Origin: Epilithonimonas sp. JDS
Lineage (GTDB): Bacteria > Bacteroidota > Bacteroidia > Flavobacteriales > Weeksellaceae
NCBI RefSeq assembly: GCF_021261315.1
Contig: NZ_JAJSAX010000001.1
Span: 744,001-808,000 of the forward strand
Direction of reading: 5' to 3'
Length of the DNA stretch: 64,000 nucleotides
In this document: positions 1 through 64,000 of the stretch, piece by piece
How positions within the stretch are numbered: position 1 is the stretch's first letter
Layout of the letters: each line of letters begins with the position of its first letter
Program-made: the position numbers and the translations under genes
The notes under the pieces: generated by a model
Told to the model about the DNA's origin: nothing
What the model saw: only the letters and a program-made list of their open reading frames with translations
The model's database searches: none

Positions 1-1
1 C

Positions 2-385
2 GCCACCAAGTTTGCAGTCGTTGGTTTTACAGAAGCTTTGGCTGCGGAAGTGAAAGAATTCGGAGTAAATGCAACCGTAGTTTATCCCGGATATTTCAGA
101 ACAGATTTCTTAACGTGTGGTTCACTCAGAACACCAAAAACTGAAATGGAAGAATACACTGTAGCAAGACAACTTCAGACTGCACACGAAAAAGATATCA
201 ATGGAAATCAACCCGGCGACCCTGAAAAAGCAGCTGTAGCATTGATGGAATTGGTAGCATTGGAAAATCCGCCTGTACATTTGGTTTTAGGCTCTGATGC
301 ATTCGGTATTGCCGGAAATAAATTAAATGCACTTCAAAGTGAAATTTCTGAATTTAAAACGCTAAGTACATCTACAGATTATTAA
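2..385 (+). CDS. SDR family oxidoreductase, 3' part (5' end outside window)
   Basis: The reading frame is open from base 2, so the gene begins upstream of the window. The visible part is the C-terminal half of a classical short-chain dehydrogenase/reductase. It opens just at the lysine of the YxxxK catalytic motif (A-T-K-F-A-V), followed by the family's G-V-N-A-T-V-V-Y-P-G-Y-F-R-T-D-F segment, where the P-G and the T bind the nicotinamide ring. It probably reduces or oxidises a small alcohol or carbonyl with NAD(P)H in the cytoplasm; the substrate cannot be read. It is the first of four oxidoreductases here, each followed by an AraC regulator, and a hairpin separates it from its own regulator. 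Confidence 0.88.
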   Translation, partial: ATKFAVVGFTEALAAEVKEFGVNATVVYPGYFRTDFLTCGSLRTPKTEMEEYTVARQLQTAHEKDINGNQPGDPEKAAVALMELVALENPPVHLVLGSDAFGIAGNKLNALQSEISEFKTLSTSTDY

Positions 386-391
386 ATTTGT

Positions 392-428
392 AAAGGCAAC
401 AGTTTCTTGCTGTTGCCTTTAATTTTTA
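392..428 (+). terminator. Hairpin between SDR and first AraC gene (terminator or attenuator)
   Basis: A perfect 10-bp stem, AAAGGCAACA (392-401) with TGTTGCCTTT (411-420), has a 9-nt loop and is followed by AATTTTT. It ends six bases before the ATG of the AraC gene at 434, and I see no separate promoter for that gene. Partial readthrough, giving less regulator than enzyme, is therefore plausible. Confidence 0.65.
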
Positions 429-433
429 AAGTT

Positions 434-1348
434 ATGCATAACAGAAAATTATACACCATCGATACCATTTCTGAATTTCACAGAATTTCAGGATTGCCCA
501 AACCTCAGCATCCGCTCATCAGTCTGGTGGATTACAGTTTGGTAGAGTATCAAATCGAGGAATCCGAAATAAGCTGGGTTCAGGATTTGTATTTTATGGG
601 TTTCAAAAGAGATATTCAGGGGAAACTTCACTACGGTCAGGGTCAGTATGATTTTGATGAAGGTTTAATGTGTTTTATTGCGCCGAGACAGGTTGTCAAA
701 ATGGTTATCAGCAAATATGAAACAAAACCATCAGGATATCTTTTGGCTTTTCATCCAGATTTTATTTGGAATACACCTTTGGCAAAAACCATTAATAACT
801 ACAAATTTTTCGGTTATGATGTGAACGAAGCATTATTCCTATCTGAAAAGGAAGAAGAGACGTTAATTGGACTTTTCAAAGGCATTGAAAAAGAATACCA
901 ATCGGGAATTGACCAGTTTACACAAAGTATTATTATCTCTCAGATTGAGGTGATTTTAAATTACTGCGAAAGATTTTACCAAAGACAGTTTATTACCCGA
1001 AAAAAGACCAATCATCAGGTTTTAGATAAATTAGAAATCATTCTGGAAGATTATTTTAATGAAAATGTGATTGATAAAGGCTTACCGACCGCCAATTATG
1101 TTGCTGAACAATTGAATATCTCAACCAATTATTTAGGAAGTTTATTGAAGCAATTAACCGGACAAACCACACAGCAACACATCCACGAAAAACTAATTGA
1201 AAAAGCTAAAGAAAAACTTTCAACAACATCGCTTTCAGTAAGTGAAATTTCGTATGAATTGGGATTCGAGCATTCACAGTCTTTCAGTAAACTGTTTAAA
1301 GCTAAAACGGATATTTCGCCTTTGGAATTTCGGAAATCTTTTAATTAA
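434..1348 (+). CDS. AraC family transcriptional regulator, paralog 1
   Basis: 304 aa. The C-terminal ~100 residues hold the two helix-turn-helix motifs of AraC/XylS proteins (around A-E-Q-L-N-I-S-T-N-Y-L and V-S-E-I-S-Y-E-L-G-F), ending in S-P-L-E-F-R-K-S-F-N. The N-terminal ~200 residues are a sensor domain shared with three other AraC proteins in this window, with conserved G-L-P-K-P-x-H-P-L-I and Y-G-Q motifs. An in-frame TTG at 407 would put the start inside the terminator hairpin, so I chose the ATG at 434. It sits directly downstream of the partial SDR gene and probably controls it. The ligand is unknown, but the enzyme neighbours suggest a reactive carbonyl or similar small molecule. 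Confidence 0.92.
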   Translation: MHNRKLYTIDTISEFHRISGLPKPQHPLISLVDYSLVEYQIEESEISWVQDLYFMGFKRDIQGKLHYGQGQYDFDEGLMCFIAPRQVVKMVISKYETKPSGYLLAFHPDFIWNTPLAKTINNYKFFGYDVNEALFLSEKEEETLIGLFKGIEKEYQSGIDQFTQSIIISQIEVILNYCERFYQRQFITRKKTNHQVLDKLEIILEDYFNENVIDKGLPTANYVAEQLNISTNYLGSLLKQLTGQTTQQHIHEKLIEKAKEKLSTTSLSVSEISYELGFEHSQSFSKLFKAKTDISPLEFRKSFN

Positions 1349-1361
1349 TCAATAAAATTCC

Positions 1362-1399
1362 GTTTACCAATATTGCTACACTAAAGACCAATTTGGTTA
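1362..1399 (+). promoter_or_regulatory. Direct repeat with 21-bp period, likely AraC operator of module 2
   Basis: ACCAATATTG at 1366-1375 recurs as ACCAATTTGG at 1387-1396, exactly 21 bp later (two helical turns, the usual spacing of AraC half-sites). About 10 of 17 positions match over a 17-bp window. A TTTG box (1426-1429), probably part of the -7 element, lies downstream and before the SDR start at 1454. It is the weakest of the three 21-bp repeats here, but its spacing and position match the others. Confidence 0.5.
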
Positions 1400-1453
1400 T
1401 TTTTTTCACTTTGGCAATCAAGAACTTTGCATAATAAATTAAAACAAAATATT

Positions 1454-2191
1454 ATGCAAAATCTTAAAGGAAAAGTGGTAGCTGTTACCGGAGCAAGTGC
1501 AGGAATTGGAAAAGCGATTGCCATAAAATTGGCAGAAAACGGGGTGAAAGTTGTTTTGGGAGCGCGGAACATTGAGCAATTGCAAAGCATAGTTGATTAC
1601 ATTAAAAACAACAACGGCGATGCAATCTCTGTAAAAATAGATGTGAGCAAAAAAGAAGATTTGATTCATTTTGTAAACGCTGCTATTGAAAAATACGGAA
1701 CATTAGACGTCATCATCAATAATGCAGGAGTGGCGCAGCTTAGCCGGATTGATGAACTGGATGTTGACGGCTGGGAGCAAATGATTGACATCAATATTAA
1801 AGGGGTCTTGTATGGAATGGCAGCCGCAATTCCTGTTTTCAAACAACAGCAGTCGGGTCATATTGTGAATATCATTTCTACTTCAGGAATCAAAATTGTT
1901 CCGACACAGGGGATTTATGCAGGTACAAAAAATGCTGTTCGTACTATTTCGGAAGCCTTTCGTCAGGAATCGGATGGGAAGATCAGAATTACGGGAATTT
2001 CGCCCGGCGTCGTGAAAACTGACTTTGCAAATCATATAAAAAATGAATCAATGAAAACTGTCATTCAACAGAATATGGAACAATTAGCCATAAGCCCGGA
2101 AGCTGTTGCCGATGCTGTCATCTATGCCATCAGTCAGCCAAAAGAAGTTGAAATCGGTGACATCGTCATTCGTCCGGCAAAACAAAATTAA
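1454..2191 (+). CDS. SDR family NAD(P)-dependent oxidoreductase
   Basis: 245 aa classical short-chain dehydrogenase. The cofactor motif T-G-A-S-A-G-I-G is at residues 12-19, N-N-A-G at 89-92, a catalytic Ser near 142, and the Y155/K159 pair of Y-A-G-T-K. The P-G-V-V-K-T-D-F segment follows. Upstream in-frame TTG at 1427 overlaps the likely promoter, so I start at ATG 1454. The proteins' ends fit the ~250-aa family length, with no signal peptide, so it is cytoplasmic. Substrate unknown. It lies 20 bp before the second AraC gene, probably in one transcript, and behind its own direct-repeat operator. Confidence 0.92.
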   Translation: MQNLKGKVVAVTGASAGIGKAIAIKLAENGVKVVLGARNIEQLQSIVDYIKNNNGDAISVKIDVSKKEDLIHFVNAAIEKYGTLDVIINNAGVAQLSRIDELDVDGWEQMIDINIKGVLYGMAAAIPVFKQQQSGHIVNIISTSGIKIVPTQGIYAGTKNAVRTISEAFRQESDGKIRITGISPGVVKTDFANHIKNESMKTVIQQNMEQLAISPEAVADAVIYAISQPKEVEIGDIVIRPAKQN

Positions 2192-2211
2192 TTATCTTTG
2201 AGTCTTATAAA

Positions 2212-3126
2212 ATGCAGCAAAAAACAGATATCCATCACATCGAAAGCATCTCACAACTGATGCGGGAACTCGGATTGCCTGCGCCTTTGCATCCGTTGAT
2301 TGCTTTGATCAATTACAATGATGTTTCTGCCGAAATGCTTGAAAAAGGACAAAAGTTAAGTATCGATTTTTATAAAATTTCTTTTAAACCCGATTTTAAA
2401 GGGCAAACGAAGTACGGACAAGGCTATTATGATTTCGAAGAAGGCGGATTGGCTTTCCTAAAACCCAAACAAATTGTCTATACGCCGGACGATAAAGAAA
2501 GTTATGTGGGCTTTGCATTGTATTTTCATCCGGATTTTATTCTGAATTATCCTTTAGGAAAACAGATAGACCAGTTCGGATTTTTTTCATACAATGTTTC
2601 CGAAGCCTTGTTTTTATCGGCAAAAGAGAAAGATATTATCACTAATCTGTTTAACTCAATTGCTGCGGAGTTAACGAATAGTATTGATAATTTCAGTCAG
2701 GATGTTTTGGTCACACAAATTGAATTATTATTAAATTACAGCAACAGGTTCTACAATCGGCAGTTCATTACCAGAAAAGCTTTGAACAACAATGTCATCA
2801 GTCAATTAGACCTATTACTGAAAAATTATTTCAACAATCGCAGCGGACTCAAGAACGGTCTGCCATCTGTGCAAAATATTTGTGCAGAATTGCAATTGTC
2901 CCAACGTTATTTAAGCGATTTGATGAAATCATTGACAGGACTCAATACACAGCAATATATTCAAAATGCAATGATTGAAAAAGCCAAAGAAAAACTCTCA
3001 ACCACCGAACTTTCCGTAAGTGAAATTGCGTACGAACTGGGCTTTGAGCATTCTCAGTCTTTCAGTAAGTTATTTAAAGCTAAAACGGATATTTCGCCTT
3101 TGGAATTTCGGAAGTCATTTAATTAA
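2212..3126 (+). CDS. AraC family transcriptional regulator, paralog 2
   Basis: 304 aa, the same length as paralogs 1 and 3. The C-terminal double helix-turn-helix region (about residues 205-304) ends in the same S-P-L-E-F-R-K-S-F-N as paralog 1, while the N-terminal sensing half is more divergent. ATG at 2212 follows the SDR stop by 20 bp, so the two are likely co-transcribed and the regulator would act on the 21-bp direct repeat at 1362-1399. The N-terminal domain keeps the family's H-P-L-I-A-L-I-N, Y-G-Q-G-Y-Y-D-F and F-H-P-D-F signatures. The effector is not predictable. Confidence 0.92.
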   Translation: MQQKTDIHHIESISQLMRELGLPAPLHPLIALINYNDVSAEMLEKGQKLSIDFYKISFKPDFKGQTKYGQGYYDFEEGGLAFLKPKQIVYTPDDKESYVGFALYFHPDFILNYPLGKQIDQFGFFSYNVSEALFLSAKEKDIITNLFNSIAAELTNSIDNFSQDVLVTQIELLLNYSNRFYNRQFITRKALNNNVISQLDLLLKNYFNNRSGLKNGLPSVQNICAELQLSQRYLSDLMKSLTGLNTQQYIQNAMIEKAKEKLSTTELSVSEIAYELGFEHSQSFSKLFKAKTDISPLEFRKSFN

Positions 3127-3128
3127 AT

Positions 3129-3165
3129 TTTTCGGCTACAAGAAATTACTTTTCGGCTACAAGAA
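3129..3165 (+). promoter_or_regulatory. Perfect 16-bp direct repeat with 21-bp period, likely AraC operator of module 3
   Basis: TTTTCGGCTACAAGAA occurs twice without mismatch, at 3129-3144 and 3150-3165, a 21-bp period. A probable -7 box (TTTG at 3186-3189) follows, so the proximal copy covers the expected -33 region, the usual position for a class II AraC-type activator site. The ATG of the regulated gene is at 3210. Confidence 0.72.
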
Positions 3166-3209
3166 TACAACAGCGAAACCTCAAATTTGCTTCATTAAAA
3201 TATATCAAA

Positions 3210-4109
3210 ATGAAAGTATTTGTTACAGGCGCTACAGGTTTTGTAGGAACAGCCGTAGTACAGGAATTATTAGCCAATGGCCATCAGGTTTTAGGATTGG
3301 CGCGTTCAGAGGAATCGGCAAACAAACTTATTGCGGCCGGCGCAGAAGCACACCGAGGAGATTTAAACGATTTTGAAAGTTTGAAATCGGGAGCTAAAGC
3401 TTCAGACGCAGTGATTCACTTAGGATTTGTTCATGATTTTACAAGATTTGCAGAAATGTGTGAATTAGATGGAAAAGTAATTGAAACCATTGGTGAAGCA
3501 TTGTTGGGAACCGAAAAACCTTTTCTGATTACTTCAGGGACGGCACTTTTTTCAAAAGACGGACTTACTGTAGAAACAGACCGCTCAGTAAATCCACATC
3601 CAAGAATCGCTACAGAAAATGCTGCCGATGCTGTATCCGCAAAAGGTGTGAAGGTGGCAGTTATAAGATTGTCGCCATCCGTTCACGGTAAAGGCGATGT
3701 CATTGGTTTTGTCCCTACATTGATTAGGATTGCAAAAGAAAAAGGCAAATCTGCTGTGATCAATGACGGCGATAATTTTTGGCCTGCAGTTCACAAATTG
3801 GATGCTGCGAAATTGTACCGATTGGCTTTGGAAAATCCTTTTGAAAGCGGAACCAGATATCACGCAGTTGGAGAACAGGGCATTCGGTTAAAAGACATTG
3901 CAACAGAAATTGCTGAAAAATTGGATGTTCCGTTGGTTTCCCTTAAAGACGAGGAAGCAGCAGATCATTTTGGATGGTTTGCACATTTTACAAAGCTTAA
4001 TAATTTAACTTCAAGCGAAGAAACCAAATCAGCTTTAGGCTGGGAACCTCAACATCCAACTTTGATGGAGGATTTGAAAAGTGATGTTTATTTCCTTGAA
4101 CCAAAATAA
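3210..4109 (+). CDS. NAD(P)-binding epimerase/dehydratase-like SDR
   Basis: 299 aa atypical (extended) short-chain dehydrogenase. The Rossmann glycine motif G-A-T-G-F-V-G is at residues 7-13. D-A-V-I-H-L-G-F follows at the end of the fourth strand. The protein fits the 'SDR family, NAD-dependent epimerase/dehydratase' group often seen beside AraC regulators and aldo/keto reductases. The classical YxxxK is not clearly present (A-T-E-N-A-A-D stands in that area), so the activity may be a reductase of the atypical group. Cytoplasmic. It is the enzyme of module 3, 42 bp before AraC paralog 3 and downstream of a perfect 21-bp-period direct repeat. Confidence 0.88.
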   Translation: MKVFVTGATGFVGTAVVQELLANGHQVLGLARSEESANKLIAAGAEAHRGDLNDFESLKSGAKASDAVIHLGFVHDFTRFAEMCELDGKVIETIGEALLGTEKPFLITSGTALFSKDGLTVETDRSVNPHPRIATENAADAVSAKGVKVAVIRLSPSVHGKGDVIGFVPTLIRIAKEKGKSAVINDGDNFWPAVHKLDAAKLYRLALENPFESGTRYHAVGEQGIRLKDIATEIAEKLDVPLVSLKDEEAADHFGWFAHFTKLNNLTSSEETKSALGWEPQHPTLMEDLKSDVYFLEPK

Positions 4110-4151
4110 TCTGTAGTTTATATTCATTAAATTTGATTAAATATTAAACCA

Positions 4152-5066
4152 ATGTCTGACTCGCCGATAAGAATAAAAACCATTTCCCAATTTCATACAT
4201 TGAGAGGTTTGCCAAAGCCGAAACATCCGCTCATCAGTGTGATTAATTTTCAGGATATGGCACCCGCTTTAGAAAGCGGAAAGCAGAGTCTGATATTTGA
4301 TTTTTATATGATTTCTGTCAAACGGAATATGAATCATAAATACAGATACGGCCAGCAGGATTATGATTTTGACGAAGGTGTGATGTTCTGTATGGCACCG
4401 CATCAGATTCTGAGCGTCATCAGAGAAGAGCACGGCAAAAATCCTTCCGGATGGATGATGATGATTCATCCGGATTTTCTTTGGAATACGCCATTGGCAA
4501 CTGCCATCAAAAAATATGAATTCTTTGATTACTCTGTGAATGAAGCCCTGTTTTTATCCGAAGATGAGGAAATAAAAATCCAGCAAATCACCGAAAACAT
4601 TAAGCAGGAATACCAGGCGAATATTGACAAATTCAGTCAGAATATAATTATCTCTCAGTTGGAAACACTTCTGAATTATTCAGAAAGATTCTATCAAAGA
4701 CAATTTTTAACCCGGCACAAAGCACATCATCAGTTCTTAGAAAAATTAGAGGTTTTGCTTAATGATTATTTTGAAAGAGATGATTTTAAAGAAAAAGGAC
4801 TGCCTAGCGTTCAGTTTCTGTCAGAAGAACTAAATATGTCGCCACAATATATGCGCAGTCTCCTGAAAACTTTGACCGGACAAACGACACAACAGATTAT
4901 CCACGAAAAACTCATTGAAAAAGCCAAAGAAAAACTCTCTACCACCGAACTTTCAGTAAGTGAAATTGCGTATGAACTGGGCTTTGAACATTCTCAGTCT
5001 TTCAATAAACTGTTTAAAGCTAAAACGGATATTTCGCCGTTGGAGTTTCGGAAGTCTTTTAATTAA
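4152..5066 (+). CDS. AraC family transcriptional regulator, paralog 3
   Basis: 304 aa. Closest in this window to paralog 1: both have G-L-P-K-P-x-H-P-L-I-S near the N-terminus, W-N-T-P-L-A in the middle, and L-T-G-Q-T-T-Q-Q before the second HTH. The DNA-binding C-terminus is almost identical to paralogs 1 and 2, and parts are identical at the nucleotide level. It follows the epimerase-like gene by 42 bp with no terminator seen, so it is probably the last gene of module 3 and acts on the repeat at 3129-3165. Confidence 0.92.
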   Translation: MSDSPIRIKTISQFHTLRGLPKPKHPLISVINFQDMAPALESGKQSLIFDFYMISVKRNMNHKYRYGQQDYDFDEGVMFCMAPHQILSVIREEHGKNPSGWMMMIHPDFLWNTPLATAIKKYEFFDYSVNEALFLSEDEEIKIQQITENIKQEYQANIDKFSQNIIISQLETLLNYSERFYQRQFLTRHKAHHQFLEKLEVLLNDYFERDDFKEKGLPSVQFLSEELNMSPQYMRSLLKTLTGQTTQQIIHEKLIEKAKEKLSTTELSVSEIAYELGFEHSQSFNKLFKAKTDISPLEFRKSFN

Positions 5067-5077
5067 AAAAATCTTCA

Positions 5078-5115
5078 ATCCGTAATTTGCATACGACAAT
5101 CTTCATTTTGCATAC
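5078..5115 (+). promoter_or_regulatory. Direct repeat with 21-bp period, likely AraC operator of module 4
   Basis: TTTGCATAC is repeated at 5086-5094 and 5107-5115, 21 bp apart. Extending to 17-bp half-sites (5078-5094 and 5099-5115) gives 13 matches of 17. A probable -7 box with TTTG at 5141-5144 follows and the ATG of the aldo/keto reductase is at 5170, the same geometry as in module 3 but with an unrelated repeat sequence. Confidence 0.68.
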
Positions 5116-5169
5116 ATCGGATTCTTCACTTATGCTCAACTTTGCTTTATCAAAATTAATATTGAAAAA

Positions 5170-6171
5170 ATGAATAAAGTAAAATTAGGAAATCAAGGAT
5201 TAATCATTCCGAATATCGGCTTGGGATGTATGGGAATGACAGGTTTTGGCGACGCAGATATGTATGGTAAAACCGATGAACAGGAAGCCATTGCAACCAT
5301 TCATCGTTCTTTGGAATTGGGCGGAAATTTTCTCGACACAGCCGATTTGTATGGACCTTTTGCAAATGAGCGATTGATTGCAAAAGCCATTGAAGGCACT
5401 CGTGACCAATACATTCTCGCGACTAAATTCGGTTGGGAAATCGATGATAATGAGCAAGTGACTTGGAAAATCAATGGACAGAAAGGTTATGTGAAAAAAT
5501 CGGTTGAGCGTTCGCTGAAAAACCTGAAAACGGATTACATCGACCTTTACTATATGCATCGTCTGGATAAAAATGTTCCGGTTGAGGAAACGGTTGGTGC
5601 GATGAGCGATTTGGTGAAGGAAGGGAAAATCGGGTACATTGGTTTGTCTGAAGTTTCTTCTGAGACGGTCAAAAAAGCGCACGCCGTTCATCCAATCACA
5701 GCGGTTCAAAGTGAATATTCGTTGTTTGAAAGAACGGTTGAAGAGAAAGGCGTTATCAAGACTTTGAATGAATTGGGAATTGGTTTTGTGGCGTATTCTC
5801 CATTGGGAAGAGGATTTTTGTCCGGACAAATTCGTTCGATTGATGATTTGCCGGAAAACGATTTCCGAAGAGGAATTCCAAGATTTCAGGAACAACATTT
5901 CCATAAGAATATTGAATTGGTGGAAGCTATTGAAAATCTTGCTAAAGAAAAAGAAATTACTTCTTCACAATTGGCTTTGGCTTGGATTATCAGCAAAGGA
6001 ATTGTTCCGATTCCGGGAACGAAACGAAGAAAATATCTTGAACAAAATATCGAAGCCGGAAAAATTGTTTTAAGTGAAAATGAGCTTGCAAAACTGGAAA
6101 GTATTGTACCTTTAGGAACCGATACTGGCGCGCCTTACGACGAATTCAGTATGGGACTTTTGGATTATTAA
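5170..6171 (+). CDS. Aldo/keto reductase
   Basis: 333 aa, full length for an NADPH-dependent aldo/keto reductase. The catalytic tetrad is visible: D56 and Y61 in F-L-D-T-A-D-L-Y-G, K86 in L-A-T-K-F-G-W, and H130 in Y-Y-M-H-R. The C-terminal cofactor-binding segment P-I-P-G-T-K-R-R-K-Y-L-E-Q-N is also present. It resembles the AKR group that reduces aldehydes and ketones in stress responses; the true substrate is unknown. Cytoplasmic, no signal peptide. It precedes AraC paralog 4 by 16 bp and follows its own 21-bp-period direct repeat, making it the enzyme of module 4. Confidence 0.94.
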   Translation: MNKVKLGNQGLIIPNIGLGCMGMTGFGDADMYGKTDEQEAIATIHRSLELGGNFLDTADLYGPFANERLIAKAIEGTRDQYILATKFGWEIDDNEQVTWKINGQKGYVKKSVERSLKNLKTDYIDLYYMHRLDKNVPVEETVGAMSDLVKEGKIGYIGLSEVSSETVKKAHAVHPITAVQSEYSLFERTVEEKGVIKTLNELGIGFVAYSPLGRGFLSGQIRSIDDLPENDFRRGIPRFQEQHFHKNIELVEAIENLAKEKEITSSQLALAWIISKGIVPIPGTKRRKYLEQNIEAGKIVLSENELAKLESIVPLGTDTGAPYDEFSMGLLDY

Positions 6172-6187
6172 ATTTTAAATTGATAGA

Positions 6188-7084
6188 ATGAACACCATTA
6201 CCTCCATTTCGGCTTTTCACAGGTTATTGTCGCTTCCGGAACCCAAACATCCGATGGTCAGCGTTATCAATCTTTCTGAAAGTATTTTCATTGAAGATGA
6301 GGTCTGGAAAGGTTTTGTGAGCCGATATTATTGTGTCGCGCTGAAACGAAATGCGACGGGAAAAATAAAATACGGCCAGCAACATTACGATTACGACAAA
6401 GGTGTTTTGAGTTTTACGGCACCTAATCAGGTTCAGTATCTCGATTTGAAAACAATGGATTGTGAAAATACGGGTTATCTGCTGATTTTTCACGAAGATT
6501 TTCTTTTGAAACAGCCTTTGGCAACAACAATTTCGTCGTATGGATTTTTCTCTTACGCCGTGAATGAAGCCTTGCATCTATCGGAAGATGAGGAAAATGA
6601 CTTGCTTGAAATTCTAAATAAAATCGATAAAGAATGTCAGCACATCGACCAGCACACGCAGGAAATTATTCTGTCGCAAATTGAATTGTTACTGAATTAT
6701 TCCAAACGTTTTTACGAGCGACAATTCATTACGCGAAAAAGTGGAAGTCATCAGCTTTTGACGAAATTTGAAACGTTTTTGAATGAATATTTTGATAAAG
6801 AATCTTCCGAAAAAGGACTTTTGACGGTTCATCAAATTGCCGAAGCGATGAATCTTTCTCCGAATTATTTAAGTGATTTATTAAGAATCCAAACCGGACA
6901 AAATACGCAACAACATATTCACGAAAAGCTCATCAGCAAAGCGAAAGAGAAACTTTCAACCACGGAATTATCGGTGAGTGAAATAGCTTACGAACTGGGA
7001 TTTGAACATTCGCAGTCGTTCAGTACCTTGTTTAAAAAGAAGACTAAAATGTCGCCGTTGGAATTTCGGCAGTCGTTTAATTAA
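6188..7084 (+). CDS. AraC family transcriptional regulator, paralog 4
   Basis: 298 aa and the most diverged of the four. It keeps the shared N-terminal signatures (H-P-M-V-S-V-I-N, Y-G-Q-Q-H-Y-D-Y) and the C-terminal double HTH, but ends S-P-L-E-F-R-Q-S-F-N after T-K-M instead of T-D-I. At the DNA level its 3' end differs from the other three more than they differ from one another. It starts 16 bp after the aldo/keto reductase stop, so co-transcription is very likely. A palindromic dispersed repeat follows its stop codon. Confidence 0.92.
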   Translation: MNTITSISAFHRLLSLPEPKHPMVSVINLSESIFIEDEVWKGFVSRYYCVALKRNATGKIKYGQQHYDYDKGVLSFTAPNQVQYLDLKTMDCENTGYLLIFHEDFLLKQPLATTISSYGFFSYAVNEALHLSEDEENDLLEILNKIDKECQHIDQHTQEIILSQIELLLNYSKRFYERQFITRKSGSHQLLTKFETFLNEYFDKESSEKGLLTVHQIAEAMNLSPNYLSDLLRIQTGQNTQQHIHEKLISKAKEKLSTTELSVSEIAYELGFEHSQSFSTLFKKKTKMSPLEFRQSFN

Positions 7085-7092
7085 AAATATTT

Positions 7093-7150
7093 CTCTCGCA
7101 GATTTTGTGGATTGTACAGATTGAATTTAAATCTGCCAAATCTGCGAGCG
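7093..7150. repeat. Dispersed palindromic repeat (CTCGCAGATTT family), copy 1
   Basis: CTCGCAGATTT (7095-7105) and AAATCTGCGAG (7138-7148) form an 11-bp inverted repeat around a variable core. Related elements occur at 8333-8403 and 43075-43147, with a half-copy at 40063. The full copies all lie between convergent gene ends, so they may also stop transcription from both sides. Confidence 0.7.
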
Positions 7151-7152
7151 TC

Positions 7153-7539
7153 TTATTTATTTTCGAAAATATCTTCTCGGAGATTATTTTTATGTGTTCT
7201 TCCCCACTCGGAAAGCGCCATTATGACCGGCTTTAACGTTTTGCTATAATCTGTGGAAATATATTCTACGACCACAGGCGTTTGTTCGCTGTGAACGATT
7301 CTTTTTACAAAACCATTGATTTCCAAATCTTTCAATTCGTTCGAAAGTACTCTTGCAGATATTCCCACAACGATTCTTTGCAGCTCATTGAACCGAATAC
7401 TTCCCTGTTCCTGCAACGCGATGATAATTTTCAGTTTCCATTTTCCGCCGATGACATAAATCGCATCTTCCACAGACGACAGACTTTCGGAACATCTTCG
7501 AGCTGTAATTGGCTCTTCAAATTCAATAATTTTTTCCAT
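7153..7539 (-). CDS. HxlR family winged-helix regulator
   Basis: 128 aa from the ATG at 7539; a longer in-frame start at 7587 would run through the operator region and is unlikely. The HxlR signature is clear: a Cys near residue 13 (R-R-C-S-E-S-L) followed by I-G-G-K-W-K-L-K-I-I-I-A-L and R-F-N-E-L-Q-R, then S-A-R-V-L-S-N-E-L-K-D-L-E. HxlR proteins such as YodB sense quinones or electrophiles through an N-terminal Cys; whether this Cys does so is inference. It is divergent from an azoreductase-like gene, and an inverted repeat lies between them. It probably represses that gene and itself. Confidence 0.92.
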   Translation of the reverse strand: MEKIIEFEEPITARRCSESLSSVEDAIYVIGGKWKLKIIIALQEQGSIRFNELQRIVVGISARVLSNELKDLEINGFVKRIVHSEQTPVVVEYISTDYSKTLKPVIMALSEWGRTHKNNLREDIFENK

Positions 7540-7560
7540 AAAAATAAGCTTAACTAACTC

Positions 7561-7599
7561 AAAGGTTACTACTAACCTTTTGTTCACTACTAACTTTTG
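7561..7599. promoter_or_regulatory. Probable HxlR operator: palindrome plus direct repeat
   Basis: AAAGGTTA (7561-7568) and TAACCTTT (7573-7580) make a perfect 8-bp inverted repeat with a 4-nt centre. ACTACTAAC, which spans part of it (7568-7576), recurs at 7586-7594, giving a second, imperfect site 18 bp away. The sites lie upstream of hxlR and overlap the area of the azoreductase promoter (TAATTTTG box at 7615-7622). Confidence 0.62.
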
Positions 7600-7622
7600 A
7601 TAAGCAAATGTACATAATTTTG
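7596..7622 (+). promoter_or_regulatory. Promoter of the azoreductase-like gene
   Basis: TAATTTTG at 7615-7622 matches the Bacteroidota -7 consensus TAnnTTTG exactly. A TTTG at 7596-7599 could be the -33 element, though the 15-bp spacing is shorter than usual. It sits next to the putative HxlR operator. Confidence 0.45.
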
Positions 7623-7704
7623 TTGAAGAATTTTAATCATCAAAAAAAATTGAAATCGCTGAGAAGCGATTCCATATGACCTTTAAAAAAATTATTACTG
7701 ACTT

Positions 7705-8307
7705 ATGAAAAACATACTTCACATTATTTCGAGTCCGAGAAAGGATTTGTCCGCAAGCAGAAAATTAGGAAATGCGGTTATCGAAAAAATCCAAGGGAAA
7801 TATCCTGACAGCGTGGTAAAAGAACGTGACCTGACAAAAAACCTTGTTCCGCTTTTGGAAGAAGCACACATCAACACTTTTTTCTCTCCCGCAGAAAGTC
7901 ATTCGCCCGAGCAACGGTCCATCAATGCCTATTCTGAAAATTTGATTTCGGAACTTCAGGAAGCCGACATTATTGTCATCGATTCTCCGATGTACAATTT
8001 CTCTGTTCCCACCACACTCAGAGCGTATTTTGATTTTACTTCAAGAGCAGGTTACACTTTTAAATACAGCGAAAAAGGTCCTGAAGGTCTGCTGAATGAC
8101 AAGAAATTATACATTGCTTTCGCATCCGGAAATATTTATTCAGAAGGACCTTATCAAATTTTTGACTCGAATGTTCCTTATGTAAAAAATGTCTTTGGTT
8201 TCTACGGCGTCAAAGATGTCAGCGTATTTCGTGCAGAAGGCTTGTCGATTCCGGGAATTATGGAAAATGCTTTGGCAAAAGGAATTGACAGCATTATTAT
8301 TGACTAA
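7705..8307 (+). CDS. FMN-dependent NADH:quinone oxidoreductase / azoreductase (AzoR-like)
   Basis: 200 aa flavodoxin-fold enzyme of the AzoR/FMN-dependent NADH-azoreductase family. It has the N-terminal phosphate-binding loop S-S-P-R-K-D-L-S-A-S, then S-P-M-Y-N-F-S-V-P-T-T-L-R-A-Y-F-D (flavin and dimer contacts) and the R-A-G-Y-T-F-K-Y motif typical of AzoR. Such enzymes reduce quinones and azo dyes by two electrons and protect against electrophiles. It is cytoplasmic. The divergent HxlR gene and the operator between them match the known YodB-azoreductase arrangement, so induction by quinones or similar compounds is expected but not shown. Confidence 0.9.
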   Translation: MKNILHIISSPRKDLSASRKLGNAVIEKIQGKYPDSVVKERDLTKNLVPLLEEAHINTFFSPAESHSPEQRSINAYSENLISELQEADIIVIDSPMYNFSVPTTLRAYFDFTSRAGYTFKYSEKGPEGLLNDKKLYIAFASGNIYSEGPYQIFDSNVPYVKNVFGFYGVKDVSVFRAEGLSIPGIMENALAKGIDSIIID

Positions 8308-8332
8308 TATTTAAATTTATTAGAAAATAATC

Positions 8333-8403
8333 TCTCGCAGATTTGGCAGATAAAGCAGATTTTTTCAATGTAATCATCTGCAAAATTTGCTTCATCTGCG
8401 AGA
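8333..8403. repeat. Dispersed palindromic repeat (CTCGCAGATTT family), copy 2
   Basis: Outer arms TCTCGCAGAT (8333-8342) and ATCTGCGAGA (8394-8403) are a perfect inverted repeat. The inside carries GGCAGATAAAGCAGAT, a phrase echoed in the copies near 40070 and 43090. It lies between the convergent azoreductase and dihydroorotase genes, next to a separate terminator hairpin. Confidence 0.72.
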
Positions 8404-8406
8404 AAC

Positions 8407-8440
8407 AAAAAAGACTGCGATGATGCAGTCTTTTTATTTT
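8407..8440. terminator. Bidirectional Rho-independent terminator
   Basis: AAAAAAGACTGC (8407-8418), loop GATGAT, GCAGTC (8425-8430) and TTTTT. A-tract and T-tract flank the stem on both sides, so it can serve the azoreductase gene (+) and the dihydroorotase gene (-), whose stop codon overlaps its end. Confidence 0.8.
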
Positions 8441-9779
8441 ATTCCTGAACTTCAAAAAGCAATCGCTCCCCAAATTTTTCCTCATTGATTTTTCCATTAT
8501 CGTAAACCAAATTTCCATTGACGAATGTGTGTGTCACTTTAGAATGAAACTCAGTTCCTTCCAACGGACTCCAGCCACATTTGTAGAGAATATTTTCTTT
8601 GGCGACTGTCCAATTTTCATCCAAATCCACCAAAACTAAATCCGCTTTGTAACCTTCTCTCACAAAACCTCTTTTCTCAATTCTAAATAGAATCGCAGGA
8701 TTGTGACACATTTTCTCAACGATTTTCTCCAAAGTGATTTTTCCATTTCTAAAATTCTCCAACATCACAACCAAAGAATGCTGAACCAAAGGCGCTCCTG
8801 ATGGACATTTCGTATAAACATTTTGCTTTTCTTCCCAGGTGTGAGGCGCGTGATCAGTCGCAATGACATCAATTCTGTCGTCTAGCAATGCTTCCCAAAG
8901 TCCGTCTTTGTCCTTCAAAGTTTTGACAGCCGGATTCCATTTGATGAGGTTTCCTTTTGTTTCGTAATCTTCGTTGGTGAAAGTCAAGTGATGAACACAA
9001 ACTTCCGCCGTTATTTTTTTATCTTTTAAAGGAATATCATTTCGGAAAAGGTCTGTTTCAATCGCTGTTGACAGATGGAAAACGTGAAGTCGCGCGCCCG
9101 TTTTCTGCGCTAATTCAATTGCTTTTGAAGATGATTTATAACAAGCTTCCTCACTTCTAATCAAATGATGGAATTTTACAGGAATATCGTCGCCAAATTC
9201 CGCTTTGTACTTTTCCGTGTTTTCGCGAATCGTCGCTTCATCTTCGCAATGAACGGCAATCAGCATTTTGGTGTTGCTGAAAATATTTTCCAAAGTTTCA
9301 GGATTATCAACCAACATATTTCCTGTGGATGAGCCTAAAAACAATTTGATTCCGGGAACATTTCTTGGATTTGTTTTGAGGATTTCTGCGAGATTATCAT
9401 TCGTTCCGCCCATCATAAAACCGTAATTGGCGTAGGCTTTTTGAGAGCCAATTTCATATTTATCAGCCAACAATTCCTGAGTTACAGCATTCGGAACCGT
9501 ATTTGGTTGGTCGATGAAACTTGTGATTCCGCCCGCGATTGCAGATTTTGATTCGGTTTCGATGTCGCCCTTTTGTGTTAAGCCTGGTTCACGGAAATGA
9601 ACTTGGTCATCAATAATTCCTGGTAACAAATATTTTCCTGAAGCATCAATAATTTGGTCAACATTTTCTTCAGAGATATTTTTTGAAATCTTGGAAATCA
9701 AATCATTTTCAATCAGAATATCGTTTTCGAAGACCAGATTTTCATTTACGATTTGGGCGTTTTTTATTAGAATTTTCAT
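8439..9779 (-). CDS. pyrC: Dihydroorotase
   Basis: 446 aa class I dihydroorotase, catalysing the cyclisation of carbamoyl-aspartate in pyrimidine synthesis. The amidohydrolase motifs are in order: D-D-Q-V-H-F-R-E-P-G near residue 60, the Lys that is normally carboxylated in G-I-K-L-F-L-G-S-S-T-G, H in A-V-H-C-E-D-E, H in V-F-H-L-S-T, and the metal-binding Asp in A-T-D-H-A-P-H. The first metal motif, usually D-x-H-x-H, reads D-x-Q-x-H here. I recall this Q as common in Bacteroidota homologues, so it need not mean loss of function. No other pyr gene is adjacent. Its 3' end abuts a bidirectional terminator. Confidence 0.92.
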   Translation of the reverse strand: MKILIKNAQIVNENLVFENDILIENDLISKISKNISEENVDQIIDASGKYLLPGIIDDQVHFREPGLTQKGDIETESKSAIAGGITSFIDQPNTVPNAVTQELLADKYEIGSQKAYANYGFMMGGTNDNLAEILKTNPRNVPGIKLFLGSSTGNMLVDNPETLENIFSNTKMLIAVHCEDEATIRENTEKYKAEFGDDIPVKFHHLIRSEEACYKSSSKAIELAQKTGARLHVFHLSTAIETDLFRNDIPLKDKKITAEVCVHHLTFTNEDYETKGNLIKWNPAVKTLKDKDGLWEALLDDRIDVIATDHAPHTWEEKQNVYTKCPSGAPLVQHSLVVMLENFRNGKITLEKIVEKMCHNPAILFRIEKRGFVREGYKADLVLVDLDENWTVAKENILYKCGWSPLEGTEFHSKVTHTFVNGNLVYDNGKINEEKFGERLLFEVQE

Positions 9780-9851
9780 TTTACTTTTTTAGATTGAAAC
9801 AAAATTAAGTTTTTGAAAATTATTACTCAAGTTTTTGAATCTATAAAATTA

Positions 9852-9964
9852 AACCACATAGACACATAGTTTCAAAAAATATAATTAAGTTCAAATAGAT
9901 TAAATTCTATTATGTAAACTTTTTGATATGAATTTTTTCAATAATTCTATGTGTCTATGTGGTT
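9852..9964. repeat. 113-bp element bounded by 18-bp perfect inverted repeats
   Basis: AACCACATAGACACATAG (9852-9869) is mirrored exactly by its reverse complement at 9947-9964, around an AT-rich core with no reading frame. A single-arm relic with the same ACCACA-TAGACACA theme is at 38277-38292. It occupies most of the 239-bp gap between the divergent dihydroorotase and mannosidase genes. It looks like a small non-autonomous mobile repeat; no transposase is present. Confidence 0.7.
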
Positions 9965-10018
9965 CAAATTAATTCAATCATAAATTAATATTCTTAAATT
10001 GCTTAAAAATTCCAAAGA

Positions 10019-12316
10019 ATGTCTCCGAGAAAATACATTTTAATTCTACCCGTTTTATTCGCTTCATTATTCAGTTCCCAAAAATTAGAAAACCTCTCGA
10101 AATTCGTGAATCCAATCATCGGCACCGAAAAAATGGGACACACTTTTCCCGGAGCGACAGTTCCTTTTGGCGCCGTTCAGCTGAGTCCGGAAACCGATTC
10201 GCTGTCTTATGAAGTCAATGGAAAATACAATCCTGATGTTTATAAATATTGTGCTGGCTACCGTTACGAAGACAAAACAATCGTCGGATTTTCGCACACG
10301 CATTTTAGTGGAACCGGACATTCGGATTTGGGTGATTTTTTGATAATGCCAACAGTTGGAAAATTAAAATTAAATCCTGGAACTGGCCAAAAACCCGAAA
10401 GTGGATTCCGTTCTAGATTTTCACATCAAAACGAAAAAGCGGAAGCTGGCTATTACAAAGTGAAACTTGACGATTATAATATTTTGGCCGAAATGACGGC
10501 TACAACAAGGGTTGGCGTTCATCAATACACCTTCCCCAAATCTGATGATGCGCATATTATTTTGGATTTGATGGCGGGAATTTATAATTATGATGACAAA
10601 AATGTCTGGACTTATGTAAGGATTGAAAACGACCACCGAATCACGGGTTACAGACAAACCAATGGCTGGGCAAGAACGAGAACGGTTTATTTCGCAATGG
10701 AATTTTCGAAGCCGTTCAAATCTTATGGTCAGAAAAATTTTGACACAAAACAAGCTTATCGCGGTTTCTGGAGAAAATGGAATCAGGACGAAAATTTCCC
10801 AGAGATTGCAGGCAAGAAAATCAGAATGCATTTTGATTTCGATACTCAGGAAAATGAAAAAGTTCAAATCAAATTTGCGATTTCGCCAGTCAGTCAGGCC
10901 AATGCTCTGGAAAATTTAACCAAAGAAACGCCGGACTGGAACTTTGAAAAAGTAAAATCTCAAGCCCAAAATGATTGGAATAAAGAATTGAATAAAATCG
11001 TTGTCAACACACTTTCAGAAGATGACAAAGTGAATTTTTACACGGCGATGTATCACACGTTCATCAATCCAACCACTTATATGGACACGAACGGCGAGTA
11101 CAAAGGACTTGACCAAAATGTGCATCAGGCCAAAGGTTTTACGAATTACACGACGTTTTCACTTTGGGACACTTACCGTGCTTTGCATCCGTTTTTCAAC
11201 ATCATTCAGCCAAAACGGAACAATGATATGATTCAGTCGATGATGGCGCATTACGACCAATTCAGTTTGAAAATGTTGCCTGTTTGGTCGCATTACGCAA
11301 ATGAAAATTGGTGTATGAGCGGTTATCACTCGGTTTCTTTAATTGCTGATGCGATTGTCAAAGGTACTTACACCGGAAATCCAGAAGAAGCTTTGAAGGC
11401 TTGTATCGCGACTTCTAACAAAAGAAATTACGAAGGCATCGGCGAATATATCGACAAAGGTTACATCTCTGCAGAGAAAAATGGAACGTCGGTTTCCAAC
11501 ACGGTGGAATATGCTTATGACGATTGGGCGATTGCACAAATTGCCAAAAAATTGGGAAAAACAGACATCTACAACGAATATCTGAAACGTTCCGAAAATT
11601 GGAAAAATGTTTTCGATAAATCAATTGGTTTTATGAGACCGAGATTGTCTGACAGAAGTTTCAAGAAGGAATTTGATTTGATGAGCACGCACGGACAAGG
11701 CTTTATCGAAGGAAATTCCTGGAATTACAGTTTCTTCGTTCCGCACAATCCTGAAGATTTAATGAAATCAATGGGCGGACAAAAGAAATTCGGAGAAAAT
11801 CTTGACGAATTATTTTCAATGCATTTGCCTGACGAATTTTTCGCTGACACGGAAGACATCACGCGAGAAGGCATTATCGGTGGTTATGTTCACGGAAACG
11901 AACCTGCGCATCACGTGGCTTATCTTTATAATGTTGCCGGTCAACCTTGGAAAACGCAATCTCAAATCCGAAAAATCCTGACGATGCAATATAAAGCAAA
12001 ACCCGACGGATTGGGTGGAAATGACGATTGCGGACAGATGAGTGCTTGGTATATTTTCAGCAGTTTGGGATTCTATCCCGTGTCGCCAGGTTCCGATGAA
12101 TATTGGATTGGAAGTCCGAGTATCGTCAACGCAAAATTGAATTTGGAGAACGGAAAAACATTTGAAATTGAAGCTAAAAATCAATCAGAAAAGAATGTTT
12201 ACATCGAAAGAATCGAGCTGAATGGAAAACCGTTTGAAGGTTACAAATTGAAGCACGAAGACATTATGAAAGGTGGGAAATTGGTTTTCTTTATGAATTA
12301 TAAGCTGAAGAAATAA
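10019..12316 (+). CDS. GH92 family alpha-mannosidase
   Basis: 765 aa secreted glycoside hydrolase family 92 enzyme. Residues 1-20 form a signal peptide (hydrophobic I-L-I-L-P-V-L-F-A-S-L-F). The family opening V-N-P-I-I-G-T is followed by H-T-F-P-G-A-T-V-P-F-G, and the C-terminal half has the diagnostic G-G-N-D-D-C-G-Q-M-S-A-W-Y and F-Y-P-V-S-P-G motifs. GH92 enzymes are calcium-dependent, inverting exo-alpha-mannosidases that trim N-glycan or fungal mannan; which linkage is used here cannot be told. No SusC/SusD pair is adjacent, so it is not in a classic polysaccharide utilisation locus. It probably acts in the periplasm or on the cell surface. Confidence 0.93.
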   Translation: MSPRKYILILPVLFASLFSSQKLENLSKFVNPIIGTEKMGHTFPGATVPFGAVQLSPETDSLSYEVNGKYNPDVYKYCAGYRYEDKTIVGFSHTHFSGTGHSDLGDFLIMPTVGKLKLNPGTGQKPESGFRSRFSHQNEKAEAGYYKVKLDDYNILAEMTATTRVGVHQYTFPKSDDAHIILDLMAGIYNYDDKNVWTYVRIENDHRITGYRQTNGWARTRTVYFAMEFSKPFKSYGQKNFDTKQAYRGFWRKWNQDENFPEIAGKKIRMHFDFDTQENEKVQIKFAISPVSQANALENLTKETPDWNFEKVKSQAQNDWNKELNKIVVNTLSEDDKVNFYTAMYHTFINPTTYMDTNGEYKGLDQNVHQAKGFTNYTTFSLWDTYRALHPFFNIIQPKRNNDMIQSMMAHYDQFSLKMLPVWSHYANENWCMSGYHSVSLIADAIVKGTYTGNPEEALKACIATSNKRNYEGIGEYIDKGYISAEKNGTSVSNTVEYAYDDWAIAQIAKKLGKTDIYNEYLKRSENWKNVFDKSIGFMRPRLSDRSFKKEFDLMSTHGQGFIEGNSWNYSFFVPHNPEDLMKSMGGQKKFGENLDELFSMHLPDEFFADTEDITREGIIGGYVHGNEPAHHVAYLYNVAGQPWKTQSQIRKILTMQYKAKPDGLGGNDDCGQMSAWYIFSSLGFYPVSPGSDEYWIGSPSIVNAKLNLENGKTFEIEAKNQSEKNVYIERIELNGKPFEGYKLKHEDIMKGGKLVFFMNYKLKK

Positions 12317-12339
12317 ATCGGATTCTTGTCAGAATAGAT

Positions 12340-12347
12340 TATTTTTG
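12340..12347 (+). promoter_or_regulatory. -7 promoter box of the flippase gene
   Basis: TATTTTTG matches TAnnTTTG and ends 14 bases before the TTG start at 12362. No clear -33 TTTG is placed at the usual distance. Confidence 0.35.
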
Positions 12348-12361
12348 CAAAAATTTTTGAA

Positions 12362-13819
12362 TTGAAGAAGCTTCTCGGACAAACCGCTCTTTATGGATTA
12401 ACAACTGTGATTATCAGACTGTTTCCGTTTGTAATTAATCCAATTATTACAAGAACATTCGGTCCAACAGCCTATTCTCCTTTTGCCGATTTTTATTCTG
12501 TAGCCGGCGTTATCGCCGTGCTCTTGACCCACGGAATGGAAACCACATTTTTCCGATTTGCGTTGGATGAAAAAGACGACAGAAAATTGATTTCAACTGC
12601 TTTTTTCAGTGTTCTGGCTGTGACATTGGTTTATTTATTTTTTACTTTAGTGTACCGACAACCTTTAGCAATTGCTTTCAAAACGCCGGACCAAGTTGAT
12701 TTGTTGGCAATTCTTACAGTGACTTTAGCTTTGGACGCCTTTTCTGCAATGCCATTTGTAATGTTAAGGAAAAACGAAAGACCTTTAAAATATGCCGGAA
12801 TTAGAATTACAAATGGTATTATTAATTTCCTTTTGGTTGTATTTTTCATAATCATTCTTCCAAGATATCCGGAAGGAATTTTTGGTTTGAAATATAATTC
12901 TGAATTTGGAATCGGTTATGTTTTTGTCGCGAATCTTGCAGCAAGTGCTGTCACTTTTTTGATGTTATCACAAGAATTATTAATCACAAGGATAAAGCAT
13001 TTCTCTTGGGAACTTTGGAAAAAAATGATAAAATATTCCTGGCCAATCACCATTGCAGGTTTAGCTGGAATCATTAATGAAACCTTTGACAGACAATTCC
13101 TTAAATTTCTTTTGCCGGACGAAATCGGAAGACACGAATTGGGCGTTTATGGTGGCGTTGCGAAAGTAGTGACGTTTGTAATTTTGTTCAGACAAGCCTA
13201 TTCTTTGGGAATAGAACCGTTCTTTTTCAGCAATTCCAAAAATGCAAATGCAAAAGAAATGTATGTCAGACTAATGGACATTTTCATCGCCATCAACTGT
13301 TTGATTGTGTTGTTCTTATCTGTTAATTTGGACTGGATTGCAAAAGTTTACATCAACAATCCGGAATATTACGAGGGAATTTCGATTCTGCCTATTTTGT
13401 TTTTTGCGAGTTTGTTTTTGGGAATTTATCTCAACCTTTCGATTTGGTATAAGTTGACCGACAAAACAATTATCGGTGCTTACATTTCAGGAATTGGCGT
13501 TTTAGTAACCATAATTATTAATTTTTATTTTATTCCTAAATACGGATATTGGGCTTCAACGTGGGCAACTATGGCCAGTTACTTCGCAATGATGGTCATA
13601 TCATACATTTGGGGACAATACAAATATCCAGTACCCTATAATCTCTATAAAAATACAATTATCATTCTTATAACAATAGTTGTATCTTTGGCATATTACC
13701 AATATTTAAAAGAAAATATTTGGTTGGGAAATCTTATATTTTTACTTTTGGCAACCATTTTGTTAAAGAAAGAAAATTTGATTCCTCAAAAAATATTAAA
13801 CAAAATCGGCATAAAATAA
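12362..13819 (+). CDS. Polysaccharide flippase (Wzx/MOP superfamily)
   Basis: 485 aa with about 12-14 hydrophobic segments spread through the protein, an integral inner-membrane protein of the oligosaccharide flippase (MOP) superfamily. The start L/M-K-K-L-L-G-Q-T-A-L-Y-G is characteristic of flavobacterial Wzx-like proteins. The only usable start is TTG at 12362: the in-frame stop TAG lies at 12335 and no ATG falls between. It likely flips an undecaprenyl-linked sugar unit across the membrane. The next gene makes activated sugars, which fits a surface-polysaccharide role. Confidence 0.88.
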   Translation: MKKLLGQTALYGLTTVIIRLFPFVINPIITRTFGPTAYSPFADFYSVAGVIAVLLTHGMETTFFRFALDEKDDRKLISTAFFSVLAVTLVYLFFTLVYRQPLAIAFKTPDQVDLLAILTVTLALDAFSAMPFVMLRKNERPLKYAGIRITNGIINFLLVVFFIIILPRYPEGIFGLKYNSEFGIGYVFVANLAASAVTFLMLSQELLITRIKHFSWELWKKMIKYSWPITIAGLAGIINETFDRQFLKFLLPDEIGRHELGVYGGVAKVVTFVILFRQAYSLGIEPFFFSNSKNANAKEMYVRLMDIFIAINCLIVLFLSVNLDWIAKVYINNPEYYEGISILPILFFASLFLGIYLNLSIWYKLTDKTIIGAYISGIGVLVTIIINFYFIPKYGYWASTWATMASYFAMMVISYIWGQYKYPVPYNLYKNTIIILITIVVSLAYYQYLKENIWLGNLIFLLLATILLKKENLIPQKILNKIGIK

Positions 13820-13864
13820 AATCTATTAATTTATTACTAGTCAAAAACTTAACAATAAAAATTT

Positions 13865-14884
13865 ATGAAAATAATAGTTCCAATGGCTGGTCGCGGATCC
13901 AGACTTAGACCTCACACTTTGACGGTTCCTAAACCATTGATCCCGATTGGCGGAAAACCAATTGTACAAAGACTGGTAGAAGATATTGCAAAAGTTGCAA
14001 ATCAGCCTATTGAAGAAATCGCATTTATCATCGGAGATTTTGGTGCTGAGGTTGAGGCGTCACTGATCAAAGTTGCTGAAGATCTTGGTGCAAAAGGAAG
14101 CATCTATGCTCAGACTGAACCTCTTGGAACAGCTCACGCTATCAATTGTGCGAGAGAAAGTATGAGCGGACCGGTAATTATTGCATTTGCAGACACACTT
14201 TTCCGCGCAGATTTCCATCTCGACACCAACGCAGACGGCGTAATCTGGGTGAAAAAAGTTGAAGATCCTTCAGCTTTTGGCGTTGTGAAATTGGATGACT
14301 ATGGTTTCATTACAGATTTTGTAGAAAAACCGAAGGAATTTGTATCGGATCTTGCCATTATTGGAATTTATTATTTCAATTCTGCTGAGAAACTGATGAC
14401 CGAAATCGATCATATTATGGAAAATAATATTACCGAAGGCGGCGAATTTCAGCTGACAACGGCTCTTGAAAATCTTAGATCAAAGGGCGCAAAATTCTCT
14501 CTTGGAAAAGTAGATGACTGGATGGACTGCGGAAACAAAAACGCAACTGTAGAAACCAACAGCAAAATTCTTCAATACGAAAGAGCTAATATGGCGAACT
14601 TTCCGGAATCTGCAGAAATTGAAAACTGTATGATCATTCCGCCTTGTTTCATTGGTGAAAATGTAAAGATTTTGAATTCTAAAATCGGTCCTAATGTTTC
14701 TCTTGGAAACAATACAGTGGTGATCAATTCTAACATCGACAATTCATTAATCCAGGAAAATACGATCATTGACCACGGAAACCTTAGCAACTCAATGATT
14801 GGAAACTCTGCCAAGTATTTCGGCGTTGCTAGAGAGATTTCTTTGGGAGATTATTCTGTTTTGGATTTCCTTTCGAAAGATTAA
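13865..14884 (+). CDS. Sugar phosphate nucleotidyltransferase with left-handed beta-helix tail
   Basis: 339 aa. The N-terminal ~240 residues are a nucleotidyltransferase fold with the NTP-binding P-M-A-G-R-G-S-R-L-R-P-H-T (residues 6-18), K-P-L-I-P-I-G-G-K-P, and A-D-T-L-F near residue 105. The tail carries hexapeptide-like repeats (C-M-I-I-P-P-C-F-I-G, I-G-P-N-V-S-L-G-N-N-T) of a beta-helix. Enzymes of this type join a sugar-1-phosphate to NTP, supplying NDP-sugars for envelope glycans; dTTP, UTP or GTP preference is not decided by the sequence. It follows the flippase by 45 bp and ends at a strong terminator. Confidence 0.9.
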   Translation: MKIIVPMAGRGSRLRPHTLTVPKPLIPIGGKPIVQRLVEDIAKVANQPIEEIAFIIGDFGAEVEASLIKVAEDLGAKGSIYAQTEPLGTAHAINCARESMSGPVIIAFADTLFRADFHLDTNADGVIWVKKVEDPSAFGVVKLDDYGFITDFVEKPKEFVSDLAIIGIYYFNSAEKLMTEIDHIMENNITEGGEFQLTTALENLRSKGAKFSLGKVDDWMDCGNKNATVETNSKILQYERANMANFPESAEIENCMIIPPCFIGENVKILNSKIGPNVSLGNNTVVINSNIDNSLIQENTIIDHGNLSNSMIGNSAKYFGVAREISLGDYSVLDFLSKD

Positions 14885-14905
14885 ATTTAATTTTAATAAA
14901 ATATC

Positions 14906-14944
14906 AACTTTGTCAAGGTCTGGAACTTTGACAAAGTTTTTTTT
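14906..14944 (+). terminator. Rho-independent terminator
   Basis: AACTTTGTCAA (14906-14916) pairs perfectly with TTGACAAAGTT (14928-14938), followed by a run of T to 14944. It closes the flippase / nucleotidyltransferase unit. Confidence 0.88.
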
Positions 14945-15011
14945 AGATACCTGCGTGGAAATATAAGTTTATTTTTGGCGTTAATATTGTAAGTTTCATC
15001 CTAAAAAAATT

Positions 15012-15809
15012 ATGCAAAAATACATTCTCATCATAGTTTCAGCTTTACTTGTAACCTCTTGTAAAGTTCAGAAAAACCAAACTACGGCACCAATCAGTAC
15101 TACAAAACCAATTTCAAATAACACCAATTTCTTCTCTGCAATTGAGAAAAAATCGACTTTTGATGCGGTTAAAATCAGCAGTAAAATTGATGCGAAAACG
15201 GGATCTTTCATTCCGACTTTAGACGCTGTGATTTACATCGAGAATGGTAAAAAAGTTTGGATGAATCTAACTGCTGTGATTCTTCAGGCTGCTCGTGGTG
15301 TTGCGACTCCGGAAGGTATCAAAGGTTATTATAAACTGGATAAAACTTACATTGATTCAGATTTTGGCTATCTTAATAAATTGCTGAATGTTAATTTCAT
15401 AGATTACAATGCTCTGCAAAATCTTCTTTTAGGAAAGACTTTTATTCCTGTTTCAGAAAATGATTATGTACTGACTCAAAATATTTCAGGTTTCAATTTG
15501 ACTTCAAAACAAAATCAGAAAATTACTGAAAACGGTAAAACAACGGAGTACAAAATCTCTTTGGACTATGACGCTGATTTCAATCTAAGTCACGTTTTAC
15601 TTTCAAATCCGGCAAACAATGATCAGCTTGACATTACTTATTCCAACAGAGAAATTCTCAATAATGAGAGCTTCCCGAAAAGTGTTAAAATAATTATAAA
15701 AGCCAACAAAACAGACGAAATATTACTAGAAAATACGAAATTTGATTTCTCCCGCATGGAAACTACTTATAACGTTCCTGCCAATTACAAAAAGACAGAA
15801 ATTAAATGA
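15012..15809 (+). CDS. DUF4292 family lipoprotein
   Basis: 265 aa. A lipoprotein signal is visible: M-Q-K-Y-I-L-I-I-V-S-A-L-L-V-T-S-C, with the lipidated Cys at residue 17. The body matches the DUF4292 pattern (W-M-N-L-T, P-E-G-I-K-G-Y-Y, a mid-protein Y-N-A-L-Q-N-L-L-L-G-K and a beta-rich C-terminal half), reminiscent of LolA/LolB-like lipoprotein folds. Its stop overlaps the start of the next gene (ATGA), so the two are translationally coupled; this DUF4292-EnvC pairing is recurrent in Flavobacteriia. A role in envelope assembly is inferred from the pairing only. Confidence 0.85.
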   Translation: MQKYILIIVSALLVTSCKVQKNQTTAPISTTKPISNNTNFFSAIEKKSTFDAVKISSKIDAKTGSFIPTLDAVIYIENGKKVWMNLTAVILQAARGVATPEGIKGYYKLDKTYIDSDFGYLNKLLNVNFIDYNALQNLLLGKTFIPVSENDYVLTQNISGFNLTSKQNQKITENGKTTEYKISLDYDADFNLSHVLLSNPANNDQLDITYSNREILNNESFPKSVKIIIKANKTDEILLENTKFDFSRMETTYNVPANYKKTEIK

Positions 15810-17341
15810 TAAAGAAATTAAGTTTTTTTATAAGTATCATCCTTTTCGGAAGCGCATTTGGACAAAAAGATAAAGAGGTTTTGCAAAAGCAGAATGCCGA
15901 TCTTAAGAAACAGATTTCTACCATCAATGCTTCATTAAACCAGACAAAACAGGAATCCAAACTTTCTATCGCATATCTAAATGCCGTAAATCAGAAACTG
16001 ACTTTGCGTGAAAAAGTTTACAATAATACTCAGAAGGAAAAGAGATTCATTGAAGACGATATTTATACAAGACAGCTGGAAATCAACAAAAACAACCGTG
16101 AGCTGACGGTTTTAAGAAAAAATTACGCTGAGATTCTCGTAAAAGCTTATAAAACAAAAGGTGTTCAGAATAAAGTTACCTTCATCCTTTCTTCCAAAAA
16201 TATGGGCGAAGCGCTAAACAGAATTGAATATTTGAAAAGATATTCTGAATACCAGGACAAAAAAGCTGCGGAAATTTCGAACAAAGCCAATGAAATCAAG
16301 AAAAACATTGCGCTGAAGAAAAAGTACGTTTCGGAAAAAGACAATCTTCTTCTCAATCAGAAAAAGGATCTTGCAACCATAGAAGCCGAAAGAATCCAAA
16401 AACAAAAACTACTGGAGGAATTCAAGAAAAATGAAGCAAAACTGACTGCAGAACTGAGACAAAAACAGACGCAATCCAAGGAGCTTGAGCGCCAGATCAG
16501 AAATATCATTGCTGAAGAAATAAGAATTGCCAAAGCCAAGGAAGAAGCCGAAAGAAAAGCTGAAGCTGAAAGAAAAAGGCTGGCAGAAATTGCAGCAAAA
16601 CGCGAAAAAGACCGAATAGAAGCTGAAAACAGAGCAAAAATCGCAGCTGCAGAAGCTGAAAGAAAAAGAGCTGAACTAGAAGCCAAAAGAGCAAGTGACT
16701 TAGCTGCAAAACGTGCAGAGGAAGAAAGAAAGCTCGCTGAGACCAACAAAACAATCGAGAGAAAAGAGGCCGCTGAAAGAGCAAGTAAGGAAGCCGCAGA
16801 CAGAGCAAGAATAGCCAATGAAAAAGTAGCATCTGCAAAAGCTAATGAGGCAGCCGTGAATAAAACCAATGATGATGCGAAGGATGCAGCCGAGAAAAAA
16901 GTAATGAAAAGTTACGGCGTAGGTTCAACTGTAGGAAATAATTTTGCGGATAACAAAGGCAGAATTGGATTCCCGGTTGAAAAGGGAACTGTGACACACC
17001 GTTTTGGTAGACAGCCGCATCCGGTTTTTAAAAATATTGTAGAAGATAATATCGGAATTAAGATAGCCGTTTCACCAGGCACCAAAGCACGATGTGTATT
17101 TCCTGGAATTGTTTCTAATATTCAGGTTATTAATGGCAGCAGAACTGTAATTGTAAGGCACGGAAGTTTCTTCACGGTTTACTCCAATCTTGCCAGCACA
17201 TTGGTAAAAGCCAATCAGCAAGTCTCCGCCGGAACACTGATTGGAGAAGTTGGCAGCGATTTTGATGGATCTGTTACATTAGATTTCCAGGTTTGGAGCG
17301 GTCAAAATCCAGTTGATCCTTTAGGATGGGTTTCGTATTAA
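15806..17341 (+). CDS. EnvC-like murein hydrolase activator (M23-fold, degenerate)
   Basis: 511 aa. Signal peptide at residues 1-20, then a long coiled coil (about 20-370) rich in Lys/Glu/Ala with repeated A-E-R-K-x-A-E-x patterns, and a C-terminal LytM/M23 domain (about 385-511). The zinc ligands of active M23 peptidases are not present: the H-x-G-x-D motif reads N-I-G-I-K-I and the final H-x-H reads L-D-F. This is the EnvC/NlpD-type activator state, which activates amidases during septum splitting rather than cutting itself. The start ATG overlaps the DUF4292 stop by 4 nt. The Ala/Glu/Lys-biased coiled coil produces long false antisense frames. Confidence 0.9.
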   Translation: MIKKLSFFISIILFGSAFGQKDKEVLQKQNADLKKQISTINASLNQTKQESKLSIAYLNAVNQKLTLREKVYNNTQKEKRFIEDDIYTRQLEINKNNRELTVLRKNYAEILVKAYKTKGVQNKVTFILSSKNMGEALNRIEYLKRYSEYQDKKAAEISNKANEIKKNIALKKKYVSEKDNLLLNQKKDLATIEAERIQKQKLLEEFKKNEAKLTAELRQKQTQSKELERQIRNIIAEEIRIAKAKEEAERKAEAERKRLAEIAAKREKDRIEAENRAKIAAAEAERKRAELEAKRASDLAAKRAEEERKLAETNKTIERKEAAERASKEAADRARIANEKVASAKANEAAVNKTNDDAKDAAEKKVMKSYGVGSTVGNNFADNKGRIGFPVEKGTVTHRFGRQPHPVFKNIVEDNIGIKIAVSPGTKARCVFPGIVSNIQVINGSRTVIVRHGSFFTVYSNLASTLVKANQQVSAGTLIGEVGSDFDGSVTLDFQVWSGQNPVDPLGWVSY

Positions 17342-17371
17342 AAAATAATTTAACTTTGTAAAAAAATCAAG

Positions 17372-17599
17372 ATGACATTATCCACTGTTATATTAAGTAT
17401 TTCTTGGCAGCATATTTTAATTGTAGCCTTGATCTTGCTTTTGTTGTTTGGAGGAAAGAAAATCCCCGAATTAATGAAAGGTTTAGGCTCTGGTATCAAA
17501 GAGTTTAAGGATGCTGTAAAAGAGGAGGACAAGAAAAAAGATCCTACCAATCCTACTTCCACATCCTCCACACCAAATGATCCTAATTCACATTTATAA
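17372..17599 (+). CDS. tatA: Sec-independent protein translocase subunit TatA/E
   Basis: 75 aa. An N-terminal membrane helix ([15 protein letters not shown]) is followed by [18 protein letters not shown], the classic TatA hinge and amphipathic helix, and a charged Pro/Ser/Thr-rich tail. TatA forms the pore of the twin-arginine export pathway for folded proteins. TatC is not in this window. It sits 30 bp after the EnvC-like gene and 9 bp before the DUF4254 gene, so it is probably part of the same transcript. Confidence 0.95.
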
Positions 17600-17608
17600 G
17601 AATTATTG

Positions 17609-18223
17609 ATGAGTTTGACAGAAAAATCATGGGAAATCTTTAATCAGTCGGTTAGAGATTATCATATCAATGACGATGTTAATTCACTAGAAAACAATCC
17701 ATTCCAGGCTGATAGTTTGGAATGGATTTTGTATTCAAAGAATTGGATTGATACCGTTCAATGGCATTTGGAAGATATTATTCGTGAAGAAGATATCGAT
17801 CCATCAGAAGCTTTAAAAATTAAAAGAAGAATTGATAAATTAAATCAAAAAAGAACAGATCTGGTAGAACAGATTGATTTTTGGTTTTACAAAAACTTCG
17901 AGAATATTACGGCAGATGCAGATGCAAGAATCAACAGCGAAACTCCGGCTTGGTGCATAGATAGATTTTCTATCCTGTCTTTGAAGATATATCATATGTC
18001 TATTGAAGCTTCTCGTGAAGATGCTTCCGAAGAACATAAATTACAATGCTCACAAAAGTTGAATGTACTTTTGGAACAGAAAAAAGATCTTTCAACAGCC
18101 ATAGATCAGTTGCTTGCTGATATTGAGAACGGTAAAGTTAAGATGAAGCTTTATAAGCAGATGAAGATGTATAACGATGAGAGTCTTAACCCAATCCTGT
18201 ATCAAAAAATGCAGAAAAAATGA
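17609..18223 (+). CDS. DUF4254 family protein
   Basis: 204 aa from ATG 17609 (a TTG one codon upstream is possible). No signal peptide or membrane segment; predicted mostly helical with a charged, Glu/Lys/Asp-rich composition. D-S-L-E-W-I-L-Y-S-K-N-W-I-D-T-V-Q-W-H-L-E-D and I-R-R-I-D-K-L-N-Q-x-R-T-D-L-V-E are the features I associate with DUF4254, a flavobacterial family with no established function that is often found near glycosyltransferases. The Trp/His-rich N-terminal helix hints at a nucleotide or metal pocket, but that is speculation. Overlaps the next gene by 4 nt. Confidence 0.8.
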   Translation: MSLTEKSWEIFNQSVRDYHINDDVNSLENNPFQADSLEWILYSKNWIDTVQWHLEDIIREEDIDPSEALKIKRRIDKLNQKRTDLVEQIDFWFYKNFENITADADARINSETPAWCIDRFSILSLKIYHMSIEASREDASEEHKLQCSQKLNVLLEQKKDLSTAIDQLLADIENGKVKMKLYKQMKMYNDESLNPILYQKMQKK

Positions 18224-18678
18224 AAAGTTTTCATAAACTTTTAGCGATAACAATTATTACAGCCTTTTTAGGATCTTGTTCCACCAACTCAGCAGCGTCG
18301 GAACAGGTACATTCTGATTTGCTTTCGGATACGTATTCTTACCTGTCTCCGGAAGCAATTGTTTATGCGTCTTCAATTTCCAATCTCATTGCTACATTTC
18401 CAAAATTCAGAAATGATGCCGTGAATAGAGAAGTTTCTTCATTAAAAGTCTCGCTTTCCGATTACTTGGGTGCTGTGCGGGATTTCAATCAATCCACAAA
18501 GCATAGATCTCTGGAAGATTTTGAAAAGTATTATAAAAAAATTCAGAAGCTTAGAAAATTTATGGTGCAGGATGATGAGGAAGTTCTGAATAGATATATG
18601 GTTAAAATCAAAACCAATATCAATCTACTGGAAGCGTCTCAATCAAAGACTGAAGATACAGCAATGTCTTCGAACTAA
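18220..18678 (+). CDS. Hypothetical lipoprotein
   Basis: 152 aa with a clear lipoprotein signal: hydrophobic L-A-I-T-I-I-T-A-F-L-G-S-C, lipidated Cys at about residue 20, then a Ser/Ala-rich linker. The remainder is helical and charged, with K-Y-Y-K-K-I-Q-K-L-R-K-F and no recognisable domain. The start ATG overlaps the DUF4254 stop (ATGA), so the two are likely coupled. It is presumably anchored in the outer or inner membrane facing the periplasm. I cannot name a family. Confidence 0.75.
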   Translation: MKSFHKLLAITIITAFLGSCSTNSAASEQVHSDLLSDTYSYLSPEAIVYASSISNLIATFPKFRNDAVNREVSSLKVSLSDYLGAVRDFNQSTKHRSLEDFEKYYKKIQKLRKFMVQDDEEVLNRYMVKIKTNINLLEASQSKTEDTAMSSN

Positions 18679-18698
18679 CTATTACTTCTACTTACTTA

Positions 18699-19295
18699 AT
18701 GTTACAAATACAAGCAGAATCGAATGTTCCCACAGATTTTGGGGAATTCAGAATGATGGCTTTTTCTGAAAATGAAAAAGATTGGATGCCGCATATGGCT
18801 CTCATTGCTAAAGGTACAGATCTCAGCAAACCTGTTAACGTAAGGATTCATTCAGAATGTATTACCGGAGAAGTTTTTCATTCTCAAAAATGCGAATGCG
18901 GACAACAACTGAATTCTGCAATGCAATATATGCAGGAAAATGGTGGGATGATTATTTACCTTAGACAAGAAGGTAGAAATATTGGAATCATTAATAAACT
19001 AAAGGCTTATGCCCTACAGGAAAAAGGTTTTGATACAGTGCAGGCCAACTTGGAGCTAGGACTACCAGCAGATGACCGCAATTTTGACATTGCCATACAG
19101 ATGCTGGAAAAATTAGATGTAAAATCTCTGAATCTAATGACCAATAATCCCGAAAAGATTAAAATCATACAGGAAAGTGGGATTAATTTCAATTCCAGAA
19201 TTCCTTTGCAGATCAAGTCAAATGATTCCAGCGCAGGATATCTCAAAACTAAAAAAGACTTTTTTGGACATCTTTTGGATGATGAAAACGCTTAG
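18699..19295 (+). CDS. ribA: GTP cyclohydrolase II, stand-alone
   Basis: 198 aa, the size of a single-domain RibA. The zinc ligands C54, C65 and C67 lie in H-S-E-C-I-T-G-E-V-F-H-S-Q-K-C-E-C-G, and the catalytic Y-L-R-Q-E-G-R-N-I-G-I loop follows near residues 87-97. T-N-N-P-E-K is the late substrate-binding motif. The enzyme opens GTP to start riboflavin synthesis. Many Bacteroidota fuse RibA to RibB; here it is alone and no other rib gene is near. It lies 20 bp after the lipoprotein gene and ends at a bidirectional terminator shared with the HU gene. Confidence 0.95.
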   Translation: MLQIQAESNVPTDFGEFRMMAFSENEKDWMPHMALIAKGTDLSKPVNVRIHSECITGEVFHSQKCECGQQLNSAMQYMQENGGMIIYLRQEGRNIGIINKLKAYALQEKGFDTVQANLELGLPADDRNFDIAIQMLEKLDVKSLNLMTNNPEKIKIIQESGINFNSRIPLQIKSNDSSAGYLKTKKDFFGHLLDDENA

Positions 19296-19315
19296 TTTTA
19301 AAGAATAATAAAAAC

Positions 19316-19344
19316 AAAAAAACCGTCTTGCGACGGTTTTTTAT
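19316..19344. terminator. Bidirectional Rho-independent terminator
   Basis: AAAAACCGTC (19318-19327), a TTGC loop and GACGGTTTTT (19332-19341), A-rich on one side and T-rich on the other. It serves ribA (+) and the convergent HU gene (-). Confidence 0.88.
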
Positions 19345-19364
19345 TTGAATAAACTCAAATAAGA

Positions 19365-19664
19365 TTATTTTTTCTTTCCTTTAGCAGGACCAGCAACTGC
19401 AGTAGCCAAATCAGCTCCAGCTTTGAATTTAGCAACTGTTTTTGCTTCAATCTGGATTGGTTTTTTAGTTGCAGGGTTGATACCTTGTCTTGCAGCTCTT
19501 TCAGATACTGAGAAAGTACCGAAGCCTACTAGAGATACTTTACCGTCTTTTTTCTTAAGTGTTTCTGTTACGTTAGCAACAAATGATTCCAAAGCTTTTT
19601 TAGCAGCAGCTTTTGTGATTTCTGCATCCTTCGCAATAGCGTCGATTAATTCAGACTTGTTCAT
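19365..19664 (-). CDS. hup: HU family DNA-binding protein
   Basis: 99 aa. M-N-K-S-E-L-I-D-A-I-A-K, then the helical dimer body, G-F-G-T-F-S-V-S-E-R-A-A-R, and G-I-N-P-A-T-K-K-P-I of the DNA-intercalating arm, then K-F-K-A-G: a textbook HU. The C-terminus continues into a short Ala/Lys-rich tail (A-G-P-A-K-G-K-K-K). It is the histone-like nucleoid protein that bends DNA. Single gene, own promoter upstream (TATATTTG box on the - strand) and own terminator. Confidence 0.96.
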   Translation of the reverse strand: MNKSELIDAIAKDAEITKAAAKKALESFVANVTETLKKKDGKVSLVGFGTFSVSERAARQGINPATKKPIQIEAKTVAKFKAGADLATAVAGPAKGKKK

Positions 19665-19696
19665 AATATTTATTAATTAAAGTTATGTTGTTATAG

Positions 19697-19704
19697 CAAA
19701 TATA
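19697..19704 (-). promoter_or_regulatory. -7 promoter box of the HU gene
   Basis: Read on the - strand this is TATATTTG, matching TAnnTTTG. It lies 33 bp upstream of the HU ATG. Confidence 0.5.
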
Positions 19705-20008
19705 AGACAATTTTCATATCGTGCAAATATTTTTATAAAATTTGGCGAACTATGTATGTTTCTTTTTAAAATGATGCATTTTCAACAAATTAAGTATTAA
19801 CGAAAATACACGTTTTTTCGCATTTCGTTTTTAATAATTTACCTTTATCCATCAACAATAGTATCACTTCGTATCAAAATTATGCCAAATTCATAAATTC
19901 ACAAAAAGAAATATAGATTTCAACTGTATTTATAATCAATTTAAATTCCGGAATTACTACACTTTGAAGGAAAAAGAAAATCTTCTTTTCCATTTTTATT
20001 ATTTAGCG

Positions 20009-20016
20009 TAAATTTG
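20009..20016 (+). promoter_or_regulatory. -7 promoter box of panD, very close to the start codon
   Basis: TAAATTTG matches TAnnTTTG. Its last base is only 5 bases before the panD ATG at 20022, so transcription should begin at or within a few bases of the start codon, giving a leaderless or nearly leaderless mRNA. Confidence 0.55.
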
Positions 20017-20021
20017 CAACT

Positions 20022-20372
20022 ATGTTTATCGAAGTTTTTAAATCGAAAATCCACAGGGTTCGTGTGACTGCCTCAGACCTTGATTATATTGGAAGCATCA
20101 CTATTGATGAAGATCTGATCGACGCGGCAGGATTGATCGTTGGCGAGAGAGTTTACATTGTAAACGTCAACAATGGCGAACGTTTTGACACGTACGTTAT
20201 CAAAGGAAAAAGAAAATCCGGAGAAATCTGCTTAAATGGACCAGCTGCAAGGAAAGTACAAAAAGGTGACATCATCATCATCATCGCTTATGCGCAGATG
20301 AGTCAGGAGGAAGCCAAAGATTTCCAGCCAAAAATCGTGTTTCCAGACGAAACGACTAACCTTCTTACATAA
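20022..20372 (+). CDS. panD: Aspartate 1-decarboxylase proenzyme
   Basis: 116 aa. Pyruvoyl-dependent enzyme that makes beta-alanine for pantothenate. The self-cleavage pair G24-S25 is in Y-I-G-S-I-T-I-D, and [10 protein letters not shown] and C-L-N-G-P-A-A-R are the conserved active-site stretches. Length is normal for the family. It is followed 12 bp later by a YbhN-like membrane protein gene, probably co-transcribed. The start codon lies unusually near its promoter box. Confidence 0.96.
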
Positions 20373-20384
20373 TTTCACCATATT

Positions 20385-21407
20385 TTGGAAGAAAAAAAAT
20401 CCCCGGCATTTAAAAATGTAATTACCGTTTTGGTCTCCATCGCAATTGCGGGACTCTTCCTTTGGCTTGCATTACGAGGTTTGGATTTTGACAAGATCAA
20501 AGTTTCATTAAAAAAAGCCAATTATCTTTGGGTAGCTTTTGCAGCGGTTTTCGGAGTTTCGGCTTACATTTTCCGAGCTGTAAGATGGAATCTTCTTTTG
20601 GAGCCAATGGGACATAAAATCTCGGGCAGCAATTCACTTTGGGCCATCTCATTTGGCTATTTGATGAATCTTACAATTCCCAGAAGTGGCGAAGTTGCCC
20701 GTTCAACGGCGCTTTACGGCGTTGAAAAAGTTCCGGTTGACAAGTCTTTTGGAACGATTATTTTGGAACGAGTTGTCGATTTGGTTTGTATGGGAATCTT
20801 CGCATTATTGACTTTGATTTTCAAATATGATGCGCTTTTGGCTTTCTACAAAGCGGCGACTCAACAAAAAAATCAAACGACACCAAAATCAGATTCAAAC
20901 ATAACTTATATTATTTTAGGCTGTGTAGTTTTCATCCTAATATTATTGTTCGTTTTCAGAAAATCATTACAGAAACTTTCTATTTATAATAAAGTTATCG
21001 GTTTCGGAAAAGGGATTTTTGAAGGTTTAAAATCTATTTTGACCTTAGAACAAAAAGGAAAATTCATCCTTTATACCGCAGGAATCTGGATTTGCTATTT
21101 CTTCGCATCTTATCTAGTTTGCTTTGCCTTGCCAGAAACTTCCAATTTCACACCAGCAGACGGCTGTTTCATCTTAGTAGTCGGAACTTTGGGAATGATA
21201 ATCCCAGCAAGTGGAGGAATCGGCGCTTTTAATCTAGCAATGAAATTTGGGTTCACCGCCTTATTCATTTCAATGGGAAAAGACGCTGTAGAAGGCGGAG
21301 AATTGGGACTCGCCTACTCTTTCATCACATTGCCATTGCAAATCATCATTATGCTCGTTATGGGCTTGATTTCGATTCCGATGTTGGCGAGGAATAGGAA
21401 GATTTAG
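20385..21407 (+). CDS. YbhN / lysylphosphatidylglycerol synthase TM-region family protein
   Basis: 340 aa integral inner-membrane protein, about eight hydrophobic segments, of the UPF0104 / YbhN family, named for similarity to the flippase part of MprF. Visible family motifs are R-A-V-R-W near residue 65, N-L-T-I-P-R-S-G-E-V-A-R-S and P-A-S-G-G-I-G-A-F-N. Likely a lipid transporter or flippase; substrate unknown. The start is TTG (20385), 12 bp after panD, and no better start is in frame. Its stop codon overlaps the sbcC stop by 4 nt in tail-to-tail arrangement. Confidence 0.85.
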   Translation: MEEKKSPAFKNVITVLVSIAIAGLFLWLALRGLDFDKIKVSLKKANYLWVAFAAVFGVSAYIFRAVRWNLLLEPMGHKISGSNSLWAISFGYLMNLTIPRSGEVARSTALYGVEKVPVDKSFGTIILERVVDLVCMGIFALLTLIFKYDALLAFYKAATQQKNQTTPKSDSNITYIILGCVVFILILLFVFRKSLQKLSIYNKVIGFGKGIFEGLKSILTLEQKGKFILYTAGIWICYFFASYLVCFALPETSNFTPADGCFILVVGTLGMIIPASGGIGAFNLAMKFGFTALFISMGKDAVEGGELGLAYSFITLPLQIIIMLVMGLISIPMLARNRKI

Positions 21408-24400
21408 CTCAGAATCATTTCAATCTTACTTCCGGTTTCTTCATCTTTTGTAATGTTCAGCGACATTGGGATTTTCTCCTTTAATTCTTCAACGTGCGAA
21501 ATAATTCCGACGATTCGATTTTCCTTTTGAAGATTCATTAAGGTTTCAAAGACCAAATTTACAGATTCCGGGTCTTGCGTTCCAAAACCTTCATCAATAA
21601 AGAAAAAGTTCCTCTCCGATTTCGCCTGCGATTGCACACTTTCCGCCAAAGCCAGCGCCAAACTCAGCGAAACCTGGAAACTTTGTCCGCCCGATAAAGT
21701 CTTCACACTTCGCGTTTTTCCTTCGTTCAGATAATCAATGATTTCAAATTCATTCTTGTCATTGACTTGCAAACTGAGTTGATTTCTAGTCATTCTATAG
21801 AATCTGACATTTGCATTATCACAAAGTTGTTTCAGGTAAATCGACGAAACATATTGCACAAAACCAGCGCCTTTAAAAAGGTTAGAAAGTGTATCAAGAT
21901 TCGCTTTTCTTAGTGACAATTTATTTTGCTCGAGAATCAAATCTTTCTTGGTTTCAAAGCTTTTCTGCAAATCCGAAAGTTGTTTTTCAATAATTGTCAA
22001 TTGCTTTTGTAATTGAGAAATATTTTCCTGAGAAACTAAAAAATCATTCTCTTTTGCCACGAACTCTGATTCATCAAAATTGGACTCTTTCAATTTCAAT
22101 TTTAAAGAATTAATGATTTCTTTCAGCGTATTAAAACTGATTTTAAAATCCTGAATTTCCTTCCGCGACGTTTGAATATCAAAATCCTGAGATAAAATTA
22201 TTTCAACTTCTTCAAGGTTTGTGAATGAGGATTTCGCTAAAATAGATTCAATATTATCAATATTTTCTTTTTCCGATCTTTGAAGTTCTTCAATTTGTTT
22301 TGAAATCTGAACAAGCAAGGTTTCCTTAGAAGCAACTTTCGGGGTTGTCTCCAACAAATCTTTTTGAAATTGTTTGTATTGATTTTCGACCGAACTATTT
22401 TTGATAGATAAATTCTCAGATCCAATCTTGATGTCTGCCGAATTTGCGGTTTCAAAATCTCTAAAATCAAGCACTTTCAAATTTTGCTTTAAATCTGAAA
22501 TAGAAGTTTCCAGACTGATTTTTTTATTTTTAAAATCAACAATCGCCTCTTCAAAACGTTTGGTTTCTTTTTGTTGATTTTCTAAAGTGCTTCGATGTTC
22601 ATCAAGCAATTTCTCTGCAGAGGAAATTTTCTGTTCCAATGCAAAAGCTTCAGTTTTCTGAGTAGAAAATTGAGTTTCATTTTCTTTATCAAATTGATTC
22701 CAAATGAATTGTTCAGAATGTAATTTCAATTTTTTATCAGATTCTGATTTTTGATTTTCCAATTCAATTTTCTGATTTTCCAAAAGCTGTTTCAATTCCA
22801 GAATTTTCTCAATCTGCTTTTCGTCTGTTTTGATTTTCTCAATTAATTCTTCAATATCCAGAAGTTCAGCATTCAAAGTTTTCAATGATCCCGAAACATT
22901 TTCTGAGACCAAAATCTCTGGATGTTCCAGCGAACCACAAAGCGGACAAGGCTTTCCGTCTTCGATGTTCTGAGCAAATTCTGCTAATTTTTGAGACAAT
23001 TCCAAATGACTTTTCTGATTCTGATGATTCAGTTTTTTCTCATTCAAAGCAAGATCTCTGGAAGAGAATTCTTCCTTCCAGTTTTCGGGAAATTCATTCA
23101 GTAAGATTTGCTGTTTCGCAATTTCCTCAGATTTCGAAAGGATATTTTTTTGAAAATTAGACAATTCGGTTAGGTAGTTTTTCCTGATTTGAAACCAGTT
23201 TTCAACTTCCATCAGAATTTTAGTATCCGTTTTCTTCGACTTCAAATCCGAAATTGATTTGGATTCAATATCTATAATTTTTAGAATCTCAATTTCCTTT
23301 TGCTTCGAATCTGAGATGGTTTTTTCGCCTTTCTCAATTCTTTCCAACAACAGATTTTTCTGAGTTTCAAAATCCAAAATCCTTGAAATATTCAACAAAT
23401 CAAACGCTTTTTGTTTGCTGTTTTCCAGTTGATTGAAATCATTTTCTAATGCCGAAATATTTTGTTTTAATTGATTTAAAGTTTCAGAGAGCACATCAAA
23501 TTCTATCTTAGTTGATTCTTGAGTCTTCAAATTTTGATTGATTTCAGAAGACAAACGCTTCTTTTCCGTCAACAACGATTTGAAGTTTCTTTCCGCAGTT
23601 TCAAAAACTTCCAATTGCTGTTCAAGCTTCTGGAATTTTTCATTTTCTGTTTCTTTAATAACAAATTCGGCTTCTTTTATTTTTAGATTATCAAAATCAG
23701 TTTTCAGATTTTTGAGTTTCTGAAAATTTACTTCAAGTTGATTATGAACTTCTTTTTCCTTACCAAAATTAATTTTAGAAAGATTCAGTTCCTCGCTTTT
23801 TTGATTGATAAGCTCTTCTGAAACTTCCTCAAAAGTTCCCAATTTCCCTTCGAGTTCCGCCAATTCATATTTGGTTTCGGAAACTTTTGTAGAGACTTTA
23901 TCCTGCAAATCGTATTTGTGAAGTCCGAAGATTTCCTTCATCATTTGCGTTCGGTCTTTGGCTCCCAATTCCAGAAACTCCTTGAACTGACCTTGCGGAA
24001 TAATAATCGTCCGCTTGAAATTCTCATAACTCAAACCCAGAATTTCAGACGCATTCGTATGTTCTAGTGGAATCCATTCACCATTTTTTTCTTCGTAAAA
24101 ACAAGTGTTGTAAACCTTTACATCATCAAAACGTTTTGCATTTCTCCGAAACTCCCGAACAGCGCGAAACGTTCTATTCTCATAATTCTGAAAATCAAAC
24201 TCGATGAAAGACCGATTGCTACGGAGATTCATCATATTGTAAGCACGACTGTCTTTGCTGTTCATCCTTTCAGTTTCACCATAAAGTGCAAAACTGACAG
24301 CCTCCAAAATTGAGGATTTCCCAGAACCAACGGCCCCAAAAATCCCAAACAGACCAGCTTGAGTCAGTTCCGAAAAGTCAATCGTTTGTCTGGTTTGATA

Positions 24401-24439
24401 GGAATAAAGTCCTTCTATTGTGAGTTTTATTGGAAGCAT
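21404..24439 (-). CDS. sbcC: Exonuclease subunit SbcC (Rad50-like ATPase)
   Basis: 1011 aa. N-terminal Walker A G-A-V-G-S-G-K-S at residues 35-42, then about 700 residues of coiled coil interrupted in the middle by the zinc hook C-P-L-C-G, then the C-terminal ABC signature L-S-G-G-Q and Walker B F-F-I-D-E-G-F-G. This is the ATPase of the SbcCD complex, which with SbcD cuts hairpins and processes DNA ends. It follows sbcD by 62 bp on the same strand. Coding continues to within 4 bp of the opposite gene, so there is no room for a terminator. Confidence 0.96.
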   Translation of the reverse strand: MLPIKLTIEGLYSYQTRQTIDFSELTQAGLFGIFGAVGSGKSSILEAVSFALYGETERMNSKDSRAYNMMNLRSNRSFIEFDFQNYENRTFRAVREFRRNAKRFDDVKVYNTCFYEEKNGEWIPLEHTNASEILGLSYENFKRTIIIPQGQFKEFLELGAKDRTQMMKEIFGLHKYDLQDKVSTKVSETKYELAELEGKLGTFEEVSEELINQKSEELNLSKINFGKEKEVHNQLEVNFQKLKNLKTDFDNLKIKEAEFVIKETENEKFQKLEQQLEVFETAERNFKSLLTEKKRLSSEINQNLKTQESTKIEFDVLSETLNQLKQNISALENDFNQLENSKQKAFDLLNISRILDFETQKNLLLERIEKGEKTISDSKQKEIEILKIIDIESKSISDLKSKKTDTKILMEVENWFQIRKNYLTELSNFQKNILSKSEEIAKQQILLNEFPENWKEEFSSRDLALNEKKLNHQNQKSHLELSQKLAEFAQNIEDGKPCPLCGSLEHPEILVSENVSGSLKTLNAELLDIEELIEKIKTDEKQIEKILELKQLLENQKIELENQKSESDKKLKLHSEQFIWNQFDKENETQFSTQKTEAFALEQKISSAEKLLDEHRSTLENQQKETKRFEEAIVDFKNKKISLETSISDLKQNLKVLDFRDFETANSADIKIGSENLSIKNSSVENQYKQFQKDLLETTPKVASKETLLVQISKQIEELQRSEKENIDNIESILAKSSFTNLEEVEIILSQDFDIQTSRKEIQDFKISFNTLKEIINSLKLKLKESNFDESEFVAKENDFLVSQENISQLQKQLTIIEKQLSDLQKSFETKKDLILEQNKLSLRKANLDTLSNLFKGAGFVQYVSSIYLKQLCDNANVRFYRMTRNQLSLQVNDKNEFEIIDYLNEGKTRSVKTLSGGQSFQVSLSLALALAESVQSQAKSERNFFFIDEGFGTQDPESVNLVFETLMNLQKENRIVGIISHVEELKEKIPMSLNITKDEETGSKIEMILS

Positions 24440-24501
24440 TTTGGTCGTTGGTTGATAATTGCTGGTTGATTGATTTTTGAGTCTTTAAATTTTATCTTTC
24501 T

Positions 24502-25707
24502 TTAAATCAATTCCTTGAAAATATTCATCAGTTCGTCATTCGGTTCCTGATTTTGATTTTTGGATTTGAAGTAATCTTTGAACAAGTCCTGAATGTCCTG
24601 ATTCAGATTGATGCTTTTATCCGTTTGAGTTAAATCTACAATATCATTTTTCAATTTCGGAATAATACGAAGAAATCCATTATTAGCCTGATACATTAAT
24701 TGTCTATCTTCAGTTTTTAAAAATTTATCACTTTCAAAAGTCAGCTCTACTAAACTATCAGAATTTTCTTTCAGCCAATCAAGAGCTTTTTCAACTTCAT
24801 CAAATGTCTTTCGGAAAAGCGGTTTTCCACTTTTGATTTCGACGGTTTTTGTTTGAGGATTTTCTGCGGGTTTCAAATCAATGATATTGACAAATTTTTT
24901 CTGTCCAGCTTCACTAAAACTATAACACAGAGACGATGATGAGTAAACCACTGGCTTCTCCAAAGTCCCGATATTCCGAAAGTTATGGAGATGTCCCAAA
25001 GCTGTGTACTGGATTTGAGATGGAATAATTTCCGTGTAAAGCAAGTCGGCGTTTCCAATCATAATTGGTTTTTCGCCTTCTGGTTCTTCAGGTTTTTCAG
25101 CACCTCTCTTCATCATATAAAGATGCGCCATCAGAACATTGATTCCGTTCTCATCGCAATAAGTATCGGCTAGATTCTGCCAAGTATTTTGCAAAGAATT
25201 GCTGAGTGCGACTTCTTTATTGTCTTCTCCAAGATATTCTTTCAGACGGATTTCGTTGGCATAAGCCGTGTGAATAATTCTTATCGGATAATCAAATTGA
25301 TTTAATTTGAGTTCGATGAATCCTTTATCTGTATTGATAATTTTAAAATGTTCCAGTTCGAAAATCGGAATTTCTGCGTTGGGATGACCAATCAAAATGA
25401 TTCCACACTCTTTTGCTAATGGAATTGGCGCGTCAATTCTATCTGGCGAATCGTGGTTTCCTGCAATAGCAACGACGGGACGTTTTCCATTTTTGGAAAG
25501 TTGTTTCAAAGTCCTATAAAATAATTCTACCGCTTCCGTTGAGGGATTGAAATTATCAAACAAATCGCCTGCAACAAAAACTAAATCCACATCCTCAGCA
25601 TCAGCAATCTCTACCAACTCGTTCATTACAAGTTTTTGTTCTTCCAAACGGGAAAAATTTTCTAGACGTTTACCAAGATGCCAATCGGCAGTGTGAAGGA
25701 TTTTCAT
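24502..25707 (-). CDS. sbcD: Exonuclease subunit SbcD (Mre11-like nuclease)
   Basis: 401 aa metallophosphoesterase. Motifs in order: D8 and H10 in H-T-A-D-W-H-L-G, D48 in A-G-D-L-F-D, N84-H85-D86 in A-G-N-H-D-S-P, a later M-A-H-L-Y, and G-H-L-H-N-F near residue 240. These coordinate two Mn ions for nuclease activity. Partner of the SbcC ATPase directly downstream. The order sbcD then sbcC is the usual one. Confidence 0.96.
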   Translation of the reverse strand: MKILHTADWHLGKRLENFSRLEEQKLVMNELVEIADAEDVDLVFVAGDLFDNFNPSTEAVELFYRTLKQLSKNGKRPVVAIAGNHDSPDRIDAPIPLAKECGIILIGHPNAEIPIFELEHFKIINTDKGFIELKLNQFDYPIRIIHTAYANEIRLKEYLGEDNKEVALSNSLQNTWQNLADTYCDENGINVLMAHLYMMKRGAEKPEEPEGEKPIMIGNADLLYTEIIPSQIQYTALGHLHNFRNIGTLEKPVVYSSSSLCYSFSEAGQKKFVNIIDLKPAENPQTKTVEIKSGKPLFRKTFDEVEKALDWLKENSDSLVELTFESDKFLKTEDRQLMYQANNGFLRIIPKLKNDIVDLTQTDKSINLNQDIQDLFKDYFKSKNQNQEPNDELMNIFKELI

Positions 25708-25842
25708 TTTATAAAGATAGTTTTTTGATGAAAGAGGACAAAACGGAAAACCGTAAAGATTTATATTTCGTAAAACCTTCCCGCAACAACTTTATTAAGA
25801 TTGAAAATTAAATTCGTATTTTTAAACCTTACGCCACATCTA

Positions 25843-26253
25843 ATGCAGGAACCAAATACAGGAAGTAAAGAGAATCACCGCGAGGGAACAGAATCAATTC
25901 CAGCAATAAGATTATTCACTACAGAAAATGGCCTTTGCCGTTTTGAAAGAGGAATTATCCCGACACTAAAACCAATGAACACGACCACTTTCTGGATCAG
26001 TAACAAGACTGAAGAATGGGAGAAAAGCAAACATCCAGCACCAAGAAAACAGTACGTGATTACAATCAAAGGGAAAATTAAATTTAAAGTAAGTGACGGT
26101 TCTACTTTTATGATTGAACCTGGAATTATACTGCTTGCAGAAGACACAACTGGCGAAGGACACAGCTGGGAAATGCTGGATTCCAGTGGGTGGGAAAGAC
26201 TTTATCTCCCAATTTCGGAAGGAGCAGAAGATTATTTCACCAAAGAAATATAG
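25843..26253 (+). CDS. Cupin-like protein
   Basis: 136 aa from ATG 25843; an in-frame TTG at 25801 would add 14 residues overlapping the likely promoter. Single-domain cupin features: P-A-P-R-K-Q-Y-V-I-T-I-K-G-K-I-K-F-K, then G-S-T-F-M-I-E-P-G-I-I-L-L-A-E-D-T-T-G-E-G-H. The metal-binding His motifs of canonical cupins are incomplete: the first motif has no H-x-H, and only one His (G-E-G-H) is in the second. The function is unknown; it could bind a small molecule rather than catalyse. It lies between divergent sbcD and uvrC. Confidence 0.7.
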   Translation: MQEPNTGSKENHREGTESIPAIRLFTTENGLCRFERGIIPTLKPMNTTTFWISNKTEEWEKSKHPAPRKQYVITIKGKIKFKVSDGSTFMIEPGIILLAEDTTGEGHSWEMLDSSGWERLYLPISEGAEDYFTKEI

Positions 26254-26286
26254 TTTTAACAATTCTCAAGAATCAATATCATTCCG

Positions 26287-26294
26287 TAAATTTG
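26287..26294 (+). promoter_or_regulatory. -7 promoter box of uvrC, very close to the GTG start
   Basis: TAAATTTG matches TAnnTTTG and ends only 4 bases before the GTG at 26299. As with panD, a nearly leaderless transcript is predicted. Confidence 0.5.
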
Positions 26295-26298
26295 CTCT

Positions 26299-28089
26299 GT
26301 GAATCCCAACTTAGAACTTCAGCTCAAAACACTTCCATCGGAACCCGGCGTCTATCGTTATTACGATAAGAACGACCAACTTTTGTATGTAGGAAAGGCA
26401 AAACATCTTAACAAAAGAGTCCTCTCCTACTTCAACAAAAACCAAAATGGCTACCGAACCAGAATTATGGTTTCGAAGATTCATAGATTGGAAACAACCG
26501 TTGTAAATAGCGAATACGACGCACTTTTATTAGAAAACAATCTGATAAAAGCGCATCAGCCATTCTACAACGTGATGCTGAAGGATGACAAAACCTATCC
26601 TTGGATTTGCATCAAGAATGAAGATTTTCCCCGAATATTTCTGACCCGAACCAAAATAAAAGACGGTTCGGAATATTTTGGACCTTACGCCAAAGTGAAA
26701 CCGGCAAGAGTTCTGCTTGATACGATTAAAAATCTTTATAAAATTCGGACTTGCAATCTGAATTTAGCGCCATCAAAAATCGCAGAAGGAAAATACAGAG
26801 TTTGTCTCGAATATCACATCAAAAACTGTAATGGACCTTGTGAAGATTTGGAATCCAAGGAAGATTATGATGAAAAAGTAGAAGCGATAAGAGGAATTAT
26901 CAAAGGTGATTTCCGATTTGCAAAGAAATATCTGGAAGAAAGAATGTTCCGTTTCGCTTCGAATCTTGAGTTTGAAAAAGCTCAGATGATTAAGAATAAT
27001 ATCGAGTCTCTGGAAAATTATCAGGAAAAACATACCGTCGTGAATCCAAGCATAGATGACGTGGATGTTTTTGGAATGACGAGCGATGAAACGGCGGCTT
27101 ACGTTAATTATTTTAAAATTAGAAATGGCTCAATCGTTCAAAGTTTTACGACCGAAATCAAGAAAGTTTTGGAGGAAAGCGATGAAGATATGTTGGAGGA
27201 AGCTCTGGTAGAGATTCGTCAGAAATTTGATTCCACATCCAAAGAGATTTTGATTCCTTTCCATCTCGGTTTGGAAATCCCGAATGTGAAATTGATTGTC
27301 CCAAAAGTCGGCGACAAAAAAAGAATCGTAGAACTTTCTGAGAAAAATGCGAAGGAATACAGACTTGAAAAACTAAAGCAAGTTCAAATCATCGACCCGG
27401 AAAGACACACCAACCGGATAATGGCAGAGATGCAAAAACTCCTAAGAATGCCCGTTGAGCCAAGACACATCGAAGGTTTTGACAACTCGAACATTCAGGG
27501 AACAAATCCTGTTTCGGCGTGTGTGGTTTTCAAAGACGGGAAACCGAGCAAAGCAGATTACAGAATCTTTCATCCGAAAACCGTTGTTGGTCCGGATGAT
27601 TTCAAGACGATGGAAGAAGTCATCTATCGCCGTTACCGAAGATTGCTGGAAGAAGGTGAACCTTTGCCACAACTCATTCTAATTGATGGTGGAAAAGGAC
27701 AATTGTCTTCGGCAGTCAAAAGTTTGAAACTGCTAGGACTTTATGGAAAAATCACAATCGTCGGGATTGCAAAACGTCTGGAAGAAATCTATTTTCCGGA
27801 AGATTCGATTCCTTTGTATATCGATAAAAAAGCGGAAACGCTGAAAATCCTTCAACGCGTGCGAGATGAAGCGCACCGTTTTGGAGTGAAACATCACAGA
27901 ACAAGACGAACAAATTCGACCATCAAATCTGAACTGGAACAAATCCCGGGCGTTGGTCCAAAATCCATAGAAATGCTCTTGACAAAATTGAAATCTGTCA
28001 AAAGAATTAAAGAAGCAGATATTGTAACGCTAGAAGAAATTCTAGGCAAGGTTAAAGCGCGGGTGGTTTGGGAGTTTTTTAACAGTTAA
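26299..28089 (+). CDS. uvrC: Excinuclease ABC subunit C
   Basis: 596 aa, starting at GTG 26299. Domains: GIY-YIG nuclease (about residues 12-95; P-G-V-Y-R-Y-Y and L-L-Y-V-G-K-A), UVR motif (about 205-240), the UvrC RNase-H-like nuclease (E-G-F-D-N-S-N-I-Q-G-T near 388-398; G-P-D-D-F-K-T-M) and a C-terminal helix-hairpin-helix (I-P-G-V-G-P-K-S). It makes the dual incision in nucleotide excision repair with UvrA/UvrB, neither of which is in the window. Probably expressed alone. Confidence 0.96.
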   Translation: MNPNLELQLKTLPSEPGVYRYYDKNDQLLYVGKAKHLNKRVLSYFNKNQNGYRTRIMVSKIHRLETTVVNSEYDALLLENNLIKAHQPFYNVMLKDDKTYPWICIKNEDFPRIFLTRTKIKDGSEYFGPYAKVKPARVLLDTIKNLYKIRTCNLNLAPSKIAEGKYRVCLEYHIKNCNGPCEDLESKEDYDEKVEAIRGIIKGDFRFAKKYLEERMFRFASNLEFEKAQMIKNNIESLENYQEKHTVVNPSIDDVDVFGMTSDETAAYVNYFKIRNGSIVQSFTTEIKKVLEESDEDMLEEALVEIRQKFDSTSKEILIPFHLGLEIPNVKLIVPKVGDKKRIVELSEKNAKEYRLEKLKQVQIIDPERHTNRIMAEMQKLLRMPVEPRHIEGFDNSNIQGTNPVSACVVFKDGKPSKADYRIFHPKTVVGPDDFKTMEEVIYRRYRRLLEEGEPLPQLILIDGGKGQLSSAVKSLKLLGLYGKITIVGIAKRLEEIYFPEDSIPLYIDKKAETLKILQRVRDEAHRFGVKHHRTRRTNSTIKSELEQIPGVGPKSIEMLLTKLKSVKRIKEADIVTLEEILGKVKARVVWEFFNS

Positions 28090-28121
28090 TAAAGAATGCG
28101 CTAGTAAATATTTATTTAATT

Positions 28122-28628
28122 ATGAAAGATATCGACACCTTATTACAAGAGCATAATCTTGACAGATTTGAAATTGAAGAGTTACTCCGAAGAAATGAAA
28201 AGATAGCTGCCATAAAATTGGTCCGTGATAAAACCAATTGGGATTTGAGAAATTCTAAAGATTTCGTAGAAGCCTTTGAAGCCAATGACACGCATTTTAC
28301 CCAAGATGATTCTTTCTCAGGCAACAGCAATGTTTCTGTAAAAACATTCAACAAAAATGGACAACTCACAGTCAAATTGAAGTTGAACAATCAACCGGAA
28401 AAAGTCGTTTTTCCTTCCGATCCAGATTGGGCAGAAGTCAAAAAAGTAATGGGAAACAAACCCGAACTTCTGGCTTACGAAAAAGAATATCTGGAAAACC
28501 CGACCAAATTTCAAAATCAAAAAAATACACTTTTCATAGAAGAGAATGGTTCAGGAAAATGGAAAGTTGTACTTTTGGCAGCTGTTTGCACAATCGTAAT
28601 TATTTATCTCATTTATTCTAATTCATAA
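28122..28628 (+). CDS. Hypothetical membrane-anchored protein with L7/L12-like C-terminal domain motif
   Basis: 168 aa. The N-terminal part contains I-A-A-I-K-L-V-R-D-K-T-N-W-D-L-R-N-S-K-D-F-V-E, which closely follows the pattern of the ribosomal protein L7/L12 C-terminal domain (K-I-x-A-I-K-x-V-R-x-x-T-G-L-G-L-K-E-A-K-x-L-V-E). A hydrophilic middle and one C-terminal membrane helix (V-V-L-L-A-A-V-C-T-I-V-I-I-Y-L-I-Y) follow. I infer a tail-anchored protein facing the cytoplasm. Function unknown; homology to L7/L12 needs a profile search. It is 3 bp before the exonuclease gene and probably in one transcript with it. Confidence 0.72.
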   Translation: MKDIDTLLQEHNLDRFEIEELLRRNEKIAAIKLVRDKTNWDLRNSKDFVEAFEANDTHFTQDDSFSGNSNVSVKTFNKNGQLTVKLKLNNQPEKVVFPSDPDWAEVKKVMGNKPELLAYEKEYLENPTKFQNQKNTLFIEENGSGKWKVVLLAAVCTIVIIYLIYSNS

Positions 28629-28631
28629 GCA

Positions 28632-29396
28632 ATGAAAATCATTTCCTACAACGTCAACGGAATCCGTGCAGCCTTTACAAAAGACTTCCTCGGCTGGCTC
28701 AATGTTGCAAGTCCGGATGTCATCTGCATTCAGGAAAGCAAGGCAGGAAATGACCAGATTGATATTGAAAGTCTGGAAAAAGCAGGCTATCACAGTTACT
28801 GGCATTCTGCGGTGAAAAAAGGTTACAGCGGCGTAGGCATTGCTTCTAAAGTGAAACCAAACCACGTAGAATCCGGTTGCGGCATCGAAAGCTATGACAA
28901 CGAGGGCAGAATCATTCGCGCAGATTTTGACGGTTTCTCTGTGATTTCAGTTTATGTCCCGTCCGCATCAAACATTGAAAGATTGGAATTCAAGATGCAA
29001 TTCTGCTTTGACTTTTTAGAATACATCAAAGAACTCAGAAAAACGATTCCAAATCTCATCATCAGTGGCGATTTCAACATTTGTCATCAGGCGATTGACA
29101 TTCACAATCCGATTGGTTTGACAAACACTTCAGGATTTCTTCCGATGGAACGCGAATGGATGACGAAGTTTATGAACGAAAATAGTTTGACAGACAGTTT
29201 CCGATATTTTAATGATCAGCCGGATCAATATTCCTGGTGGAGCTACAGAGCTGGATCCAGAGCAAGGAACAAAGGTTGGCGTTTGGATTACAACTTCGTC
29301 TCAGAACCTTTGAAGGACAAAATGACAAGAGCCGTAATCCTACCTGAAGTCAAACATTCCGACCATTGTCCGGTAATGGTAGAGCTATCACTATAA
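28632..29396 (+). CDS. xth: Exodeoxyribonuclease III
   Basis: 254 aa, family-typical. N7 in S-Y-N-V-N-G-I-R-A, E35 in C-I-Q-E-S-K, Y109 region V-Y-V-P-S-A, the D-x-N pair in S-G-D-F-N-I-C-H, and the final S-D-H-C-P-V motif with catalytic Asp/His. An AP endonuclease and 3'-5' exonuclease for base-excision repair; cytoplasmic. It is 3 bp after the membrane-anchored protein gene. Downstream is a short inverted repeat before the next gene. Confidence 0.95.
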   Translation: MKIISYNVNGIRAAFTKDFLGWLNVASPDVICIQESKAGNDQIDIESLEKAGYHSYWHSAVKKGYSGVGIASKVKPNHVESGCGIESYDNEGRIIRADFDGFSVISVYVPSASNIERLEFKMQFCFDFLEYIKELRKTIPNLIISGDFNICHQAIDIHNPIGLTNTSGFLPMEREWMTKFMNENSLTDSFRYFNDQPDQYSWWSYRAGSRARNKGWRLDYNFVSEPLKDKMTRAVILPEVKHSDHCPVMVELSL

Positions 29397-29405
29397 ATGA
29401 TAAGC

Positions 29406-29450
29406 GATGAATGATAATTGATTTCATTCAGCCGCAATTTATCATTCATC
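29406..29450. repeat. 12-bp inverted repeat between xth and the TRIC-like gene
   Basis: GATGAATGATAA (29406-29417) and TTATCATTCATC (29439-29450) are exact reverse complements 21 bp apart. No T-run follows, so it is not a standard terminator; it could be a regulatory site or a short repeat of the genome. Confidence 0.5.
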
Positions 29451-29477
29451 ATTTAAAATCATCAATTATAAAAATCC

Positions 29478-30110
29478 GTGCACGAGCAATTCAATCTTAT
29501 CATAGAAATCTTGGGAACCATTTCCTTCTCGATGTCGGGCAGTTTTGCGGCGATGCAGAAACGGCTGGATCCTTTTGGTGTTTTCATCATTGCTTTCGTG
29601 ACGTCTGTTGGTGGAGGAACTGTACGTGATCTTTTGCTGGATGTTCCGGTTTTTTGGATGACGGATCTTCTGACATTTGTATTGATCTTGACGACTTGCG
29701 TGTTCACAATGATTTTCAAATCAATTGAGAAAAACTTTAAGGTAACGCTTTTTATCTTTGATAGTTTTGGATTGGGATTATTTACGATTATTGGGATTCA
29801 GAAAGGACTTACTTTGGGCTTTCATCCTTTGATCTGTCTCACTTTAGGAACAATTACTGGCTGCTTCGGAGGAATTATCAGGGATATTTTACTAAACCGA
29901 ATTCCCTTGATTTTTAGAAAAGAAATTTATGCGACAGCTTGTATCGTTGGCGGCGGCATATTTTTGCTGTTGACAAGATTTTCTGCGCTTTCCTACACAT
30001 TCGTACAGATTTTCACGATTTTATTAATTGTTACAATAAGAACATTAGCAGTAAAATACCATTGGAGAATCCCGAAATTCTATGGTTATGAAAGCAATCA
30101 GGAAATGTAA
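29478..30110 (+). CDS. TRIC / UPF0126 family cation channel-like membrane protein
   Basis: 210 aa with about seven hydrophobic helices. The family's duplicated glycine-rich loop is visible twice: V-G-G-G-T-V-R-D-L-L-L-D (around residues 45-57) and F-G-G-I-I-R-D-I-L-L-N (around 130-141). Bacterial TRIC proteins (formerly UPF0126, YadS-like) form trimeric cation channels; ion preference here is unknown. The start is GTG 29478, which gives the expected short N-terminus before the first helix. Confidence 0.85.
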   Translation: MHEQFNLIIEILGTISFSMSGSFAAMQKRLDPFGVFIIAFVTSVGGGTVRDLLLDVPVFWMTDLLTFVLILTTCVFTMIFKSIEKNFKVTLFIFDSFGLGLFTIIGIQKGLTLGFHPLICLTLGTITGCFGGIIRDILLNRIPLIFRKEIYATACIVGGGIFLLLTRFSALSYTFVQIFTILLIVTIRTLAVKYHWRIPKFYGYESNQEM

Positions 30111-30135
30111 TTTATAATTTTGTAAATGAAATTTA

Positions 30136-30342
30136 ATGAGATATTTTGATAGCACAATACGTTTATTAAATAAGTTTTTAAAGTACTTCTGCTTTTTATT
30201 CACTCTTTACATCATAGCTGATTTCTTTCAAAACAATCTTAAAATAAATATTGACGAATTTTATTTTAAGAGAATAATTTTAGGAGCAGTAATTGTCTCA
30301 ATAATTTTTATGTATTTGGATATGATTAGAAAGGAAAAATAA
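30136..30342 (+). CDS. Small hypothetical membrane protein
   Basis: 68 aa with two predicted membrane helices (about residues 16-30 and 48-63) and a Lys-rich end. Starts at ATG 30136 and ends just before a hairpin terminator, which supports a real gene. No family recognised. It could be co-expressed with the channel-like gene 25 bp upstream. Confidence 0.55.
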   Translation: MRYFDSTIRLLNKFLKYFCFLFTLYIIADFFQNNLKINIDEFYFKRIILGAVIVSIIFMYLDMIRKEK

Positions 30343-30343
30343 A

Positions 30344-30374
30344 AAAAGGAGCGAAATAATTCACTCCTTTTATA
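30344..30374. terminator. Bidirectional terminator
   Basis: AAAAGGAG (30345-30352 region) pairs with CTCCTTTT, extended by GAA/TTC with one mismatch. A and T tracts flank both sides, so it can serve the small membrane gene (+) and the convergent gene at 30398 (-). Confidence 0.65.
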
Positions 30375-30397
30375 TTTACACATACTGATATTATTTC

Positions 30398-30961
30398 TTA
30401 GAATTTTCCCCGTATTCTCATATTCGGGTTGTGCATATGTTTTTGCATTGTCGGCATTTTCATTTGATCTTTAATCATCTTGATTTGATCTGTCATCATC
30501 CCCGCAGAATCCAGCTGTTTTGCTTCTTCCAAAAGCTTCTGAGCTTCTGATTTTCTTCCTTTTGCCAATGCAGAGGCTGCAAGATTCAGTTTTGCCATTG
30601 CCCGGTCATGTTTCATATTCAAACCATAATCCAACGCTTTTTTCATCAAACCTTCTGTTTTTTGAGGATTGTCCTGAGCTGTTGTCAAGGCCTGCAGGTA
30701 ATGGAAGTATCCGTATTGGCTTTTGTGCAATTGTGATTTATAATCTGTAATATTAGAAAGGAACTTAGACGCTTTTTCCAAATTTTGCTTTCTCAGCTGC
30801 CAGAATGCCAGAAGAATATTTTCATTTTTGAAGAAAAGAGCAATTGGAATCGCTGAAAGAATGACCAAAACTACGCCCCAGCCAATGTTTCTGTTGAACA
30901 TCAAATAAACGCCCAACGCGATAATGATTGCTGCAATTACAAATTTTATGTATTTGTTCAT
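30398..30961 (-). CDS. Hypothetical membrane protein with TPR-like helices
   Basis: 187 aa. Two N-terminal membrane helices (residues about 5-22 and 26-44) are followed by a helical cytoplasmic or periplasmic region with repeat-like spacing of small and aromatic residues (A-F-W-Q-L-R-K-Q-N-L-E-K-A, G-Y-F-H-Y-L-Q-A-L, A-K-L-N-L-A-A-S-A-L-A-K-G-R) that suggests two to three tetratricopeptide repeats. A Met/His-rich C-terminus (M-K-M-P-T-M-Q-K-H-M-H-N-P-N-M) might bind metal. I know no function for it. Confidence 0.72.
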   Translation of the reverse strand: MNKYIKFVIAAIIIALGVYLMFNRNIGWGVVLVILSAIPIALFFKNENILLAFWQLRKQNLEKASKFLSNITDYKSQLHKSQYGYFHYLQALTTAQDNPQKTEGLMKKALDYGLNMKHDRAMAKLNLAASALAKGRKSEAQKLLEEAKQLDSAGMMTDQIKMIKDQMKMPTMQKHMHNPNMRIRGKF

Positions 30962-31101
30962 GTTTAAAATTTAGGTTGCAAAGATAATAATTAACAGGTG
31001 AAAATTGACAATGATTGTTTTATGAATTAATCGAATAATTTTAAAGATCACCATTTGTTAAAAATTCTTAAAACTTAATTTATAAATAAAAACTAAAATG
31101 C

Positions 31102-31109
31102 TATTTTTG
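31102..31109 (+). promoter_or_regulatory. -7 promoter box of the first T9SS repeat-protein gene
   Basis: TATTTTTG matches TAnnTTTG, 25 bp before the ATG at 31135. Confidence 0.45.
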
Positions 31110-31134
31110 TGAAAATTATAACCAATAACCAGTA

Positions 31135-33915
31135 ATGAAAAAAATCTACCATTTACCGATTCTTTTATTGTCTATTTTATTTTCGGTTTTTCACAATGCT
31201 CAGAATACCATCAATGCTAAATTAAATGAATTGAATCGTTTTCCAGGCTCAGATCCAAGAGGAATTAAACTATTTGATAACAATCTCATTTTTACAACTA
31301 TTGGAACTGCTTTTGGGAGAGAGATCTACAAATATAATTTCGCCACCAAAAAATCAGAAATCATAAAGGACTACACTGTACCAGGCCGAATCCTTAAAAG
31401 TTCTTTTTATCAGTTGAATGGTAAAGTTTACTTTTTTGCAGAAGGTTTATATAGCAAGCTCGAACTGTGGTATACCGATCTAAATACAGGTAGTACAGCT
31501 AAAGTCAAAGACTTAAATGAGGATTCTTACTCTTCATATGTTGATACTCTAACTGCAAAAACTATTGGGGACAAACTTGTTTTTTCATACAGAAATAATC
31601 TTTATGTGAGCGACGGGACAGCTGAGGGGACAATTAAAATTCCAAATGTAACTTTAGTGAATAATCAATTCACTACGTTGAATAATAAAGTTTATTTTTT
31701 TGGTAATTCCACCTTGTATGGTCAGGAACTCTGGAGTTCGGATGGGACTCAGAATGGAACAAAAATAGTAAAAGACTTAAACCCCGGAAGTGGTTCTTCT
31801 GTTGGTACTTATTATGATAAATTATATACTTTAAATGGTAAGATTGTTTTTTCTGCCGGAGTACATCAAACACCAGGACTGTATACTTCAGACGGAACTC
31901 CGGATGGAACTGTTTTTTTCCAAAACATTTCATATAACTATCAATTGCTTGAATATGAAAATACTGTTACAAATAGACTAGTATATCTTGCCAATAATAA
32001 TCTTTGGATAACAGATGGAACTACAAATGGCACAAAATCGCTGAATACCCAGATCAACAATATTAAAACAATTGTTTCTTTTAAGAATAAATTATATATC
32101 AATACAACTAATGAGACTTATGTGATTGACGAGAATGACCAAGTTATGGTTTTCAATAATAATTTTGGAGTAAAACTGGAAACTGTTTCTACATCATCTA
32201 ACCAAAACTTTCTTGTTTTGAAAGAACTGAACAGCAATAGTAATATAGAATCTTTCATTTATATTTATGATGGTAACGAAATTACTAAAACAAATATTAA
32301 ATATAACAACGAGAAAAGTTTTATAGAGAAAGATAACAAAGTTTATTTTTCTGGATATATAGAATCGTATGTGGATTTTTATTCCGTTTATAAAAATACT
32401 GAACTGTGTTATTATGATAGTTTTGATAAAACATCTGGAATAGAAAACGAAATTTTTCTCAATGCCAACAGTGTTCCCAACAGCTTTGTGAAGCTGAATG
32501 ATGATGTTGTTTTTATAGCCTCAGAAGGCTATTATGCTCAATTGTTCAAAAGAGGTTCTGATAATAAAATTGTTCAGTTAAGCCAATTTTCAGATATTAA
32601 TATCACAAATTACTCTTACAGCACATTCGACTCAGAAAAATCAGGAAATTATCTCTATTATTTATTAGACGGAAACTACTTCTACAGAACTGCTGGCAGC
32701 AAAGAAAGTACTAAAAAAATATCTTTACCGACAAATGAAAGGCTATTAGAAATTATTTCTCTTAATGATAATAAAGTTCTAATAAAAACTTTTAATTCTC
32801 TGCATGGTTTTATGCGACTTTGGACACTTGAAAATTCTTCTGAAAATCTATCCTTGATTATGGAAAGTCCTTCCAATTATTATTCTGGTGCAAAAAAAGA
32901 TTATGTTAAGACTACATCCGGAATCTATCTAAAAATGATGGACAACAGTGCGACCTCAATTTGGAAGACTGATGGTACCAGTGCTAATACTAAAAAAATA
33001 ATTGATGTAGAGTCACCATATTTTTATAAGACTTTTCTTGATAAGATTAATGACAAAGTTCTTTTTGTAGAAAATATGAATAACCCAACTGTTCCAAATC
33101 GAATTTATGCTATTAATGATTTAAGCAATAATGCAGAAATCATTGCGAATAGTGATCGATATGATGGCGCAAGCACCTTCATTGCTAATAATAAAATAAA
33201 CTTATTTTCTAATGGAGTAAACAGAAAAATGTATTCTACAGATGGAACAGCAGCTGGAACGAGTGCTGTTATGACAGTCCCATTTGGCAATGTAAGTTCT
33301 ATAAAACAATGTGGAGCTTTGTTTTATATTTATGATGGAAGTTCTATGTTGTACAGAACAGATGGAACTTTGTCCGGAACATTTAAATTAAACAAATACA
33401 ACGATCCAGTTTTTACACCTTCTGTGTGTATCAATAATGAGTTATATTATCAAACTACTTTGGGAGTATTCGGTAAGACAAAAGGCGCCAATGCGGATGA
33501 CTTCACCCCAGTTCAGCTAAAAGTTGAAGATGAAACTATAGCAACAACTGTTTATAGTGGTATAAGACAAATGTTCGCGGATCAAGGAAAGATTTATTTT
33601 TCTGCAACCTATAAAAATTCCGGACAGGAATTATTCACAACAGATGTCATTGAGGAACTCAGCACAACCGATTCTCAATTTTCAAAATCCGAAAGGAAAA
33701 TCATAATCTATCCAAACCCTACAAATGACGAAGTCAATATAAAACTTGATAATAATGAAGCAGTAAAGTTGGTTGAAATTCTGGATATTACCGGTAAGAA
33801 AGTTTTAGAATCTACGGACGCCAAAATTTTGGTAGGACGATTTCCTGCAGGCGTTTACTTCATTAAAGTTAAAACAAATTCAAAAGTTTATTCTTCGAAA
33901 ATTATCAAGAAATAA
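31135..33915 (+). CDS. T9SS-secreted protein with ELW/SDGT (hyalin-like) repeats, copy 1
   Basis: 926 aa. Signal peptide at residues 1-22. The body carries at least seven copies of an x-x-D-G-T-x-x-G-T motif (V-S-D-G-T-A-E-G-T, S-S-D-G-T-Q-N-G-T, T-S-D-G-T-P-D-G-T, I-T-D-G-T-T-N-G-T and others) spaced about 50-100 residues, the ELWxSDGT repeat that probably folds as beta-propeller blades. The last ~75 residues form a type IX sorting domain (I-I-Y-P-N-P-T-N ... G-V-Y-F-I-K-V ... K-I-I-K-K). It is exported across the outer membrane and released or anchored on the surface; the target is unknown. A paralog starts 2 bp after its stop. Confidence 0.85.
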   Translation: MKKIYHLPILLLSILFSVFHNAQNTINAKLNELNRFPGSDPRGIKLFDNNLIFTTIGTAFGREIYKYNFATKKSEIIKDYTVPGRILKSSFYQLNGKVYFFAEGLYSKLELWYTDLNTGSTAKVKDLNEDSYSSYVDTLTAKTIGDKLVFSYRNNLYVSDGTAEGTIKIPNVTLVNNQFTTLNNKVYFFGNSTLYGQELWSSDGTQNGTKIVKDLNPGSGSSVGTYYDKLYTLNGKIVFSAGVHQTPGLYTSDGTPDGTVFFQNISYNYQLLEYENTVTNRLVYLANNNLWITDGTTNGTKSLNTQINNIKTIVSFKNKLYINTTNETYVIDENDQVMVFNNNFGVKLETVSTSSNQNFLVLKELNSNSNIESFIYIYDGNEITKTNIKYNNEKSFIEKDNKVYFSGYIESYVDFYSVYKNTELCYYDSFDKTSGIENEIFLNANSVPNSFVKLNDDVVFIASEGYYAQLFKRGSDNKIVQLSQFSDINITNYSYSTFDSEKSGNYLYYLLDGNYFYRTAGSKESTKKISLPTNERLLEIISLNDNKVLIKTFNSLHGFMRLWTLENSSENLSLIMESPSNYYSGAKKDYVKTTSGIYLKMMDNSATSIWKTDGTSANTKKIIDVESPYFYKTFLDKINDKVLFVENMNNPTVPNRIYAINDLSNNAEIIANSDRYDGASTFIANNKINLFSNGVNRKMYSTDGTAAGTSAVMTVPFGNVSSIKQCGALFYIYDGSSMLYRTDGTLSGTFKLNKYNDPVFTPSVCINNELYYQTTLGVFGKTKGANADDFTPVQLKVEDETIATTVYSGIRQMFADQGKIYFSATYKNSGQELFTTDVIEELSTTDSQFSKSERKIIIYPNPTNDEVNIKLDNNEAVKLVEILDITGKKVLESTDAKILVGRFPAGVYFIKVKTNSKVYSSKIIKK

Positions 33916-33917
33916 TT

Positions 33918-36722
33918 ATGAAAAAAATATATTTATTATTAATCGCTATTCTAACCATTTCAATTAATGCTCAAAATGTTTTGAATACAAAGCTCAGAGT
34001 TCACAATTATACAGGAAATGGTGTTGCAGGATACTTAACCGAATATAATGACAATATTATATTTTCCGGAAATCGCCCACAAGAATTTGGAGGCAATCAA
34101 TTGTGGTCTTACAACGAGGCTTCCGGCAAGGCAAAAGTGATCAAAAATTTTAATCAAGGTTATCAAAATTATTACAGCAGGATAAAAAGTCCAATCGTAA
34201 AGTTCCAGGGCAAACTTTATTTTATTGGGACAAACCTTAATGATAATAATAATCAACTCTGGGTTTCGGATGGAACTGAGCAAGGAACCAAAGTTGTTAA
34301 ACAGTTATATAATTCTTCAGCTGCATATGCCTACATCGATATTTTTACTAACGGAGACAAACTGTTTATTGTAACAGACTACGAATTCTGGTCATCAGAC
34401 GGAACTTTTGCCGGAACAATAGCATTAGGATCAAAGAATTATAAATCACAATATTATTTCCTAAATAACAAACTCTACTATTGGGAGAATAATTATGACA
34501 AAGATGTCATAATGGAATCCGATGGGACAATTGCCGGTACCAAAATTTTCAAATCTTTTGCCCCGATACAGTCGTCATTTAGCAGTGTTAATTTTGGAAT
34601 GATCAAATTTCAGAATCAATTATTTTTTATCGCCAAGGAAAATGGAATTACATCCCTTTGGAAAACAAACGGGACAGATAGTGGGACACAAAGTATTTTG
34701 CAGATAGGTGATATAATGACCCTGAACGGAGAAGCCTTGGCAGATAGAATAGTTTTTTATGACTCCAAAAATAATTTATGGACGAGTGATGGAAATTCTG
34801 CCAATACTAAAATCGTTAAATCCTTCACGGAAACAATATCAAAGATTTTCAAATTCAAAGAAAAAATTTATCTGGATACCAATCAAAAAATTTGGAAAAC
34901 AGATGGAAGTCTGGAAAGTACGGTTCCTGCAAATTTGACATCAAACGATTCAGGGTTAGATTTCCTGGCACTTTCCAGCAAAGAAAATTTTTTGATATTC
35001 AAATCATCCGAGCAGTATAACAGTAGCGTTTGGATAGCTGATGAGAACGAAAACAGTGCTAAGAAAATCAAATATGGAAACGGATCCGGATCCAGCGGTT
35101 TCCTGGAAATGAATGGTCATATTTTTTTTCAAGGACTCGATGGCGTAGCGGGTACAGGGATCTCAATACACGGATCAGAACTTTACAAATACAACATCGC
35201 AACAAAAGACGACACACTTGCAGCAGACACTAATTTCAGCTATAATAATTATCTCTCATCATATCTAAAAATAGATGATTATTTATTTTACATTGCGAGC
35301 ACAAATTCTATCAGCCAAAAGCAGGTTTTCAAGAAAAAAATCAATTCCGATGAGGTAACTCAAATCAGTAATTTCACAGCCAATATCGGGACAGTAGACA
35401 AAACAGTTAAGATTGGAAACTATTATTATGCTTACAGCAATTACAATAGCAACGGAATCATAAAATCGGGCGGAAATCTTGATAATACTAAATTTATTCC
35501 TTTCACGGAACAAATTATTAGTTTTAATAATTTTAGAGATCAGGCCGCTGTATATATTACTCAAAGTGATAAAATGAGAGTCTACTTTCTGGAAAATAGT
35601 GCCTCAGTTCCTGTACTTTTAAAAGAAATGTCATATTCAAGCAGTGATTATTACTCTACAGTGAGTAAAGGTTATATGCTTGATGGCCTGCTGTACTTTT
35701 CTTTTGTTGATGAAAATAATAAGTGGTCTATATGGAAAACAGACGGAACCTCTGCGAATACGAAAAAAGCAATAGAATTCCCAGGTGAAAACGTTCAGAT
35801 GCTGAAGATAACAGGAACAATTAATTCCAAACTTATTTTCAGCAAATCTAATGATGTTTTACATACTTTTTTTGATCTTTACAGTTCTGATGGCTCTCAA
35901 GCAGGAACTTCTCTCTTAAATAATATCAATAGAAATGTTACCAATTTTTCTTTAGAAAATGATGGTGTACTTTATTTTATGGCATATAAAACAGGTGCTA
36001 TGAGCTTGTACAAAACAGATGGAACCGCTAGCGGAACAGCTCTGGTGAAAAATATCGGCTCTACTTATTTATCTGAATCCTCTTCATATTCTTTTGGAAA
36101 TATATTATTAAAATGTGGAAACAGCATGTACATACTTCACAACAATATCATGTGGAAAAGTAATGGTACTGCAGCCGGCACAACACAGCTCTCCGCAAAC
36201 CTGATAGAAAACGAAATGGCATGTAACAAAAACTACCTGTACGCCTTGACTGTCACTAATCCAAGGATTGTAAGGTTTGGCGGCATATTAACTTTATACG
36301 AAGCCAATATCATTGACAGCAATACCAACATAGAAGAAAATTATTCTGTCGTTTCAGTTCCATTCAAAGAACTGGCAAGCGATGGGCAAACCTTATACTT
36401 CTCTGCATACACTAACAAAACAGAATATACTCAGCTGGAAGTTATAGATGAAATGCCGGATCTGGGAATCAGTGATGAAATGATCCAAAATTCAAAATCC
36501 AAAATCACTCTCTATCCAAATCCTGCAAAAGATTTCATTACGATCACTGCCAACAACAAAGAAAAAGTACAGCACGTAGAAATTATTGATGCAACAGGAA
36601 AGAGTGTAATCAAAACATCACAATCACAAAACTTGGATGTAAGAAAACTTCTGCCTGCAGTTTATTATGTAAAAACATTTACCTCTGAAGGAATTTACGC
36701 AACCAAATTTATTAAACTGTAG
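33918..36722 (+). CDS. T9SS-secreted protein with ELW/SDGT (hyalin-like) repeats, copy 2
   Basis: 934 aa, a diverged tandem paralog of the preceding gene. Signal peptide (L-L-L-I-A-I-L-T-I-S-I-N-A-Q), about ten x-x-D-G-T-x-x-G-T type motifs, some degenerate (K-T-N-G-T-D-S-G-T, T-S-D-G-N-S-A-N-T, K-T-D-G-S-L-E-S-T), and a C-terminal type IX sorting domain (L-Y-P-N-P-A-K-D ... Y-Y-V-K-T-F ... K-F-I-K-L). Starts 2 bp after copy 1, so they are co-transcribed. A strong terminator follows at 36787. Function unknown; the pair may be alternative surface or matrix proteins. Confidence 0.85.
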   Translation: MKKIYLLLIAILTISINAQNVLNTKLRVHNYTGNGVAGYLTEYNDNIIFSGNRPQEFGGNQLWSYNEASGKAKVIKNFNQGYQNYYSRIKSPIVKFQGKLYFIGTNLNDNNNQLWVSDGTEQGTKVVKQLYNSSAAYAYIDIFTNGDKLFIVTDYEFWSSDGTFAGTIALGSKNYKSQYYFLNNKLYYWENNYDKDVIMESDGTIAGTKIFKSFAPIQSSFSSVNFGMIKFQNQLFFIAKENGITSLWKTNGTDSGTQSILQIGDIMTLNGEALADRIVFYDSKNNLWTSDGNSANTKIVKSFTETISKIFKFKEKIYLDTNQKIWKTDGSLESTVPANLTSNDSGLDFLALSSKENFLIFKSSEQYNSSVWIADENENSAKKIKYGNGSGSSGFLEMNGHIFFQGLDGVAGTGISIHGSELYKYNIATKDDTLAADTNFSYNNYLSSYLKIDDYLFYIASTNSISQKQVFKKKINSDEVTQISNFTANIGTVDKTVKIGNYYYAYSNYNSNGIIKSGGNLDNTKFIPFTEQIISFNNFRDQAAVYITQSDKMRVYFLENSASVPVLLKEMSYSSSDYYSTVSKGYMLDGLLYFSFVDENNKWSIWKTDGTSANTKKAIEFPGENVQMLKITGTINSKLIFSKSNDVLHTFFDLYSSDGSQAGTSLLNNINRNVTNFSLENDGVLYFMAYKTGAMSLYKTDGTASGTALVKNIGSTYLSESSSYSFGNILLKCGNSMYILHNNIMWKSNGTAAGTTQLSANLIENEMACNKNYLYALTVTNPRIVRFGGILTLYEANIIDSNTNIEENYSVVSVPFKELASDGQTLYFSAYTNKTEYTQLEVIDEMPDLGISDEMIQNSKSKITLYPNPAKDFITITANNKEKVQHVEIIDATGKSVIKTSQSQNLDVRKLLPAVYYVKTFTSEGIYATKFIKL

Positions 36723-36726
36723 CAAT

Positions 36727-36759
36727 TTATCAATCAATTATATTATAATTGATTGATAA
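36727..36759. repeat. 33-bp near-perfect palindrome
   Basis: A 16-bp arm TTATCAATCAATTATA, one central T, and the exact reverse-complement arm. It directly follows the stop of the second T9SS gene and has no T-tract of its own; the true terminator is 28 bp further on. Confidence 0.8.
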
Positions 36760-36786
36760 TCTTTAAATATTACTAAGTTTTAGATA

Positions 36787-36838
36787 AATACCCAACATTA
36801 AAAAATTATTCGCAATTCTTTAATGTTGGGTATTTTCT
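36787..36838 (+). terminator. Rho-independent terminator of the T9SS gene pair
   Basis: AATACCCAACATTAAA (36787-36802) pairs exactly with TTTAATGTTGGGTATT (36819-36834), then TTCTG. A very stable 16-bp stem. Confidence 0.8.
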
Positions 36839-36977
36839 GTTTCTTTCAGCAGAACAGTAATTCTTTGACCAAAACAATCGGAAAGTGTTGTTAGTAATTC
36901 AAAGCCAGCTCAAACTATCGTTAGTTTCTAAACCGACAGTTTGGATTAATTTATCCGGAAATGTCATCAAAAAAAAT

Positions 36978-37005
36978 GATACAGTCCTTTAAATATTAAG
37001 GCTGT
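36978..37005 (-). terminator. Possible terminator for the gene at 37045
   Basis: ACAGTCCTT and AAGGCTGT pair around TAAATATT with one bulge, and on the - strand the stem is followed by a run of eight T (the A-run at 36968-36976). Moderate support only. Confidence 0.4.
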
Positions 37006-37044
37006 TTGAAATTGGTAAAAACAGAAAGTAGTTCCCTTTTGGCC

Positions 37045-38214
37045 TCAATTCCCCAACTGATAATCCAAAGGCAGCATTTTCGAGATATTCTGTCGGGAGA
37101 AATCGCCTTCCAAAATCAATTGATCCGGCTCAGATGAAAGTCCTTCTTTGAAAATTTCAAATTCCATAGCTTCCGGATGGATGAACGATGACTGCGTCAC
37201 CACGCCAGAAGATTTCACGAATTCGCCTTTCTTTATCTTGTAATAATATTTCTGATAATTGACCTGAAGCAAATCTTCAAAGTCTAAAAATAATCTACCA
37301 TCTTTCCGTTTTGTAAAATCCGATTCTTTCATTTTGGTTTTAAGAATCGCCATCAGGAACTCAGAATTTTTACTTTTCTTTTGCGCAATCGCTTCCAACT
37401 CATCGGTCCAAGGCAAGGTCGAGTTTTGTGTTTTCTTAATGGCAAAATGGTCGTTCAGTTTTTGCAATTCGGCGTCAGAAGGATATTCTGGGTTTGGGAT
37501 CCGCTTGGCGTGATTCACGATGAAACCTTCTTTTTCGAGCTCATTATTATAAAGACTTCTCAGAAAATGCATCATACTACCTTTGTAAGCGTTAATCCGA
37601 TTGAGAGTAACTTCCTTTCTAAAACTGGTCTCTTTGAAGAATGATGTTCCCAGATAACTGGTACTTTTCGCTTTGAAGTCAGCCTGAAAATTGAGCAGAT
37701 TATATTGGATCGTGTAACCCAATTTCTTATTTTCGATGACCAACGTTTGCGGTGCTTTCACTTTCAGAAACTGATTTTTCTTATCATAAGAAAACTTGAG
37801 CGTTCTTTGGTTTTTAATTCTAACATCATCCCGATCAAGTCCAATAAACTGGTCTAGAAAATAATTAATAAAATCTTTGTAAGCCTGCTCTGTATAAGGA
37901 ATGATAACGACTTCTTCAATCTCACTGACTTTATTAATGATCACTTTAACAGATTTTCCGATTGCTTTGTCCACAGGAAAAATACTGGTCTCGTAATTGT
38001 CTTTTTGAAAAATTAAGTTTCCGCTCTTCTGTCCCTGAATATCCAATTGGAAACTTCCGTCATTGATGGAAACTGTCGAGATTTTAGTTCCATCAAGATA
38101 AACATTGACATTAGAAATTGCTGAACCACTTTCTGTCTGGATTTTCCCCGAAATGGTTTGGGAATAAAGAAATAAAGTTCCGAAGAAGAATATTAAGAAT
38201 TGTAAAAACCTCAC
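37045..38214 (-). CDS. Carboxypeptidase-like regulatory domain protein
   Basis: 389 aa. GTG start at 38214 followed by a signal peptide (F-L-I-F-F-F-G-T-L-F-L-Y-S-Q). Residues about 20-95 form a CarboxypepD_reg-like beta-sandwich: I-S-G-K-I-Q-T-E-S-G-S-A-I-S-N-V-N-V-Y-L-D-G-T is its standard opening. The rest is a mixed alpha/beta region typical of flavobacterial secreted or outer-membrane-facing proteins without assigned function. No TonB plug or barrel follows, so it is not a receptor. Stands alone; gene-free repeats lie upstream. Confidence 0.82.
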   Translation of the reverse strand: MRFLQFLIFFFGTLFLYSQTISGKIQTESGSAISNVNVYLDGTKISTVSINDGSFQLDIQGQKSGNLIFQKDNYETSIFPVDKAIGKSVKVIINKVSEIEEVVIIPYTEQAYKDFINYFLDQFIGLDRDDVRIKNQRTLKFSYDKKNQFLKVKAPQTLVIENKKLGYTIQYNLLNFQADFKAKSTSYLGTSFFKETSFRKEVTLNRINAYKGSMMHFLRSLYNNELEKEGFIVNHAKRIPNPEYPSDAELQKLNDHFAIKKTQNSTLPWTDELEAIAQKKSKNSEFLMAILKTKMKESDFTKRKDGRLFLDFEDLLQVNYQKYYYKIKKGEFVKSSGVVTQSSFIHPEAMEFEIFKEGLSSEPDQLILEGDFSRQNISKMLPLDYQLGN

Positions 38215-38272
38215 GTGATATATTTTGAACTCCGAATTTAATAAATAAAAAAAGGATTTCGTCGAAATATGT

Positions 38273-38296
38273 ATTAAACCACAATAGACACAAAAG
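38273..38296. repeat. Single-arm relic of the ACCACATAG element
   Basis: ATTAAACCACAATAGACACA resembles the arm AACCACATAGACACATAG of the element at 9852-9964 with small changes. No matching second arm follows. Confidence 0.45.
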
Positions 38297-38378
38297 TTGT
38301 TGTGCGTTTTAATTTACTCAAAAGTTTAAAAAAGGAAAATTTATTTTTCAGCTATTTTGTAAAAACATCCATAAAGTA

Positions 38379-38609
38379 TTGAAATGCAACAAATTGTACT
38401 TGATTGCCTCAACTAAGTGGTTGATTGCTTTAACTAAGTACTTGATCGCTTCAACTAAATGGTTGAACACCTCAACTAAGTACTTGACGGTTTCAACTAA
38501 ACGGTTGATGGTCTTAACTGAATGCTTGATTGATTCAACTAAGTGGTTGGATGGCATAACGAAGTATTTGGTTATGTCAACTGAATGATTGAACACTATA
38601 AACAGATAG
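38379..38609. repeat. 21-bp minisatellite, about 10-11 units with 42-bp higher-order period
   Basis: Ten full units of 21 bp, each beginning TTG and carrying the core CAACTAAGT or a variant, run from 38379 to 38588; a decayed eleventh reaches 38609. Alternate units end in GG and in TAC/TGC/TAT, so the true period is 42 bp. Because 21 is a multiple of 3, reading frames stay open on both strands and spell heptads: on - strand H-L-V-E-A-I-K-Y-L-V-K-A-I-N, on + L-I-A-S-T-K-W/Y. Possible starts are TTG (+) and GTG (-) only, without clear promoters. It could be a relic, a slipped-strand repeat or a small coiled-coil gene. Confidence 0.8.
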
Positions 38610-38667
38610 TTTTTTTCACCAGCAGACTGATTAAATCCCTAGACTAAATAATTAAATCTGAATTTTC

Positions 38668-38831
38668 AAATCCCAGAGGGATGATCTGTTAATGGAAAAT
38701 AAAATCCATCATCGCATTAAAGCTCCGTAGGAGCGGCCTGATAATAATTGTGATTCACAGGTCGCTCCTACGGAGCTTTTTGTTTGTTTATCTGATGTTG
38801 CTATTAACAGATTGCTCCGCTGGAGCATTTA
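38668..38831. repeat. GCTCCGTAGGAGC palindromic element, copy 1
   Basis: About 164 bp. An outer stretch TCTGTTAAT / ATTAACAGA encloses an inner hairpin AAAGCTCCGTAGGAGCGGCC ... GGTCGCTCCTACGGAGCTTT and ends in GCTCCGCTGGAGC. A second copy starts 250 bp later at 38918. Smaller related pieces are at 55194-55257. I recall this sequence type as widespread in Bacteroidota intergenic DNA. Confidence 0.8.
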
Positions 38832-38917
38832 GAAAAAATTATTTATCTAATCCTTATCCAATTCATACTGAGAACAACCGTTGATTTCCAGACAAAATAA
38901 CTTGATCTGAGTTTTAA

Positions 38918-39079
38918 AAATCCTAGAGGGATGACCTGTTAATAGAAAATAAAATTCATAATCACATTAAAGCTTCGTAGGAGCGGCCTGTACTGATTGT
39001 GATTCACAGGTCGCTCCTACGGAGCTTTGTATTTTTTTATCTGATGTTGCTATTAACAGATTGCTCCGCTGGAGCATTA
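38918..39079. repeat. GCTCCGTAGGAGC palindromic element, copy 2
   Basis: Same layout and nearly the same sequence as copy 1. Its right edge touches the 3' end of the dioxygenase gene at 39088. The DNA right of copy 1 (ATTTATCTAATCCTTAT ... CATACT) echoes the end of that gene (ATTTATCCAATCCTTAT ... CATACT), so element plus gene end seem to have been duplicated together. Confidence 0.8.
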
Positions 39080-39087
39080 AAAACTAT

Positions 39088-39915
39088 TTATCCAATCCTT
39101 ATAGACGTCATACTCAATGAACCGCCAATCAAAGAATCATTGAATAACGAAAGTTGTTCTGATTTATCTTTCAGTCCGAGATTATAGATCAATGGCAGAT
39201 AATGGTCAGGCGTCGGGACAGCGTATTGCAAAAATGTGCCTTGTTTTTGATAATCGATGAGTTTTTGGAAATCGCCATCCAGAAGCCAATTGTTGGTTTT
39301 TTCTCTCGCTTCTATCGCCCAATCCCAACCAGCGCCAACAGTATCAATATTTTTCCAGTCGATCAATCTGAGGTTATGAACGATGTTTCCACTTCCGATG
39401 ATCAAGATGCCTTTTTCTCGAAGTTTGGATAATTTCTTCGCTAAATCAAAATGATATTGTGGTGGTTTTGTATAATCAATACTCAACTGAATGACCGGAA
39501 TATCTGCATCAGGATAAAGATGACGAAGAACCGACCACGCGCCGTGGTCCAATCCCCAGTTGTGGTCTTCTTCCACCAAAACAGGAGACAACAATTCTGC
39601 AGTTTCCTTTGCCAATTCTGGATTTCCTTTTGCGGGATACTGAACATCAAACAAGGCTTGCGGAAAACCGCCAAAATCGTGAATGGTCTTCGGAAGTTCC
39701 ATTGCTGTCACAAATGTTCCGTTGGTAAACCAATGCGCCGAAATACAAATGATGGCATTTGGTTTCGGGATCTCTTTGCTGATGTTTCGGAAACCTTGTA
39801 CAAAAATATTTTCTTCGATGGCGTTCATCGGAGAGCCGTGTCCCAGGAAAAGGACAGGCATTTTTTGTGTGGTTTTGAAGTTATCGGAGATGTTGGAAAG
39901 ATCGTAGAGGTTCAT
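39088..39915 (-). CDS. ygiD: DODA-type extradiol aromatic ring-opening dioxygenase (YgiD-like)
   Basis: 275 aa from ATG 39915; a start at 39963 would add a non-conserved tail. The class III extradiol dioxygenase / 4,5-DOPA dioxygenase features are present: F-L-G-H-G-S-P-M-N-A near the N-terminus, I-S-A-H-W, L-D-H-G-A-W-S-V-L, G-S-G-N-I-V-H-N-L and the late P-T-P-D-H-Y-L-P-L. His residues in these motifs bind the metal (zinc or iron in homologues). YgiD opens DOPA or related catechols; the actual substrate is unknown. Upstream and downstream flanks are both repeat-rich. Confidence 0.9.
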   Translation of the reverse strand: MNLYDLSNISDNFKTTQKMPVLFLGHGSPMNAIEENIFVQGFRNISKEIPKPNAIICISAHWFTNGTFVTAMELPKTIHDFGGFPQALFDVQYPAKGNPELAKETAELLSPVLVEEDHNWGLDHGAWSVLRHLYPDADIPVIQLSIDYTKPPQYHFDLAKKLSKLREKGILIIGSGNIVHNLRLIDWKNIDTVGAGWDWAIEAREKTNNWLLDGDFQKLIDYQKQGTFLQYAVPTPDHYLPLIYNLGLKDKSEQLSLFNDSLIGGSLSMTSIRIG

Positions 39916-39975
39916 TTTTGTTTTGTAAAAAGTAAAATGTATTGATGTAAAATGTATTTTCAAATCATTTTTTCA

Positions 39976-40040
39976 CCCCAACCCTAAAGGGAGAAAATTA
40001 TTTGAAAATTTGATTAAAATTACTCCCCTTAGGGTTGGGG
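39976..40040. repeat. CCCCAACCCTAAAGGG inverted repeat
   Basis: CCCCAACCCTAAAGGGAG (39976-39993) opposes CTCCCCTTAGGGTTGGGG (40023-40040), with one mismatch around a 29-bp AT-rich core. Typical of short palindromic repeats scattered in flavobacterial genomes. Confidence 0.7.
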
Positions 40041-40062
40041 AAATAATTTTGTTGCAATTTTT

Positions 40063-40094
40063 CTCACAGATTTGGCTGATTGAGCAGATTTTTA
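40063..40094. repeat. Half copy of the CTCGCAGATTT repeat family
   Basis: TCTCACAGATTTGGCTGAT followed by TGAGCAGATTTTTAT matches the left halves of the copies at 8333 and 43075; the right arm is missing, replaced by another repeat. Confidence 0.5.
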
Positions 40095-40109
40095 TTGACA
40101 CAATATTGT

Positions 40110-40177
40110 CATTCCGTAGGAATCTAAACTGCTGAGATTGACTTCGTAAACCATTTTGTAAGGTTTCCTACGGAATG
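40110..40177. repeat. CATTCCGTAGGAA inverted repeat
   Basis: CATTCCGTAGGAA (40110-40122) and TTCCTACGGAATG (40165-40177) are exact reverse complements around a 42-bp core. Confidence 0.7.
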
Positions 40178-40209
40178 GCAAACTTCGTGTTTTTGACAAA
40201 GCTTGTTTT

Positions 40210-40280
40210 TATGTAGAATCCGCAGCCCGACTTGAGTGGATCCCGATGCAAAATCGGGAGGGAACGGAAGGCGGAAAAGC
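40210..40280. repeat. GC-richer segment with TCCCGAT hairpin
   Basis: GCAGCCCGACTTGAGTGG, then TCCCGAT (40241-40247), GCAAA, ATCGGGA (40253-40259), then GGGAACGGAAGGCGGAAAA. Composition is clearly above the surroundings. It may be a remnant of a dispersed structured repeat related to the candidate RNAs at 48981 and 57571; that link is inference. Confidence 0.4.
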
Positions 40281-40304
40281 TGCCCAAATCATTACAATTG
40301 AAAT

Positions 40305-40347
40305 CAAAAAAGCGTGAACAAAGTTGCCTTTGCTCACACTTTAAAAA
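40305..40347 (-). terminator. Terminator of the YceI gene
   Basis: AAAGCGTGAACAAAG and CTTTGCTCACACTTT pair with two mismatches/wobbles around TTGC. On the - strand the stem is followed by a T-rich run (AATCAAAAAA on +). It lies downstream of the YceI stop at 40376. Confidence 0.6.
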
Positions 40348-40375
40348 ACTCAAACTATAAAAATACTATGATGTA

Positions 40376-40885
40376 TTATTGCTTTACGAACTGCAGTTCT
40401 CCTGCAATTTTCACTTCTTCGCTTACCATCACACCGCCTGTTTCCAAAGCTGCGTTCCAAGTTAGGCCGAAGTCTGATCTTTTGATTTTCCCTTCGAATG
40501 AGAAACCTGCTTTGGTGTTGCCCCAAGGATCAGAATTGATTCCGCCGAAATCCACGTCCAAACTGATTTCTTTGGTAATGCCGTTCAATGTTAGGTTTCC
40601 AGTCACATCGCCGTTCAAAGTTGAAGCTTCGAAAGTGATTTTCGGGTTAGCTTCTGCGTTGAAGAAATCTGCTGATTTCAGGTGATTGTCTCTGTCTGTA
40701 TTGTTGGTGAAGATAGAATCTGTGTCGATGAAAGCGGAAACTTTCGCGCTTGCGAACGTGTCATCTTCTGCGTCGATCTCTGCGTTGAAAGTTGTGAATT
40801 CTCCTTTCACGTTGGAGATCATCAAGTGTTTTACTTTGAAAGTAATTTCGCTATGCGTTGGGTCTAATAACCATTTAGTTGCCAT
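40376..40885 (-). CDS. YceI family protein
   Basis: 169 aa. The YceI lipocalin-like beta-barrel opening T-K-W-L-L-D-P-T-H-S-E-I-T-F-K-V-K-H-L-M-I-S is present, then D-N-H-L-K-S-A-D-F-F-N and F-E-G-K-I-K-R-S-D-F-G-L. The family binds polyisoprenoid-like lipids. There is no signal peptide, unlike E. coli YceI, so it is probably cytoplasmic. A -7 box TAAATTTG is upstream on the - strand. Single gene with its own terminator. Confidence 0.94.
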   Translation of the reverse strand: MATKWLLDPTHSEITFKVKHLMISNVKGEFTTFNAEIDAEDDTFASAKVSAFIDTDSIFTNNTDRDNHLKSADFFNAEANPKITFEASTLNGDVTGNLTLNGITKEISLDVDFGGINSDPWGNTKAGFSFEGKIKRSDFGLTWNAALETGGVMVSEEVKIAGELQFVKQ

Positions 40886-40917
40886 AATTTTTAATATTTT
40901 GTTGATTAATTATACTG

Positions 40918-40925
40918 CAAATTTA
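40918..40925 (-). promoter_or_regulatory. -7 promoter box of the YceI gene
   Basis: Read on the - strand this is TAAATTTG, 33 bp upstream of the ATG. Confidence 0.5.
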
Positions 40926-41029
40926 TAGCGCTGAGCTCCGCCTCACATTGATGTAAGTTAAGAATTACTTTTTTGTGAATTTTTTAACGATTGCCTTGTT
41001 TCGGCACAAAGATTTCTGTGTTGAGAACA

Positions 41030-43057
41030 ATGAAAAAACTTTCCTTTCTATTCCTATTTTCCAGCGTGTTTTATTTTTCTCAGAAGAGCGATTCTGTGGC
41101 TTTGATTTCGGAAGTCAAAATCGATGCTTATAAAAAACCGGTTTCATTTATTGCCTCTACCAAATCAGTTTCTGTGATTTCGGAAAATTTGCTTTCTCAG
41201 AATCCGCCTGACCGTTTGCTGGAATCTGTGAACCAAATCGCTGGTGCGAGGATGGAAGAACGTTCGCCGGGAAGTTATCGGATTGCGGTGCGAGGCAGTT
41301 CCTTGCGTTCGCCGTTTGGCGTTCGGAATGTGAAAGTTTATCTGGATGATTTTATTTTGTCCGACGCTTCGGGGAATACTTATTTCAATCAGATTTCACC
41401 GGATTTAATTCATAAAATCGAAATTTACAAAGGTCCGGAAAGTGGCGATTTTGGCGCGGTGACGGGCGGAACTTTGTTGCTTCAAACTCAGAATTCTGAT
41501 GACTTGTCTTTGAATCTTTCATCTGGAAGTTATGGCACTTTTAATGAAAGTATCAACTTTTCAAAGCAATTTGGAAAGCACTTTTTTCAGGTTTATCAAA
41601 ACTATTACAGAACAGATTCTTACCGAGAACAATCTGCGGTGGAGCGAAAACAGATTTTCACTAAGGACAATTTCAAATATTCTGACAAAGGCGAATTGAA
41701 GGCGATGCTCCTCTTTTCCGATTTGTATTATGAAACGCCTGGCGGACTGACTTTGGCGCAGATGGAAGCTAACCGAAAACAAGCCCGACCAGCGACTGCA
41801 ACACTTCCCGGAGCGAAAGAACAAAATGCAGGAATCCGAAATAAAATGGTTTTAGCTGGACTTTCCAATCAATATCAATTGACGAATGGACTTTCGCATT
41901 TTGTCTTAATTCAGGGTTCATATGTTGATTTTGAGAATCCTTTCATTACCAATTTTGAAAACAGATTTGAAAGTAATTATGCCTTGAGAACGCATTTGAA
42001 TTATGAAAAAAATTGGGACAAGGTTTCAGCGGAATGGCGATTGGGTTACGAAGGTGCGACCAATCCAATTTTCATTAAAAACTTTGATAACAATCGTGGG
42101 ACAGAAGGAAATCCTCAGAATTTTGATAAGCTGAGAAACAATTCCGGATTCTATTTTCTGTCGCAGAAATTGAATTTTAATGGGCGGTTATTTACTGATA
42201 TTTCCATTAGTTTAAATTCAAATGCTTACAAATGGGAAAAGATTTTCCCGACTTCTGAAACGGGAAATGTGAAATTTAAAAACCAATGGTTGCCCAATTT
42301 TGGGATGACGTATGTTTTGTATAAAGGATTTTCTGTGAGAGGGAAAATTGGAAAGGGAAATTCGGCGCCGACGAATGAGGAAATTCGTTCTTCCAATCAG
42401 GAATTTAATTTCAATCTCGCTCCGGAATATGGCTGGAATAAGGAAATTGGCGTGCGAAAACAATTTGGAAATACTGTTTTTGTGGAAGTTAATTATTTTG
42501 ATTTCCGAATGAAAGATGCGATTGTGAGAAGGCAGAATGAAGCTGGACAGGAATATTTTGTGAACCAAGGAAATACGATTCAGAAAGGTTGGGAATTTCT
42601 TTTGGAATCGAAAAGATTTGATTTGAAAAATTCTGTTTTGAGTCATTTCAAATTCAGATTTTCGGGAAGCATTTATGATTTTAAATTTAAAAATTATGTT
42701 CAAGGAAGTTCTGACTTTTCAGGAAATGCTTTGACCGGCGTTCCGAAAACCACCATCAACAGTTTACTGAATTTTACTTTCTTTAAAAAATTAGCTGTTA
42801 ATTATTCTCAATTTCTGACTTCAAAAATTCCTTTGACAGACTCGAATTCTGTTTGGTCGGAACCAAGCCTGGTCTCAAATATTCAATTCCGTTATCCTAT
42901 TAAATTCGAAAAATCAAGGCTGGATTTGTTTTTCCAAATTCAGAATTTGTACAATGAGGAATATGTTTTGGGATTTGACATCAATGCTTTTGGGAACCGA
43001 TTTTATAATCCATCGGCAAAACGGAACTTTTTGGTGGGCGCGAATATTCAATTGTAA
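41030..43057 (+). CDS. TonB-dependent outer-membrane receptor
   Basis: 675 aa from ATG 41030; the longer frame from 40991 adds residues ahead of the signal peptide (F-L-F-L-F-S-S-V-F-Y-F-S). The plug domain (about residues 40-150) shows L-L-E-S-V-N-Q-I-A-G, R-I-A-V-R-G-S-S-L-R and Y-K-G-P-E-S-G-D-F-G; the rest is a 22-strand barrel with alternating aromatic strands, and it ends in Q-L. No SusD partner is adjacent. Such receptors import siderophores, metals, vitamins or oligosaccharides; the ligand is unknown, though the small size suggests a siderophore- or metal-type receptor. Confidence 0.92.
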   Translation: MKKLSFLFLFSSVFYFSQKSDSVALISEVKIDAYKKPVSFIASTKSVSVISENLLSQNPPDRLLESVNQIAGARMEERSPGSYRIAVRGSSLRSPFGVRNVKVYLDDFILSDASGNTYFNQISPDLIHKIEIYKGPESGDFGAVTGGTLLLQTQNSDDLSLNLSSGSYGTFNESINFSKQFGKHFFQVYQNYYRTDSYREQSAVERKQIFTKDNFKYSDKGELKAMLLFSDLYYETPGGLTLAQMEANRKQARPATATLPGAKEQNAGIRNKMVLAGLSNQYQLTNGLSHFVLIQGSYVDFENPFITNFENRFESNYALRTHLNYEKNWDKVSAEWRLGYEGATNPIFIKNFDNNRGTEGNPQNFDKLRNNSGFYFLSQKLNFNGRLFTDISISLNSNAYKWEKIFPTSETGNVKFKNQWLPNFGMTYVLYKGFSVRGKIGKGNSAPTNEEIRSSNQEFNFNLAPEYGWNKEIGVRKQFGNTVFVEVNYFDFRMKDAIVRRQNEAGQEYFVNQGNTIQKGWEFLLESKRFDLKNSVLSHFKFRFSGSIYDFKFKNYVQGSSDFSGNALTGVPKTTINSLLNFTFFKKLAVNYSQFLTSKIPLTDSNSVWSEPSLVSNIQFRYPIKFEKSRLDLFFQIQNLYNEEYVLGFDINAFGNRFYNPSAKRNFLVGANIQL

Positions 43058-43074
43058 TTTAAATTGAAAAAATG

Positions 43075-43147
43075 TCTCGCAGATTCTGCTGATTACGCAG
43101 ATTTATTTTATCATCTTAATCTGTGCGATTTGCAAAATCTGCGAGCG
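43075..43147. repeat. Dispersed palindromic repeat (CTCGCAGATTT family), copy 3
   Basis: CTCGCAGATT (43076-43085) and AATCTGCGAG (43136-43145). The inner sequence CTGCTGATTACGCAGATTTATT matches the layout of the 8333 copy. Sits exactly between the convergent TonB receptor and DUF4130 genes. Confidence 0.72.
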
Positions 43148-43149
43148 CT

Positions 43150-43908
43150 TTAAAATTTCTCTGTCAAATATTTCCAATAACGTTTCGGAACGTGTTGGAC
43201 GTGGAGCTTGATATTTTTTCGTTCCTTGATATTGGTCTTCGTGAAATAACTTTTCCAAAGTTCCTGATAATTGATTTCTTCCTCGTGGAATTTCTGCTGG
43301 TATCGATTCAGATTGAATGACGAATCTGGGTAGAAAAACTCGCAGTCCTGTAAATCATAAAACAATCCGTAATGACGTTTAAGGTCATAAATCATCCATT
43401 TTTGGTCGGCGTATCGGTCTTTGAAATGTTTTCGAATCAAAGGCAAAACATCAAAATCAGGATCGATTTTGGCGAAATAAATATCATCCTTCATTTTCTC
43501 AAACCTGACAAACGCAGTCATCCGATGTCGTTCTCGACTTACTGATTTACAGATTTTTGAGATTTGGAGAATATCATCATTAGCGAAATTCTGCAAAATA
43601 TTATCATCTGGACTTTTAATCGATTGCTTGATGACGGAAAATATTAAATCTTCAGATTCCGCAAGTTCTGAGATGAAAACCATCAGCAATTGTTTGATTC
43701 CGGATTTTCCAATGTTTGTTTCTAATTTCTTTAAAACTCTGTCGGATTTTTCGTTTTGCGTCACAACCTCGTGGATTTCAGCGAACATATTTTCCTGTTG
43801 GAATCTTTCTCTGTTTCGGATTTCCACGTCTTTATATTTATATTCAAAAACTTCGAATATTGCGGTTAAAAGTCCGTCGAAACTGCCATCGTAGAGGAGG
43901 GTTGTCAT
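43150..43908 (-). CDS. DUF4130 (TIGR03915-type) probable DNA metabolism protein
   Basis: 252 aa. Opens L-L-Y-D-G-S-F-D-G-L-L-T-A-I-F-E and has, in its second half, R-H-R-M-T-A-F-V-R-F and D-P-D-F-D-V-L-P-L-I-R-K-H-F-K-D-R-Y-A-D-Q, the DUF4130 core. The family normally sits next to the TIGR03916 radical-SAM protein and is also fused to uracil-DNA glycosylase-like domains, hence a role in DNA repair or modification is assumed, not proven. Here its partner is 790 bp upstream, separated by a toxin-antitoxin module. Confidence 0.88.
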   Translation of the reverse strand: MTTLLYDGSFDGLLTAIFEVFEYKYKDVEIRNRERFQQENMFAEIHEVVTQNEKSDRVLKKLETNIGKSGIKQLLMVFISELAESEDLIFSVIKQSIKSPDDNILQNFANDDILQISKICKSVSRERHRMTAFVRFEKMKDDIYFAKIDPDFDVLPLIRKHFKDRYADQKWMIYDLKRHYGLFYDLQDCEFFYPDSSFNLNRYQQKFHEEEINYQELWKSYFTKTNIKERKNIKLHVQHVPKRYWKYLTEKF

Positions 43909-43961
43909 TTTGGGTTGGAGTGTGGGAGGGTTTGAGAGTTGGAGAGTTGGAGCGTTTTAGT

Positions 43962-44034
43962 TTTGTCTGGCTGATGTTCTCGAAGCCTTTCGACCAAATA
44001 AAGTCAACTTCTGAGAAAATTGATTTGAAATTTT
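43962..44034. repeat. Degenerate direct repeat flanking the TA module, left copy
   Basis: TTTGTCTGGCTGATGTTCTC ... AAAGTCAACT ... GAAAATTGATTTGAAATTT resembles 44665-44738 (first 24 bases 20 matches; last ~35 bases about 31). The right copy covers the last ~42 bases of the radical-SAM gene. Confidence 0.65.
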
Positions 44035-44037
44035 AAA

Positions 44038-44334
44038 TTAAAAATATCTCGGAATATCTCGACTTCCGTGGAGCACTCTTACAATTCGGATATGATTGTC
44101 CAAAATCCTGTAGAAAATGAGATGATGGTCTTTTGGAAAGCTGTACAAACCTTTTTTTATTTCGTTTCGCGTTTTCCCTAATTCTGGATTTGTAAGCAAA
44201 CTTTGAAAAACGTCTTCAATCTCAGTGAGATATTTTTCCGCTTGTTCAAATCCAAATTCATTCATCGTATAATCGAAAATATCTTCCAAATCTTCATCAG
44301 CAATTTCTGATAGAATGTAGAATTCTTTAGACAT
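44038..44334 (-). CDS. RelE/ParE family toxin
   Basis: 98 aa. The ParE/RelE fold is supported by D-L-E-D-I-F-D-Y-T-M-N-E-F-G, A-E-K-Y-L-T-E-I-E, G-L-Y-S-F-P-K-D-H-H-L-I-F-Y-R and the end R-I-V-R-V-L-H-G-S-R-D-I-P-R. By family it poisons DNA gyrase or cuts ribosome-bound mRNA; the pairing with a ParD-like antitoxin favours the gyrase type. It overlaps the antitoxin stop by 8 nt, as in true TA operons. Confidence 0.92.
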   Translation of the reverse strand: MSKEFYILSEIADEDLEDIFDYTMNEFGFEQAEKYLTEIEDVFQSLLTNPELGKTRNEIKKGLYSFPKDHHLIFYRILDNHIRIVRVLHGSRDIPRYF

Positions 44335-44563
44335 TGCTATTATCTTTCTTCTTGGATTTGATTATATCTTTTATCGACCTGGAACTTGAATTACCATTCC
44401 AACCTTCCTCAATTTCATTTCTCAAATCCTGAATAATGCGATGGCGATAAACTTCGTGAAGACGCAAAGCATCACGTACAACTTCGCTGGCATTCTGAAA
44501 ATCTCCCGATTCTATTTGTTCAGAAATATAATTTTCCTGCTTTTTTGTGAAACTGACATTCAT
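44327..44563 (-). CDS. ParD-like type II antitoxin
   Basis: 78 aa. N-terminal ribbon-helix-helix: M-N-V-S-F-T-K-K-Q-E-N-Y-I-S-E-Q-I-E-S-G-D-F-Q-N-A-S-E-V-V-R-D-A-L-R, the pattern of ParD/CopG antitoxins (Y/A-S-E-V-V-R-x-A-L-R). The Lys/Ser-rich C-terminus neutralises the toxin. It comes first in the operon and overlaps the toxin by 8 nt, which supports coupled translation. The RHH is expected to bind its own promoter upstream (44564-44660). Confidence 0.93.
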   Translation of the reverse strand: MNVSFTKKQENYISEQIESGDFQNASEVVRDALRLHEVYRHRIIQDLRNEIEEGWNGNSSSRSIKDIIKSKKKDNSNV

Positions 44564-44664
44564 TGTAAATTCTTTCCTCGAAATTACAATTAATATCCAA
44601 ATTTAGCAAATATGGATAAAGGATAATGATTTTTTTATAACGTCAAAAGCAATATTATTTCCTG

Positions 44665-44738
44665 TTTGTCAGGTTGAGGCTCTCGAAGAACAATATTTAA
44701 AACAAAGTCAACTGCTGGGAAAACTGATTTTGAAATTT
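44665..44738. repeat. Degenerate direct repeat flanking the TA module, right copy
   Basis: Matches 43962-44034. Overlaps the 3' end of the radical-SAM gene (stop at 44697), so the left copy appears to be a decayed duplicate of that gene end. Confidence 0.65.
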
Positions 44739-45953
44739 AGACTGACTTCCGCCGATGATTAATTTCCTCAAATTCAAATCGGTCAAATGTTTCAAGAATG
44801 GATTGCCGTAATTGAAATCGATGAAATATTTTGCACGATTGACAGCTGCACCTAACTTTTTCAAATTATCAATATTCAAAACCTGGAAACGTCTGGAGCT
44901 GACAATTTTCATCGCCGTTTTCACACCAATTCCCGGAATTCTAAGAATCATTTTGTAATCCGCCGTTTGAAGATTGACCGGAAATTGGTCTAAGTGACGC
45001 AACGCCCAACTCAATTTCGGGTCGATTTCCAAATCCAGAAATGGCATATTGGAATCTAAGATTTCGTCCGCTTTGAAACCATAAAAACGCATCAACCAAT
45101 CGGATTGATACAAACGATTTTCCCTCAAAACAGGAACTTCTGCCGTGATTGCTGGCAAGCGATTGTCCGCCGTCACAGGAATATAACCTGAATAATAAAC
45201 GCGTTTCATTCCGTAATTTTGGTAGAAATGGTCGGCGACTTTGATGATTTGCAAATCGTTTTCGTTGGTTGCGCCCACAATCATTTGTGTGGATTGTCCG
45301 GCTGGAGCAAACTTCGGAACACTTTTGATGATTTTCTTCTCATCTTTATATTGTTGAATTCCTTTTTGCACGATTCGCATTGGTTGCAACATATCTTCTC
45401 GGTTTTTATCCGGAGCCAAAAGCTTAAGTCCAGATTCTGTCGGAATTTCTAGGTTTACGGAAAGTCGGTCTGCGTAAAGTGCGGCTTCCTGCATCAAAAT
45501 ATCACTTGCTCCAGGAATCGATTTGAGGTGAATATAACCATTGAAATTATGTTCGTTTCTTAGTTTTTTTGCGACACGAACCAAACGTTCCATCGTAGTA
45601 TCCGCATCTTTGAAAATCCCGGAACTCAGGAATAAACCTTCGATGTAATTTCGGCGGTAAAAACTGATGGTCAAATCCACCACTTCTTCCACCGTGAAGG
45701 CGGCGCGTTTGATGTCATTTGACTTTCTGGAAACGCAGTAGATGCAATCGTAGATACAGTGGTTGGTCAAAAGGATTTTGAGAAGCGAAACGCATCGCCC
45801 ATCCTCCGTATAAGTGTGACAAATTCCGCTGGCTGAACTGTCGCCCAATCCCCCATTATTTTTCCTTTTTCCGCCACTTGATGAGCAGGAAACATCGTAC
45901 TTGGCAGCATCGGCAAGTATTTCCAGTTTTTCTTTTGTGCGGTCAAAGTTCAT
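44697..45953 (-). CDS. Putative DNA modification/repair radical SAM protein (TIGR03916 type)
   Basis: 418 aa. The radical-SAM cluster motif is C66-x3-C70-x2-C73 (N-H-C-I-Y-D-C-I-Y-C). Radical-SAM barrel about residues 55-300, then a helix-hairpin-helix at the C-terminus (L-R-I-P-G-I-G-V-K-T-A-M-K-I-V), which fits DNA binding. It is the usual partner of the DUF4130 protein, and the pair is assumed to repair or modify a base. A Ser/Gly/Lys-rich loop (C-S-S-S-G-G-K-R-K-N-N-G-G) near residue 24 is also a family feature. The start ATG at 45953 gives the expected N-terminus. Confidence 0.92.
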   Translation of the reverse strand: MNFDRTKEKLEILADAAKYDVSCSSSGGKRKNNGGLGDSSASGICHTYTEDGRCVSLLKILLTNHCIYDCIYCVSRKSNDIKRAAFTVEEVVDLTISFYRRNYIEGLFLSSGIFKDADTTMERLVRVAKKLRNEHNFNGYIHLKSIPGASDILMQEAALYADRLSVNLEIPTESGLKLLAPDKNREDMLQPMRIVQKGIQQYKDEKKIIKSVPKFAPAGQSTQMIVGATNENDLQIIKVADHFYQNYGMKRVYYSGYIPVTADNRLPAITAEVPVLRENRLYQSDWLMRFYGFKADEILDSNMPFLDLEIDPKLSWALRHLDQFPVNLQTADYKMILRIPGIGVKTAMKIVSSRRFQVLNIDNLKKLGAAVNRAKYFIDFNYGNPFLKHLTDLNLRKLIIGGSQSKFQNQFSQQLTLF

Positions 45954-46073
45954 ATTTTTGGAGGATTTTATCCAGAAGAATTAAGGACTAAATGAATGTC
46001 AAAAATAAAACCATTTGAGGGAAATATTGATAGATATTTTGAATTAAGTTATTAACAAATCTGAAGGTCTTTA

Positions 46074-46631
46074 TTATATATCATCTTTATCTTTTTCATA
46101 ACCTTCGTAATAATACGACTGCTCAATCCCTTTAAATATAATCTCTCTATTTTCTACCTCATCTGTTAAGTTTTCCTTAAGCAAAGTTCTCAATTCCAAA
46201 TCATTGATTGGACTGCGCTCCATCGACTGTAAATACAGTGTTTTATCTACAAATTGCCAGTTGACCACTTTTTTTAAATTAGACTTTAAAATCATATCCA
46301 ACCAAATCCGCATCGTTCTGCCATTGCCTTCCATAAAAGGATGTGCGATGTTCATCTCCACATATTTTGCGATGATTTCTTCAAATGTATTTTCAGGCAT
46401 TTGTTCGATTTTTGCAAGAATCTCATTCAAATACAAAGCTGTGGCGAATCGGAAACCACCTTTGGAAATATTCTGAGTGCGTATTTTACCCGCAAAGTCA
46501 TACAATCCATCAAATAAATATTGATGAATCTCTTGCAAACCTTTGGTTGTACCAATTTCTAGTTTTTCAATGGCGCCACTTTCGAATAAACGGTACGCAT
46601 TTTCCAAACTATTTTTGTCTATGTTTTTCAT
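46074..46631 (-). CDS. Fic family protein, class III (auto-inhibited AMP transferase)
   Basis: 185 aa. The Fic active-site loop H-P-F-M-E-G-N-G-R is at residues 97-105, with catalytic His97. The flap region (Y-D-F-A-G-K-I-R) is at about 44-51. The C-terminus contains S172-Y-Y-Y-E176-G, a perfect match to the inhibitory [S/T]xxxE[G/N] motif that in class III Fic proteins (NmFic) lies C-terminal. It would transfer AMP (or another nucleotide group) to a protein target, with its own C-terminus blocking activity; no antitoxin gene is adjacent, which is normal for class III. The target is unknown. Neighbours are the TA module and the DNA repair pair. Confidence 0.92.
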
Positions 46632-46812
46632 AACTTATCTAAAATTGACATCTAAACATTCACAAATATACAAACCAAATCAATCACAATCTCCCAAAAT
46701 CCTTATCTTTACAAACATAAAATTTCATAATGTTTTTATTAATTCAAGACTCTATTTTAAGTTTTAAATTATTTAAAATCAATTATCATTTATTAATTAT
46801 CAATCATCACTT

Positions 46813-48141
46813 ATGAACCATCAACCGGTTGAAGGTTTTTCCAAATTGTCAAAACAAGGAAAAATCGATTGGCTAATCAAAGAATATCTCGACGGAAACA
46901 AAGAACACGAAACGGTTCTCACTCAATATTGGAACGAAAATCCTGACCTGCAAAAACTGCACGACGAATTCTCGGAAAACACAATTTCCAATTTCTTTAT
47001 GCCTTACGGAATTGCCCCAAACTTCCTGATTGACGGGAAACTTTTGGCACTTCCAATGGCGGTTGAAGAAAGTTCTGTGGTGGCGGCAGCTTCCAAAGCG
47101 GCAAAATTCTGGATTGACAAAGGTGGATTCAAAACAACCATCATCAATACAGAAAAACTGGGTCACACGCATTTTATCTTCAAGACCGAGGCTCATAAAC
47201 TGTTGCATTTTTTCAATTTCAAACTGAAGAAAAAATTATTGGAGGCCACGGAAGATATTACCAAAAATATGCGCAACCGTGGTGGCGGAATTCTGAATAT
47301 CAAACTCATCGACAAAACAGCTGAACTGAAAGATTATTTCCAATTGAAAGCGAGTTTTGATACGGTAGATTCTATGGGCGCGAATTTCATTAATTCTTGT
47401 CTGGAACAATTCGGAAAAACTTTGAAAGAAGAAGTTGCCAACGAAGAAAGTTTCTCTCAGGAAGAAAAGGATTCGTTGCAAATCGTGATGAATATCCTTT
47501 CCAATTACACGCCGGATTGCATAGTAAGAGCCGAAGTTTCTTGCAAAATTGAAGATTTGAAGGACGATAGCGGAATCTCTAATGAAGAATTTGCTTGGAA
47601 ATTCAAACGCGCGGTGACGATTGCAGAAATAGAACCTTACAGAGCGACGACGCACAACAAAGGAATTATGAATGGTGTTGATGCGGTGGTCATCGCAACT
47701 GGAAATGATTTCCGAGCGACGGAAGCTTGTGCGCACGCTTATGCCGCAAGAAACGGAAAATATTCTTCGTTGACACATTGCACCACGGACAACGGGATTT
47801 TCAGATTTTGGATTGACTTGCCGATTTCGGTTGGTGTAGTTGGTGGTTTGACAAATCTTCATCCATTGGTGAAATTCTCCTTGTCACTTCTTGGAAAGCC
47901 ATCTGCTCAGGAATTGATGAGTATTTTGGCGGTTTCCGGTTTGGCGCAGAATTTTGGAGCGCTTCGTTCATTGGTGACAACGGGAATACAGAAAGGTCAT
48001 ATGAAAATGCACCTTTTCAACATTTTGAATCAATTTGGTGCGACGGAAGAGGAGAAACAGCATTTTGTGACCTACTTCAAAGACAAGACGGTGAGCCATC
48101 ACGAGGTAATTTCGGAGTTGGAAAAATTGAGAAATAAATAG
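46813..48141 (+). CDS. Hydroxymethylglutaryl-CoA reductase, class II
   Basis: 442 aa, of the class II (bacterial) HMG-CoA reductase size. E-S-S-V-V-A-A-A-S-K-A-A (about residues 84-95), D-S-M-G-A-N-F-I-N-S, A-E-I-E-P-Y-R-A-T-T-H-N-K-G-I-M-N-G-V-D-A-V-V-I-A-T-G-N-D-F-R-A and G-H-M-K-M-H-L-F-N-I carry the expected catalytic Glu, Lys, Asp and His. It makes mevalonate for isoprenoids; Flavobacteriia are known to use this pathway. The start follows a long AT-rich leader. The next gene is a small membrane protein starting 4 bp after its stop. Confidence 0.93.
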   Translation: MNHQPVEGFSKLSKQGKIDWLIKEYLDGNKEHETVLTQYWNENPDLQKLHDEFSENTISNFFMPYGIAPNFLIDGKLLALPMAVEESSVVAAASKAAKFWIDKGGFKTTIINTEKLGHTHFIFKTEAHKLLHFFNFKLKKKLLEATEDITKNMRNRGGGILNIKLIDKTAELKDYFQLKASFDTVDSMGANFINSCLEQFGKTLKEEVANEESFSQEEKDSLQIVMNILSNYTPDCIVRAEVSCKIEDLKDDSGISNEEFAWKFKRAVTIAEIEPYRATTHNKGIMNGVDAVVIATGNDFRATEACAHAYAARNGKYSSLTHCTTDNGIFRFWIDLPISVGVVGGLTNLHPLVKFSLSLLGKPSAQELMSILAVSGLAQNFGALRSLVTTGIQKGHMKMHLFNILNQFGATEEEKQHFVTYFKDKTVSHHEVISELEKLRNK

Positions 48142-48145
48142 ATTT

Positions 48146-48316
48146 ATGTACGGGATTTTATTGTCGTCGTTTATTTTGCTCTTTGGGATATTTTTAAAAT
48201 TCACAAAGGATTCAGGATTTGCAAATGTCAAGCGGTTTTCTTGGCTATTCATTGTTTTAGGATTGCTAACAGTTACAGGAAAACTTATTATTTTATATCA
48301 AAAAGGAGAATTATAA
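48146..48316 (+). CDS. Small two-helix membrane protein (56 aa)
   Basis: Open frame ATG 48146 to TAA 48314-48316. The sequence starts M-Y-G-I-L-L-S-S-F-I-L-L-F-G-I-F-L-K (first membrane helix), has a short basic loop around residues 18-30, and a second helix W-L-F-I-V-L-G-L-L-T-V-T-G-K-L-I-I-L. It begins 4 bp after the HMG-CoA reductase stop and ends 3 bp before the next ATG, so it fits an operon exactly. No family recognised. Confidence 0.65.
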   Translation: MYGILLSSFILLFGIFLKFTKDSGFANVKRFSWLFIVLGLLTVTGKLIILYQKGEL

Positions 48317-48319
48317 ATT

Positions 48320-48706
48320 ATGAAAAACTTTACTTTAATCATCGGCGGAATCTACGGTTTGCTATCTGTAGTTCTTGGTGCGTTTGGTGCGCATGCCTTC
48401 AAAAAAATATTATCAATCGAGAGACTGGAAAGCTTCGAAACGGGTGTTCGTTATCAAATGTACGCCGCGTTTTTCCTTCTGATTGTCGGTTATATTTTGA
48501 AATTTGAAACGACTTCTGAAAAATGGATATCTATCTTGATGATCGCGGGAACTTTTATATTTTCTGTGAGCATTTATTGTCTGGCTTTTCAGGATGTTTG
48601 GGGCGTTAATCTTAAATTCCTTGGACCAATCACGCCACTTGGCGGTTTGTTTATGATTATCAGTTGGGGAATGTTGATCTGGTATTTTGCCAAGGCTAAA
48701 TTTTAA
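48320..48706 (+). CDS. DUF423 family membrane protein
   Basis: 128 aa, four membrane helices. L-G-A-F-G-A-H-A-F-K-K near residues 19-29 and the later E-T-G-V-R-Y-Q-M-Y-A-A-F and L-G-P-I-T-P-L-G-G are the DUF423 (YgdD-like) signature. Function of the family is not established. In tight arrangement with the small gene before it (3 bp) and the gene after (9 bp). Confidence 0.9.
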   Translation: MKNFTLIIGGIYGLLSVVLGAFGAHAFKKILSIERLESFETGVRYQMYAAFFLLIVGYILKFETTSEKWISILMIAGTFIFSVSIYCLAFQDVWGVNLKFLGPITPLGGLFMIISWGMLIWYFAKAKF

Positions 48707-48715
48707 TCAAACCTA

Positions 48716-48976
48716 ATGTTCTTCATCTTCGGAATCAAAACCAAACTCGTAGGAAAAGAAGACCGTAAAGTCCTGAAAAACGGCTTTATGGCAAATGCTA
48801 TTGTTTCGGTTTATAAAAATTATTTCGAGTTGTTTTTCATTCCGATTTTTCCATTCAGTAAGAAATACAGCATTTACATTCCACATTCGGATGAGTATTA
48901 TGAGACTGGATTTGGCTCATCTAATATGCCGAAAGAATATCTGGAACTTTGTAAAGAAGTTGGAAGGAACTACTGA
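48716..48976 (+). CDS. Small membrane-associated protein resembling ribbon-type FIPIFP proteins
   Basis: 86 aa. M-F-F-I-F-G-I-K-T-K near the start and Y-F-E-L-F-F-I-P-I-F-P-F-S-K-K-Y in the middle are reminiscent of a family of small proteins whose N-terminal part is a Cys zinc ribbon and whose middle holds F-I-P-I-F-P-Y. Here the ribbon cysteines are missing; the only Cys is near the C-terminus. Likely a diverged form. Function unknown. Ends just before a GC-rich candidate RNA. Confidence 0.62.
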   Translation: MFFIFGIKTKLVGKEDRKVLKNGFMANAIVSVYKNYFELFFIPIFPFSKKYSIYIPHSDEYYETGFGSSNMPKEYLELCKEVGRNY

Positions 48977-48980
48977 AAAC

Positions 48981-49110
48981 CCAAGCTGTGTGAGCGATGT
49001 TAGCGGAAATCCCGGAATACGCGCTGGCCAAAGCCAGGGAATGAGGAAGTGCAGCGGTCGTAGCGACACGAGCGGCTGGAACTTAGCGCTGGCGAGGGAC
49101 ACACCCAGAT
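48981..49110 (+). ncRNA. GC-rich candidate structured RNA or repeat upstream of sucC
   Basis: This ~130-bp stretch is far richer in G+C than its surroundings and has no reading frame. Pairing seen by eye: outer GTGTG (48988-48992) with CACAC (49100-49104); hairpin CTGGC/CAAA/GCCAG (49024-49037); GTCG/TAG/CGAC; and two GCGCTGGC blocks that could compete. It sits between the small membrane gene and the sucC promoter. The Bacteroidota Flavo-1 class of repeated structured RNA is one possibility; I could not confirm it. Orientation is a guess. Confidence 0.4.
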
Positions 49111-49167
49111 AATAGTGAAAACTGATTTCAATCAGACATTTATGTAATGTAATTCGTCACTTTTTCT

Positions 49168-49175
49168 TAAATTTG
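49168..49175 (+). promoter_or_regulatory. -7 promoter box of sucC
   Basis: TAAATTTG matches TAnnTTTG, 39 bp upstream of the sucC ATG. Confidence 0.5.
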
Positions 49176-49214
49176 TGAATCTTATAAAATCTAAAAATTA
49201 ATCAATAATATATT

Positions 49215-50408
49215 ATGAATCTTCACGAGTATCAATCAAAAGAGATTTTAGCAAAATACGGGGTTAATATCCAACGTGGTTTTGTTGCAAACAATGTGGA
49301 CGAAGCTGTGTCTGCTGCCGAAAAACTTACTGCTGAAACTGGAGCGCAAGCTTGGGTAGTAAAAGCTCAGATCCACGCTGGTGGTAGAGGAAAAGGTGGC
49401 GGTGTAAAGTTCTCTCCAAATATGGACAAACTGAAAGAAAACGCTGGAAACATCATCGGAATGCAATTGATCACACCTCAGACTTCTGCTGAAGGTAAAA
49501 AAGTACATTCTGTTTTGGTAGCTGAAGATGTATATTATCCTGGAGAATCTGAAACTAAAGAATTTTATGTTTCTATTCTTCTAGACAGAGCTTTAGGGAA
49601 AAACACGATCGTTTATTCTACAGAAGGTGGAATGGACATCGAGCACGTTGCAGAAGTTACGCCTCACTTGATCCACAAAGAAGTGATCGACGCGGCTTAC
49701 GGATTGCAAGGTTTCCAGGCTAGAAAAATTGCTTTCGGACTTGGTCTTGAAGGGAATGCTTTCAAAGAATTCACAAAATTCATCACGTCTCTTTACAACG
49801 CTTACATCGGGATCGATGCGTCTCTTTTCGAGATCAATCCGGTTCTTAAGACTTCTGACAACAAAATTATCGCTGTAGATGCAAAAGTAACTTTGGACGA
49901 CAACTCATTGTTCCGTCACAAAGACCTTGCTGAATTGAGAGACACAAGAGAAGAAGATCCATTGGACGTAGAAGCTGGTGAAGCTGGTCTTAACTTCGTG
50001 AAGTTGGACGGAAACGTAGCTTGTATGGTAAACGGAGCTGGTCTTGCAATGGCGACTATGGATATCATCAAATTATCTGGCGGAAATCCTGCAAACTTCT
50101 TGGACGTAGGTGGAACTGCTGATGCACAGAGAGTTCAGACTGCTTTCGGGATCATCTTGAGAGACCCGAACGTAAAGGCGATCTTGATCAACATCTTCGG
50201 AGGGATCGTAAGATGCGACAGAGTGGCGCAAGGTGTTGTAGATGCTTACCACGCAATGGGAAGCCTTCCAGTGCCATTGATCGTAAGATTACAAGGAACC
50301 AACGCTGTAGAAGCTAAAAAACTAATTGACGAGTCCGGACTACCTGTTCACTCTGCAATTACTTTGGACGAAGCTGCAAACAAAGTAAAAGAAGTTCTTG
50401 CTAGATAA
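49215..50408 (+). CDS. sucC: Succinyl-CoA synthetase, ADP-forming, beta subunit
   Basis: 397 aa. ATP-grasp N-terminal domain (M-N-L-H-E-Y-Q-S-K-E-I-L ... V-V-K-A-Q-I-H-A-G-G-R-G-K-G-G-G-V-K) and C-terminal CoA-ligase domain (N-G-A-G-L-A-M-A-T-M-D, N-I-F-G-G-I-V-R-C-D). TCA-cycle enzyme making ATP from succinyl-CoA. The alpha subunit sucD is not next to it, so the two subunits are encoded apart in this genome. Codon use is more GC-biased at third positions than its neighbours, as for a highly expressed gene. Strong terminator follows. Confidence 0.96.
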   Translation: MNLHEYQSKEILAKYGVNIQRGFVANNVDEAVSAAEKLTAETGAQAWVVKAQIHAGGRGKGGGVKFSPNMDKLKENAGNIIGMQLITPQTSAEGKKVHSVLVAEDVYYPGESETKEFYVSILLDRALGKNTIVYSTEGGMDIEHVAEVTPHLIHKEVIDAAYGLQGFQARKIAFGLGLEGNAFKEFTKFITSLYNAYIGIDASLFEINPVLKTSDNKIIAVDAKVTLDDNSLFRHKDLAELRDTREEDPLDVEAGEAGLNFVKLDGNVACMVNGAGLAMATMDIIKLSGGNPANFLDVGGTADAQRVQTAFGIILRDPNVKAILINIFGGIVRCDRVAQGVVDAYHAMGSLPVPLIVRLQGTNAVEAKKLIDESGLPVHSAITLDEAANKVKEVLAR

Positions 50409-50426
50409 TAGCTGGAATCAAATTAT

Positions 50427-50462
50427 AAAAAATGCCCTTGAAAATTTCAAGGGCATTTTTAG
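50427..50462. terminator. Bidirectional terminator after sucC
   Basis: AAATGCCCTTGAAA and TTTCAAGGGCATTT are perfect complements, with A-run before and T-run after. Serves sucC (+) and the convergent PIN gene (-). Confidence 0.9.
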
Positions 50463-50504
50463 TATATTTATTTCTAAAATTATCCGATTATTATCATCTT
50501 GTAA

Positions 50505-51047
50505 TTAGGGTTTTATTATATTAATTTGCGTCGAATTGAAAATATCAAAATCTTTGTCATCTGTAACAAAAAACCAATTGTTTTTTTCACAAATATGCAT
50601 AAAATAACAATCATTAAAATCTAAAAAATTATTATAATAAGTCAATACTGAATCTAAATCTATGCTATTGTATTGATCATTATACTTATCACTTACTTTT
50701 TCAATTTGCTTAATTGCAGATGAAATTGCTGCTCTAGTGTTTTTGCATCTTTCTGTTTTAAAATAATCCTTTTTAAAGTTCGATAAAATATTACCTTCCT
50801 GTTTGTAAATATCAAAATCTAGTCTTAATGATGCATTTGAAAACTCCGATAAAATAAGGCTATTCACAATAATAGAACAATTTCTAGATAATAAGTCCGA
50901 TAAAAAATTGGAAAGTATTTGTTGTTTTTTTGCGTTAGTATTACCTATTGGACAAAACAAAAACATCCAAATATTATTATCAAAAAAATACGAATTATTA
51001 GATTTTATAGAATGAGAACTGATATTATCCATATTCTCAGGCACCAT
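50505..51047 (-). CDS. PIN domain protein (putative ribonuclease) of the ATPase-STAS-PIN cassette
   Basis: 180 aa. The PIN acidic residues are in place: D23 in Y-F-F-D-N-N-I-W, E68 in L-I-L-S-E-F-S-N, D146 in L-D-F-N-D-C-Y-F, and D163/D164/D166 in V-T-D-D-K-D-F. Such a constellation usually binds one or two Mg ions for RNA cleavage, as in VapC toxins and some effector nucleases. The gene overlaps the preceding STAS-like gene by 11 nt and is the last gene of a three-gene cassette; no VapB-type antitoxin is beside it, so it is probably controlled by the STAS/ATPase part instead. Codons are AT-richer than sucC. Confidence 0.85.
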   Translation of the reverse strand: MVPENMDNISSHSIKSNNSYFFDNNIWMFLFCPIGNTNAKKQQILSNFLSDLLSRNCSIIVNSLILSEFSNASLRLDFDIYKQEGNILSNFKKDYFKTERCKNTRAAISSAIKQIEKVSDKYNDQYNSIDLDSVLTYYNNFLDFNDCYFMHICEKNNWFFVTDDKDFDIFNSTQINIIKP

Positions 51048-51390
51048 AAAAATTAGAATTTATAAAATTATCTAAATCATTTCTTTCTTTAAAATACTCT
51101 TTTGCTCTCTCTATTACTAATTTAAAAAGTGGTAAATCCTCTTTTTGAACATTAGCTAACTCTAAATGTTTAGATAAAAACTCTTGGTTATATAAACTAT
51201 CATTACTGTAGAATTGCCCAATTGCAGCATTTAAAAACGCTGTAGTCATTAAAAAAATATCCGAGAAATCCAATTTAATATTTTTAGATTGGGAAAACTC
51301 CTCAATTATTTTTCTATAAACCAAATCTCCATCTTCCGTTTTGACAGCGAATTTAGAATTAATTAAGGTATGGACTGTTATTGTTTTCAT
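51037..51390 (-). CDS. STAS-like domain protein (DUF4325)
   Basis: 117 aa from ATG 51390; a TTG two codons upstream is less likely. The DUF4325 core K-L-D-F-S-D-I-F-L-M-T-T-A-F-L-N-A-A-I-G-Q-F-Y is present at about residues 39-61; in STAS-type folds a Ser/Thr in this region can be phosphorylated. DUF4325 proteins are commonly encoded next to a GHKL ATPase, which recalls anti-sigma / anti-anti-sigma partner switching, but this function has not been shown for the family. It links the ATPase gene and the PIN gene in this cassette and overlaps the latter by 11 nt. Confidence 0.85.
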   Translation of the reverse strand: MKTITVHTLINSKFAVKTEDGDLVYRKIIEEFSQSKNIKLDFSDIFLMTTAFLNAAIGQFYSNDSLYNQEFLSKHLELANVQKEDLPLFKLVIERAKEYFKERNDLDNFINSNFYGA

Positions 51391-51414
51391 TTTCAATGCA
51401 AATTTAAAATAAAA

Positions 51415-52318
51415 TTATTTAAAAATTTCATCAATATTTATGTCTTCAAATATTTCATCTTTGAAATAGTAAAATGTATCTGGATTTTGTAAATCAAATT
51501 CTAAGTTAACTATTGTTCCTATAAAAGAAAAATTTAAATCGGTCATAAATTTTTTCCCTTCACGAAGTTCCCAATAACCATTTGATGAGATTACTTGCAT
51601 ATTCCCTTTGCTAAGATTGATAAAATCAAATATTAAGCCTAAACCTAAGCCACCAGATATGTTTCCAGTTTTAGTTGTATTTCCAGAAACCATCGCCCAA
51701 TCAATACAATCACTAGATTTCATTGTTGAAGATTTAAAAAAATCTATAACGTTACTAACAATTGTATTTCCTGTATCTACGATGGTGACATGTAATTTTT
51801 TCCTTTGAGGGTAAAATTGTCCACAAGTATGAATGTGTTTACAATTTACCATGTGTTCTTGCATTTTCAAAAAGCTCATAAATTGTAAGATTTATTTCCT
51901 TTTGTAACCGTTTACTTAATTTTGGAAACTCCGCCTTTTCTAATAGTTCTTTTTGAATGTAATAATTATACTCTTCAGACTCTGTTTCTTTAAATTTTTT
52001 ATATGGTATTTGAGTCGAAAATTTATCATCTATTTTTTCAAAACCAAAATCAGTTAAAAATTGGTTTCTAATAAAAATATCATTTTTAATATTTTCTCTT
52101 TCGACAATTTTTACAATATTTTTTTTTAATTCTAAATCTTCAATTATTGCTCCTAAGACAGATACTAAATTTGCCTCAAACCATTTTACATTTTTGAAAC
52201 TTAGTTCAATTACGGAATTATAAATTGGAGATAACTCTTCATGAAATCTCAATAAAAGTTCATAACCTCCTATAGTAGAAGTAATTCTATTTGGAAGATA
52301 AAACTTATAAACTCTCAA
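51415..52318 (-). pseudogene. GHKL-type ATPase gene split by a one-base frameshift
   Basis: Two overlapping frames together form one ~300-aa protein. Frame 1 (TTG 52318 to TAA 51839) has a STAS-like N-terminal region, then ends shortly after the N box E-L-F-E-N-A-R-T-H-G. Frame 2 (open through 51415) continues H-I-H-T-C-G-Q-F-Y-P-Q, the D box V-D-T-G-N-T-I and the G-G-L-G-L-G-L lid. Removing one A from AAA at 51845-51847 joins them as T-H-G-N-C-K-H-I-H-T-C-G, giving a normal family sequence. It could be a mutation, a sequencing error or recoding. It starts 9 nt after the punA TAG stop and heads the STAS-PIN cassette. Confidence 0.82.
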
Positions 52319-52327
52319 TTTTTCAAT

Positions 52328-53140
52328 CTAGTAATTCTTTACCAAACCTTTTACAAGCTTAATAACATTCGGCATCGCTTTATTAGCCGCTTCCAGAACT
52401 TCTTCGTGAGAAACTGCAAAGGCAATATCCGGTCCGCCAAGATCTGTAATGATTGAAAGACAGAAACAATCCATTCCCTGATGTTTTGCAACAATCACTT
52501 CCGGAACAGTACTCATTCCGACAGCATCACCGCCGATTGCTTTTATCATTCCATATTCAGCTGGTGTTTCGAAAGTTGGTCCTGACAAAGCCACATAAAC
52601 ACCTTCTTTGACATCAATATTTTCTTCTACAGCAATTGACTTAGCCAACGCAATCATCTTGCGGTTGTAAGGCTCACTCATATCTACGAAACGTGGTCCG
52701 AATTCGTCGATGTTTCTGCCTCGTAATGGATGTTCCGGCAGCATATTGATATGATCTGTCACAATCATAATATCAGCAACTTTGAAGTTTGGATTCACGC
52801 CGCCGCAAGCATTGGAAAGGATTAAATTTTTAATGCCCAACAAATGAAAAACCCTGAACGGAAAAGTCACCGTTTCAATTGAATAACCTTCGTAATAATG
52901 AAAACGGCCGCTCATCATCAAAACTTTTTTGCCTTCCAAAATTCCGTAGATTAATTTTCCGCCGTGACCAACAACCGTAGTCTGAGGAAAATTGGGAATA
53001 TCTTTATAATCTAAAGTGTGAATAGCCTCAACCTCGTGCTGAAGTTTCCCTAAACCAGAACCCAAAACAATCGCAAAATCAGGTGTTTCCCCGATAATGT
53101 TCCTGATGAATTCTGCTGTTTCCTTATACTTTTCTAACAT
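52328..53140 (-). CDS. punA: Purine nucleoside phosphorylase I
   Basis: 270 aa from ATG 53140 (an upstream in-frame start at 53179 lies inside lpxK and is not conserved). Motifs: V-L-G-S-G-L-G-K-L near residue 26, phosphate-binding G-R-F-H-Y-Y-E-G, L-S-N-A-C-G-G-V-N, S-G-P-T-F-E-T-P-A-E-Y and V-G-M-S-T-V-P-E. Trimeric PNP of the inosine/guanosine type in purine salvage. Its start lies 17 nt inside the lpxK 3' end, so they are coupled. The accessory ATPase-STAS-PIN genes follow its stop after 9 nt. Confidence 0.94.
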   Translation of the reverse strand: MLEKYKETAEFIRNIIGETPDFAIVLGSGLGKLQHEVEAIHTLDYKDIPNFPQTTVVGHGGKLIYGILEGKKVLMMSGRFHYYEGYSIETVTFPFRVFHLLGIKNLILSNACGGVNPNFKVADIMIVTDHINMLPEHPLRGRNIDEFGPRFVDMSEPYNRKMIALAKSIAVEENIDVKEGVYVALSGPTFETPAEYGMIKAIGGDAVGMSTVPEVIVAKHQGMDCFCLSIITDLGGPDIAFAVSHEEVLEAANKAMPNVIKLVKGLVKNY

Positions 53141-54149
53141 AATTTTGAATGATCTGGTTAAAATCTTCGCGTTTATCAATATCTACATTGATTGGCCAAT
53201 AATAAATCTTATCCCGAAGATAATCAAAAGTCTTGAGTCTGACGTAATCTTTCTCTGTCGTCAGGATCACCTTGTATTCACCGAGTTTCTTGTATTCTGC
53301 CGATATTTTTTTGATGTCATCATCCGTAAAATTGTGATGATCTTTATACTGAAGATGTTTGACTTTCTTATTATATTTTGAAATCTCTTTCAACAATTGT
53401 GAAGGATTTGCAATGCCTGTGATCAACAAAACATCGTAGTAATCCAGATTTTTTACCGGCATCATATTCCGGATTCCCATAATATTTTCGTCGTACGAAA
53501 TCGCTGAGAAAAATACTTTCTGGTAATGCTGCGGTCGTATTCTGGAAATGTAATACTGTTTTTTTTCTTCCGTCAAATCATCCGGACATTTCGTAACCAT
53601 AATAATATTGGCTCTGTTCATTCCGTGACGGCTTTCTCTCAGATCTCCGGCTGGCAGAATGAAATCTTTGAAATAAGGATCATTGTAATCTGTCAGAAGA
53701 AGATTAATCCCGGGATTGATTGCGCGGTGCTGGTAACTATCGTCTAAAAGCAAAACTTCCAGATCCATATCGGAAATCATTTTTTTTGCGCCAAAAACAC
53801 GGTCTTCACAAACGCCAATCACGAATCTGTTTCGGAAACGCTCAAACAACTGCATAGGCTCATCACCAACCAGTTTGTAATTGCTGTCGTAATTTACAAT
53901 GCCGTAGCCTTTTGTAATTCTTCCGTAACCACGCGACAAAACGCCGGTTCTGTAATATTTGCTCAGATATTCTGCAAGATACATCACCATTGGCGATTTT
54001 CCGCTGCCGCCAACCGACAGGTTACCTACACCTATGATGGGTGTTCGGAATTTCGAAGAAGAAAATAATCCCCAATCATACATCCGGTTTCTGATAGAAG
54101 TGCCGAGATGATAACCCAGGGAAAAGGGGTAGAGATACCATCTTTTCAT
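53124..54149 (-). CDS. lpxK: Tetraacyldisaccharide 4'-kinase
   Basis: 341 aa from ATG 54149; a longer in-frame start at 54173 is possible. Walker A is G-N-L-S-V-G-G-S-G-K-S-P (K51). The LpxK Asp motif D-D-S-Y-Q-H-R (family usually D-D-G-F/Y-Q-H-R) follows near residue 136. Phosphorylates lipid A disaccharide at 4' in the inner membrane; the N-terminal helix (Y-L-Y-P-F-S-L-G-Y-H-L-G) is membrane-associated. First gene of a - strand unit with punA. Confidence 0.94.
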   Translation of the reverse strand: MKRWYLYPFSLGYHLGTSIRNRMYDWGLFSSSKFRTPIIGVGNLSVGGSGKSPMVMYLAEYLSKYYRTGVLSRGYGRITKGYGIVNYDSNYKLVGDEPMQLFERFRNRFVIGVCEDRVFGAKKMISDMDLEVLLLDDSYQHRAINPGINLLLTDYNDPYFKDFILPAGDLRESRHGMNRANIIMVTKCPDDLTEEKKQYYISRIRPQHYQKVFFSAISYDENIMGIRNMMPVKNLDYYDVLLITGIANPSQLLKEISKYNKKVKHLQYKDHHNFTDDDIKKISAEYKKLGEYKVILTTEKDYVRLKTFDYLRDKIYYWPINVDIDKREDFNQIIQNYVRKV

Positions 54150-54244
54150 ATGTTGCAAAAATAGGAATTTCAAATTTCTAATACCAAGAATTATGGACAG
54201 TAAATTGTTAAAATTGAACCTTTATTAGAAATAGATATAAACCT

Positions 54245-54252
54245 TATATTTG
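54245..54252 (+). promoter_or_regulatory. -7 promoter box of the YicC gene
   Basis: TATATTTG matches TAnnTTTG, 20 bp upstream of the ATG at 54273. Confidence 0.5.
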
Positions 54253-54272
54253 TAGTCTTATAAATATTGAAT

Positions 54273-55130
54273 ATGATATTATCAATGACAGGTTTCGGGA
54301 GAGCCGAGACTGTTTATGAAGGCACCAAAATAACGGTGGACATCAAATCTTTGAACAGCAAAAACTTTGATCTCAACGTCAAAACACCACTTAGATATAA
54401 AGAAAAAGAATTCGAAATCAGGAAACTTCTCAACGATAAAATCCTTCGTGGGAAAGTCGACTGCTACATCAACTGCGAAAGTCTGGAAGACAGCAACGAT
54501 GTGAAAATCAATCACGATATTGTGAAAAATTACATCGAGCAACTGAGAGCAATTGCTTCCGATGCGCCAGATTTTGAATATCTGAAAATGGCTGTAAGAA
54601 TGCCGGATGTGCTTTCAACAAAAAATTCTGACCTTGATGAAAACGAATGGAAATCGCTTCTTGCAGTTGTACAGGATTCAGTTAGTAAGTTTATAGAATT
54701 TCGCCAGACTGAAGGTAACAACCTTGCTGAAGAAATCGAAAAAATCGTTCAGAATATCGAGAATAATCTGAATCAAGTTGGTCAGTACGAGGAAGAAAGA
54801 ATCCAGCCAATTAAAGACCGTTACCAGTCTGCGCTTAAGAATTTTGAAAATATTGATGAAACAAGATATTATCAGGAAATGGTTTATTTTGTTGAAAAGT
54901 TAGATATTTCAGAAGAAAAAGTCCGTCTTTCCCAACACATCAAATATTATCTTGAAGTAATGAGAAACGAAGATTTCAATGGAAAAAAACTAGGTTTCAT
55001 CGCTCAGGAAATGGGACGCGAAATCAACACGTTGGGATCAAAAGCCAACCATTCCGAAATCCAGAAATTGGTGGTGGAAATGAAAGATGATCTTGAGAAA
55101 ATCAAAGAACAAACACTTAATGTTCTTTAG
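54273..55130 (+). CDS. YicC/YloC family endoribonuclease
   Basis: 285 aa from ATG 54273. The family start M-I-L-S-M-T-G-F-G-R-A argues for this codon rather than the TTG at 54267. K-S-L-N-S-K-N-F-D-L is the next conserved stretch, and the C-terminal G-K-K-L-G-F-I-A-Q-E-M-G-R-E-I-N-T-L-G-S-K-A completes the signature. YicC proteins are endoribonucleases in RNA turnover. In this genome yicC is followed by a secreted-protein gene and then gmk; yicC-gmk adjacency is common. Confidence 0.92.
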   Translation: MILSMTGFGRAETVYEGTKITVDIKSLNSKNFDLNVKTPLRYKEKEFEIRKLLNDKILRGKVDCYINCESLEDSNDVKINHDIVKNYIEQLRAIASDAPDFEYLKMAVRMPDVLSTKNSDLDENEWKSLLAVVQDSVSKFIEFRQTEGNNLAEEIEKIVQNIENNLNQVGQYEEERIQPIKDRYQSALKNFENIDETRYYQEMVYFVEKLDISEEKVRLSQHIKYYLEVMRNEDFNGKKLGFIAQEMGREINTLGSKANHSEIQKLVVEMKDDLEKIKEQTLNVL

Positions 55131-55193
55131 TTCAAGGTTCTAAATTCGAAGATTTTAAAAATCGTATTCTGGAATAAAGGGTTGATTTATAAA

Positions 55194-55257
55194 GCTCCGG
55201 AGGAGCAAAATGTTTGTAGAAAATCAGCAGTAAATAAACAAATAGTTCCGTAGGAAC
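55194..55257. repeat. Two small GCTCC / GTTCC palindromes related to the 38668 element
   Basis: GCTCCGGAGGAGC (55194-55206) and GTTCCGTAGGAAC (55245-55257) are each exact palindromic hairpins. The wording matches the GCTCCGTAGGAGC elements near 38.7-39.1 kb, so this is probably a degenerate copy. It lies directly before the secreted-protein gene. Confidence 0.6.
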
Positions 55258-55269
55258 GACATATTTAAT

Positions 55270-55863
55270 ATGCGTTTATTATTTATAATTTCATTTCTGT
55301 CCGCGTTTACATTTTTAAAATCACAAAATGTAGACAAACTTGCAAATATTGCTTCCGAATTGAAAGAGTCTGAAATTAGAATTTATAAAGATCAAGGAAT
55401 TACAAACAGCGGACATATTTTCAGAATATATAAAGAAGATAAAATCTGGAAGGCAGAATTGATTCAATGGTTTTTGCCAAAGGAAATCAGTAAAGATGAG
55501 TTTGAATTGGTAAAACCAAAACTTACAGTTCTTAAATCTGAAAAATCTTTGGAGGAAATTTTTGCTAATTTTGAAGCTGGAAATATAAAATTTCTTCCAA
55601 AAGAGGAAAATTTTAAATATAAAAAAAGCAATAAGAAAGTTATATACGATGAAGATGAAAAAGCTTTTTTAATAACATCAACATTGATGACGGTTGTTGA
55701 TGGAACCGGTTATTCAGTAAAATATCAATCTGGAAAACAACAGAACGAATTTAATTATAGTAATCCCGAATCTTATCTGAAAGAATATCCAAATATTGAC
55801 GAGCTTAATGATTTCGTAGATATTTTAAAGTACATCAGAAAAGAATTTAATATAGAATTTTAA
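55270..55863 (+). CDS. Hypothetical secreted protein
   Basis: 197 aa with a signal peptide (L-L-F-I-I-S-F-L-S-A-F-T-F-L-K-S-Q). The mature part is Lys/Glu-rich with W-K-A-E-L-I-Q-W-F-L-P-K-E-I-S-K, and V-V-D-G-T-G-Y-S-V-K-Y near residue 140. No domain recognised. It interrupts the usual yicC-gmk neighbourhood and follows a repeat, so it may be a lineage-specific insertion. Codons are AT-richer than those of gmk. Confidence 0.7.
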   Translation: MRLLFIISFLSAFTFLKSQNVDKLANIASELKESEIRIYKDQGITNSGHIFRIYKEDKIWKAELIQWFLPKEISKDEFELVKPKLTVLKSEKSLEEIFANFEAGNIKFLPKEENFKYKKSNKKVIYDEDEKAFLITSTLMTVVDGTGYSVKYQSGKQQNEFNYSNPESYLKEYPNIDELNDFVDILKYIRKEFNIEF

Positions 55864-55916
55864 AGACTGATTCATTATTATAGTTTGAATTAGAAATTAA
55901 AAACTCAAAAAAAAGA

Positions 55917-56483
55917 ATGAAACAAAAAGTTATCATATTCTCCGCACCGTCCGGAAGTGGAAAAACAACTTTGGTAAAACACGGTTTGTCGGTTGTGCCA
56001 GAACTTAGTTTCTCTATTTCTGCCACCACAAGGGAACCGCGGGGCGAAGAAAAACACACGGAAGATTATTACTTTCTGACACCAGAAGAGTTCCGAAACA
56101 AAATTTCTAAAGATGAATTTGTGGAATTTGAGGAAGTTTATACCGATAAATATTACGGAACTTTAAAATCCGAAGTCGAAAGAATCTGGAATCAAGGAAA
56201 AGTCGTCATCTTCGATGTCGATGTCAAAGGCGGAATCAAGCTGAAAGAAATCTTCGGAGACAAAGCATTGTCTATTTTCGTAATGCCGCCAAGCATCGCC
56301 GAGTTGGAACAGAGATTGATCAAAAGAAATACCGACTGCGCCGAAACCATCAAAACGAGAGTCGAAAAAGCGGGAGAAGAAATGACCTATCAAAAACATT
56401 TTGATAAGATCATTATTAATACAGATTTGGACACTGCAAAAGCAGAAGTCGAGAAAATAATTAATAACTTTATAAACGAGTAA
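55917..56483 (+). CDS. gmk: Guanylate kinase
   Basis: 188 aa. The P-loop S-A-P-S-G-S-G-K-T-T is at residues 9-18, T-R-E-P-R-G-E-E-K-H-T-E-D-Y-Y-F contacts GMP, and V-E-F-E-E-V-Y-T-D-K-Y-Y-G-T-L follows. Converts GMP to GDP. No signal peptide. Ends 27 bp before nadA and is likely co-transcribed with it. Confidence 0.96.
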   Translation: MKQKVIIFSAPSGSGKTTLVKHGLSVVPELSFSISATTREPRGEEKHTEDYYFLTPEEFRNKISKDEFVEFEEVYTDKYYGTLKSEVERIWNQGKVVIFDVDVKGGIKLKEIFGDKALSIFVMPPSIAELEQRLIKRNTDCAETIKTRVEKAGEEMTYQKHFDKIIINTDLDTAKAEVEKIINNFINE

Positions 56484-56510
56484 AAGTTTAAATACAAGTC
56501 ATTACAACAA

Positions 56511-57527
56511 ATGAAAAACACATTAGACACTGCGATAAATAATATGCCCGTCAAAGGCTTTCTGGATCTTAAAGAATTCGCAATCCCAACAGGAGACGCT
56601 TTGGTGCAGGCAATTTTGGATCTTAAAAAAGAAAAAAATGCCGTAATTCTGGCGCACTATTATCAGCCGGGACCAATTCAGGATATCGCCGATTTTCTTG
56701 GCGATTCTTTGCAATTGGCGAGACAGGCAAAAGAAACCGATGCCGATATGATCGCATTTTGCGGCGTTCACTTTATGGCAGAAGCTGCGAAAATCCTTAA
56801 TCCAACCAAAAAAGTGGTTCTTCCTGACACATTAGCCGGATGTTCCCTTGCAGACGGTTGTTCCGCAGAAGGACTCAACAAAATGCGCGAGCAATATCCA
56901 AACGCGATTGTCGCCACTTACATCAACTGCAACGCGGAAACTAAGGCTGCTTCAGACATCATCGTTACGAGTTCCAACGCAGAACAGATCATTGAAGCTT
57001 TGCCAAAAGACCTACCAATCATCTTCGCGCCGGACAAAAATCTTGGCCGCTATCTGAGCAAAAAAACAGGCCGCGATATGATCCTCTGGGACGGAAGCTG
57101 CATCGTGCACGAGGCATTTTCTATGGAGCGCATTGCACAACAATTGGCAGATCATCCAAACGCAAAACTCATTGCACATCCGGAAAGCGAAACGCCGGTT
57201 TTGGAATTGGCACATTTCATTGGCTCCACTTCTGCGCTGTTGAATTATGTGGAACAGGACGATTGTCAGCAGTTTATCATCGCAACAGAAGAAGGCATTC
57301 TTCACGAAATGAGAAAACGCGCACCACACAAAGAACTCATTCCGGCTCTTGTTTTTGACGAAAGCTGCAACTGCTCCGAATGTTTTTATATGAAACGAAA
57401 TACTTTGGAAAAACTCTATCTGTGTATGAAGTACGAGCTTCCCGAAATCAAAATGGACGAAGAGATTCGTCTGAAAGCCTTGAAACCAATCGAAGCGATG
57501 CTGGACCTTTCCAAAAGCATCAAATAA
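56511..57527 (+). CDS. nadA: Quinolinate synthase A
   Basis: 338 aa. Iron-sulfur cluster ligands fit C111 in [11 protein letters not shown]197 in W-D-G-S-C-I-V-H, and one of C286/C288/C291 in [13 protein letters not shown] near residue 49 and S-L-Q-L-A-R and A-E-A-A-K-I-L complete the fold. With NadB it makes quinolinate for NAD. nadB and nadC are not adjacent. Followed by a terminator. Confidence 0.96.
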
Positions 57528-57533
57528 AAATCA

Positions 57534-57564
57534 CAAACCTTGTCTTAGCAGATGAGGTTTTTTT
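57534..57564 (+). terminator. Terminator of the gmk-nadA unit
   Basis: AAACCTTGTC pairs with GATGAGGTTT using two wobble pairs, loop TTAGCA, then TTTTT. Confidence 0.7.
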
Positions 57565-57570
57565 GTGAGA

Positions 57571-57724
57571 TATTTGGGCAATCCCCTCGCCTGCTCTCAC
57601 CAGCCGCGAGGGTCGGGCTATCCGTTGCAATCTTTTTTGTGGACCACGTTTTTCCAATTAATTGAACATTATCAAAGCCACAAAAAAGGATTTCCACTAC
57701 TATCCCTATTGCAGCTGCGCAAAA
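57571..57724. ncRNA. Candidate structured RNA / dispersed element between nadA and folB
   Basis: GC-rich in its left part. CCCTCGC (57584-57590) pairs with GCGAGGG (57606-57612) with an inner CTG/CAG; further GGGCTATCC, then TGCAAT (about 57627) with ATTGCA (about 57709). The phrases TATCCGTTGCAATC and AAAAGGATTTCCACTACTATCCC are, as I recall, repeated in many flavobacterial intergenic regions (possibly the Flavo-1 RNA class). No credible reading frame; orientation undetermined. Confidence 0.45.
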
Positions 57725-57779
57725 AAGAAAGTTTTGTCAAAAGTTGAAAACTTAGTCAAAGTTTTTCTATTTTTAAAAC

Positions 57780-58151
57780 ATGAAATCAAAGATCATCCTC
57801 GAAGACATCAAAATCTACGCGTACCACGGTGTTTTGCCGGAAGAAGCTATCATCGGAAATCATTATGTTGTAAATCTAGAAGTTCATTCCGATTTGGAAA
57901 AAGCATCGCAGTCCGATAATCTTAATGACACCATCAATTATGCTGAGATCAACCAAATTATCCATCAGGAAATGGAAATCCGGTCTCAACTTTTGGAACA
58001 CGTGATTGGCAGAATCATTAATAAAATAGAAAATCAATTCCCGGAAATCTCATTTATCAAAATCAAATTAACCAAAACAATTCCGCCAATGAAAGGCGAA
58101 ATGAAAGGTGTGAGCCTGGAATTTGAGAAAGAAATTAATGTTTTAAAATAA
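57780..58151 (+). CDS. folB: Dihydroneopterin aldolase
   Basis: 123 aa. I-Y-A-Y-H-G-V-L-P-E-E near the N-terminus, L-N-D-T-I-N-Y-A-E-I in the middle (substrate Tyr/Asn) and L-L-E-H-V-I-G-R-I and I-K-L-T-K-T-I-P-P-M near the end are the family's four signatures. Folate synthesis enzyme. Probably its own transcript, as a terminator and the candidate RNA separate it from nadA; the RDD gene follows 23 bp later. Confidence 0.94.
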   Translation: MKSKIILEDIKIYAYHGVLPEEAIIGNHYVVNLEVHSDLEKASQSDNLNDTINYAEINQIIHQEMEIRSQLLEHVIGRIINKIENQFPEISFIKIKLTKTIPPMKGEMKGVSLEFEKEINVLK

Positions 58152-58174
58152 AAAAATAACCAAACCAAAAAACC

Positions 58175-58678
58175 ATGAAAAACCATTACCGAATCGTAGA
58201 GCGTTACAAAGCAGAAAAGATCTTAAGATTTGCAACTTTTCTTATAGATTACGTCATTATTATCCTGATAAATTATCTTATCGGAACCATCATCGGACTG
58301 CTGTACTACGCCACCCAATCAGAATTTATGTACAAAATTATCCTGGCTATCAATAACCGATTTTTTGCATATCTGATTTCGATCGTTGTGTTTCTTACTT
58401 ACTACAACGTATTAGAATATTTTACAAAAGGAAGGACCATCGGAAAATTCGTTACAGGAACAATAGCGGTAAAAGAAGACGGAAGCACTCCAACTTCGAA
58501 TGATTTTCTGAAAAGAAATTTCAGCAGAATTGTCCCATTTGATGCGCTTTCATTCTTCGGGACCAACGGCTGGCACGACAGCTGGAGCGATACCAGAGTA
58601 GTAAAAAGAAATGCTTACCTGGAAGCTTTGGAAAGAGAAAATTCCATCGAAGATATTGGACAGATCGCCGTGGAATAA
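58175..58678 (+). CDS. RDD family membrane protein
   Basis: 167 aa. R-F-A-T-F-L-I-D-Y-V-I-I with D as the second acidic of the R-D-D pattern, two to three membrane helices and G-R-T-I-G-K-F-V-T-G-T in the conserved cytoplasmic turn, followed by F-L-K-R-N-F-S-R-I-V-P-F-D. RDD proteins are of uncertain function (some are linked to Na+ transport). 23 bp after folB and likely co-transcribed. Confidence 0.88.
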   Translation: MKNHYRIVERYKAEKILRFATFLIDYVIIILINYLIGTIIGLLYYATQSEFMYKIILAINNRFFAYLISIVVFLTYYNVLEYFTKGRTIGKFVTGTIAVKEDGSTPTSNDFLKRNFSRIVPFDALSFFGTNGWHDSWSDTRVVKRNAYLEALERENSIEDIGQIAVE

Positions 58679-58742
58679 AATGTTAAGAAAATCTTAAAAT
58701 TTGGTATTGCTTTTGATGCAAGAGATTCAAATACAAAATTTT

Positions 58743-59474
58743 ATGAGAACATATATTGCAGTTGGAATTGCTGCATTAGGTTTTATTATTGCGGCCGCTC
58801 TCTTAGGCAGCGCTGTCAAAAACAGAAACAAATCTGAGAACACTGTTTCTGTCACCGGACTTGGTTCCAAGACTTTTACATCGGACCTCATTGCGTGGTC
58901 GGGCAGTTTTTCCAAAAACAGTTTTGAGCTGAAAACGGCTTACGATGATTTGGCTATTGACAGAAAAGTAATTTATGATTATCTGAAATCAAAAGGCGTC
59001 AAGGAAAATGAAATGATCTTTTCGGCTGTTGATATTCAGAAACAGTTCAGAAGTTTTACTGATGCCAGCGGAACTTATCAGCAAGGCGAATTTGCAGGCT
59101 ACAACTTGACACAAAGTGTTTCCATCAAATCCAAGGAAGTTTCGAAGATCGAAAATATCTCCAGAAACATTACAGAAATCATCAACCGCGGAATTGAATT
59201 TACATCTTCATCGCCTCAATATTTCTACACCAAATTGGCCAATGTAAAACAAGAGATGATTGCCAATGCAACTAAAGACGCCAAAGAACGCGCAGAGAAG
59301 ATTGCTGAAAATGCAGGAAGTGACCTTGGAAATCTGAAGAAAGCAACAATGGGCGTGATCCAAATTACGGCGCCAAACTCTAACGAAGATTACTCTTACG
59401 GCGGCACTTACAACACGACTTCCAAGGATAAGGAAGCGAGTATTACAATTAAGCTTGAGTATGAAGTTGATTAA
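58743..59474 (+). CDS. SIMPL (DUF541) domain protein
   Basis: 243 aa from ATG 58743, where an N-terminal membrane helix (I-A-V-G-I-A-A-L-G-F-I-I-A-A-A-L-L) directly follows; ATG 58716 would add nine residues. SIMPL features: N-T-V-S-V-T-G-L-G near residue 37, A-W-S-G-S-F, and K-D-A-K-E-R-A-E-K-I-A-E-N-A-G-S-D-L-G in the C-terminal third. Periplasmic, with homologues forming barrel-like oligomers; function not fixed. Ends at a bidirectional terminator. Confidence 0.88.
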   Translation: MRTYIAVGIAALGFIIAAALLGSAVKNRNKSENTVSVTGLGSKTFTSDLIAWSGSFSKNSFELKTAYDDLAIDRKVIYDYLKSKGVKENEMIFSAVDIQKQFRSFTDASGTYQQGEFAGYNLTQSVSIKSKEVSKIENISRNITEIINRGIEFTSSSPQYFYTKLANVKQEMIANATKDAKERAEKIAENAGSDLGNLKKATMGVIQITAPNSNEDYSYGGTYNTTSKDKEASITIKLEYEVD

Positions 59475-59516
59475 AAGAACTTAGATACAGGAATTAGATC
59501 AGAAAAGTCTTACAAA

Positions 59517-59551
59517 TAAAAAAGAGAAACCAATCGGATTCTCTTTTTTTG
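59517..59551. terminator. Bidirectional terminator
   Basis: AAAAAGAGAA and TTCTCTTTTT pair around ACCAATCGGA (with an inner CC/GG). Lies between the convergent SIMPL and MscS genes. Confidence 0.85.
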
Positions 59552-60409
59552 CTATATTTTATCTTCTTCTGGAGTTGATTGTGTGATATTGATGCTTGTC
59601 GGCGTTACCAGGTTGACGCCTTCTTTTACCAAGCGCTCATTGATATTCATAATTGCTTCACTTTTCAGATTGCTGAAATTGTTGCCCTGCTCCAGCCAGA
59701 ATTTGACCTGAAGATTGAAAACGCCTTGCTTCACATTCGTAAAGAGAACTTCTGTTGCATCTGTTTTATCTACGTGTTCGAGCGTTTTAATCTCATCAAG
59801 AATCGCTGCTTTTGCTTTCTGAATATCTTCTCCCACCGGAATTTCGAAGTCCAGAATAATCCGTCTTTGAGGCGAAGCTGTCACATTGAAAAATGGCGCA
59901 TTGAAGATGATCTGATTTGGAATATAAACTTTTTTACCATCATCCGTAATCATTTTGGTTGTAAGCAATCCAATATCCTGAACGGTTCCAGAATTCCCGC
60001 CAATTGTCACATAATCTCCAATTTTGAAAGCCTTATCAACGCCAACCAACATTCCGGAAAACATACTGGAAACCAAATCCTTCAGTGCGACTCCGGCAAT
60101 AACCCCGGCAACTCCCAAACTTCCCAGAAACTTAATAAAAAATCCGCTGAATCCCATTATCTCTAATGAAATAAAAGCACCCATCAGAATAATCAGGAAT
60201 TTGAAAACTGAGATCAGGGTAACGACTGATTCATTTTTGGTTTTCGGGAAAAATTTGTGAAACAGCTTGACAGACCAGCGACTGAGATAAGTACTTGTCA
60301 TCAGGAAAAACAGGAAAACCAAAATCCCAACGATGAGTCTTGGCGTGATCTCGGCAAAGCTGATGTACCATTTTTGAAGGACGGCGTAAACCGTATTGAT
60401 GTATTCCAT
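59552..60409 (-). CDS. Small-conductance mechanosensitive channel (MscS family)
   Basis: 285 aa. Three N-terminal membrane helices, the Gly/Ala-rich pore helix L-G-S-L-G-V-A-G-V-I-A-G-V-A-L-K-D near residues 93-109, then the cytoplasmic beta domain with G-T-V-Q-D-I-G-L-L-T-T and I-P-N-Q-I-I-F-N. Opens under membrane tension to release osmolytes. Size matches E. coli MscS. Monocistronic: terminators lie on both sides. Confidence 0.94.
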   Translation of the reverse strand: MEYINTVYAVLQKWYISFAEITPRLIVGILVFLFFLMTSTYLSRWSVKLFHKFFPKTKNESVVTLISVFKFLIILMGAFISLEIMGFSGFFIKFLGSLGVAGVIAGVALKDLVSSMFSGMLVGVDKAFKIGDYVTIGGNSGTVQDIGLLTTKMITDDGKKVYIPNQIIFNAPFFNVTASPQRRIILDFEIPVGEDIQKAKAAILDEIKTLEHVDKTDATEVLFTNVKQGVFNLQVKFWLEQGNNFSNLKSEAIMNINERLVKEGVNLVTPTSINITQSTPEEDKI

Positions 60410-60425
60410 AATGTGATATTAATAA

Positions 60426-60450
60426 AAAAAACCGACAAAAGCCGGTTTTA
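60426..60450 (-). terminator. Terminator of the OmpW/OprF-like barrel gene
   Basis: AAAACCG (60428-60434) pairs with CGGTTTT (60443-60449). Read on the - strand it is followed by a T-run. Confidence 0.65.
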
Positions 60451-60469
60451 TTGTATGTGTATACTAAAA

Positions 60470-61060
60470 TTATTTAGCTTCGTTAGCAATTCTTTTTGCT
60501 TGTCCGCTTGGCAAATAGATACTGAAACCTACATTAAAAGTAATATTTGAATTCAAACCTTCGCTACCAAACCCAGCTCTACCTTTGTATTTTACTAAGC
60601 CTTCGACTCCTATATTTGGTGTTATAAAGTAAGAATACCCAGGTCCAACTCCAAAATCAAGACCGGTTGTAGAAGGTCCGTTTTCAACAGAGTATCCTCC
60701 AACACCTACATTACCTTCGAAGAACCAACGTCCGTGATTAAGCAAATTATCAACGCCAGCTTCTCCCGGAGAGATGAAATAACGTCCTAAAGCGCCAACA
60801 CCATAATCAAAAGCTGTAGGACTACCTTTCGTAGCCTTACTTATACCTAAATCTACATAAGCACCTAATGCAACATTATCTTTAATGAAATAAGCTGCTT
60901 TCGGCTGCAAAGCAATACTGTAACCAGCGCCAGTATTAAGTCCAAAATTACTAGTTACCAAACTGCTACCTACCATCCAATTTCCTTCTTGTATTTGAGC
61001 ATTTGCTGTAGAGAATAATCCTGTTACTAAAACCGCTGCTCCAAAAATCAATTTTTTCAT
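60470..61060 (-). CDS. Outer-membrane beta-barrel protein
   Basis: 196 aa. Signal peptide L-I-F-G-A-A-V-L-V-T-G-L-F-S-T-A-N-A ending near residue 21, then alternating aromatic/small strands (W-M-V-G-S-S-L, S-I-A-L-Q-P-K-A-A-Y-F, N-V-A-L-G-A-Y-V-D-L-G) as in small 8-stranded outer-membrane proteins, ending in N-V-G-F-S-I-Y-L-P. Function unknown; single gene. Confidence 0.88.
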   Translation of the reverse strand: MKKLIFGAAVLVTGLFSTANAQIQEGNWMVGSSLVTSNFGLNTGAGYSIALQPKAAYFIKDNVALGAYVDLGISKATKGSPTAFDYGVGALGRYFISPGEAGVDNLLNHGRWFFEGNVGVGGYSVENGPSTTGLDFGVGPGYSYFITPNIGVEGLVKYKGRAGFGSEGLNSNITFNVGFSIYLPSGQAKRIANEAK

Positions 61061-61211
61061 ATCGTTAAATTTTTCGTTAATAATTATCTAATCTTCATTT
61101 TACAAAGGATGTGCCACTTTGGGAAAATGTGATTTTTAACAGGTATTCGAATTATTTAACCAAAATTGTGATTAGTAGAAAAGCATTCATAATCAGTCTT
61201 TTATTATTTAA

Positions 61212-61245
61212 TTAAAAAAGCCAACCTAAAAAGGCTGGCTTAGAA
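61212..61245 (-). terminator. Terminator of the T9SS protein gene
   Basis: AAGCCAACC (61218-61226) and GGCTGGCTT (61233-61241) pair with one mismatch; on the - strand they are followed by a T-run. Downstream of the stop at 61264. Confidence 0.65.
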
Positions 61246-61263
61246 AAAATATTTGAATATGAT

Positions 61264-63468
61264 TTATAAAATTACTTTTTTGGTCTTCACACCTTTGTCT
61301 GTAGTAATTTTTAGAATATAAACACCTTTGACAAGTTTCGTGTTATTAATTCTGACTTCTTTAGAATTGTTAGCAGAAACAGAATTAACCAATTTTCCTG
61401 AGACTTCATAAACATCAACAGAACTGATATTCTGATCTCCTTTGATTACCCACTCATTATTTTGTTTGTACACGATTAATTCTTTGGTTTGAGAAGCACC
61501 TGCAGAAAGTACAGCATTTTCATAAAGGATACTGAATCTGTTTTCGTTTGTCTCTTTTGCCGTTGTGAATGAGTAATAATGTTCCTGAAGATTGGTGATT
61601 GTTCCGGTAACGTTATCTTTCAGATAGATGGCTTTCAAATTATCTTTAAAAACACCTTCCTTATCATCCAAAGCGATTTTTGCAACTCCCGCAACAGAAG
61701 AAACATAGCCTAGACCAAAATGATCTGCAGCAGTTATAGGATAATGACGTGCCTGAATCTGTAATCTATAAGGACTCACAACAGAGAAGAAAGAATCCTG
61801 ACCTAAAGAAAATAAATTAGCATCGTAATCCTCATCGTATCCATCTGTAGCATAAGGAACGTGCGCTACAAGGATTGTATTTGCAATATTATTTGGATTG
61901 ATAAATTTCAACCAATATCTATCGATAGTCGGCTCACCTTCGTCGCCGCCATCATCATCTCCTTCGCCGTCATCCTCTCCATCTTTATTGAAAAATATAG
62001 AGTCTGCTGTGTTAGAAGATCTGATTCCATTGGTAAAAGTCAGTGCAACATTATTTGCTCTTGCCTGTACAAGGAAGCCTTGACCCACTTTTGTAAAACC
62101 TAGTGGTCGTAGAGAAGGTTCCTCAATATTTCCAGAGACATAAGAAGGACCAACACCTCCCACACCGGAAACAAAAGTGGCGTAGTTGTTACCAGCATAA
62201 TTAGATCCCTGCTGTGTTTTCACATCATTTAAAGTTGTCCAGAACCATTGCTTGTTGAATATCGCTGATCTGTTGCTTCCGTAATTGTAAAGTGTTGCGA
62301 AATTGATATTAGACGGATATGGATTTCCTACCAAATTATAACCTTTATCTGCACCAGCACTTCTCTGCAGATTGACTGTTATATTTCCATTGTGATCTAA
62401 TCCTTCGAATGTGAACATCTCTGTGATCTGTGATGTTGGGGAATATGAATCTTTTCCTCTGATGGCATATCCGATGCCAGAAGCAAATGTAGATGATGCG
62501 CTGAGACCAGTTCTTTTGAATGTATCAGTAGGTTCATCATACACGGTGAAATAGTTAGTTGGTGTGCCTGTAGAAAAAGCAAAAAGATTCTGACCACTTA
62601 CCGGGCTGCTCCAGTAATTATAATCATTTTTCTTTAGGTTGGCTTCTCTTTTTACCGTCACTTTTCCAGTACCAGTTCTTGTAGAACCATCTACCAGTAG
62701 GTAAGTTGCATTGTTGTTAACAAGGATTGTCCCGTTGTTCACAACGTTTCCATTTACTTTAAAAGATCTGTCTGACTGAAGTGATAAAGTAACACCTGAG
62801 TTAATTGTAATATTGTTTACAGACAAACTTTCCCCTGTCATATTGTAATTAGCAGCGAAAATAGCATTGGATTGCAAAGCCGGTTTTCCATAGTTCCAAG
62901 CGGTTCCGTTCCAGGTAGTATCTGGCACTAGTGCGAAAGTTGCTTTGTAATTTGCACCCGCATTATTAAGTAAAACAGCTCCTGAAGAAGTTGTTACCGA
63001 ATAATACATTTCCAAGGTATAGTTGCCAGTCGTAAAATTTGTTGCTAATGATGTTCCATCGCCACTGTAAGACACAGCCCAAGTCTCGTCTGTACCGCCA
63101 CATGAATTAGCAGTAGTTGCGCCTTTGACAAGCGGTATTGCGGTAAAAGCAGTTGCGCCAGGACCAGCAGCTGTAGAGTAAGCTCTGTAGTAAACTGTAA
63201 CAGCAGTTGCCGTTTGACCGGAACATCTGTTAACTCTAGTCTGCACACCACTCAATCTCAAGACATTACCACCTGTTACAAATGTTCCCAAATTAGCTCC
63301 CTGATAGGCAGCATTAGTCCCACAACCGCCGCCATTGTTTACACAATATGTGGTGATTGGAGCTTCGAACCTTTTTTTAAAACTTGGGTAAGCATACTGA
63401 ATGGACTGTGCCTGAAACACTGTAAAACCGAACAGCGTCAGGACAAAAAATATTAGACTTTTTTTCAT
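61264..63468 (-). CDS. T9SS-secreted protein with acidic linker
   Basis: 734 aa from ATG 63468; the frame to 63492 adds eight residues ahead of the signal peptide (F-F-V-L-T-L-F-G-F-T-V-F-Q-A-Q). The N-terminal ~250 residues are beta-rich, with a Cys-rich start (C-V-N-N-G-G-G-C-G) and a further Cys pair near 70-120. Around residue 510 lies a Gly/Asp/Glu linker (D-G-E-D-D-G-E-G-D-D-D-G-G-D-E) that may bind calcium. The C-terminal ~80 residues are a type IX sorting domain ending V-K-T-K-K-V-I-L. Surface-exposed or released; role unknown, adhesin-like. On the - strand a TAATTTTG box (63490-63497) is a likely promoter. Confidence 0.85.
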   Translation of the reverse strand: MKKSLIFFVLTLFGFTVFQAQSIQYAYPSFKKRFEAPITTYCVNNGGGCGTNAAYQGANLGTFVTGGNVLRLSGVQTRVNRCSGQTATAVTVYYRAYSTAAGPGATAFTAIPLVKGATTANSCGGTDETWAVSYSGDGTSLATNFTTGNYTLEMYYSVTTSSGAVLLNNAGANYKATFALVPDTTWNGTAWNYGKPALQSNAIFAANYNMTGESLSVNNITINSGVTLSLQSDRSFKVNGNVVNNGTILVNNNATYLLVDGSTRTGTGKVTVKREANLKKNDYNYWSSPVSGQNLFAFSTGTPTNYFTVYDEPTDTFKRTGLSASSTFASGIGYAIRGKDSYSPTSQITEMFTFEGLDHNGNITVNLQRSAGADKGYNLVGNPYPSNINFATLYNYGSNRSAIFNKQWFWTTLNDVKTQQGSNYAGNNYATFVSGVGGVGPSYVSGNIEEPSLRPLGFTKVGQGFLVQARANNVALTFTNGIRSSNTADSIFFNKDGEDDGEGDDDGGDEGEPTIDRYWLKFINPNNIANTILVAHVPYATDGYDEDYDANLFSLGQDSFFSVVSPYRLQIQARHYPITAADHFGLGYVSSVAGVAKIALDDKEGVFKDNLKAIYLKDNVTGTITNLQEHYYSFTTAKETNENRFSILYENAVLSAGASQTKELIVYKQNNEWVIKGDQNISSVDVYEVSGKLVNSVSANNSKEVRINNTKLVKGVYILKITTDKGVKTKKVIL

Positions 63469-63489
63469 AACCGATAAATTTTCTAATTG

Positions 63490-63497
63490 CAAAATTA
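63490..63497 (-). promoter_or_regulatory. -7 promoter box of the T9SS protein gene
   Basis: Read on the - strand this is TAATTTTG (TAnnTTTG), 22 bp upstream of the ATG. Confidence 0.45.
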
Positions 63498-63596
63498 AAA
63501 AAAATAATCGTCATTAAATATTAAAAAATTAACATAATCACCAATTAAACATACTAATGATAATGTTAAATTTTTATGAATGATTATAATGGAAGG

Positions 63597-64000
63597 TTAC
63601 GAAATCATAAGTTTATCATAATTTTCTTTTAATAATTCCCAAATGACTTCCTGTCTGTAGATCATAATACTGGATCTTGAAACTGCCTGAATATCATTGT
63701 AAAGATCATTTTTCAGAATTTTTTCCATCGAATCAAGAAGAGAAGATTCATCTTTTGGAGGAAAAATCAAGCCGTTATAATTTTCTTTTACAATTTCATT
63801 ACAGCCATTGATATTGGAAACCAGGGCTGGAATTCCCATGGCCAACGCCTGCAAAACTACATTGGGAAAACCTTCTCTGTAACTTGGAAATGCCAGACAA
63901 TTGCTGATTGCAAAATACGGCCTTACATCTTTTTGAAAACCGACAGAAATGATGTTTTCGTTCTTTTCAATTTCATCCAAAACATCCTGTGACAACGGAT
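63597..64000 (-). CDS. GT4-type glycosyltransferase, C-terminal part (5' end outside window)
   Basis: The frame runs off the right edge, so the N-terminal domain is missing. The visible ~134 residues are the nucleotide-sugar-binding half of a GT-B glycosyltransferase: Y-R-E-G-F-P-N-V-V-L-Q-A-L-A-M-G-I-P-A-L-V-S, with the donor-binding Glu, and N-I-N-G-C-N-E-I-V following. In the E-x7-E motif the second Glu is Gln; I recall this in many flavobacterial GT4 proteins. Likely builds a surface polysaccharide. Confidence 0.88.
   Translation of the reverse strand, partial: PLSQDVLDEIEKNENIISVGFQKDVRPYFAISNCLAFPSYREGFPNVVLQALAMGIPALVSNINGCNEIVKENYNGLIFPPKDESSLLDSMEKILKNDLYNDIQAVSRSSIMIYRQEVIWELLKENYDKLMIS

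Follow-up and report, generated by a model that had tools for sequence, protein, structure and literature searches.

VapKSC, described by Chambers et al. (EMBO J, June 2026; PMC13373217; PDB code: 9z7o), is a bacterial suicide switch in which, according to the published model, a kinase frees an RNA-cutting toxin upon DNA damage. In that model, the RNase VapC is restrained by VapS until VapS is phosphorylated by VapK. For the Escherichia proteins, the binding between VapS and VapC, the toxicity of VapC and its relief, the loss of binding upon phospho-mimicry, and the protection against phage were shown; it is the C-terminal tail of VapS that stops VapC, and the metal of the toxin is not displaced by VapS (PMC13373217).

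Other described systems share part of this architecture. CapK-CapS also combines a STAS-GHKL kinase with a STAS substrate, CapK having an N-terminal HTH and CapS a C-terminal wHTH (PMC13373217). SpoIIAB-SpoIIAA and RsbW-RsbV pair a GHKL kinase with a STAS partner, with a sigma factor as output, whereas in VapKSC the output is a nuclease and the kinase carries a STAS domain of its own. VapBC contains a PIN RNase toxin, as VapKSC does, but the VapKSC antitoxin is a STAS protein controlled by a kinase.

A vapKSC copy with a broken kinase gene

Positions 50505-52318 of the window (the whole 64,000-nucleotide stretch of Epilithonimonas sp. JDS DNA that was analysed) encode, on the minus strand, a STAS-GHKL ATPase, a DUF4325 STAS-like protein, and a PIN nuclease (Table 1). 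The genes sit between convergent punA and sucC, directly behind punA and facing sucC, with 9 nt from the punA stop to the ATPase start and an overlap of 11 nt between vapS and vapC. The G+C content is 24-29% inside the cassette versus about 40-45% in sucC and punA. The AT-rich, single-strand cassette of the preliminary description, attached to punA and pointing to sucC, is therefore borne out by the open reading frames and the G+C content.

Table 1. Features of the vapKSC locus, in window positions
Feature	Position	Strand	Description
AT-rich segment holding the cassette	50409..52327		Between convergent sucC and punA
vapK, 5' piece	51839..52318	-	159 aa, TTG start; STAS domain and N box of the GHKL kinase domain
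vapK, frame slip	51835..51850	-	Single, place approximate; splits vapK
vapK, 3' piece (different frame)	51415..51879	-	154 aa; G1 and G2 boxes of the GHKL domain
vapS	51037..51396	-	119 aa, DUF4325 STAS-like antitoxin; Thr in the phospho-acceptor column; 21-residue C-terminal tail
vapC	50505..51047	-	180 aa, PIN-domain RNase toxin; D23, E68, D143, D146, D164, D166 present

A comparison with Pfam gives DUF4325 (PF14213) for the STAS-like protein (E 1.8e-11) and PIN for the nuclease (E 0.0081, short of the family cut-off). Neither ATPase piece has a GHKL match at E 1, and an intact relative (L005) gives HATPase_c at E 0.0082, likewise short of the cut-off; for an intact VapK relative, the predicted fold supports the STAS and GHKL kinase domains. 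The N box residues E148, N152, and H156, each conserved in 104/104 aligned VapK proteins, are found in the first VapK piece, whose frame stops just past this box. The second piece, for which the listed ATG is possibly unused, contains the G1 (DTG) and G2 (GGLGLG) boxes.

The closest correspondence is with VapKSC from Escherichia, which shares with the window trio the gene order, the STAS-GHKL kinase, the STAS antitoxin with its Ser/Thr and C-terminal tail, and the acidic residues of the PIN toxin. The genes run in the order K-S-C on one strand, close or overlapping, and vapK encodes, across two frames, a GHKL kinase domain preceded by a STAS domain, with no HTH. A VapS family profile (eight rows, window first) finds Escherichia VapS (9z7o_A) at E 8.6e-22 and a VapC family profile finds Escherichia VapC (9z7o_C) at E 1.2e-11; a Foldseek search with the window VapS returned no match under E 0.001. 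The column of Escherichia VapS Ser48 holds Ser or Thr in 103/103 relatives (57 Thr and 46 Ser), with Thr in the window, and the VapS tail, of 16-39 residues in 103/103 trios, falls within this range in the window. The VapK W46 column is Trp or Phe in 99/104 proteins, its equivalence to F54, the aromatic residue of Escherichia VapK that contacts ssDNA, being positional guesswork. D23 and D146 of the window VapC, singled out in the preliminary description together with the GHKL Asn and the STAS Ser/Thr, are conserved positions aligned with D28 and D154 of Escherichia VapC. The window copy differs from the Escherichia system in its frame-split vapK and in the Thr in place of Ser48.

In contrast to CapK-CapS, the window kinase begins with its STAS domain and VapS ends 21 residues past the last conserved Ala, so that neither HTH nor wHTH is present. 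By model, the folds of SpoIIAB-SpoIIAA and RsbW-RsbV are the same as here, and no VapB-type antitoxin lies beside the window PIN gene, whose neighbour is the DUF4325 gene. The window trio is a vapKSC copy with a broken kinase gene. The proposal that the trio is an undescribed system is accordingly rejected, its publication in June 2026 (PMC13373217) having settled the matter; the copy is ordinary in kind, a new Bacteroidota vapKSC whose kinase gene is disrupted.

Within about 7 kb of the cassette, a ParE-type toxin gene (44041-44334) and a gene for a Fic-family protein (46077-46631; PADLOC PDC-S04, E 7.8e-94) are found. A PADLOC scan of 10 proteins near the cassette gave no match other than the Fic protein.

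The insertion site

Among the other genomes of the genus, 20 have a punA match, for each of which no more than 1.5 kb of flanking DNA was covered. In two of them (L100 and L105), sucC follows the 3' end of punA at a distance of about 0.83 and 0.93 kb, with different content and no trio between the two genes, whereas 18/20 have no sucC within the flank, among them two (L102 and L106) that end at contig ends. Because these two genomes hold other content between punA and sucC, the most suitable interpretation of the cassette is an insert acquired at a variable site. Overall, the operon is taken as a horizontally acquired vapKSC with a disrupted kinase, in which VapS and VapC most likely form a locked complex lacking its trigger, a reading to which we assign a probability of about 0.9.

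Distribution of the trio

An alignment search of genome contigs with the ATPase gave 219 relatives, the best 80 of which were kept; in 76 of these best 80, the three genes are all present, with order and strand unchanged. The exceptions are L039 and L049, without a PIN gene, L042, with only a cut ATPase, and L043, at a contig end. Since 76 of the best 80 relatives hold the complete set, the genes co-occur more than chance. Rare co-occurrence had been named in the preliminary description as an argument against a system; instead, besides these 76, the trio is present in 5/5 other matching genomes of the order, and 5/5 PIN matches in viral contigs are immediately preceded by the ATPase and STAS genes.

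With the window VapS as query, 6/395 genomes of the order match at E 1e-5, namely its own and the five with the trio, and 4/59 related genomes match at E 1e-3: its own, L002, which holds a full trio, and two with weak matches (L003 and L004; E 6.4e-4 and 8.1e-4; 22% identity), which were dropped, having no ATPase or PIN gene within 1.5 kb. An ATPase profile at E 1e-15 detects 29/395 genomes of the window's phylum, its own included, the closer ones being trios. Also, a Deinococcus gobiensis plasmid carries the trio and is the only plasmid matched by VapS, which among phages gave partial matches to two records. In viral contigs, the trio is present in 2/3 ATPase matches, and in the third, L092, the DNA ends inside VapS. 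No fourth conserved gene was found upstream of vapK, where the near genes form groups of three at most. In L161 (5326-6882), VapK has 518 residues with a long N-terminal extension, for which Pfam at E 0.01 gives HATPase_c alone.

In this survey, VapKSC is spread over many phyla, two bins labelled archaeal, and one Deinococcus plasmid, and is sometimes beside restriction genes. Host names are record titles, many of them metagenome bins, so contamination is possible; this holds for the two labelled archaeal (L053 and L079), where vapKSC lies in records labelled Methanosarcinales/Methanosarcinaceae.

Among the more distant loci, L176, L178, L179, L180, L183, and L184 contain GHKL and DUF4325 pairs with short STAS tails (4-13 residues), and L182 (5908-7194) encodes the GHKL kinase and the DUF4325 STAS domain fused in one protein of 428 residues. 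A PIN gene was not found at any of these seven loci. L181 and L184 match the VapK profile only partly, and L181 ends at a contig end. No STAS partner is visible at L177, where a GHKL protein of the wider family lies directly behind TniB and Mu-type transposase genes (5983-9583).

Neighbouring restriction genes

Among the direct upstream neighbours of 101 trios, at least eight have a type I specificity domain and at least seven ResIII, and among the direct downstream neighbours of 97 trios there are at least five ResIII, at least three HSDR_N, and at least two N6_Mtase (families listed). In a control of 84 genes over 4.5 kb away, at least two have the specificity domain (families listed). As raw counts, restriction genes are therefore more numerous beside the trio than in the control set, taking into account that the gene models are mechanical, that one protein can count under several families, and that the 25 commonest families per set were considered. 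Moreover, vapK overlaps by 4 nt a gene read by eye as hsdS in L053 and L068, and the trio is followed by genes read by eye as hsdR in L050, L052, and L070, so that at these five loci vapKSC seems to be embedded in, or to adjoin, a type I restriction operon. This recalls the RNase PrrC, which is kept silent by the type I system linked to it (PMC2610378). The window copy lies outside any restriction locus. The distant pairs L178, L180, and L184 adjoin genes that, judged by eye, encode type I restriction subunits.

Proposed mechanism and the state of the window copy

By analogy with Escherichia, VapS would keep the VapC RNase inactive, with the STAS domain gripping VapC and the C-terminal helix placed beside the active site. 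In the model, single-stranded DNA arising from DNA damage or from phage infection would switch VapK on; once active, VapK would phosphorylate the Ser/Thr of VapS and release VapC, which would then cut RNA and halt growth, limiting the phage. The preliminary description had anticipated much of this scheme, since a signal altering ATPase/STAS binding and freeing the PIN nuclease agrees with the VapKSC model, as does its guess of a defence module with the antiphage role (PMC13373217); what changes is that, in the model, the ATPase is a kinase with the STAS protein as its substrate, and that the STAS protein itself is the antitoxin acting directly on the PIN RNase. The window copy presumably works as the Escherichia system does and would be stuck off: with VapK split within the kinase domain, VapS and VapC most likely form a locked complex.

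Unlike vapS and vapC, which are fully open, vapK is interrupted in the window copy. Its two frames overlap by 41 nt and span positions 3-155 and 151-286 of the 291 positions of the profile. Because the kinase gene is disrupted in the JDS genome, the switch is probably not working, being either stuck off or a relic. Intact vapK copies are present in relatives, and among the trio loci examined, a broken VapK with whole VapS and VapC is found in the window, L165, L167, and L174. Both VapK and VapC are split in L058, VapC but not VapK is cut in L054 (9201-9554), VapC lies at a contig edge in L071 and L128, and no split VapS was found among the trio loci examined for broken genes. This pattern fits the idea that loss of the trigger is tolerated and loss of the antitoxin is not, although the numbers are small, VapK is longer than the other two genes, VapK or VapC motifs served to retrieve the loci, and some breaks may be errors of the drafts.

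Other explanations of the break can be considered. An assembly or sequencing error, with the operon intact and working in the living strain, would be consistent with a single frame slip in one draft assembly of 25 contigs and with open vapS and vapC genes that keep their key residues. Nonetheless, the slip is not located in a long homopolymer, and vapK is also broken in the drafts L165, L167, L174, and L058, making real loss of the kinase plausible although these drafts may err too; an error is thus rather unlikely. The same broken gene would be expected in a decaying relic, with the kinase lost first and vapS and vapC now drifting, and 22 other genomes of the genus gave only two weak VapS matches (E above 1e-4, 22% identity), with the other genes absent. 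Such a decay is doubtful, given that vapS and vapC are open and their catalytic and phospho-site residues conserved, as read against relatives of 50% identity or less; moreover, unneutralised VapC would be selected against, and the pair may be kept for that alone. Finally, the overlap of the frames and their joint coverage of profile positions 3-286 could suggest that VapK is made through programmed frameshifting, but among the trio-type loci examined a split or cut VapK is limited to the window, L042, L058, L165, L167, and L174, the others having it in one frame, and the breaks fall at differing places, which makes this explanation very improbable. The preferred reading is still an acquired vapKSC whose disrupted kinase leaves VapS and VapC without their trigger.

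A deaminase cassette with VapK and VapS

The two relatives without a PIN gene, both from marine bacteria, are L039 and L049. L039 (5922-9193; Mesoflavibacter zeaxanthinifaciens, also L188) and L049 (5969-9195; Tenacibaculum skagerrakense), carry a 3.3 kb cassette in which a dCTP deaminase gene precedes those of VapK and a short-tailed VapS. The deaminases, of 678-684 residues, match PADLOC dCTPase (E 1.3e-114 and 2.3e-118) and the Pfam dCMP deaminase zinc-binding region, and 3/7 of their relatives on plasmids bear the annotation anti-phage dCTP deaminase. The DNA similarity between L039 and L049 (E 1e-5) covers L039 5911-9177, i.e. the three genes, with no other matching DNA in 16.8 kb of each; because the similarity is confined to these genes, the cassette is one unit in two unrelated sites. 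The protein identities are 65, 75, and 62%. In a quick tree of 52 rows, this VapK group lies inside the PIN-linked VapK proteins, next to L007, L035, and L036 (SH-aLRT 99).

The VapS tails have 9 and 11 residues in L039 and L049 versus 16-39 in 103/103 trios. Because these tails are shorter, while the Escherichia tail is what stops VapC, effector and tail differ together, in two genomes that the tree traces to a single origin and with distant PIN-less pairs being short-tailed too. The cassette was found in two genomes, with none beyond them: deaminases of 51 and 45% identity in two other genomes have no VapK-VapS within 1.5 kb (78 genomes of the genus of L049), no VapK was found in the one other genome covered from the genus of L039, and a scan of viral contigs with a single deaminase gave no match. 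A second Flavobacteriaceae query matched at the same coordinates as the first, being at least largely the same draw.

In AvcID, an AvcD-like deaminase, common to both, is kept in check by the RNA antitoxin AvcI (PMC10511110), whereas in L039 and L049 the deaminase shares its cassette with a VapK-VapS pair. Neither a deaminase nor Avc is mentioned in the main text of PMC13373217, and VapK-VapS with a deaminase was not found in the literature searched. At even odds, VapK-VapS would be a portable trigger that responds to DNA damage and to which other killing enzymes can be fitted, the VapS of L039 and L049 checking an AvcD-type deaminase where VapC is lacking. VapC would have been dropped and the VapC-plugging part of the VapS tail lost, with the pair joining a mobile three-gene deaminase cassette; VapS would then restrain the deaminase through its STAS domain, replacing AvcI, and the action of the kinase would free the enzyme to drain dCTP from phage replication.

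With the window locus, the defence system whose first description dates from 2026 gains a Bacteroidota copy, and the deaminase cassette is a lead worth keeping. If this variant works as proposed, one kinase/STAS trigger would drive two unrelated killing enzymes by direct binding, and the VapS tail would be a testable specificity element.

What the first reader, a model, noticed from the sequence alone, without database searches (positions are those of the whole stretch)
50505..52318. Candidate undescribed system: GHKL ATPase, STAS-like DUF4325 protein and PIN nuclease
Seen: an AT-rich three-gene cassette on one strand (ATPase, then STAS-like, then PIN, with the last two overlapping by 11 nt) attached to punA and pointing to sucC. 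Known: GHKL ATPases with STAS proteins form partner-switch regulators; PIN domains cut RNA. Inferred: a signal changes ATPase/STAS binding and frees or blocks the PIN nuclease, as in a defence or abortive-infection module. I do not know this trio as a described system.
Basis: partly seen in the sequence, partly recalled or inferred. Interest (0 to 1): 0.75.

Follow-up and report, generated by a model that had tools for sequence, protein, structure and literature searches.

The report
Phage-defence VapKSC operon, kinase broken
Three bacterial genes form a recently published anti-phage toxin switch called VapKSC (kinase, antitoxin, RNA-cutting toxin), and in this genome the kinase that should release the toxin is split by a frameshift, so the switch is probably stuck in the safe position.

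Summary
It is not an undescribed system. By descent it is a vapKSC locus (PMC13373217, June 2026). There, VapS (STAS) holds the PIN RNase VapC inactive, and the GHKL kinase VapK is proposed to phosphorylate VapS and release VapC after DNA damage or phage infection. The STAS and PIN proteins here each give one solved-structure match: the two chains of the VapS-VapC crystal, 9Z7O.

Of 82 related loci examined, 68 carry all three genes side by side. The VapS phospho-site is Ser/Thr in 72 of 72 loci with a kinase match, and Pro in 6 of 7 loci with neither kinase nor PIN.

What is particular here: vapK is split across two frames between its N-box and G1 box. Intact relatives exist, one about 90% identical. 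The likely outcome is a toxin permanently held by its antitoxin.

By-product: three flavobacteria carry the kinase-STAS pair beside an anti-phage dCTP deaminase instead of a PIN gene, with a shortened STAS tail.

The parts
51839..52318 (-). vapK, first piece (159 aa, TTG start): N-terminal part (STAS-like by the published description of VapK) and the start of the GHKL domain with the N-box (E148, N152, H156)
   Evidence: aligned to 68 intact relatives, in which E148, N152 and H156 are invariant
51415..51879 (-). vapK, second piece in another frame (ORF 154 aa): TCGQ, DxG (G1 box), GGLGL (G2 box) and the C-terminal part of the GHKL domain
   Evidence: both pieces match one ORF in relatives
51839..51879 (-). 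region in which the reading frame of vapK changes
   Evidence: overlap of the two ORFs; 67 of 72 relatives with a kinase match have a kinase ORF of at least 250 aa
51037..51396 (-). vapS: DUF4325 STAS-like antitoxin, 119 aa; T52 at the phospho-site, 17-residue tail after F102
   Evidence: PF14213 1.8e-11; PDB 9z7o_A VapS 4e-5
50505..51047 (-). vapC: PIN-domain RNase toxin, 180 aa; D23, E68, D146, D164 conserved
   Evidence: PDB 9z7o_C VapC 0.005; invariant columns in an alignment of 53; AlphaFold2 pLDDT 92.7 and VapC-type fold matches
50409..52324 (.). segment with no extended counterpart in the two same-genus genomes that keep sucC next to punA; homology stops at the sucC stop and resumes within a few bases of the punA stop

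Best explanation
This is a vapKSC locus by descent, acquired between sucC and punA, and probably no longer a working switch. VapS binds the PIN RNase VapC and keeps it inactive. In intact relatives VapK, a SpoIIAB-like kinase proposed to sense single-stranded DNA, would phosphorylate the site that is T52 here, break the VapS-VapC complex and let VapC cut RNA, stopping the infected cell. Here vapK is split across two frames, with the N-box on one product and the G1/G2 boxes on the other. The kinase is most likely dead and the toxin permanently held by VapS. Shown here: gene order, families, conserved residues, the split. Shown by others in Escherichia VapKSC: VapS-VapC complex, toxicity and neutralisation, loss of neutralisation by a phospho-mimic, phage protection. 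Inferred, and not shown directly even there: phosphorylation of VapS by VapK and its activation by ssDNA. Inferred for this copy: function of VapS and VapC, and loss of switching.
Against: The match to 9Z7O VapC is weak by sequence (E 0.005). A frameshift in one assembly can be a sequencing error: the second record with the same frame (P0065) may be the same strain. VapK and VapS function was not tested here. Pfam, PADLOC-DB and NCBIfam have no significant GHKL hit to either piece. The STAS-like nature of the N-terminal part of VapK rests on the paper; in the fold search STAS proteins appear only at E about 0.1.
Confidence: 0.85

Rival explanations
1. The kinase is intact in the living strain and the split is a sequencing or assembly error, so the locus is an ordinary working VapKSC.
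For: Nearly all conserved kinase residues are kept in the two pieces; 67 of 72 relatives with a kinase match have an ORF of at least 250 aa.
Against: A second record carries the same shifted-frame protein, 100% identical over 149 residues (P0065), though it may be the same strain. A residue invariant in 68 of 68 relatives is also changed.
Confidence: 0.2
2. VapK is made as one protein by programmed frameshifting, or as two chains that assemble.
For: The two ORFs overlap and keep nearly all conserved residues.
Against: Intact single-frame relatives are the rule, including one about 90% identical. Among 82 loci only 3 had kinase matches in more than one frame, breaking at different places. I ran no dedicated search for slippery sites or structures.
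Confidence: 0.04
3. It is a different, undescribed GHKL-STAS-PIN system that only resembles VapKSC.
For: It diverges strongly from the Escherichia proteins (E 4e-5 and 0.005), and VapS carries Thr, not Ser.
Against: The same gene order, the aligned catalytic and phospho-site residues and the tail are kept. Thr is used in 26 of 68 trio loci, and the paper allows Ser or Thr.
Confidence: 0.04
4. It is a plain VapBC-like pair, and the kinase-like gene is a chance neighbour.
For: VapC folds like VapC-type toxins.
Against: A kinase match is adjacent in 72 of 82 loci, and the phospho-site tracks its presence. VapS is a DUF4325 STAS-like protein, not a VapB.
Confidence: 0.02

Closest known systems
VapKSC (Escherichia sp. 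E4736; Chambers et al., EMBO J 2026, PMC13373217)
   Same: Three-gene order kinase-STAS-PIN; VapS phospho-site, VapS tail, VapC catalytic Asp
   Different: Window vapK is split in two frames; Thr instead of Ser at the phospho-site; host probably in Bacteroidota (inferred from the closest named relatives); no function tested
CapK-CapS regulators (same paper)
   Same: GHKL kinase with N-terminal STAS-like part and a STAS substrate
   Different: By the paper CapS is a DNA-binding repressor and CapK has an extra N-terminal HTH; the window STAS protein has only a short tail and sits with a PIN toxin
SpoIIAB-SpoIIAA / RsbW-RsbV partner switches
   Different: They control sigma factors (established knowledge); here the partner controls an RNase
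VapBC toxin-antitoxin
   Same: PIN-domain toxin fold
   Different: The antitoxin is a STAS-like protein that a kinase can switch, not VapB

Membership tests
vapKSC locus (by descent) | Three adjacent genes: CapK-like STAS-GHKL kinase, STAS protein with short C-terminal region, VapC-like PIN protein | tested here: met
   the kinase gene is present as two pieces
vapKSC locus (by descent) | Conserved Ser/Thr in the VapS STAS domain (Escherichia S48) | tested here: met
   T52; S or T in 68 of 68 trio loci
vapKSC locus (by descent) | VapS C-terminal region beyond the STAS domain (Escherichia 94-116) | tested here: met
   17 residues after F102; 12-29 in 68 trio loci, 5-7 in the three deaminase-linked loci
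vapKSC locus (by descent) | Catalytic PIN acids (Escherichia D28) | tested here: met
   D23 aligned to D28; D23, E68, D146, D164 invariant in an alignment of 53
working VapKSC system | One uninterrupted VapK kinase (a condition of function, not of descent) | tested here: not met
   two ORFs in different frames, against ORFs of at least 250 aa in 67 of 72 relatives with a kinase match; so it is not filed as a working system
working VapKSC system | Aromatic residue of the putative ssDNA site (Escherichia VapK F54) | tested here: inconclusive
   W46-F47 in the window; the W46 column is aromatic in 66 of 68, but the Escherichia VapK sequence was not at hand to fix the equivalence
working VapKSC system | VapS neutralises VapC; VapK phosphorylates VapS; phage protection | not testable with these tools
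   needs bench work
SpoIIAB-like GHKL serine kinase | Bergerat fold closest to SpoIIAB | tested here: met

The most novel reading that the evidence does not exclude
The VapK-VapS pair is a portable switch that evolution plugs into different antiviral effectors: PIN RNases in most loci seen, and a dCTP deaminase in some flavobacteria (L020, L035, L039), where VapS has lost its PIN-directed tail but keeps the phospho-site. There the kinase would control nucleotide depletion by protein contact, with no PIN toxin involved. I found no such arrangement in print: the VapKSC paper's main text does not contain 'deaminase' (supplements not seen); a full-text search for 'dCTP deaminase' + STAS + phage listed one paper, on archaeal DNA replication and damage response by its title and not opened; 'dCTP deaminase' + GHKL + defense gave none. 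The library holds no preprints and few subscription papers.
Probability: 0.5. Interest if true: 0.6.

Novelty: new member of a known kind. Interest (0 to 1): 0.3.

Why it matters
It adds a member from a probably Bacteroidota host to a months-old defence system (whether the authors' 289 loci already include such hosts I could not see; their supplement was not read). It gives natural-variation support for the central step: the phospho-site is kept in every examined locus with a kinase match. It shows one plausible way such a system decays safely, with the trigger lost while the antitoxin-toxin pair stays. The dCTP-deaminase-linked form suggests that the switch is modular.

Tried and rejected
Rejected: an undescribed system (published as VapKSC); a plain VapBC pair; chance neighbours. 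Close viral carriage: the single-sequence viral scan found no relative; the alignment scan found two distant VapS relatives without K or C. One plasmid and two phage records hold distant VapS relatives at 29-32% identity; I did not examine their neighbourhoods.

The family search for dCTP deaminase across the class was uninformative: 379 of 395 genomes matched, and most listed matches are short zinc-deaminase stretches. The two strongest (2.3e-158 and 1.4e-122) have no K, S or C within their loci. The sucC-punA neighbourhood could be compared in only 2 of 20 same-genus genomes; in the other 18, punA was not found in the 10-12 kb stretch taken downstream of sucC.

Limits of the counts: the 82 loci are the best 80 of 139 genome loci plus 2 viral loci, found by peptide patterns of the VapS alignment. 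They are related sequences, not independent events, and the K, S and C profiles were built from these loci themselves. Exceptions among 82: no K match in 9 (L010, L023, L027, L032, L063, L082, L084, L085, L086); L041 has a kinase fragment cut by the contig edge; K without C in 4 (L020, L035, L039, and L074, whose contig ends after VapS); C without K in L010 and L027. K matches in more than one frame in 3 (L051, L054, L061); one short K match in L012, L080 and L081. Short VapS tails are not unique to the deaminase-linked loci: L063 (7) and L082 (4), with neither partner, have them too. DUF4325 as a whole is broader than VapS: it is found in 66 of 395 genomes of the phylum, and of the 30 loci returned, 9 show K, S and C, 2 show S without K (one of them with C), and 19 are not VapS trios.

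Papers: PMC13373217 abstract, sections 11, 12 and 13 in full and passages elsewhere; no supplements. Seen as listings only, not opened: the other papers (two papers naming DUF4325; one jumbo-phage review); two searches listed none.

Full report
WHAT IS THERE. The cassette exists as described: three AT-rich gene products on the minus strand, 52318-50505. DUF4325 (119 aa) and PIN (180 aa) overlap by 11 nt. The kinase-like gene begins 9 nt past the punA stop, and sucC is convergent. G+C is 25.2% against 36.2% for the window; 3 of 1244 sliding windows of the same length are as low. Pfam finds DUF4325 in the middle protein (1.8e-11) and a sub-threshold PIN in the last (0.0081), and nothing significant in the two kinase pieces. 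PADLOC-DB and NCBIfam give nothing convincing.

WHAT IT IS. The middle and last proteins each gave a single PDB sequence match up to E=1: 9z7o_A 'Escherichia VapS' (4e-5) and 9z7o_C 'Escherichia VapC' (0.005). A paper search for VapS, PIN and STAS led to Chambers et al., EMBO J, 9 June 2026, PMC13373217. They name the operon vapKSC and report 289 instances, 103 of them (36%) within 10 kb of another immune gene. [quoted passage not shown] coli phage. They could not test VapK biochemically because it was insoluble; ssDNA activation was shown for the related CapK.

THE SPLIT KINASE. The two ORFs lie in different frames, and both match one ORF in relatives. Of 72 relatives with a kinase match, 67 have an ORF of at least 250 aa. 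The N-box residues E148, N152 and H156 are on the first piece; the DxG and GGLGL motifs are on the second. The N-box residues, the D and G of DxG and three Gs of the G2 motif are invariant in 68 intact kinases (67 plus L002). The window has Ser at a position that is Asn in 68 of 68 and in P0171, an intact 300-aa protein that is 90% identical to the first piece and 92% to the second. Another record holds the shifted-frame product, 100% identical over 149 residues (P0065), though it may be the same strain. I infer a genuine loss of the kinase rather than an error, at roughly 4 to 1. A GHKL fold with its N-box and G boxes on separate chains is unlikely to phosphorylate VapS, so VapC should stay held. 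Losing VapK is a safe way to decay, whereas losing VapS first would free the toxin; this is inference.

WHERE IT SITS. In two same-genus genomes, G015 and G008, sucC and punA are neighbours, about 840 and 940 bp apart, without vapKSC; the other 18 of 20 could not be compared. Homology to the window stops at the sucC stop (50408) and resumes at 52330 or 52325, at the punA stop. The window's VapS protein has a significant match (E up to 0.001) in 4 of 59 genomes including its own: G030 carries a full trio and two have weak matches with a stop inside. The distribution is patchy, as expected of a mobile defence gene set. Of 10 neighbouring window ORFs scanned with PADLOC-DB (of 24 ORFs of at least 150 aa listed for 40-63 kb), one is a hit: a Fic-like protein at 46074-46631 matching the candidate family PDC-S04 (7.8e-94), about 3.9 kb away. 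That is weak evidence for a defence neighbourhood.

BY-PRODUCT. Three loci (L020 Mesoflavibacter, L035 Dokdonia, L039 Tenacibaculum) carry an uninterrupted VapK-like and a VapS-like gene but no PIN match. Directly upstream is a 678-684 aa protein that matches PADLOC's dCTPase family (1.3e-114, 9.3e-120, 2.3e-118). Their VapS tails are 5-7 residues against 12-29 in trio loci, fitting the published role of the tail in inhibiting VapC, although two partnerless VapS-like proteins also have short tails. The window's own genome has another GHKL-DUF4325 pair followed by a predicted membrane protein. Together these suggest that the kinase-STAS pair is exchangeable between effectors, beyond the transcriptional CapKS and PIN-linked VapKSC already published.

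VERDICT. This copy is a new member of a known kind by descent, with a probably dead trigger.

Noticed in passing
L020:5044-8315, L035:5033-8312, L039:5089-8315: dCTP deaminase (PADLOC dCTPase, E 1.3e-114 or lower), then a VapK-like kinase, then a VapS-like protein with a shortened tail and no PIN match: a possible deaminase-linked form of the switch.
   Followed up: partly
L128:344-2314 (own genome, contig C19 about 192.2-194.1 kb): A second, distinct GHKL (362 aa) - DUF4325 (110 aa) - predicted membrane protein (193 aa) gene set in the same genome; no PADLOC hit below E 0.02. GHKL and membrane assignments are my reading of the translations.
   Followed up: partly
L032, L063, L082, L084, L085, L086: VapS-like proteins without kinase or PIN have Pro at the phospho-site, as if no longer switched; L023, also without either, keeps Thr.
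   Followed up: partly
L027:1227-7747: A VapS-like gene and a shortened PIN gene without a kinase match lie between genes that look like type III restriction-modification mod and res (my reading of the translations).
   Followed up: no
window:46074-46631: Fic-like protein matching the PADLOC candidate family PDC-S04 at 7.8e-94, about 3.9 kb from the cassette.
   Followed up: no
window:50433-50455: Inverted repeat with perfect 11-nt arms followed by a T run just after sucC, on the sucC side of the cassette; looks like the sucC terminator (read from the sequence).
   Followed up: no
L024, L028: Full trios on contigs of metagenome assemblies labelled archaeal (Methanosarcinaceae, Euryarchaeota); mis-binning is not excluded.
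   Followed up: no
L162:2-3893: A deaminase like those of L020/L035/L039 lies in an operon with what looks like an E1/ThiF-like protein (my reading), without kinase or STAS match.
   Followed up: no
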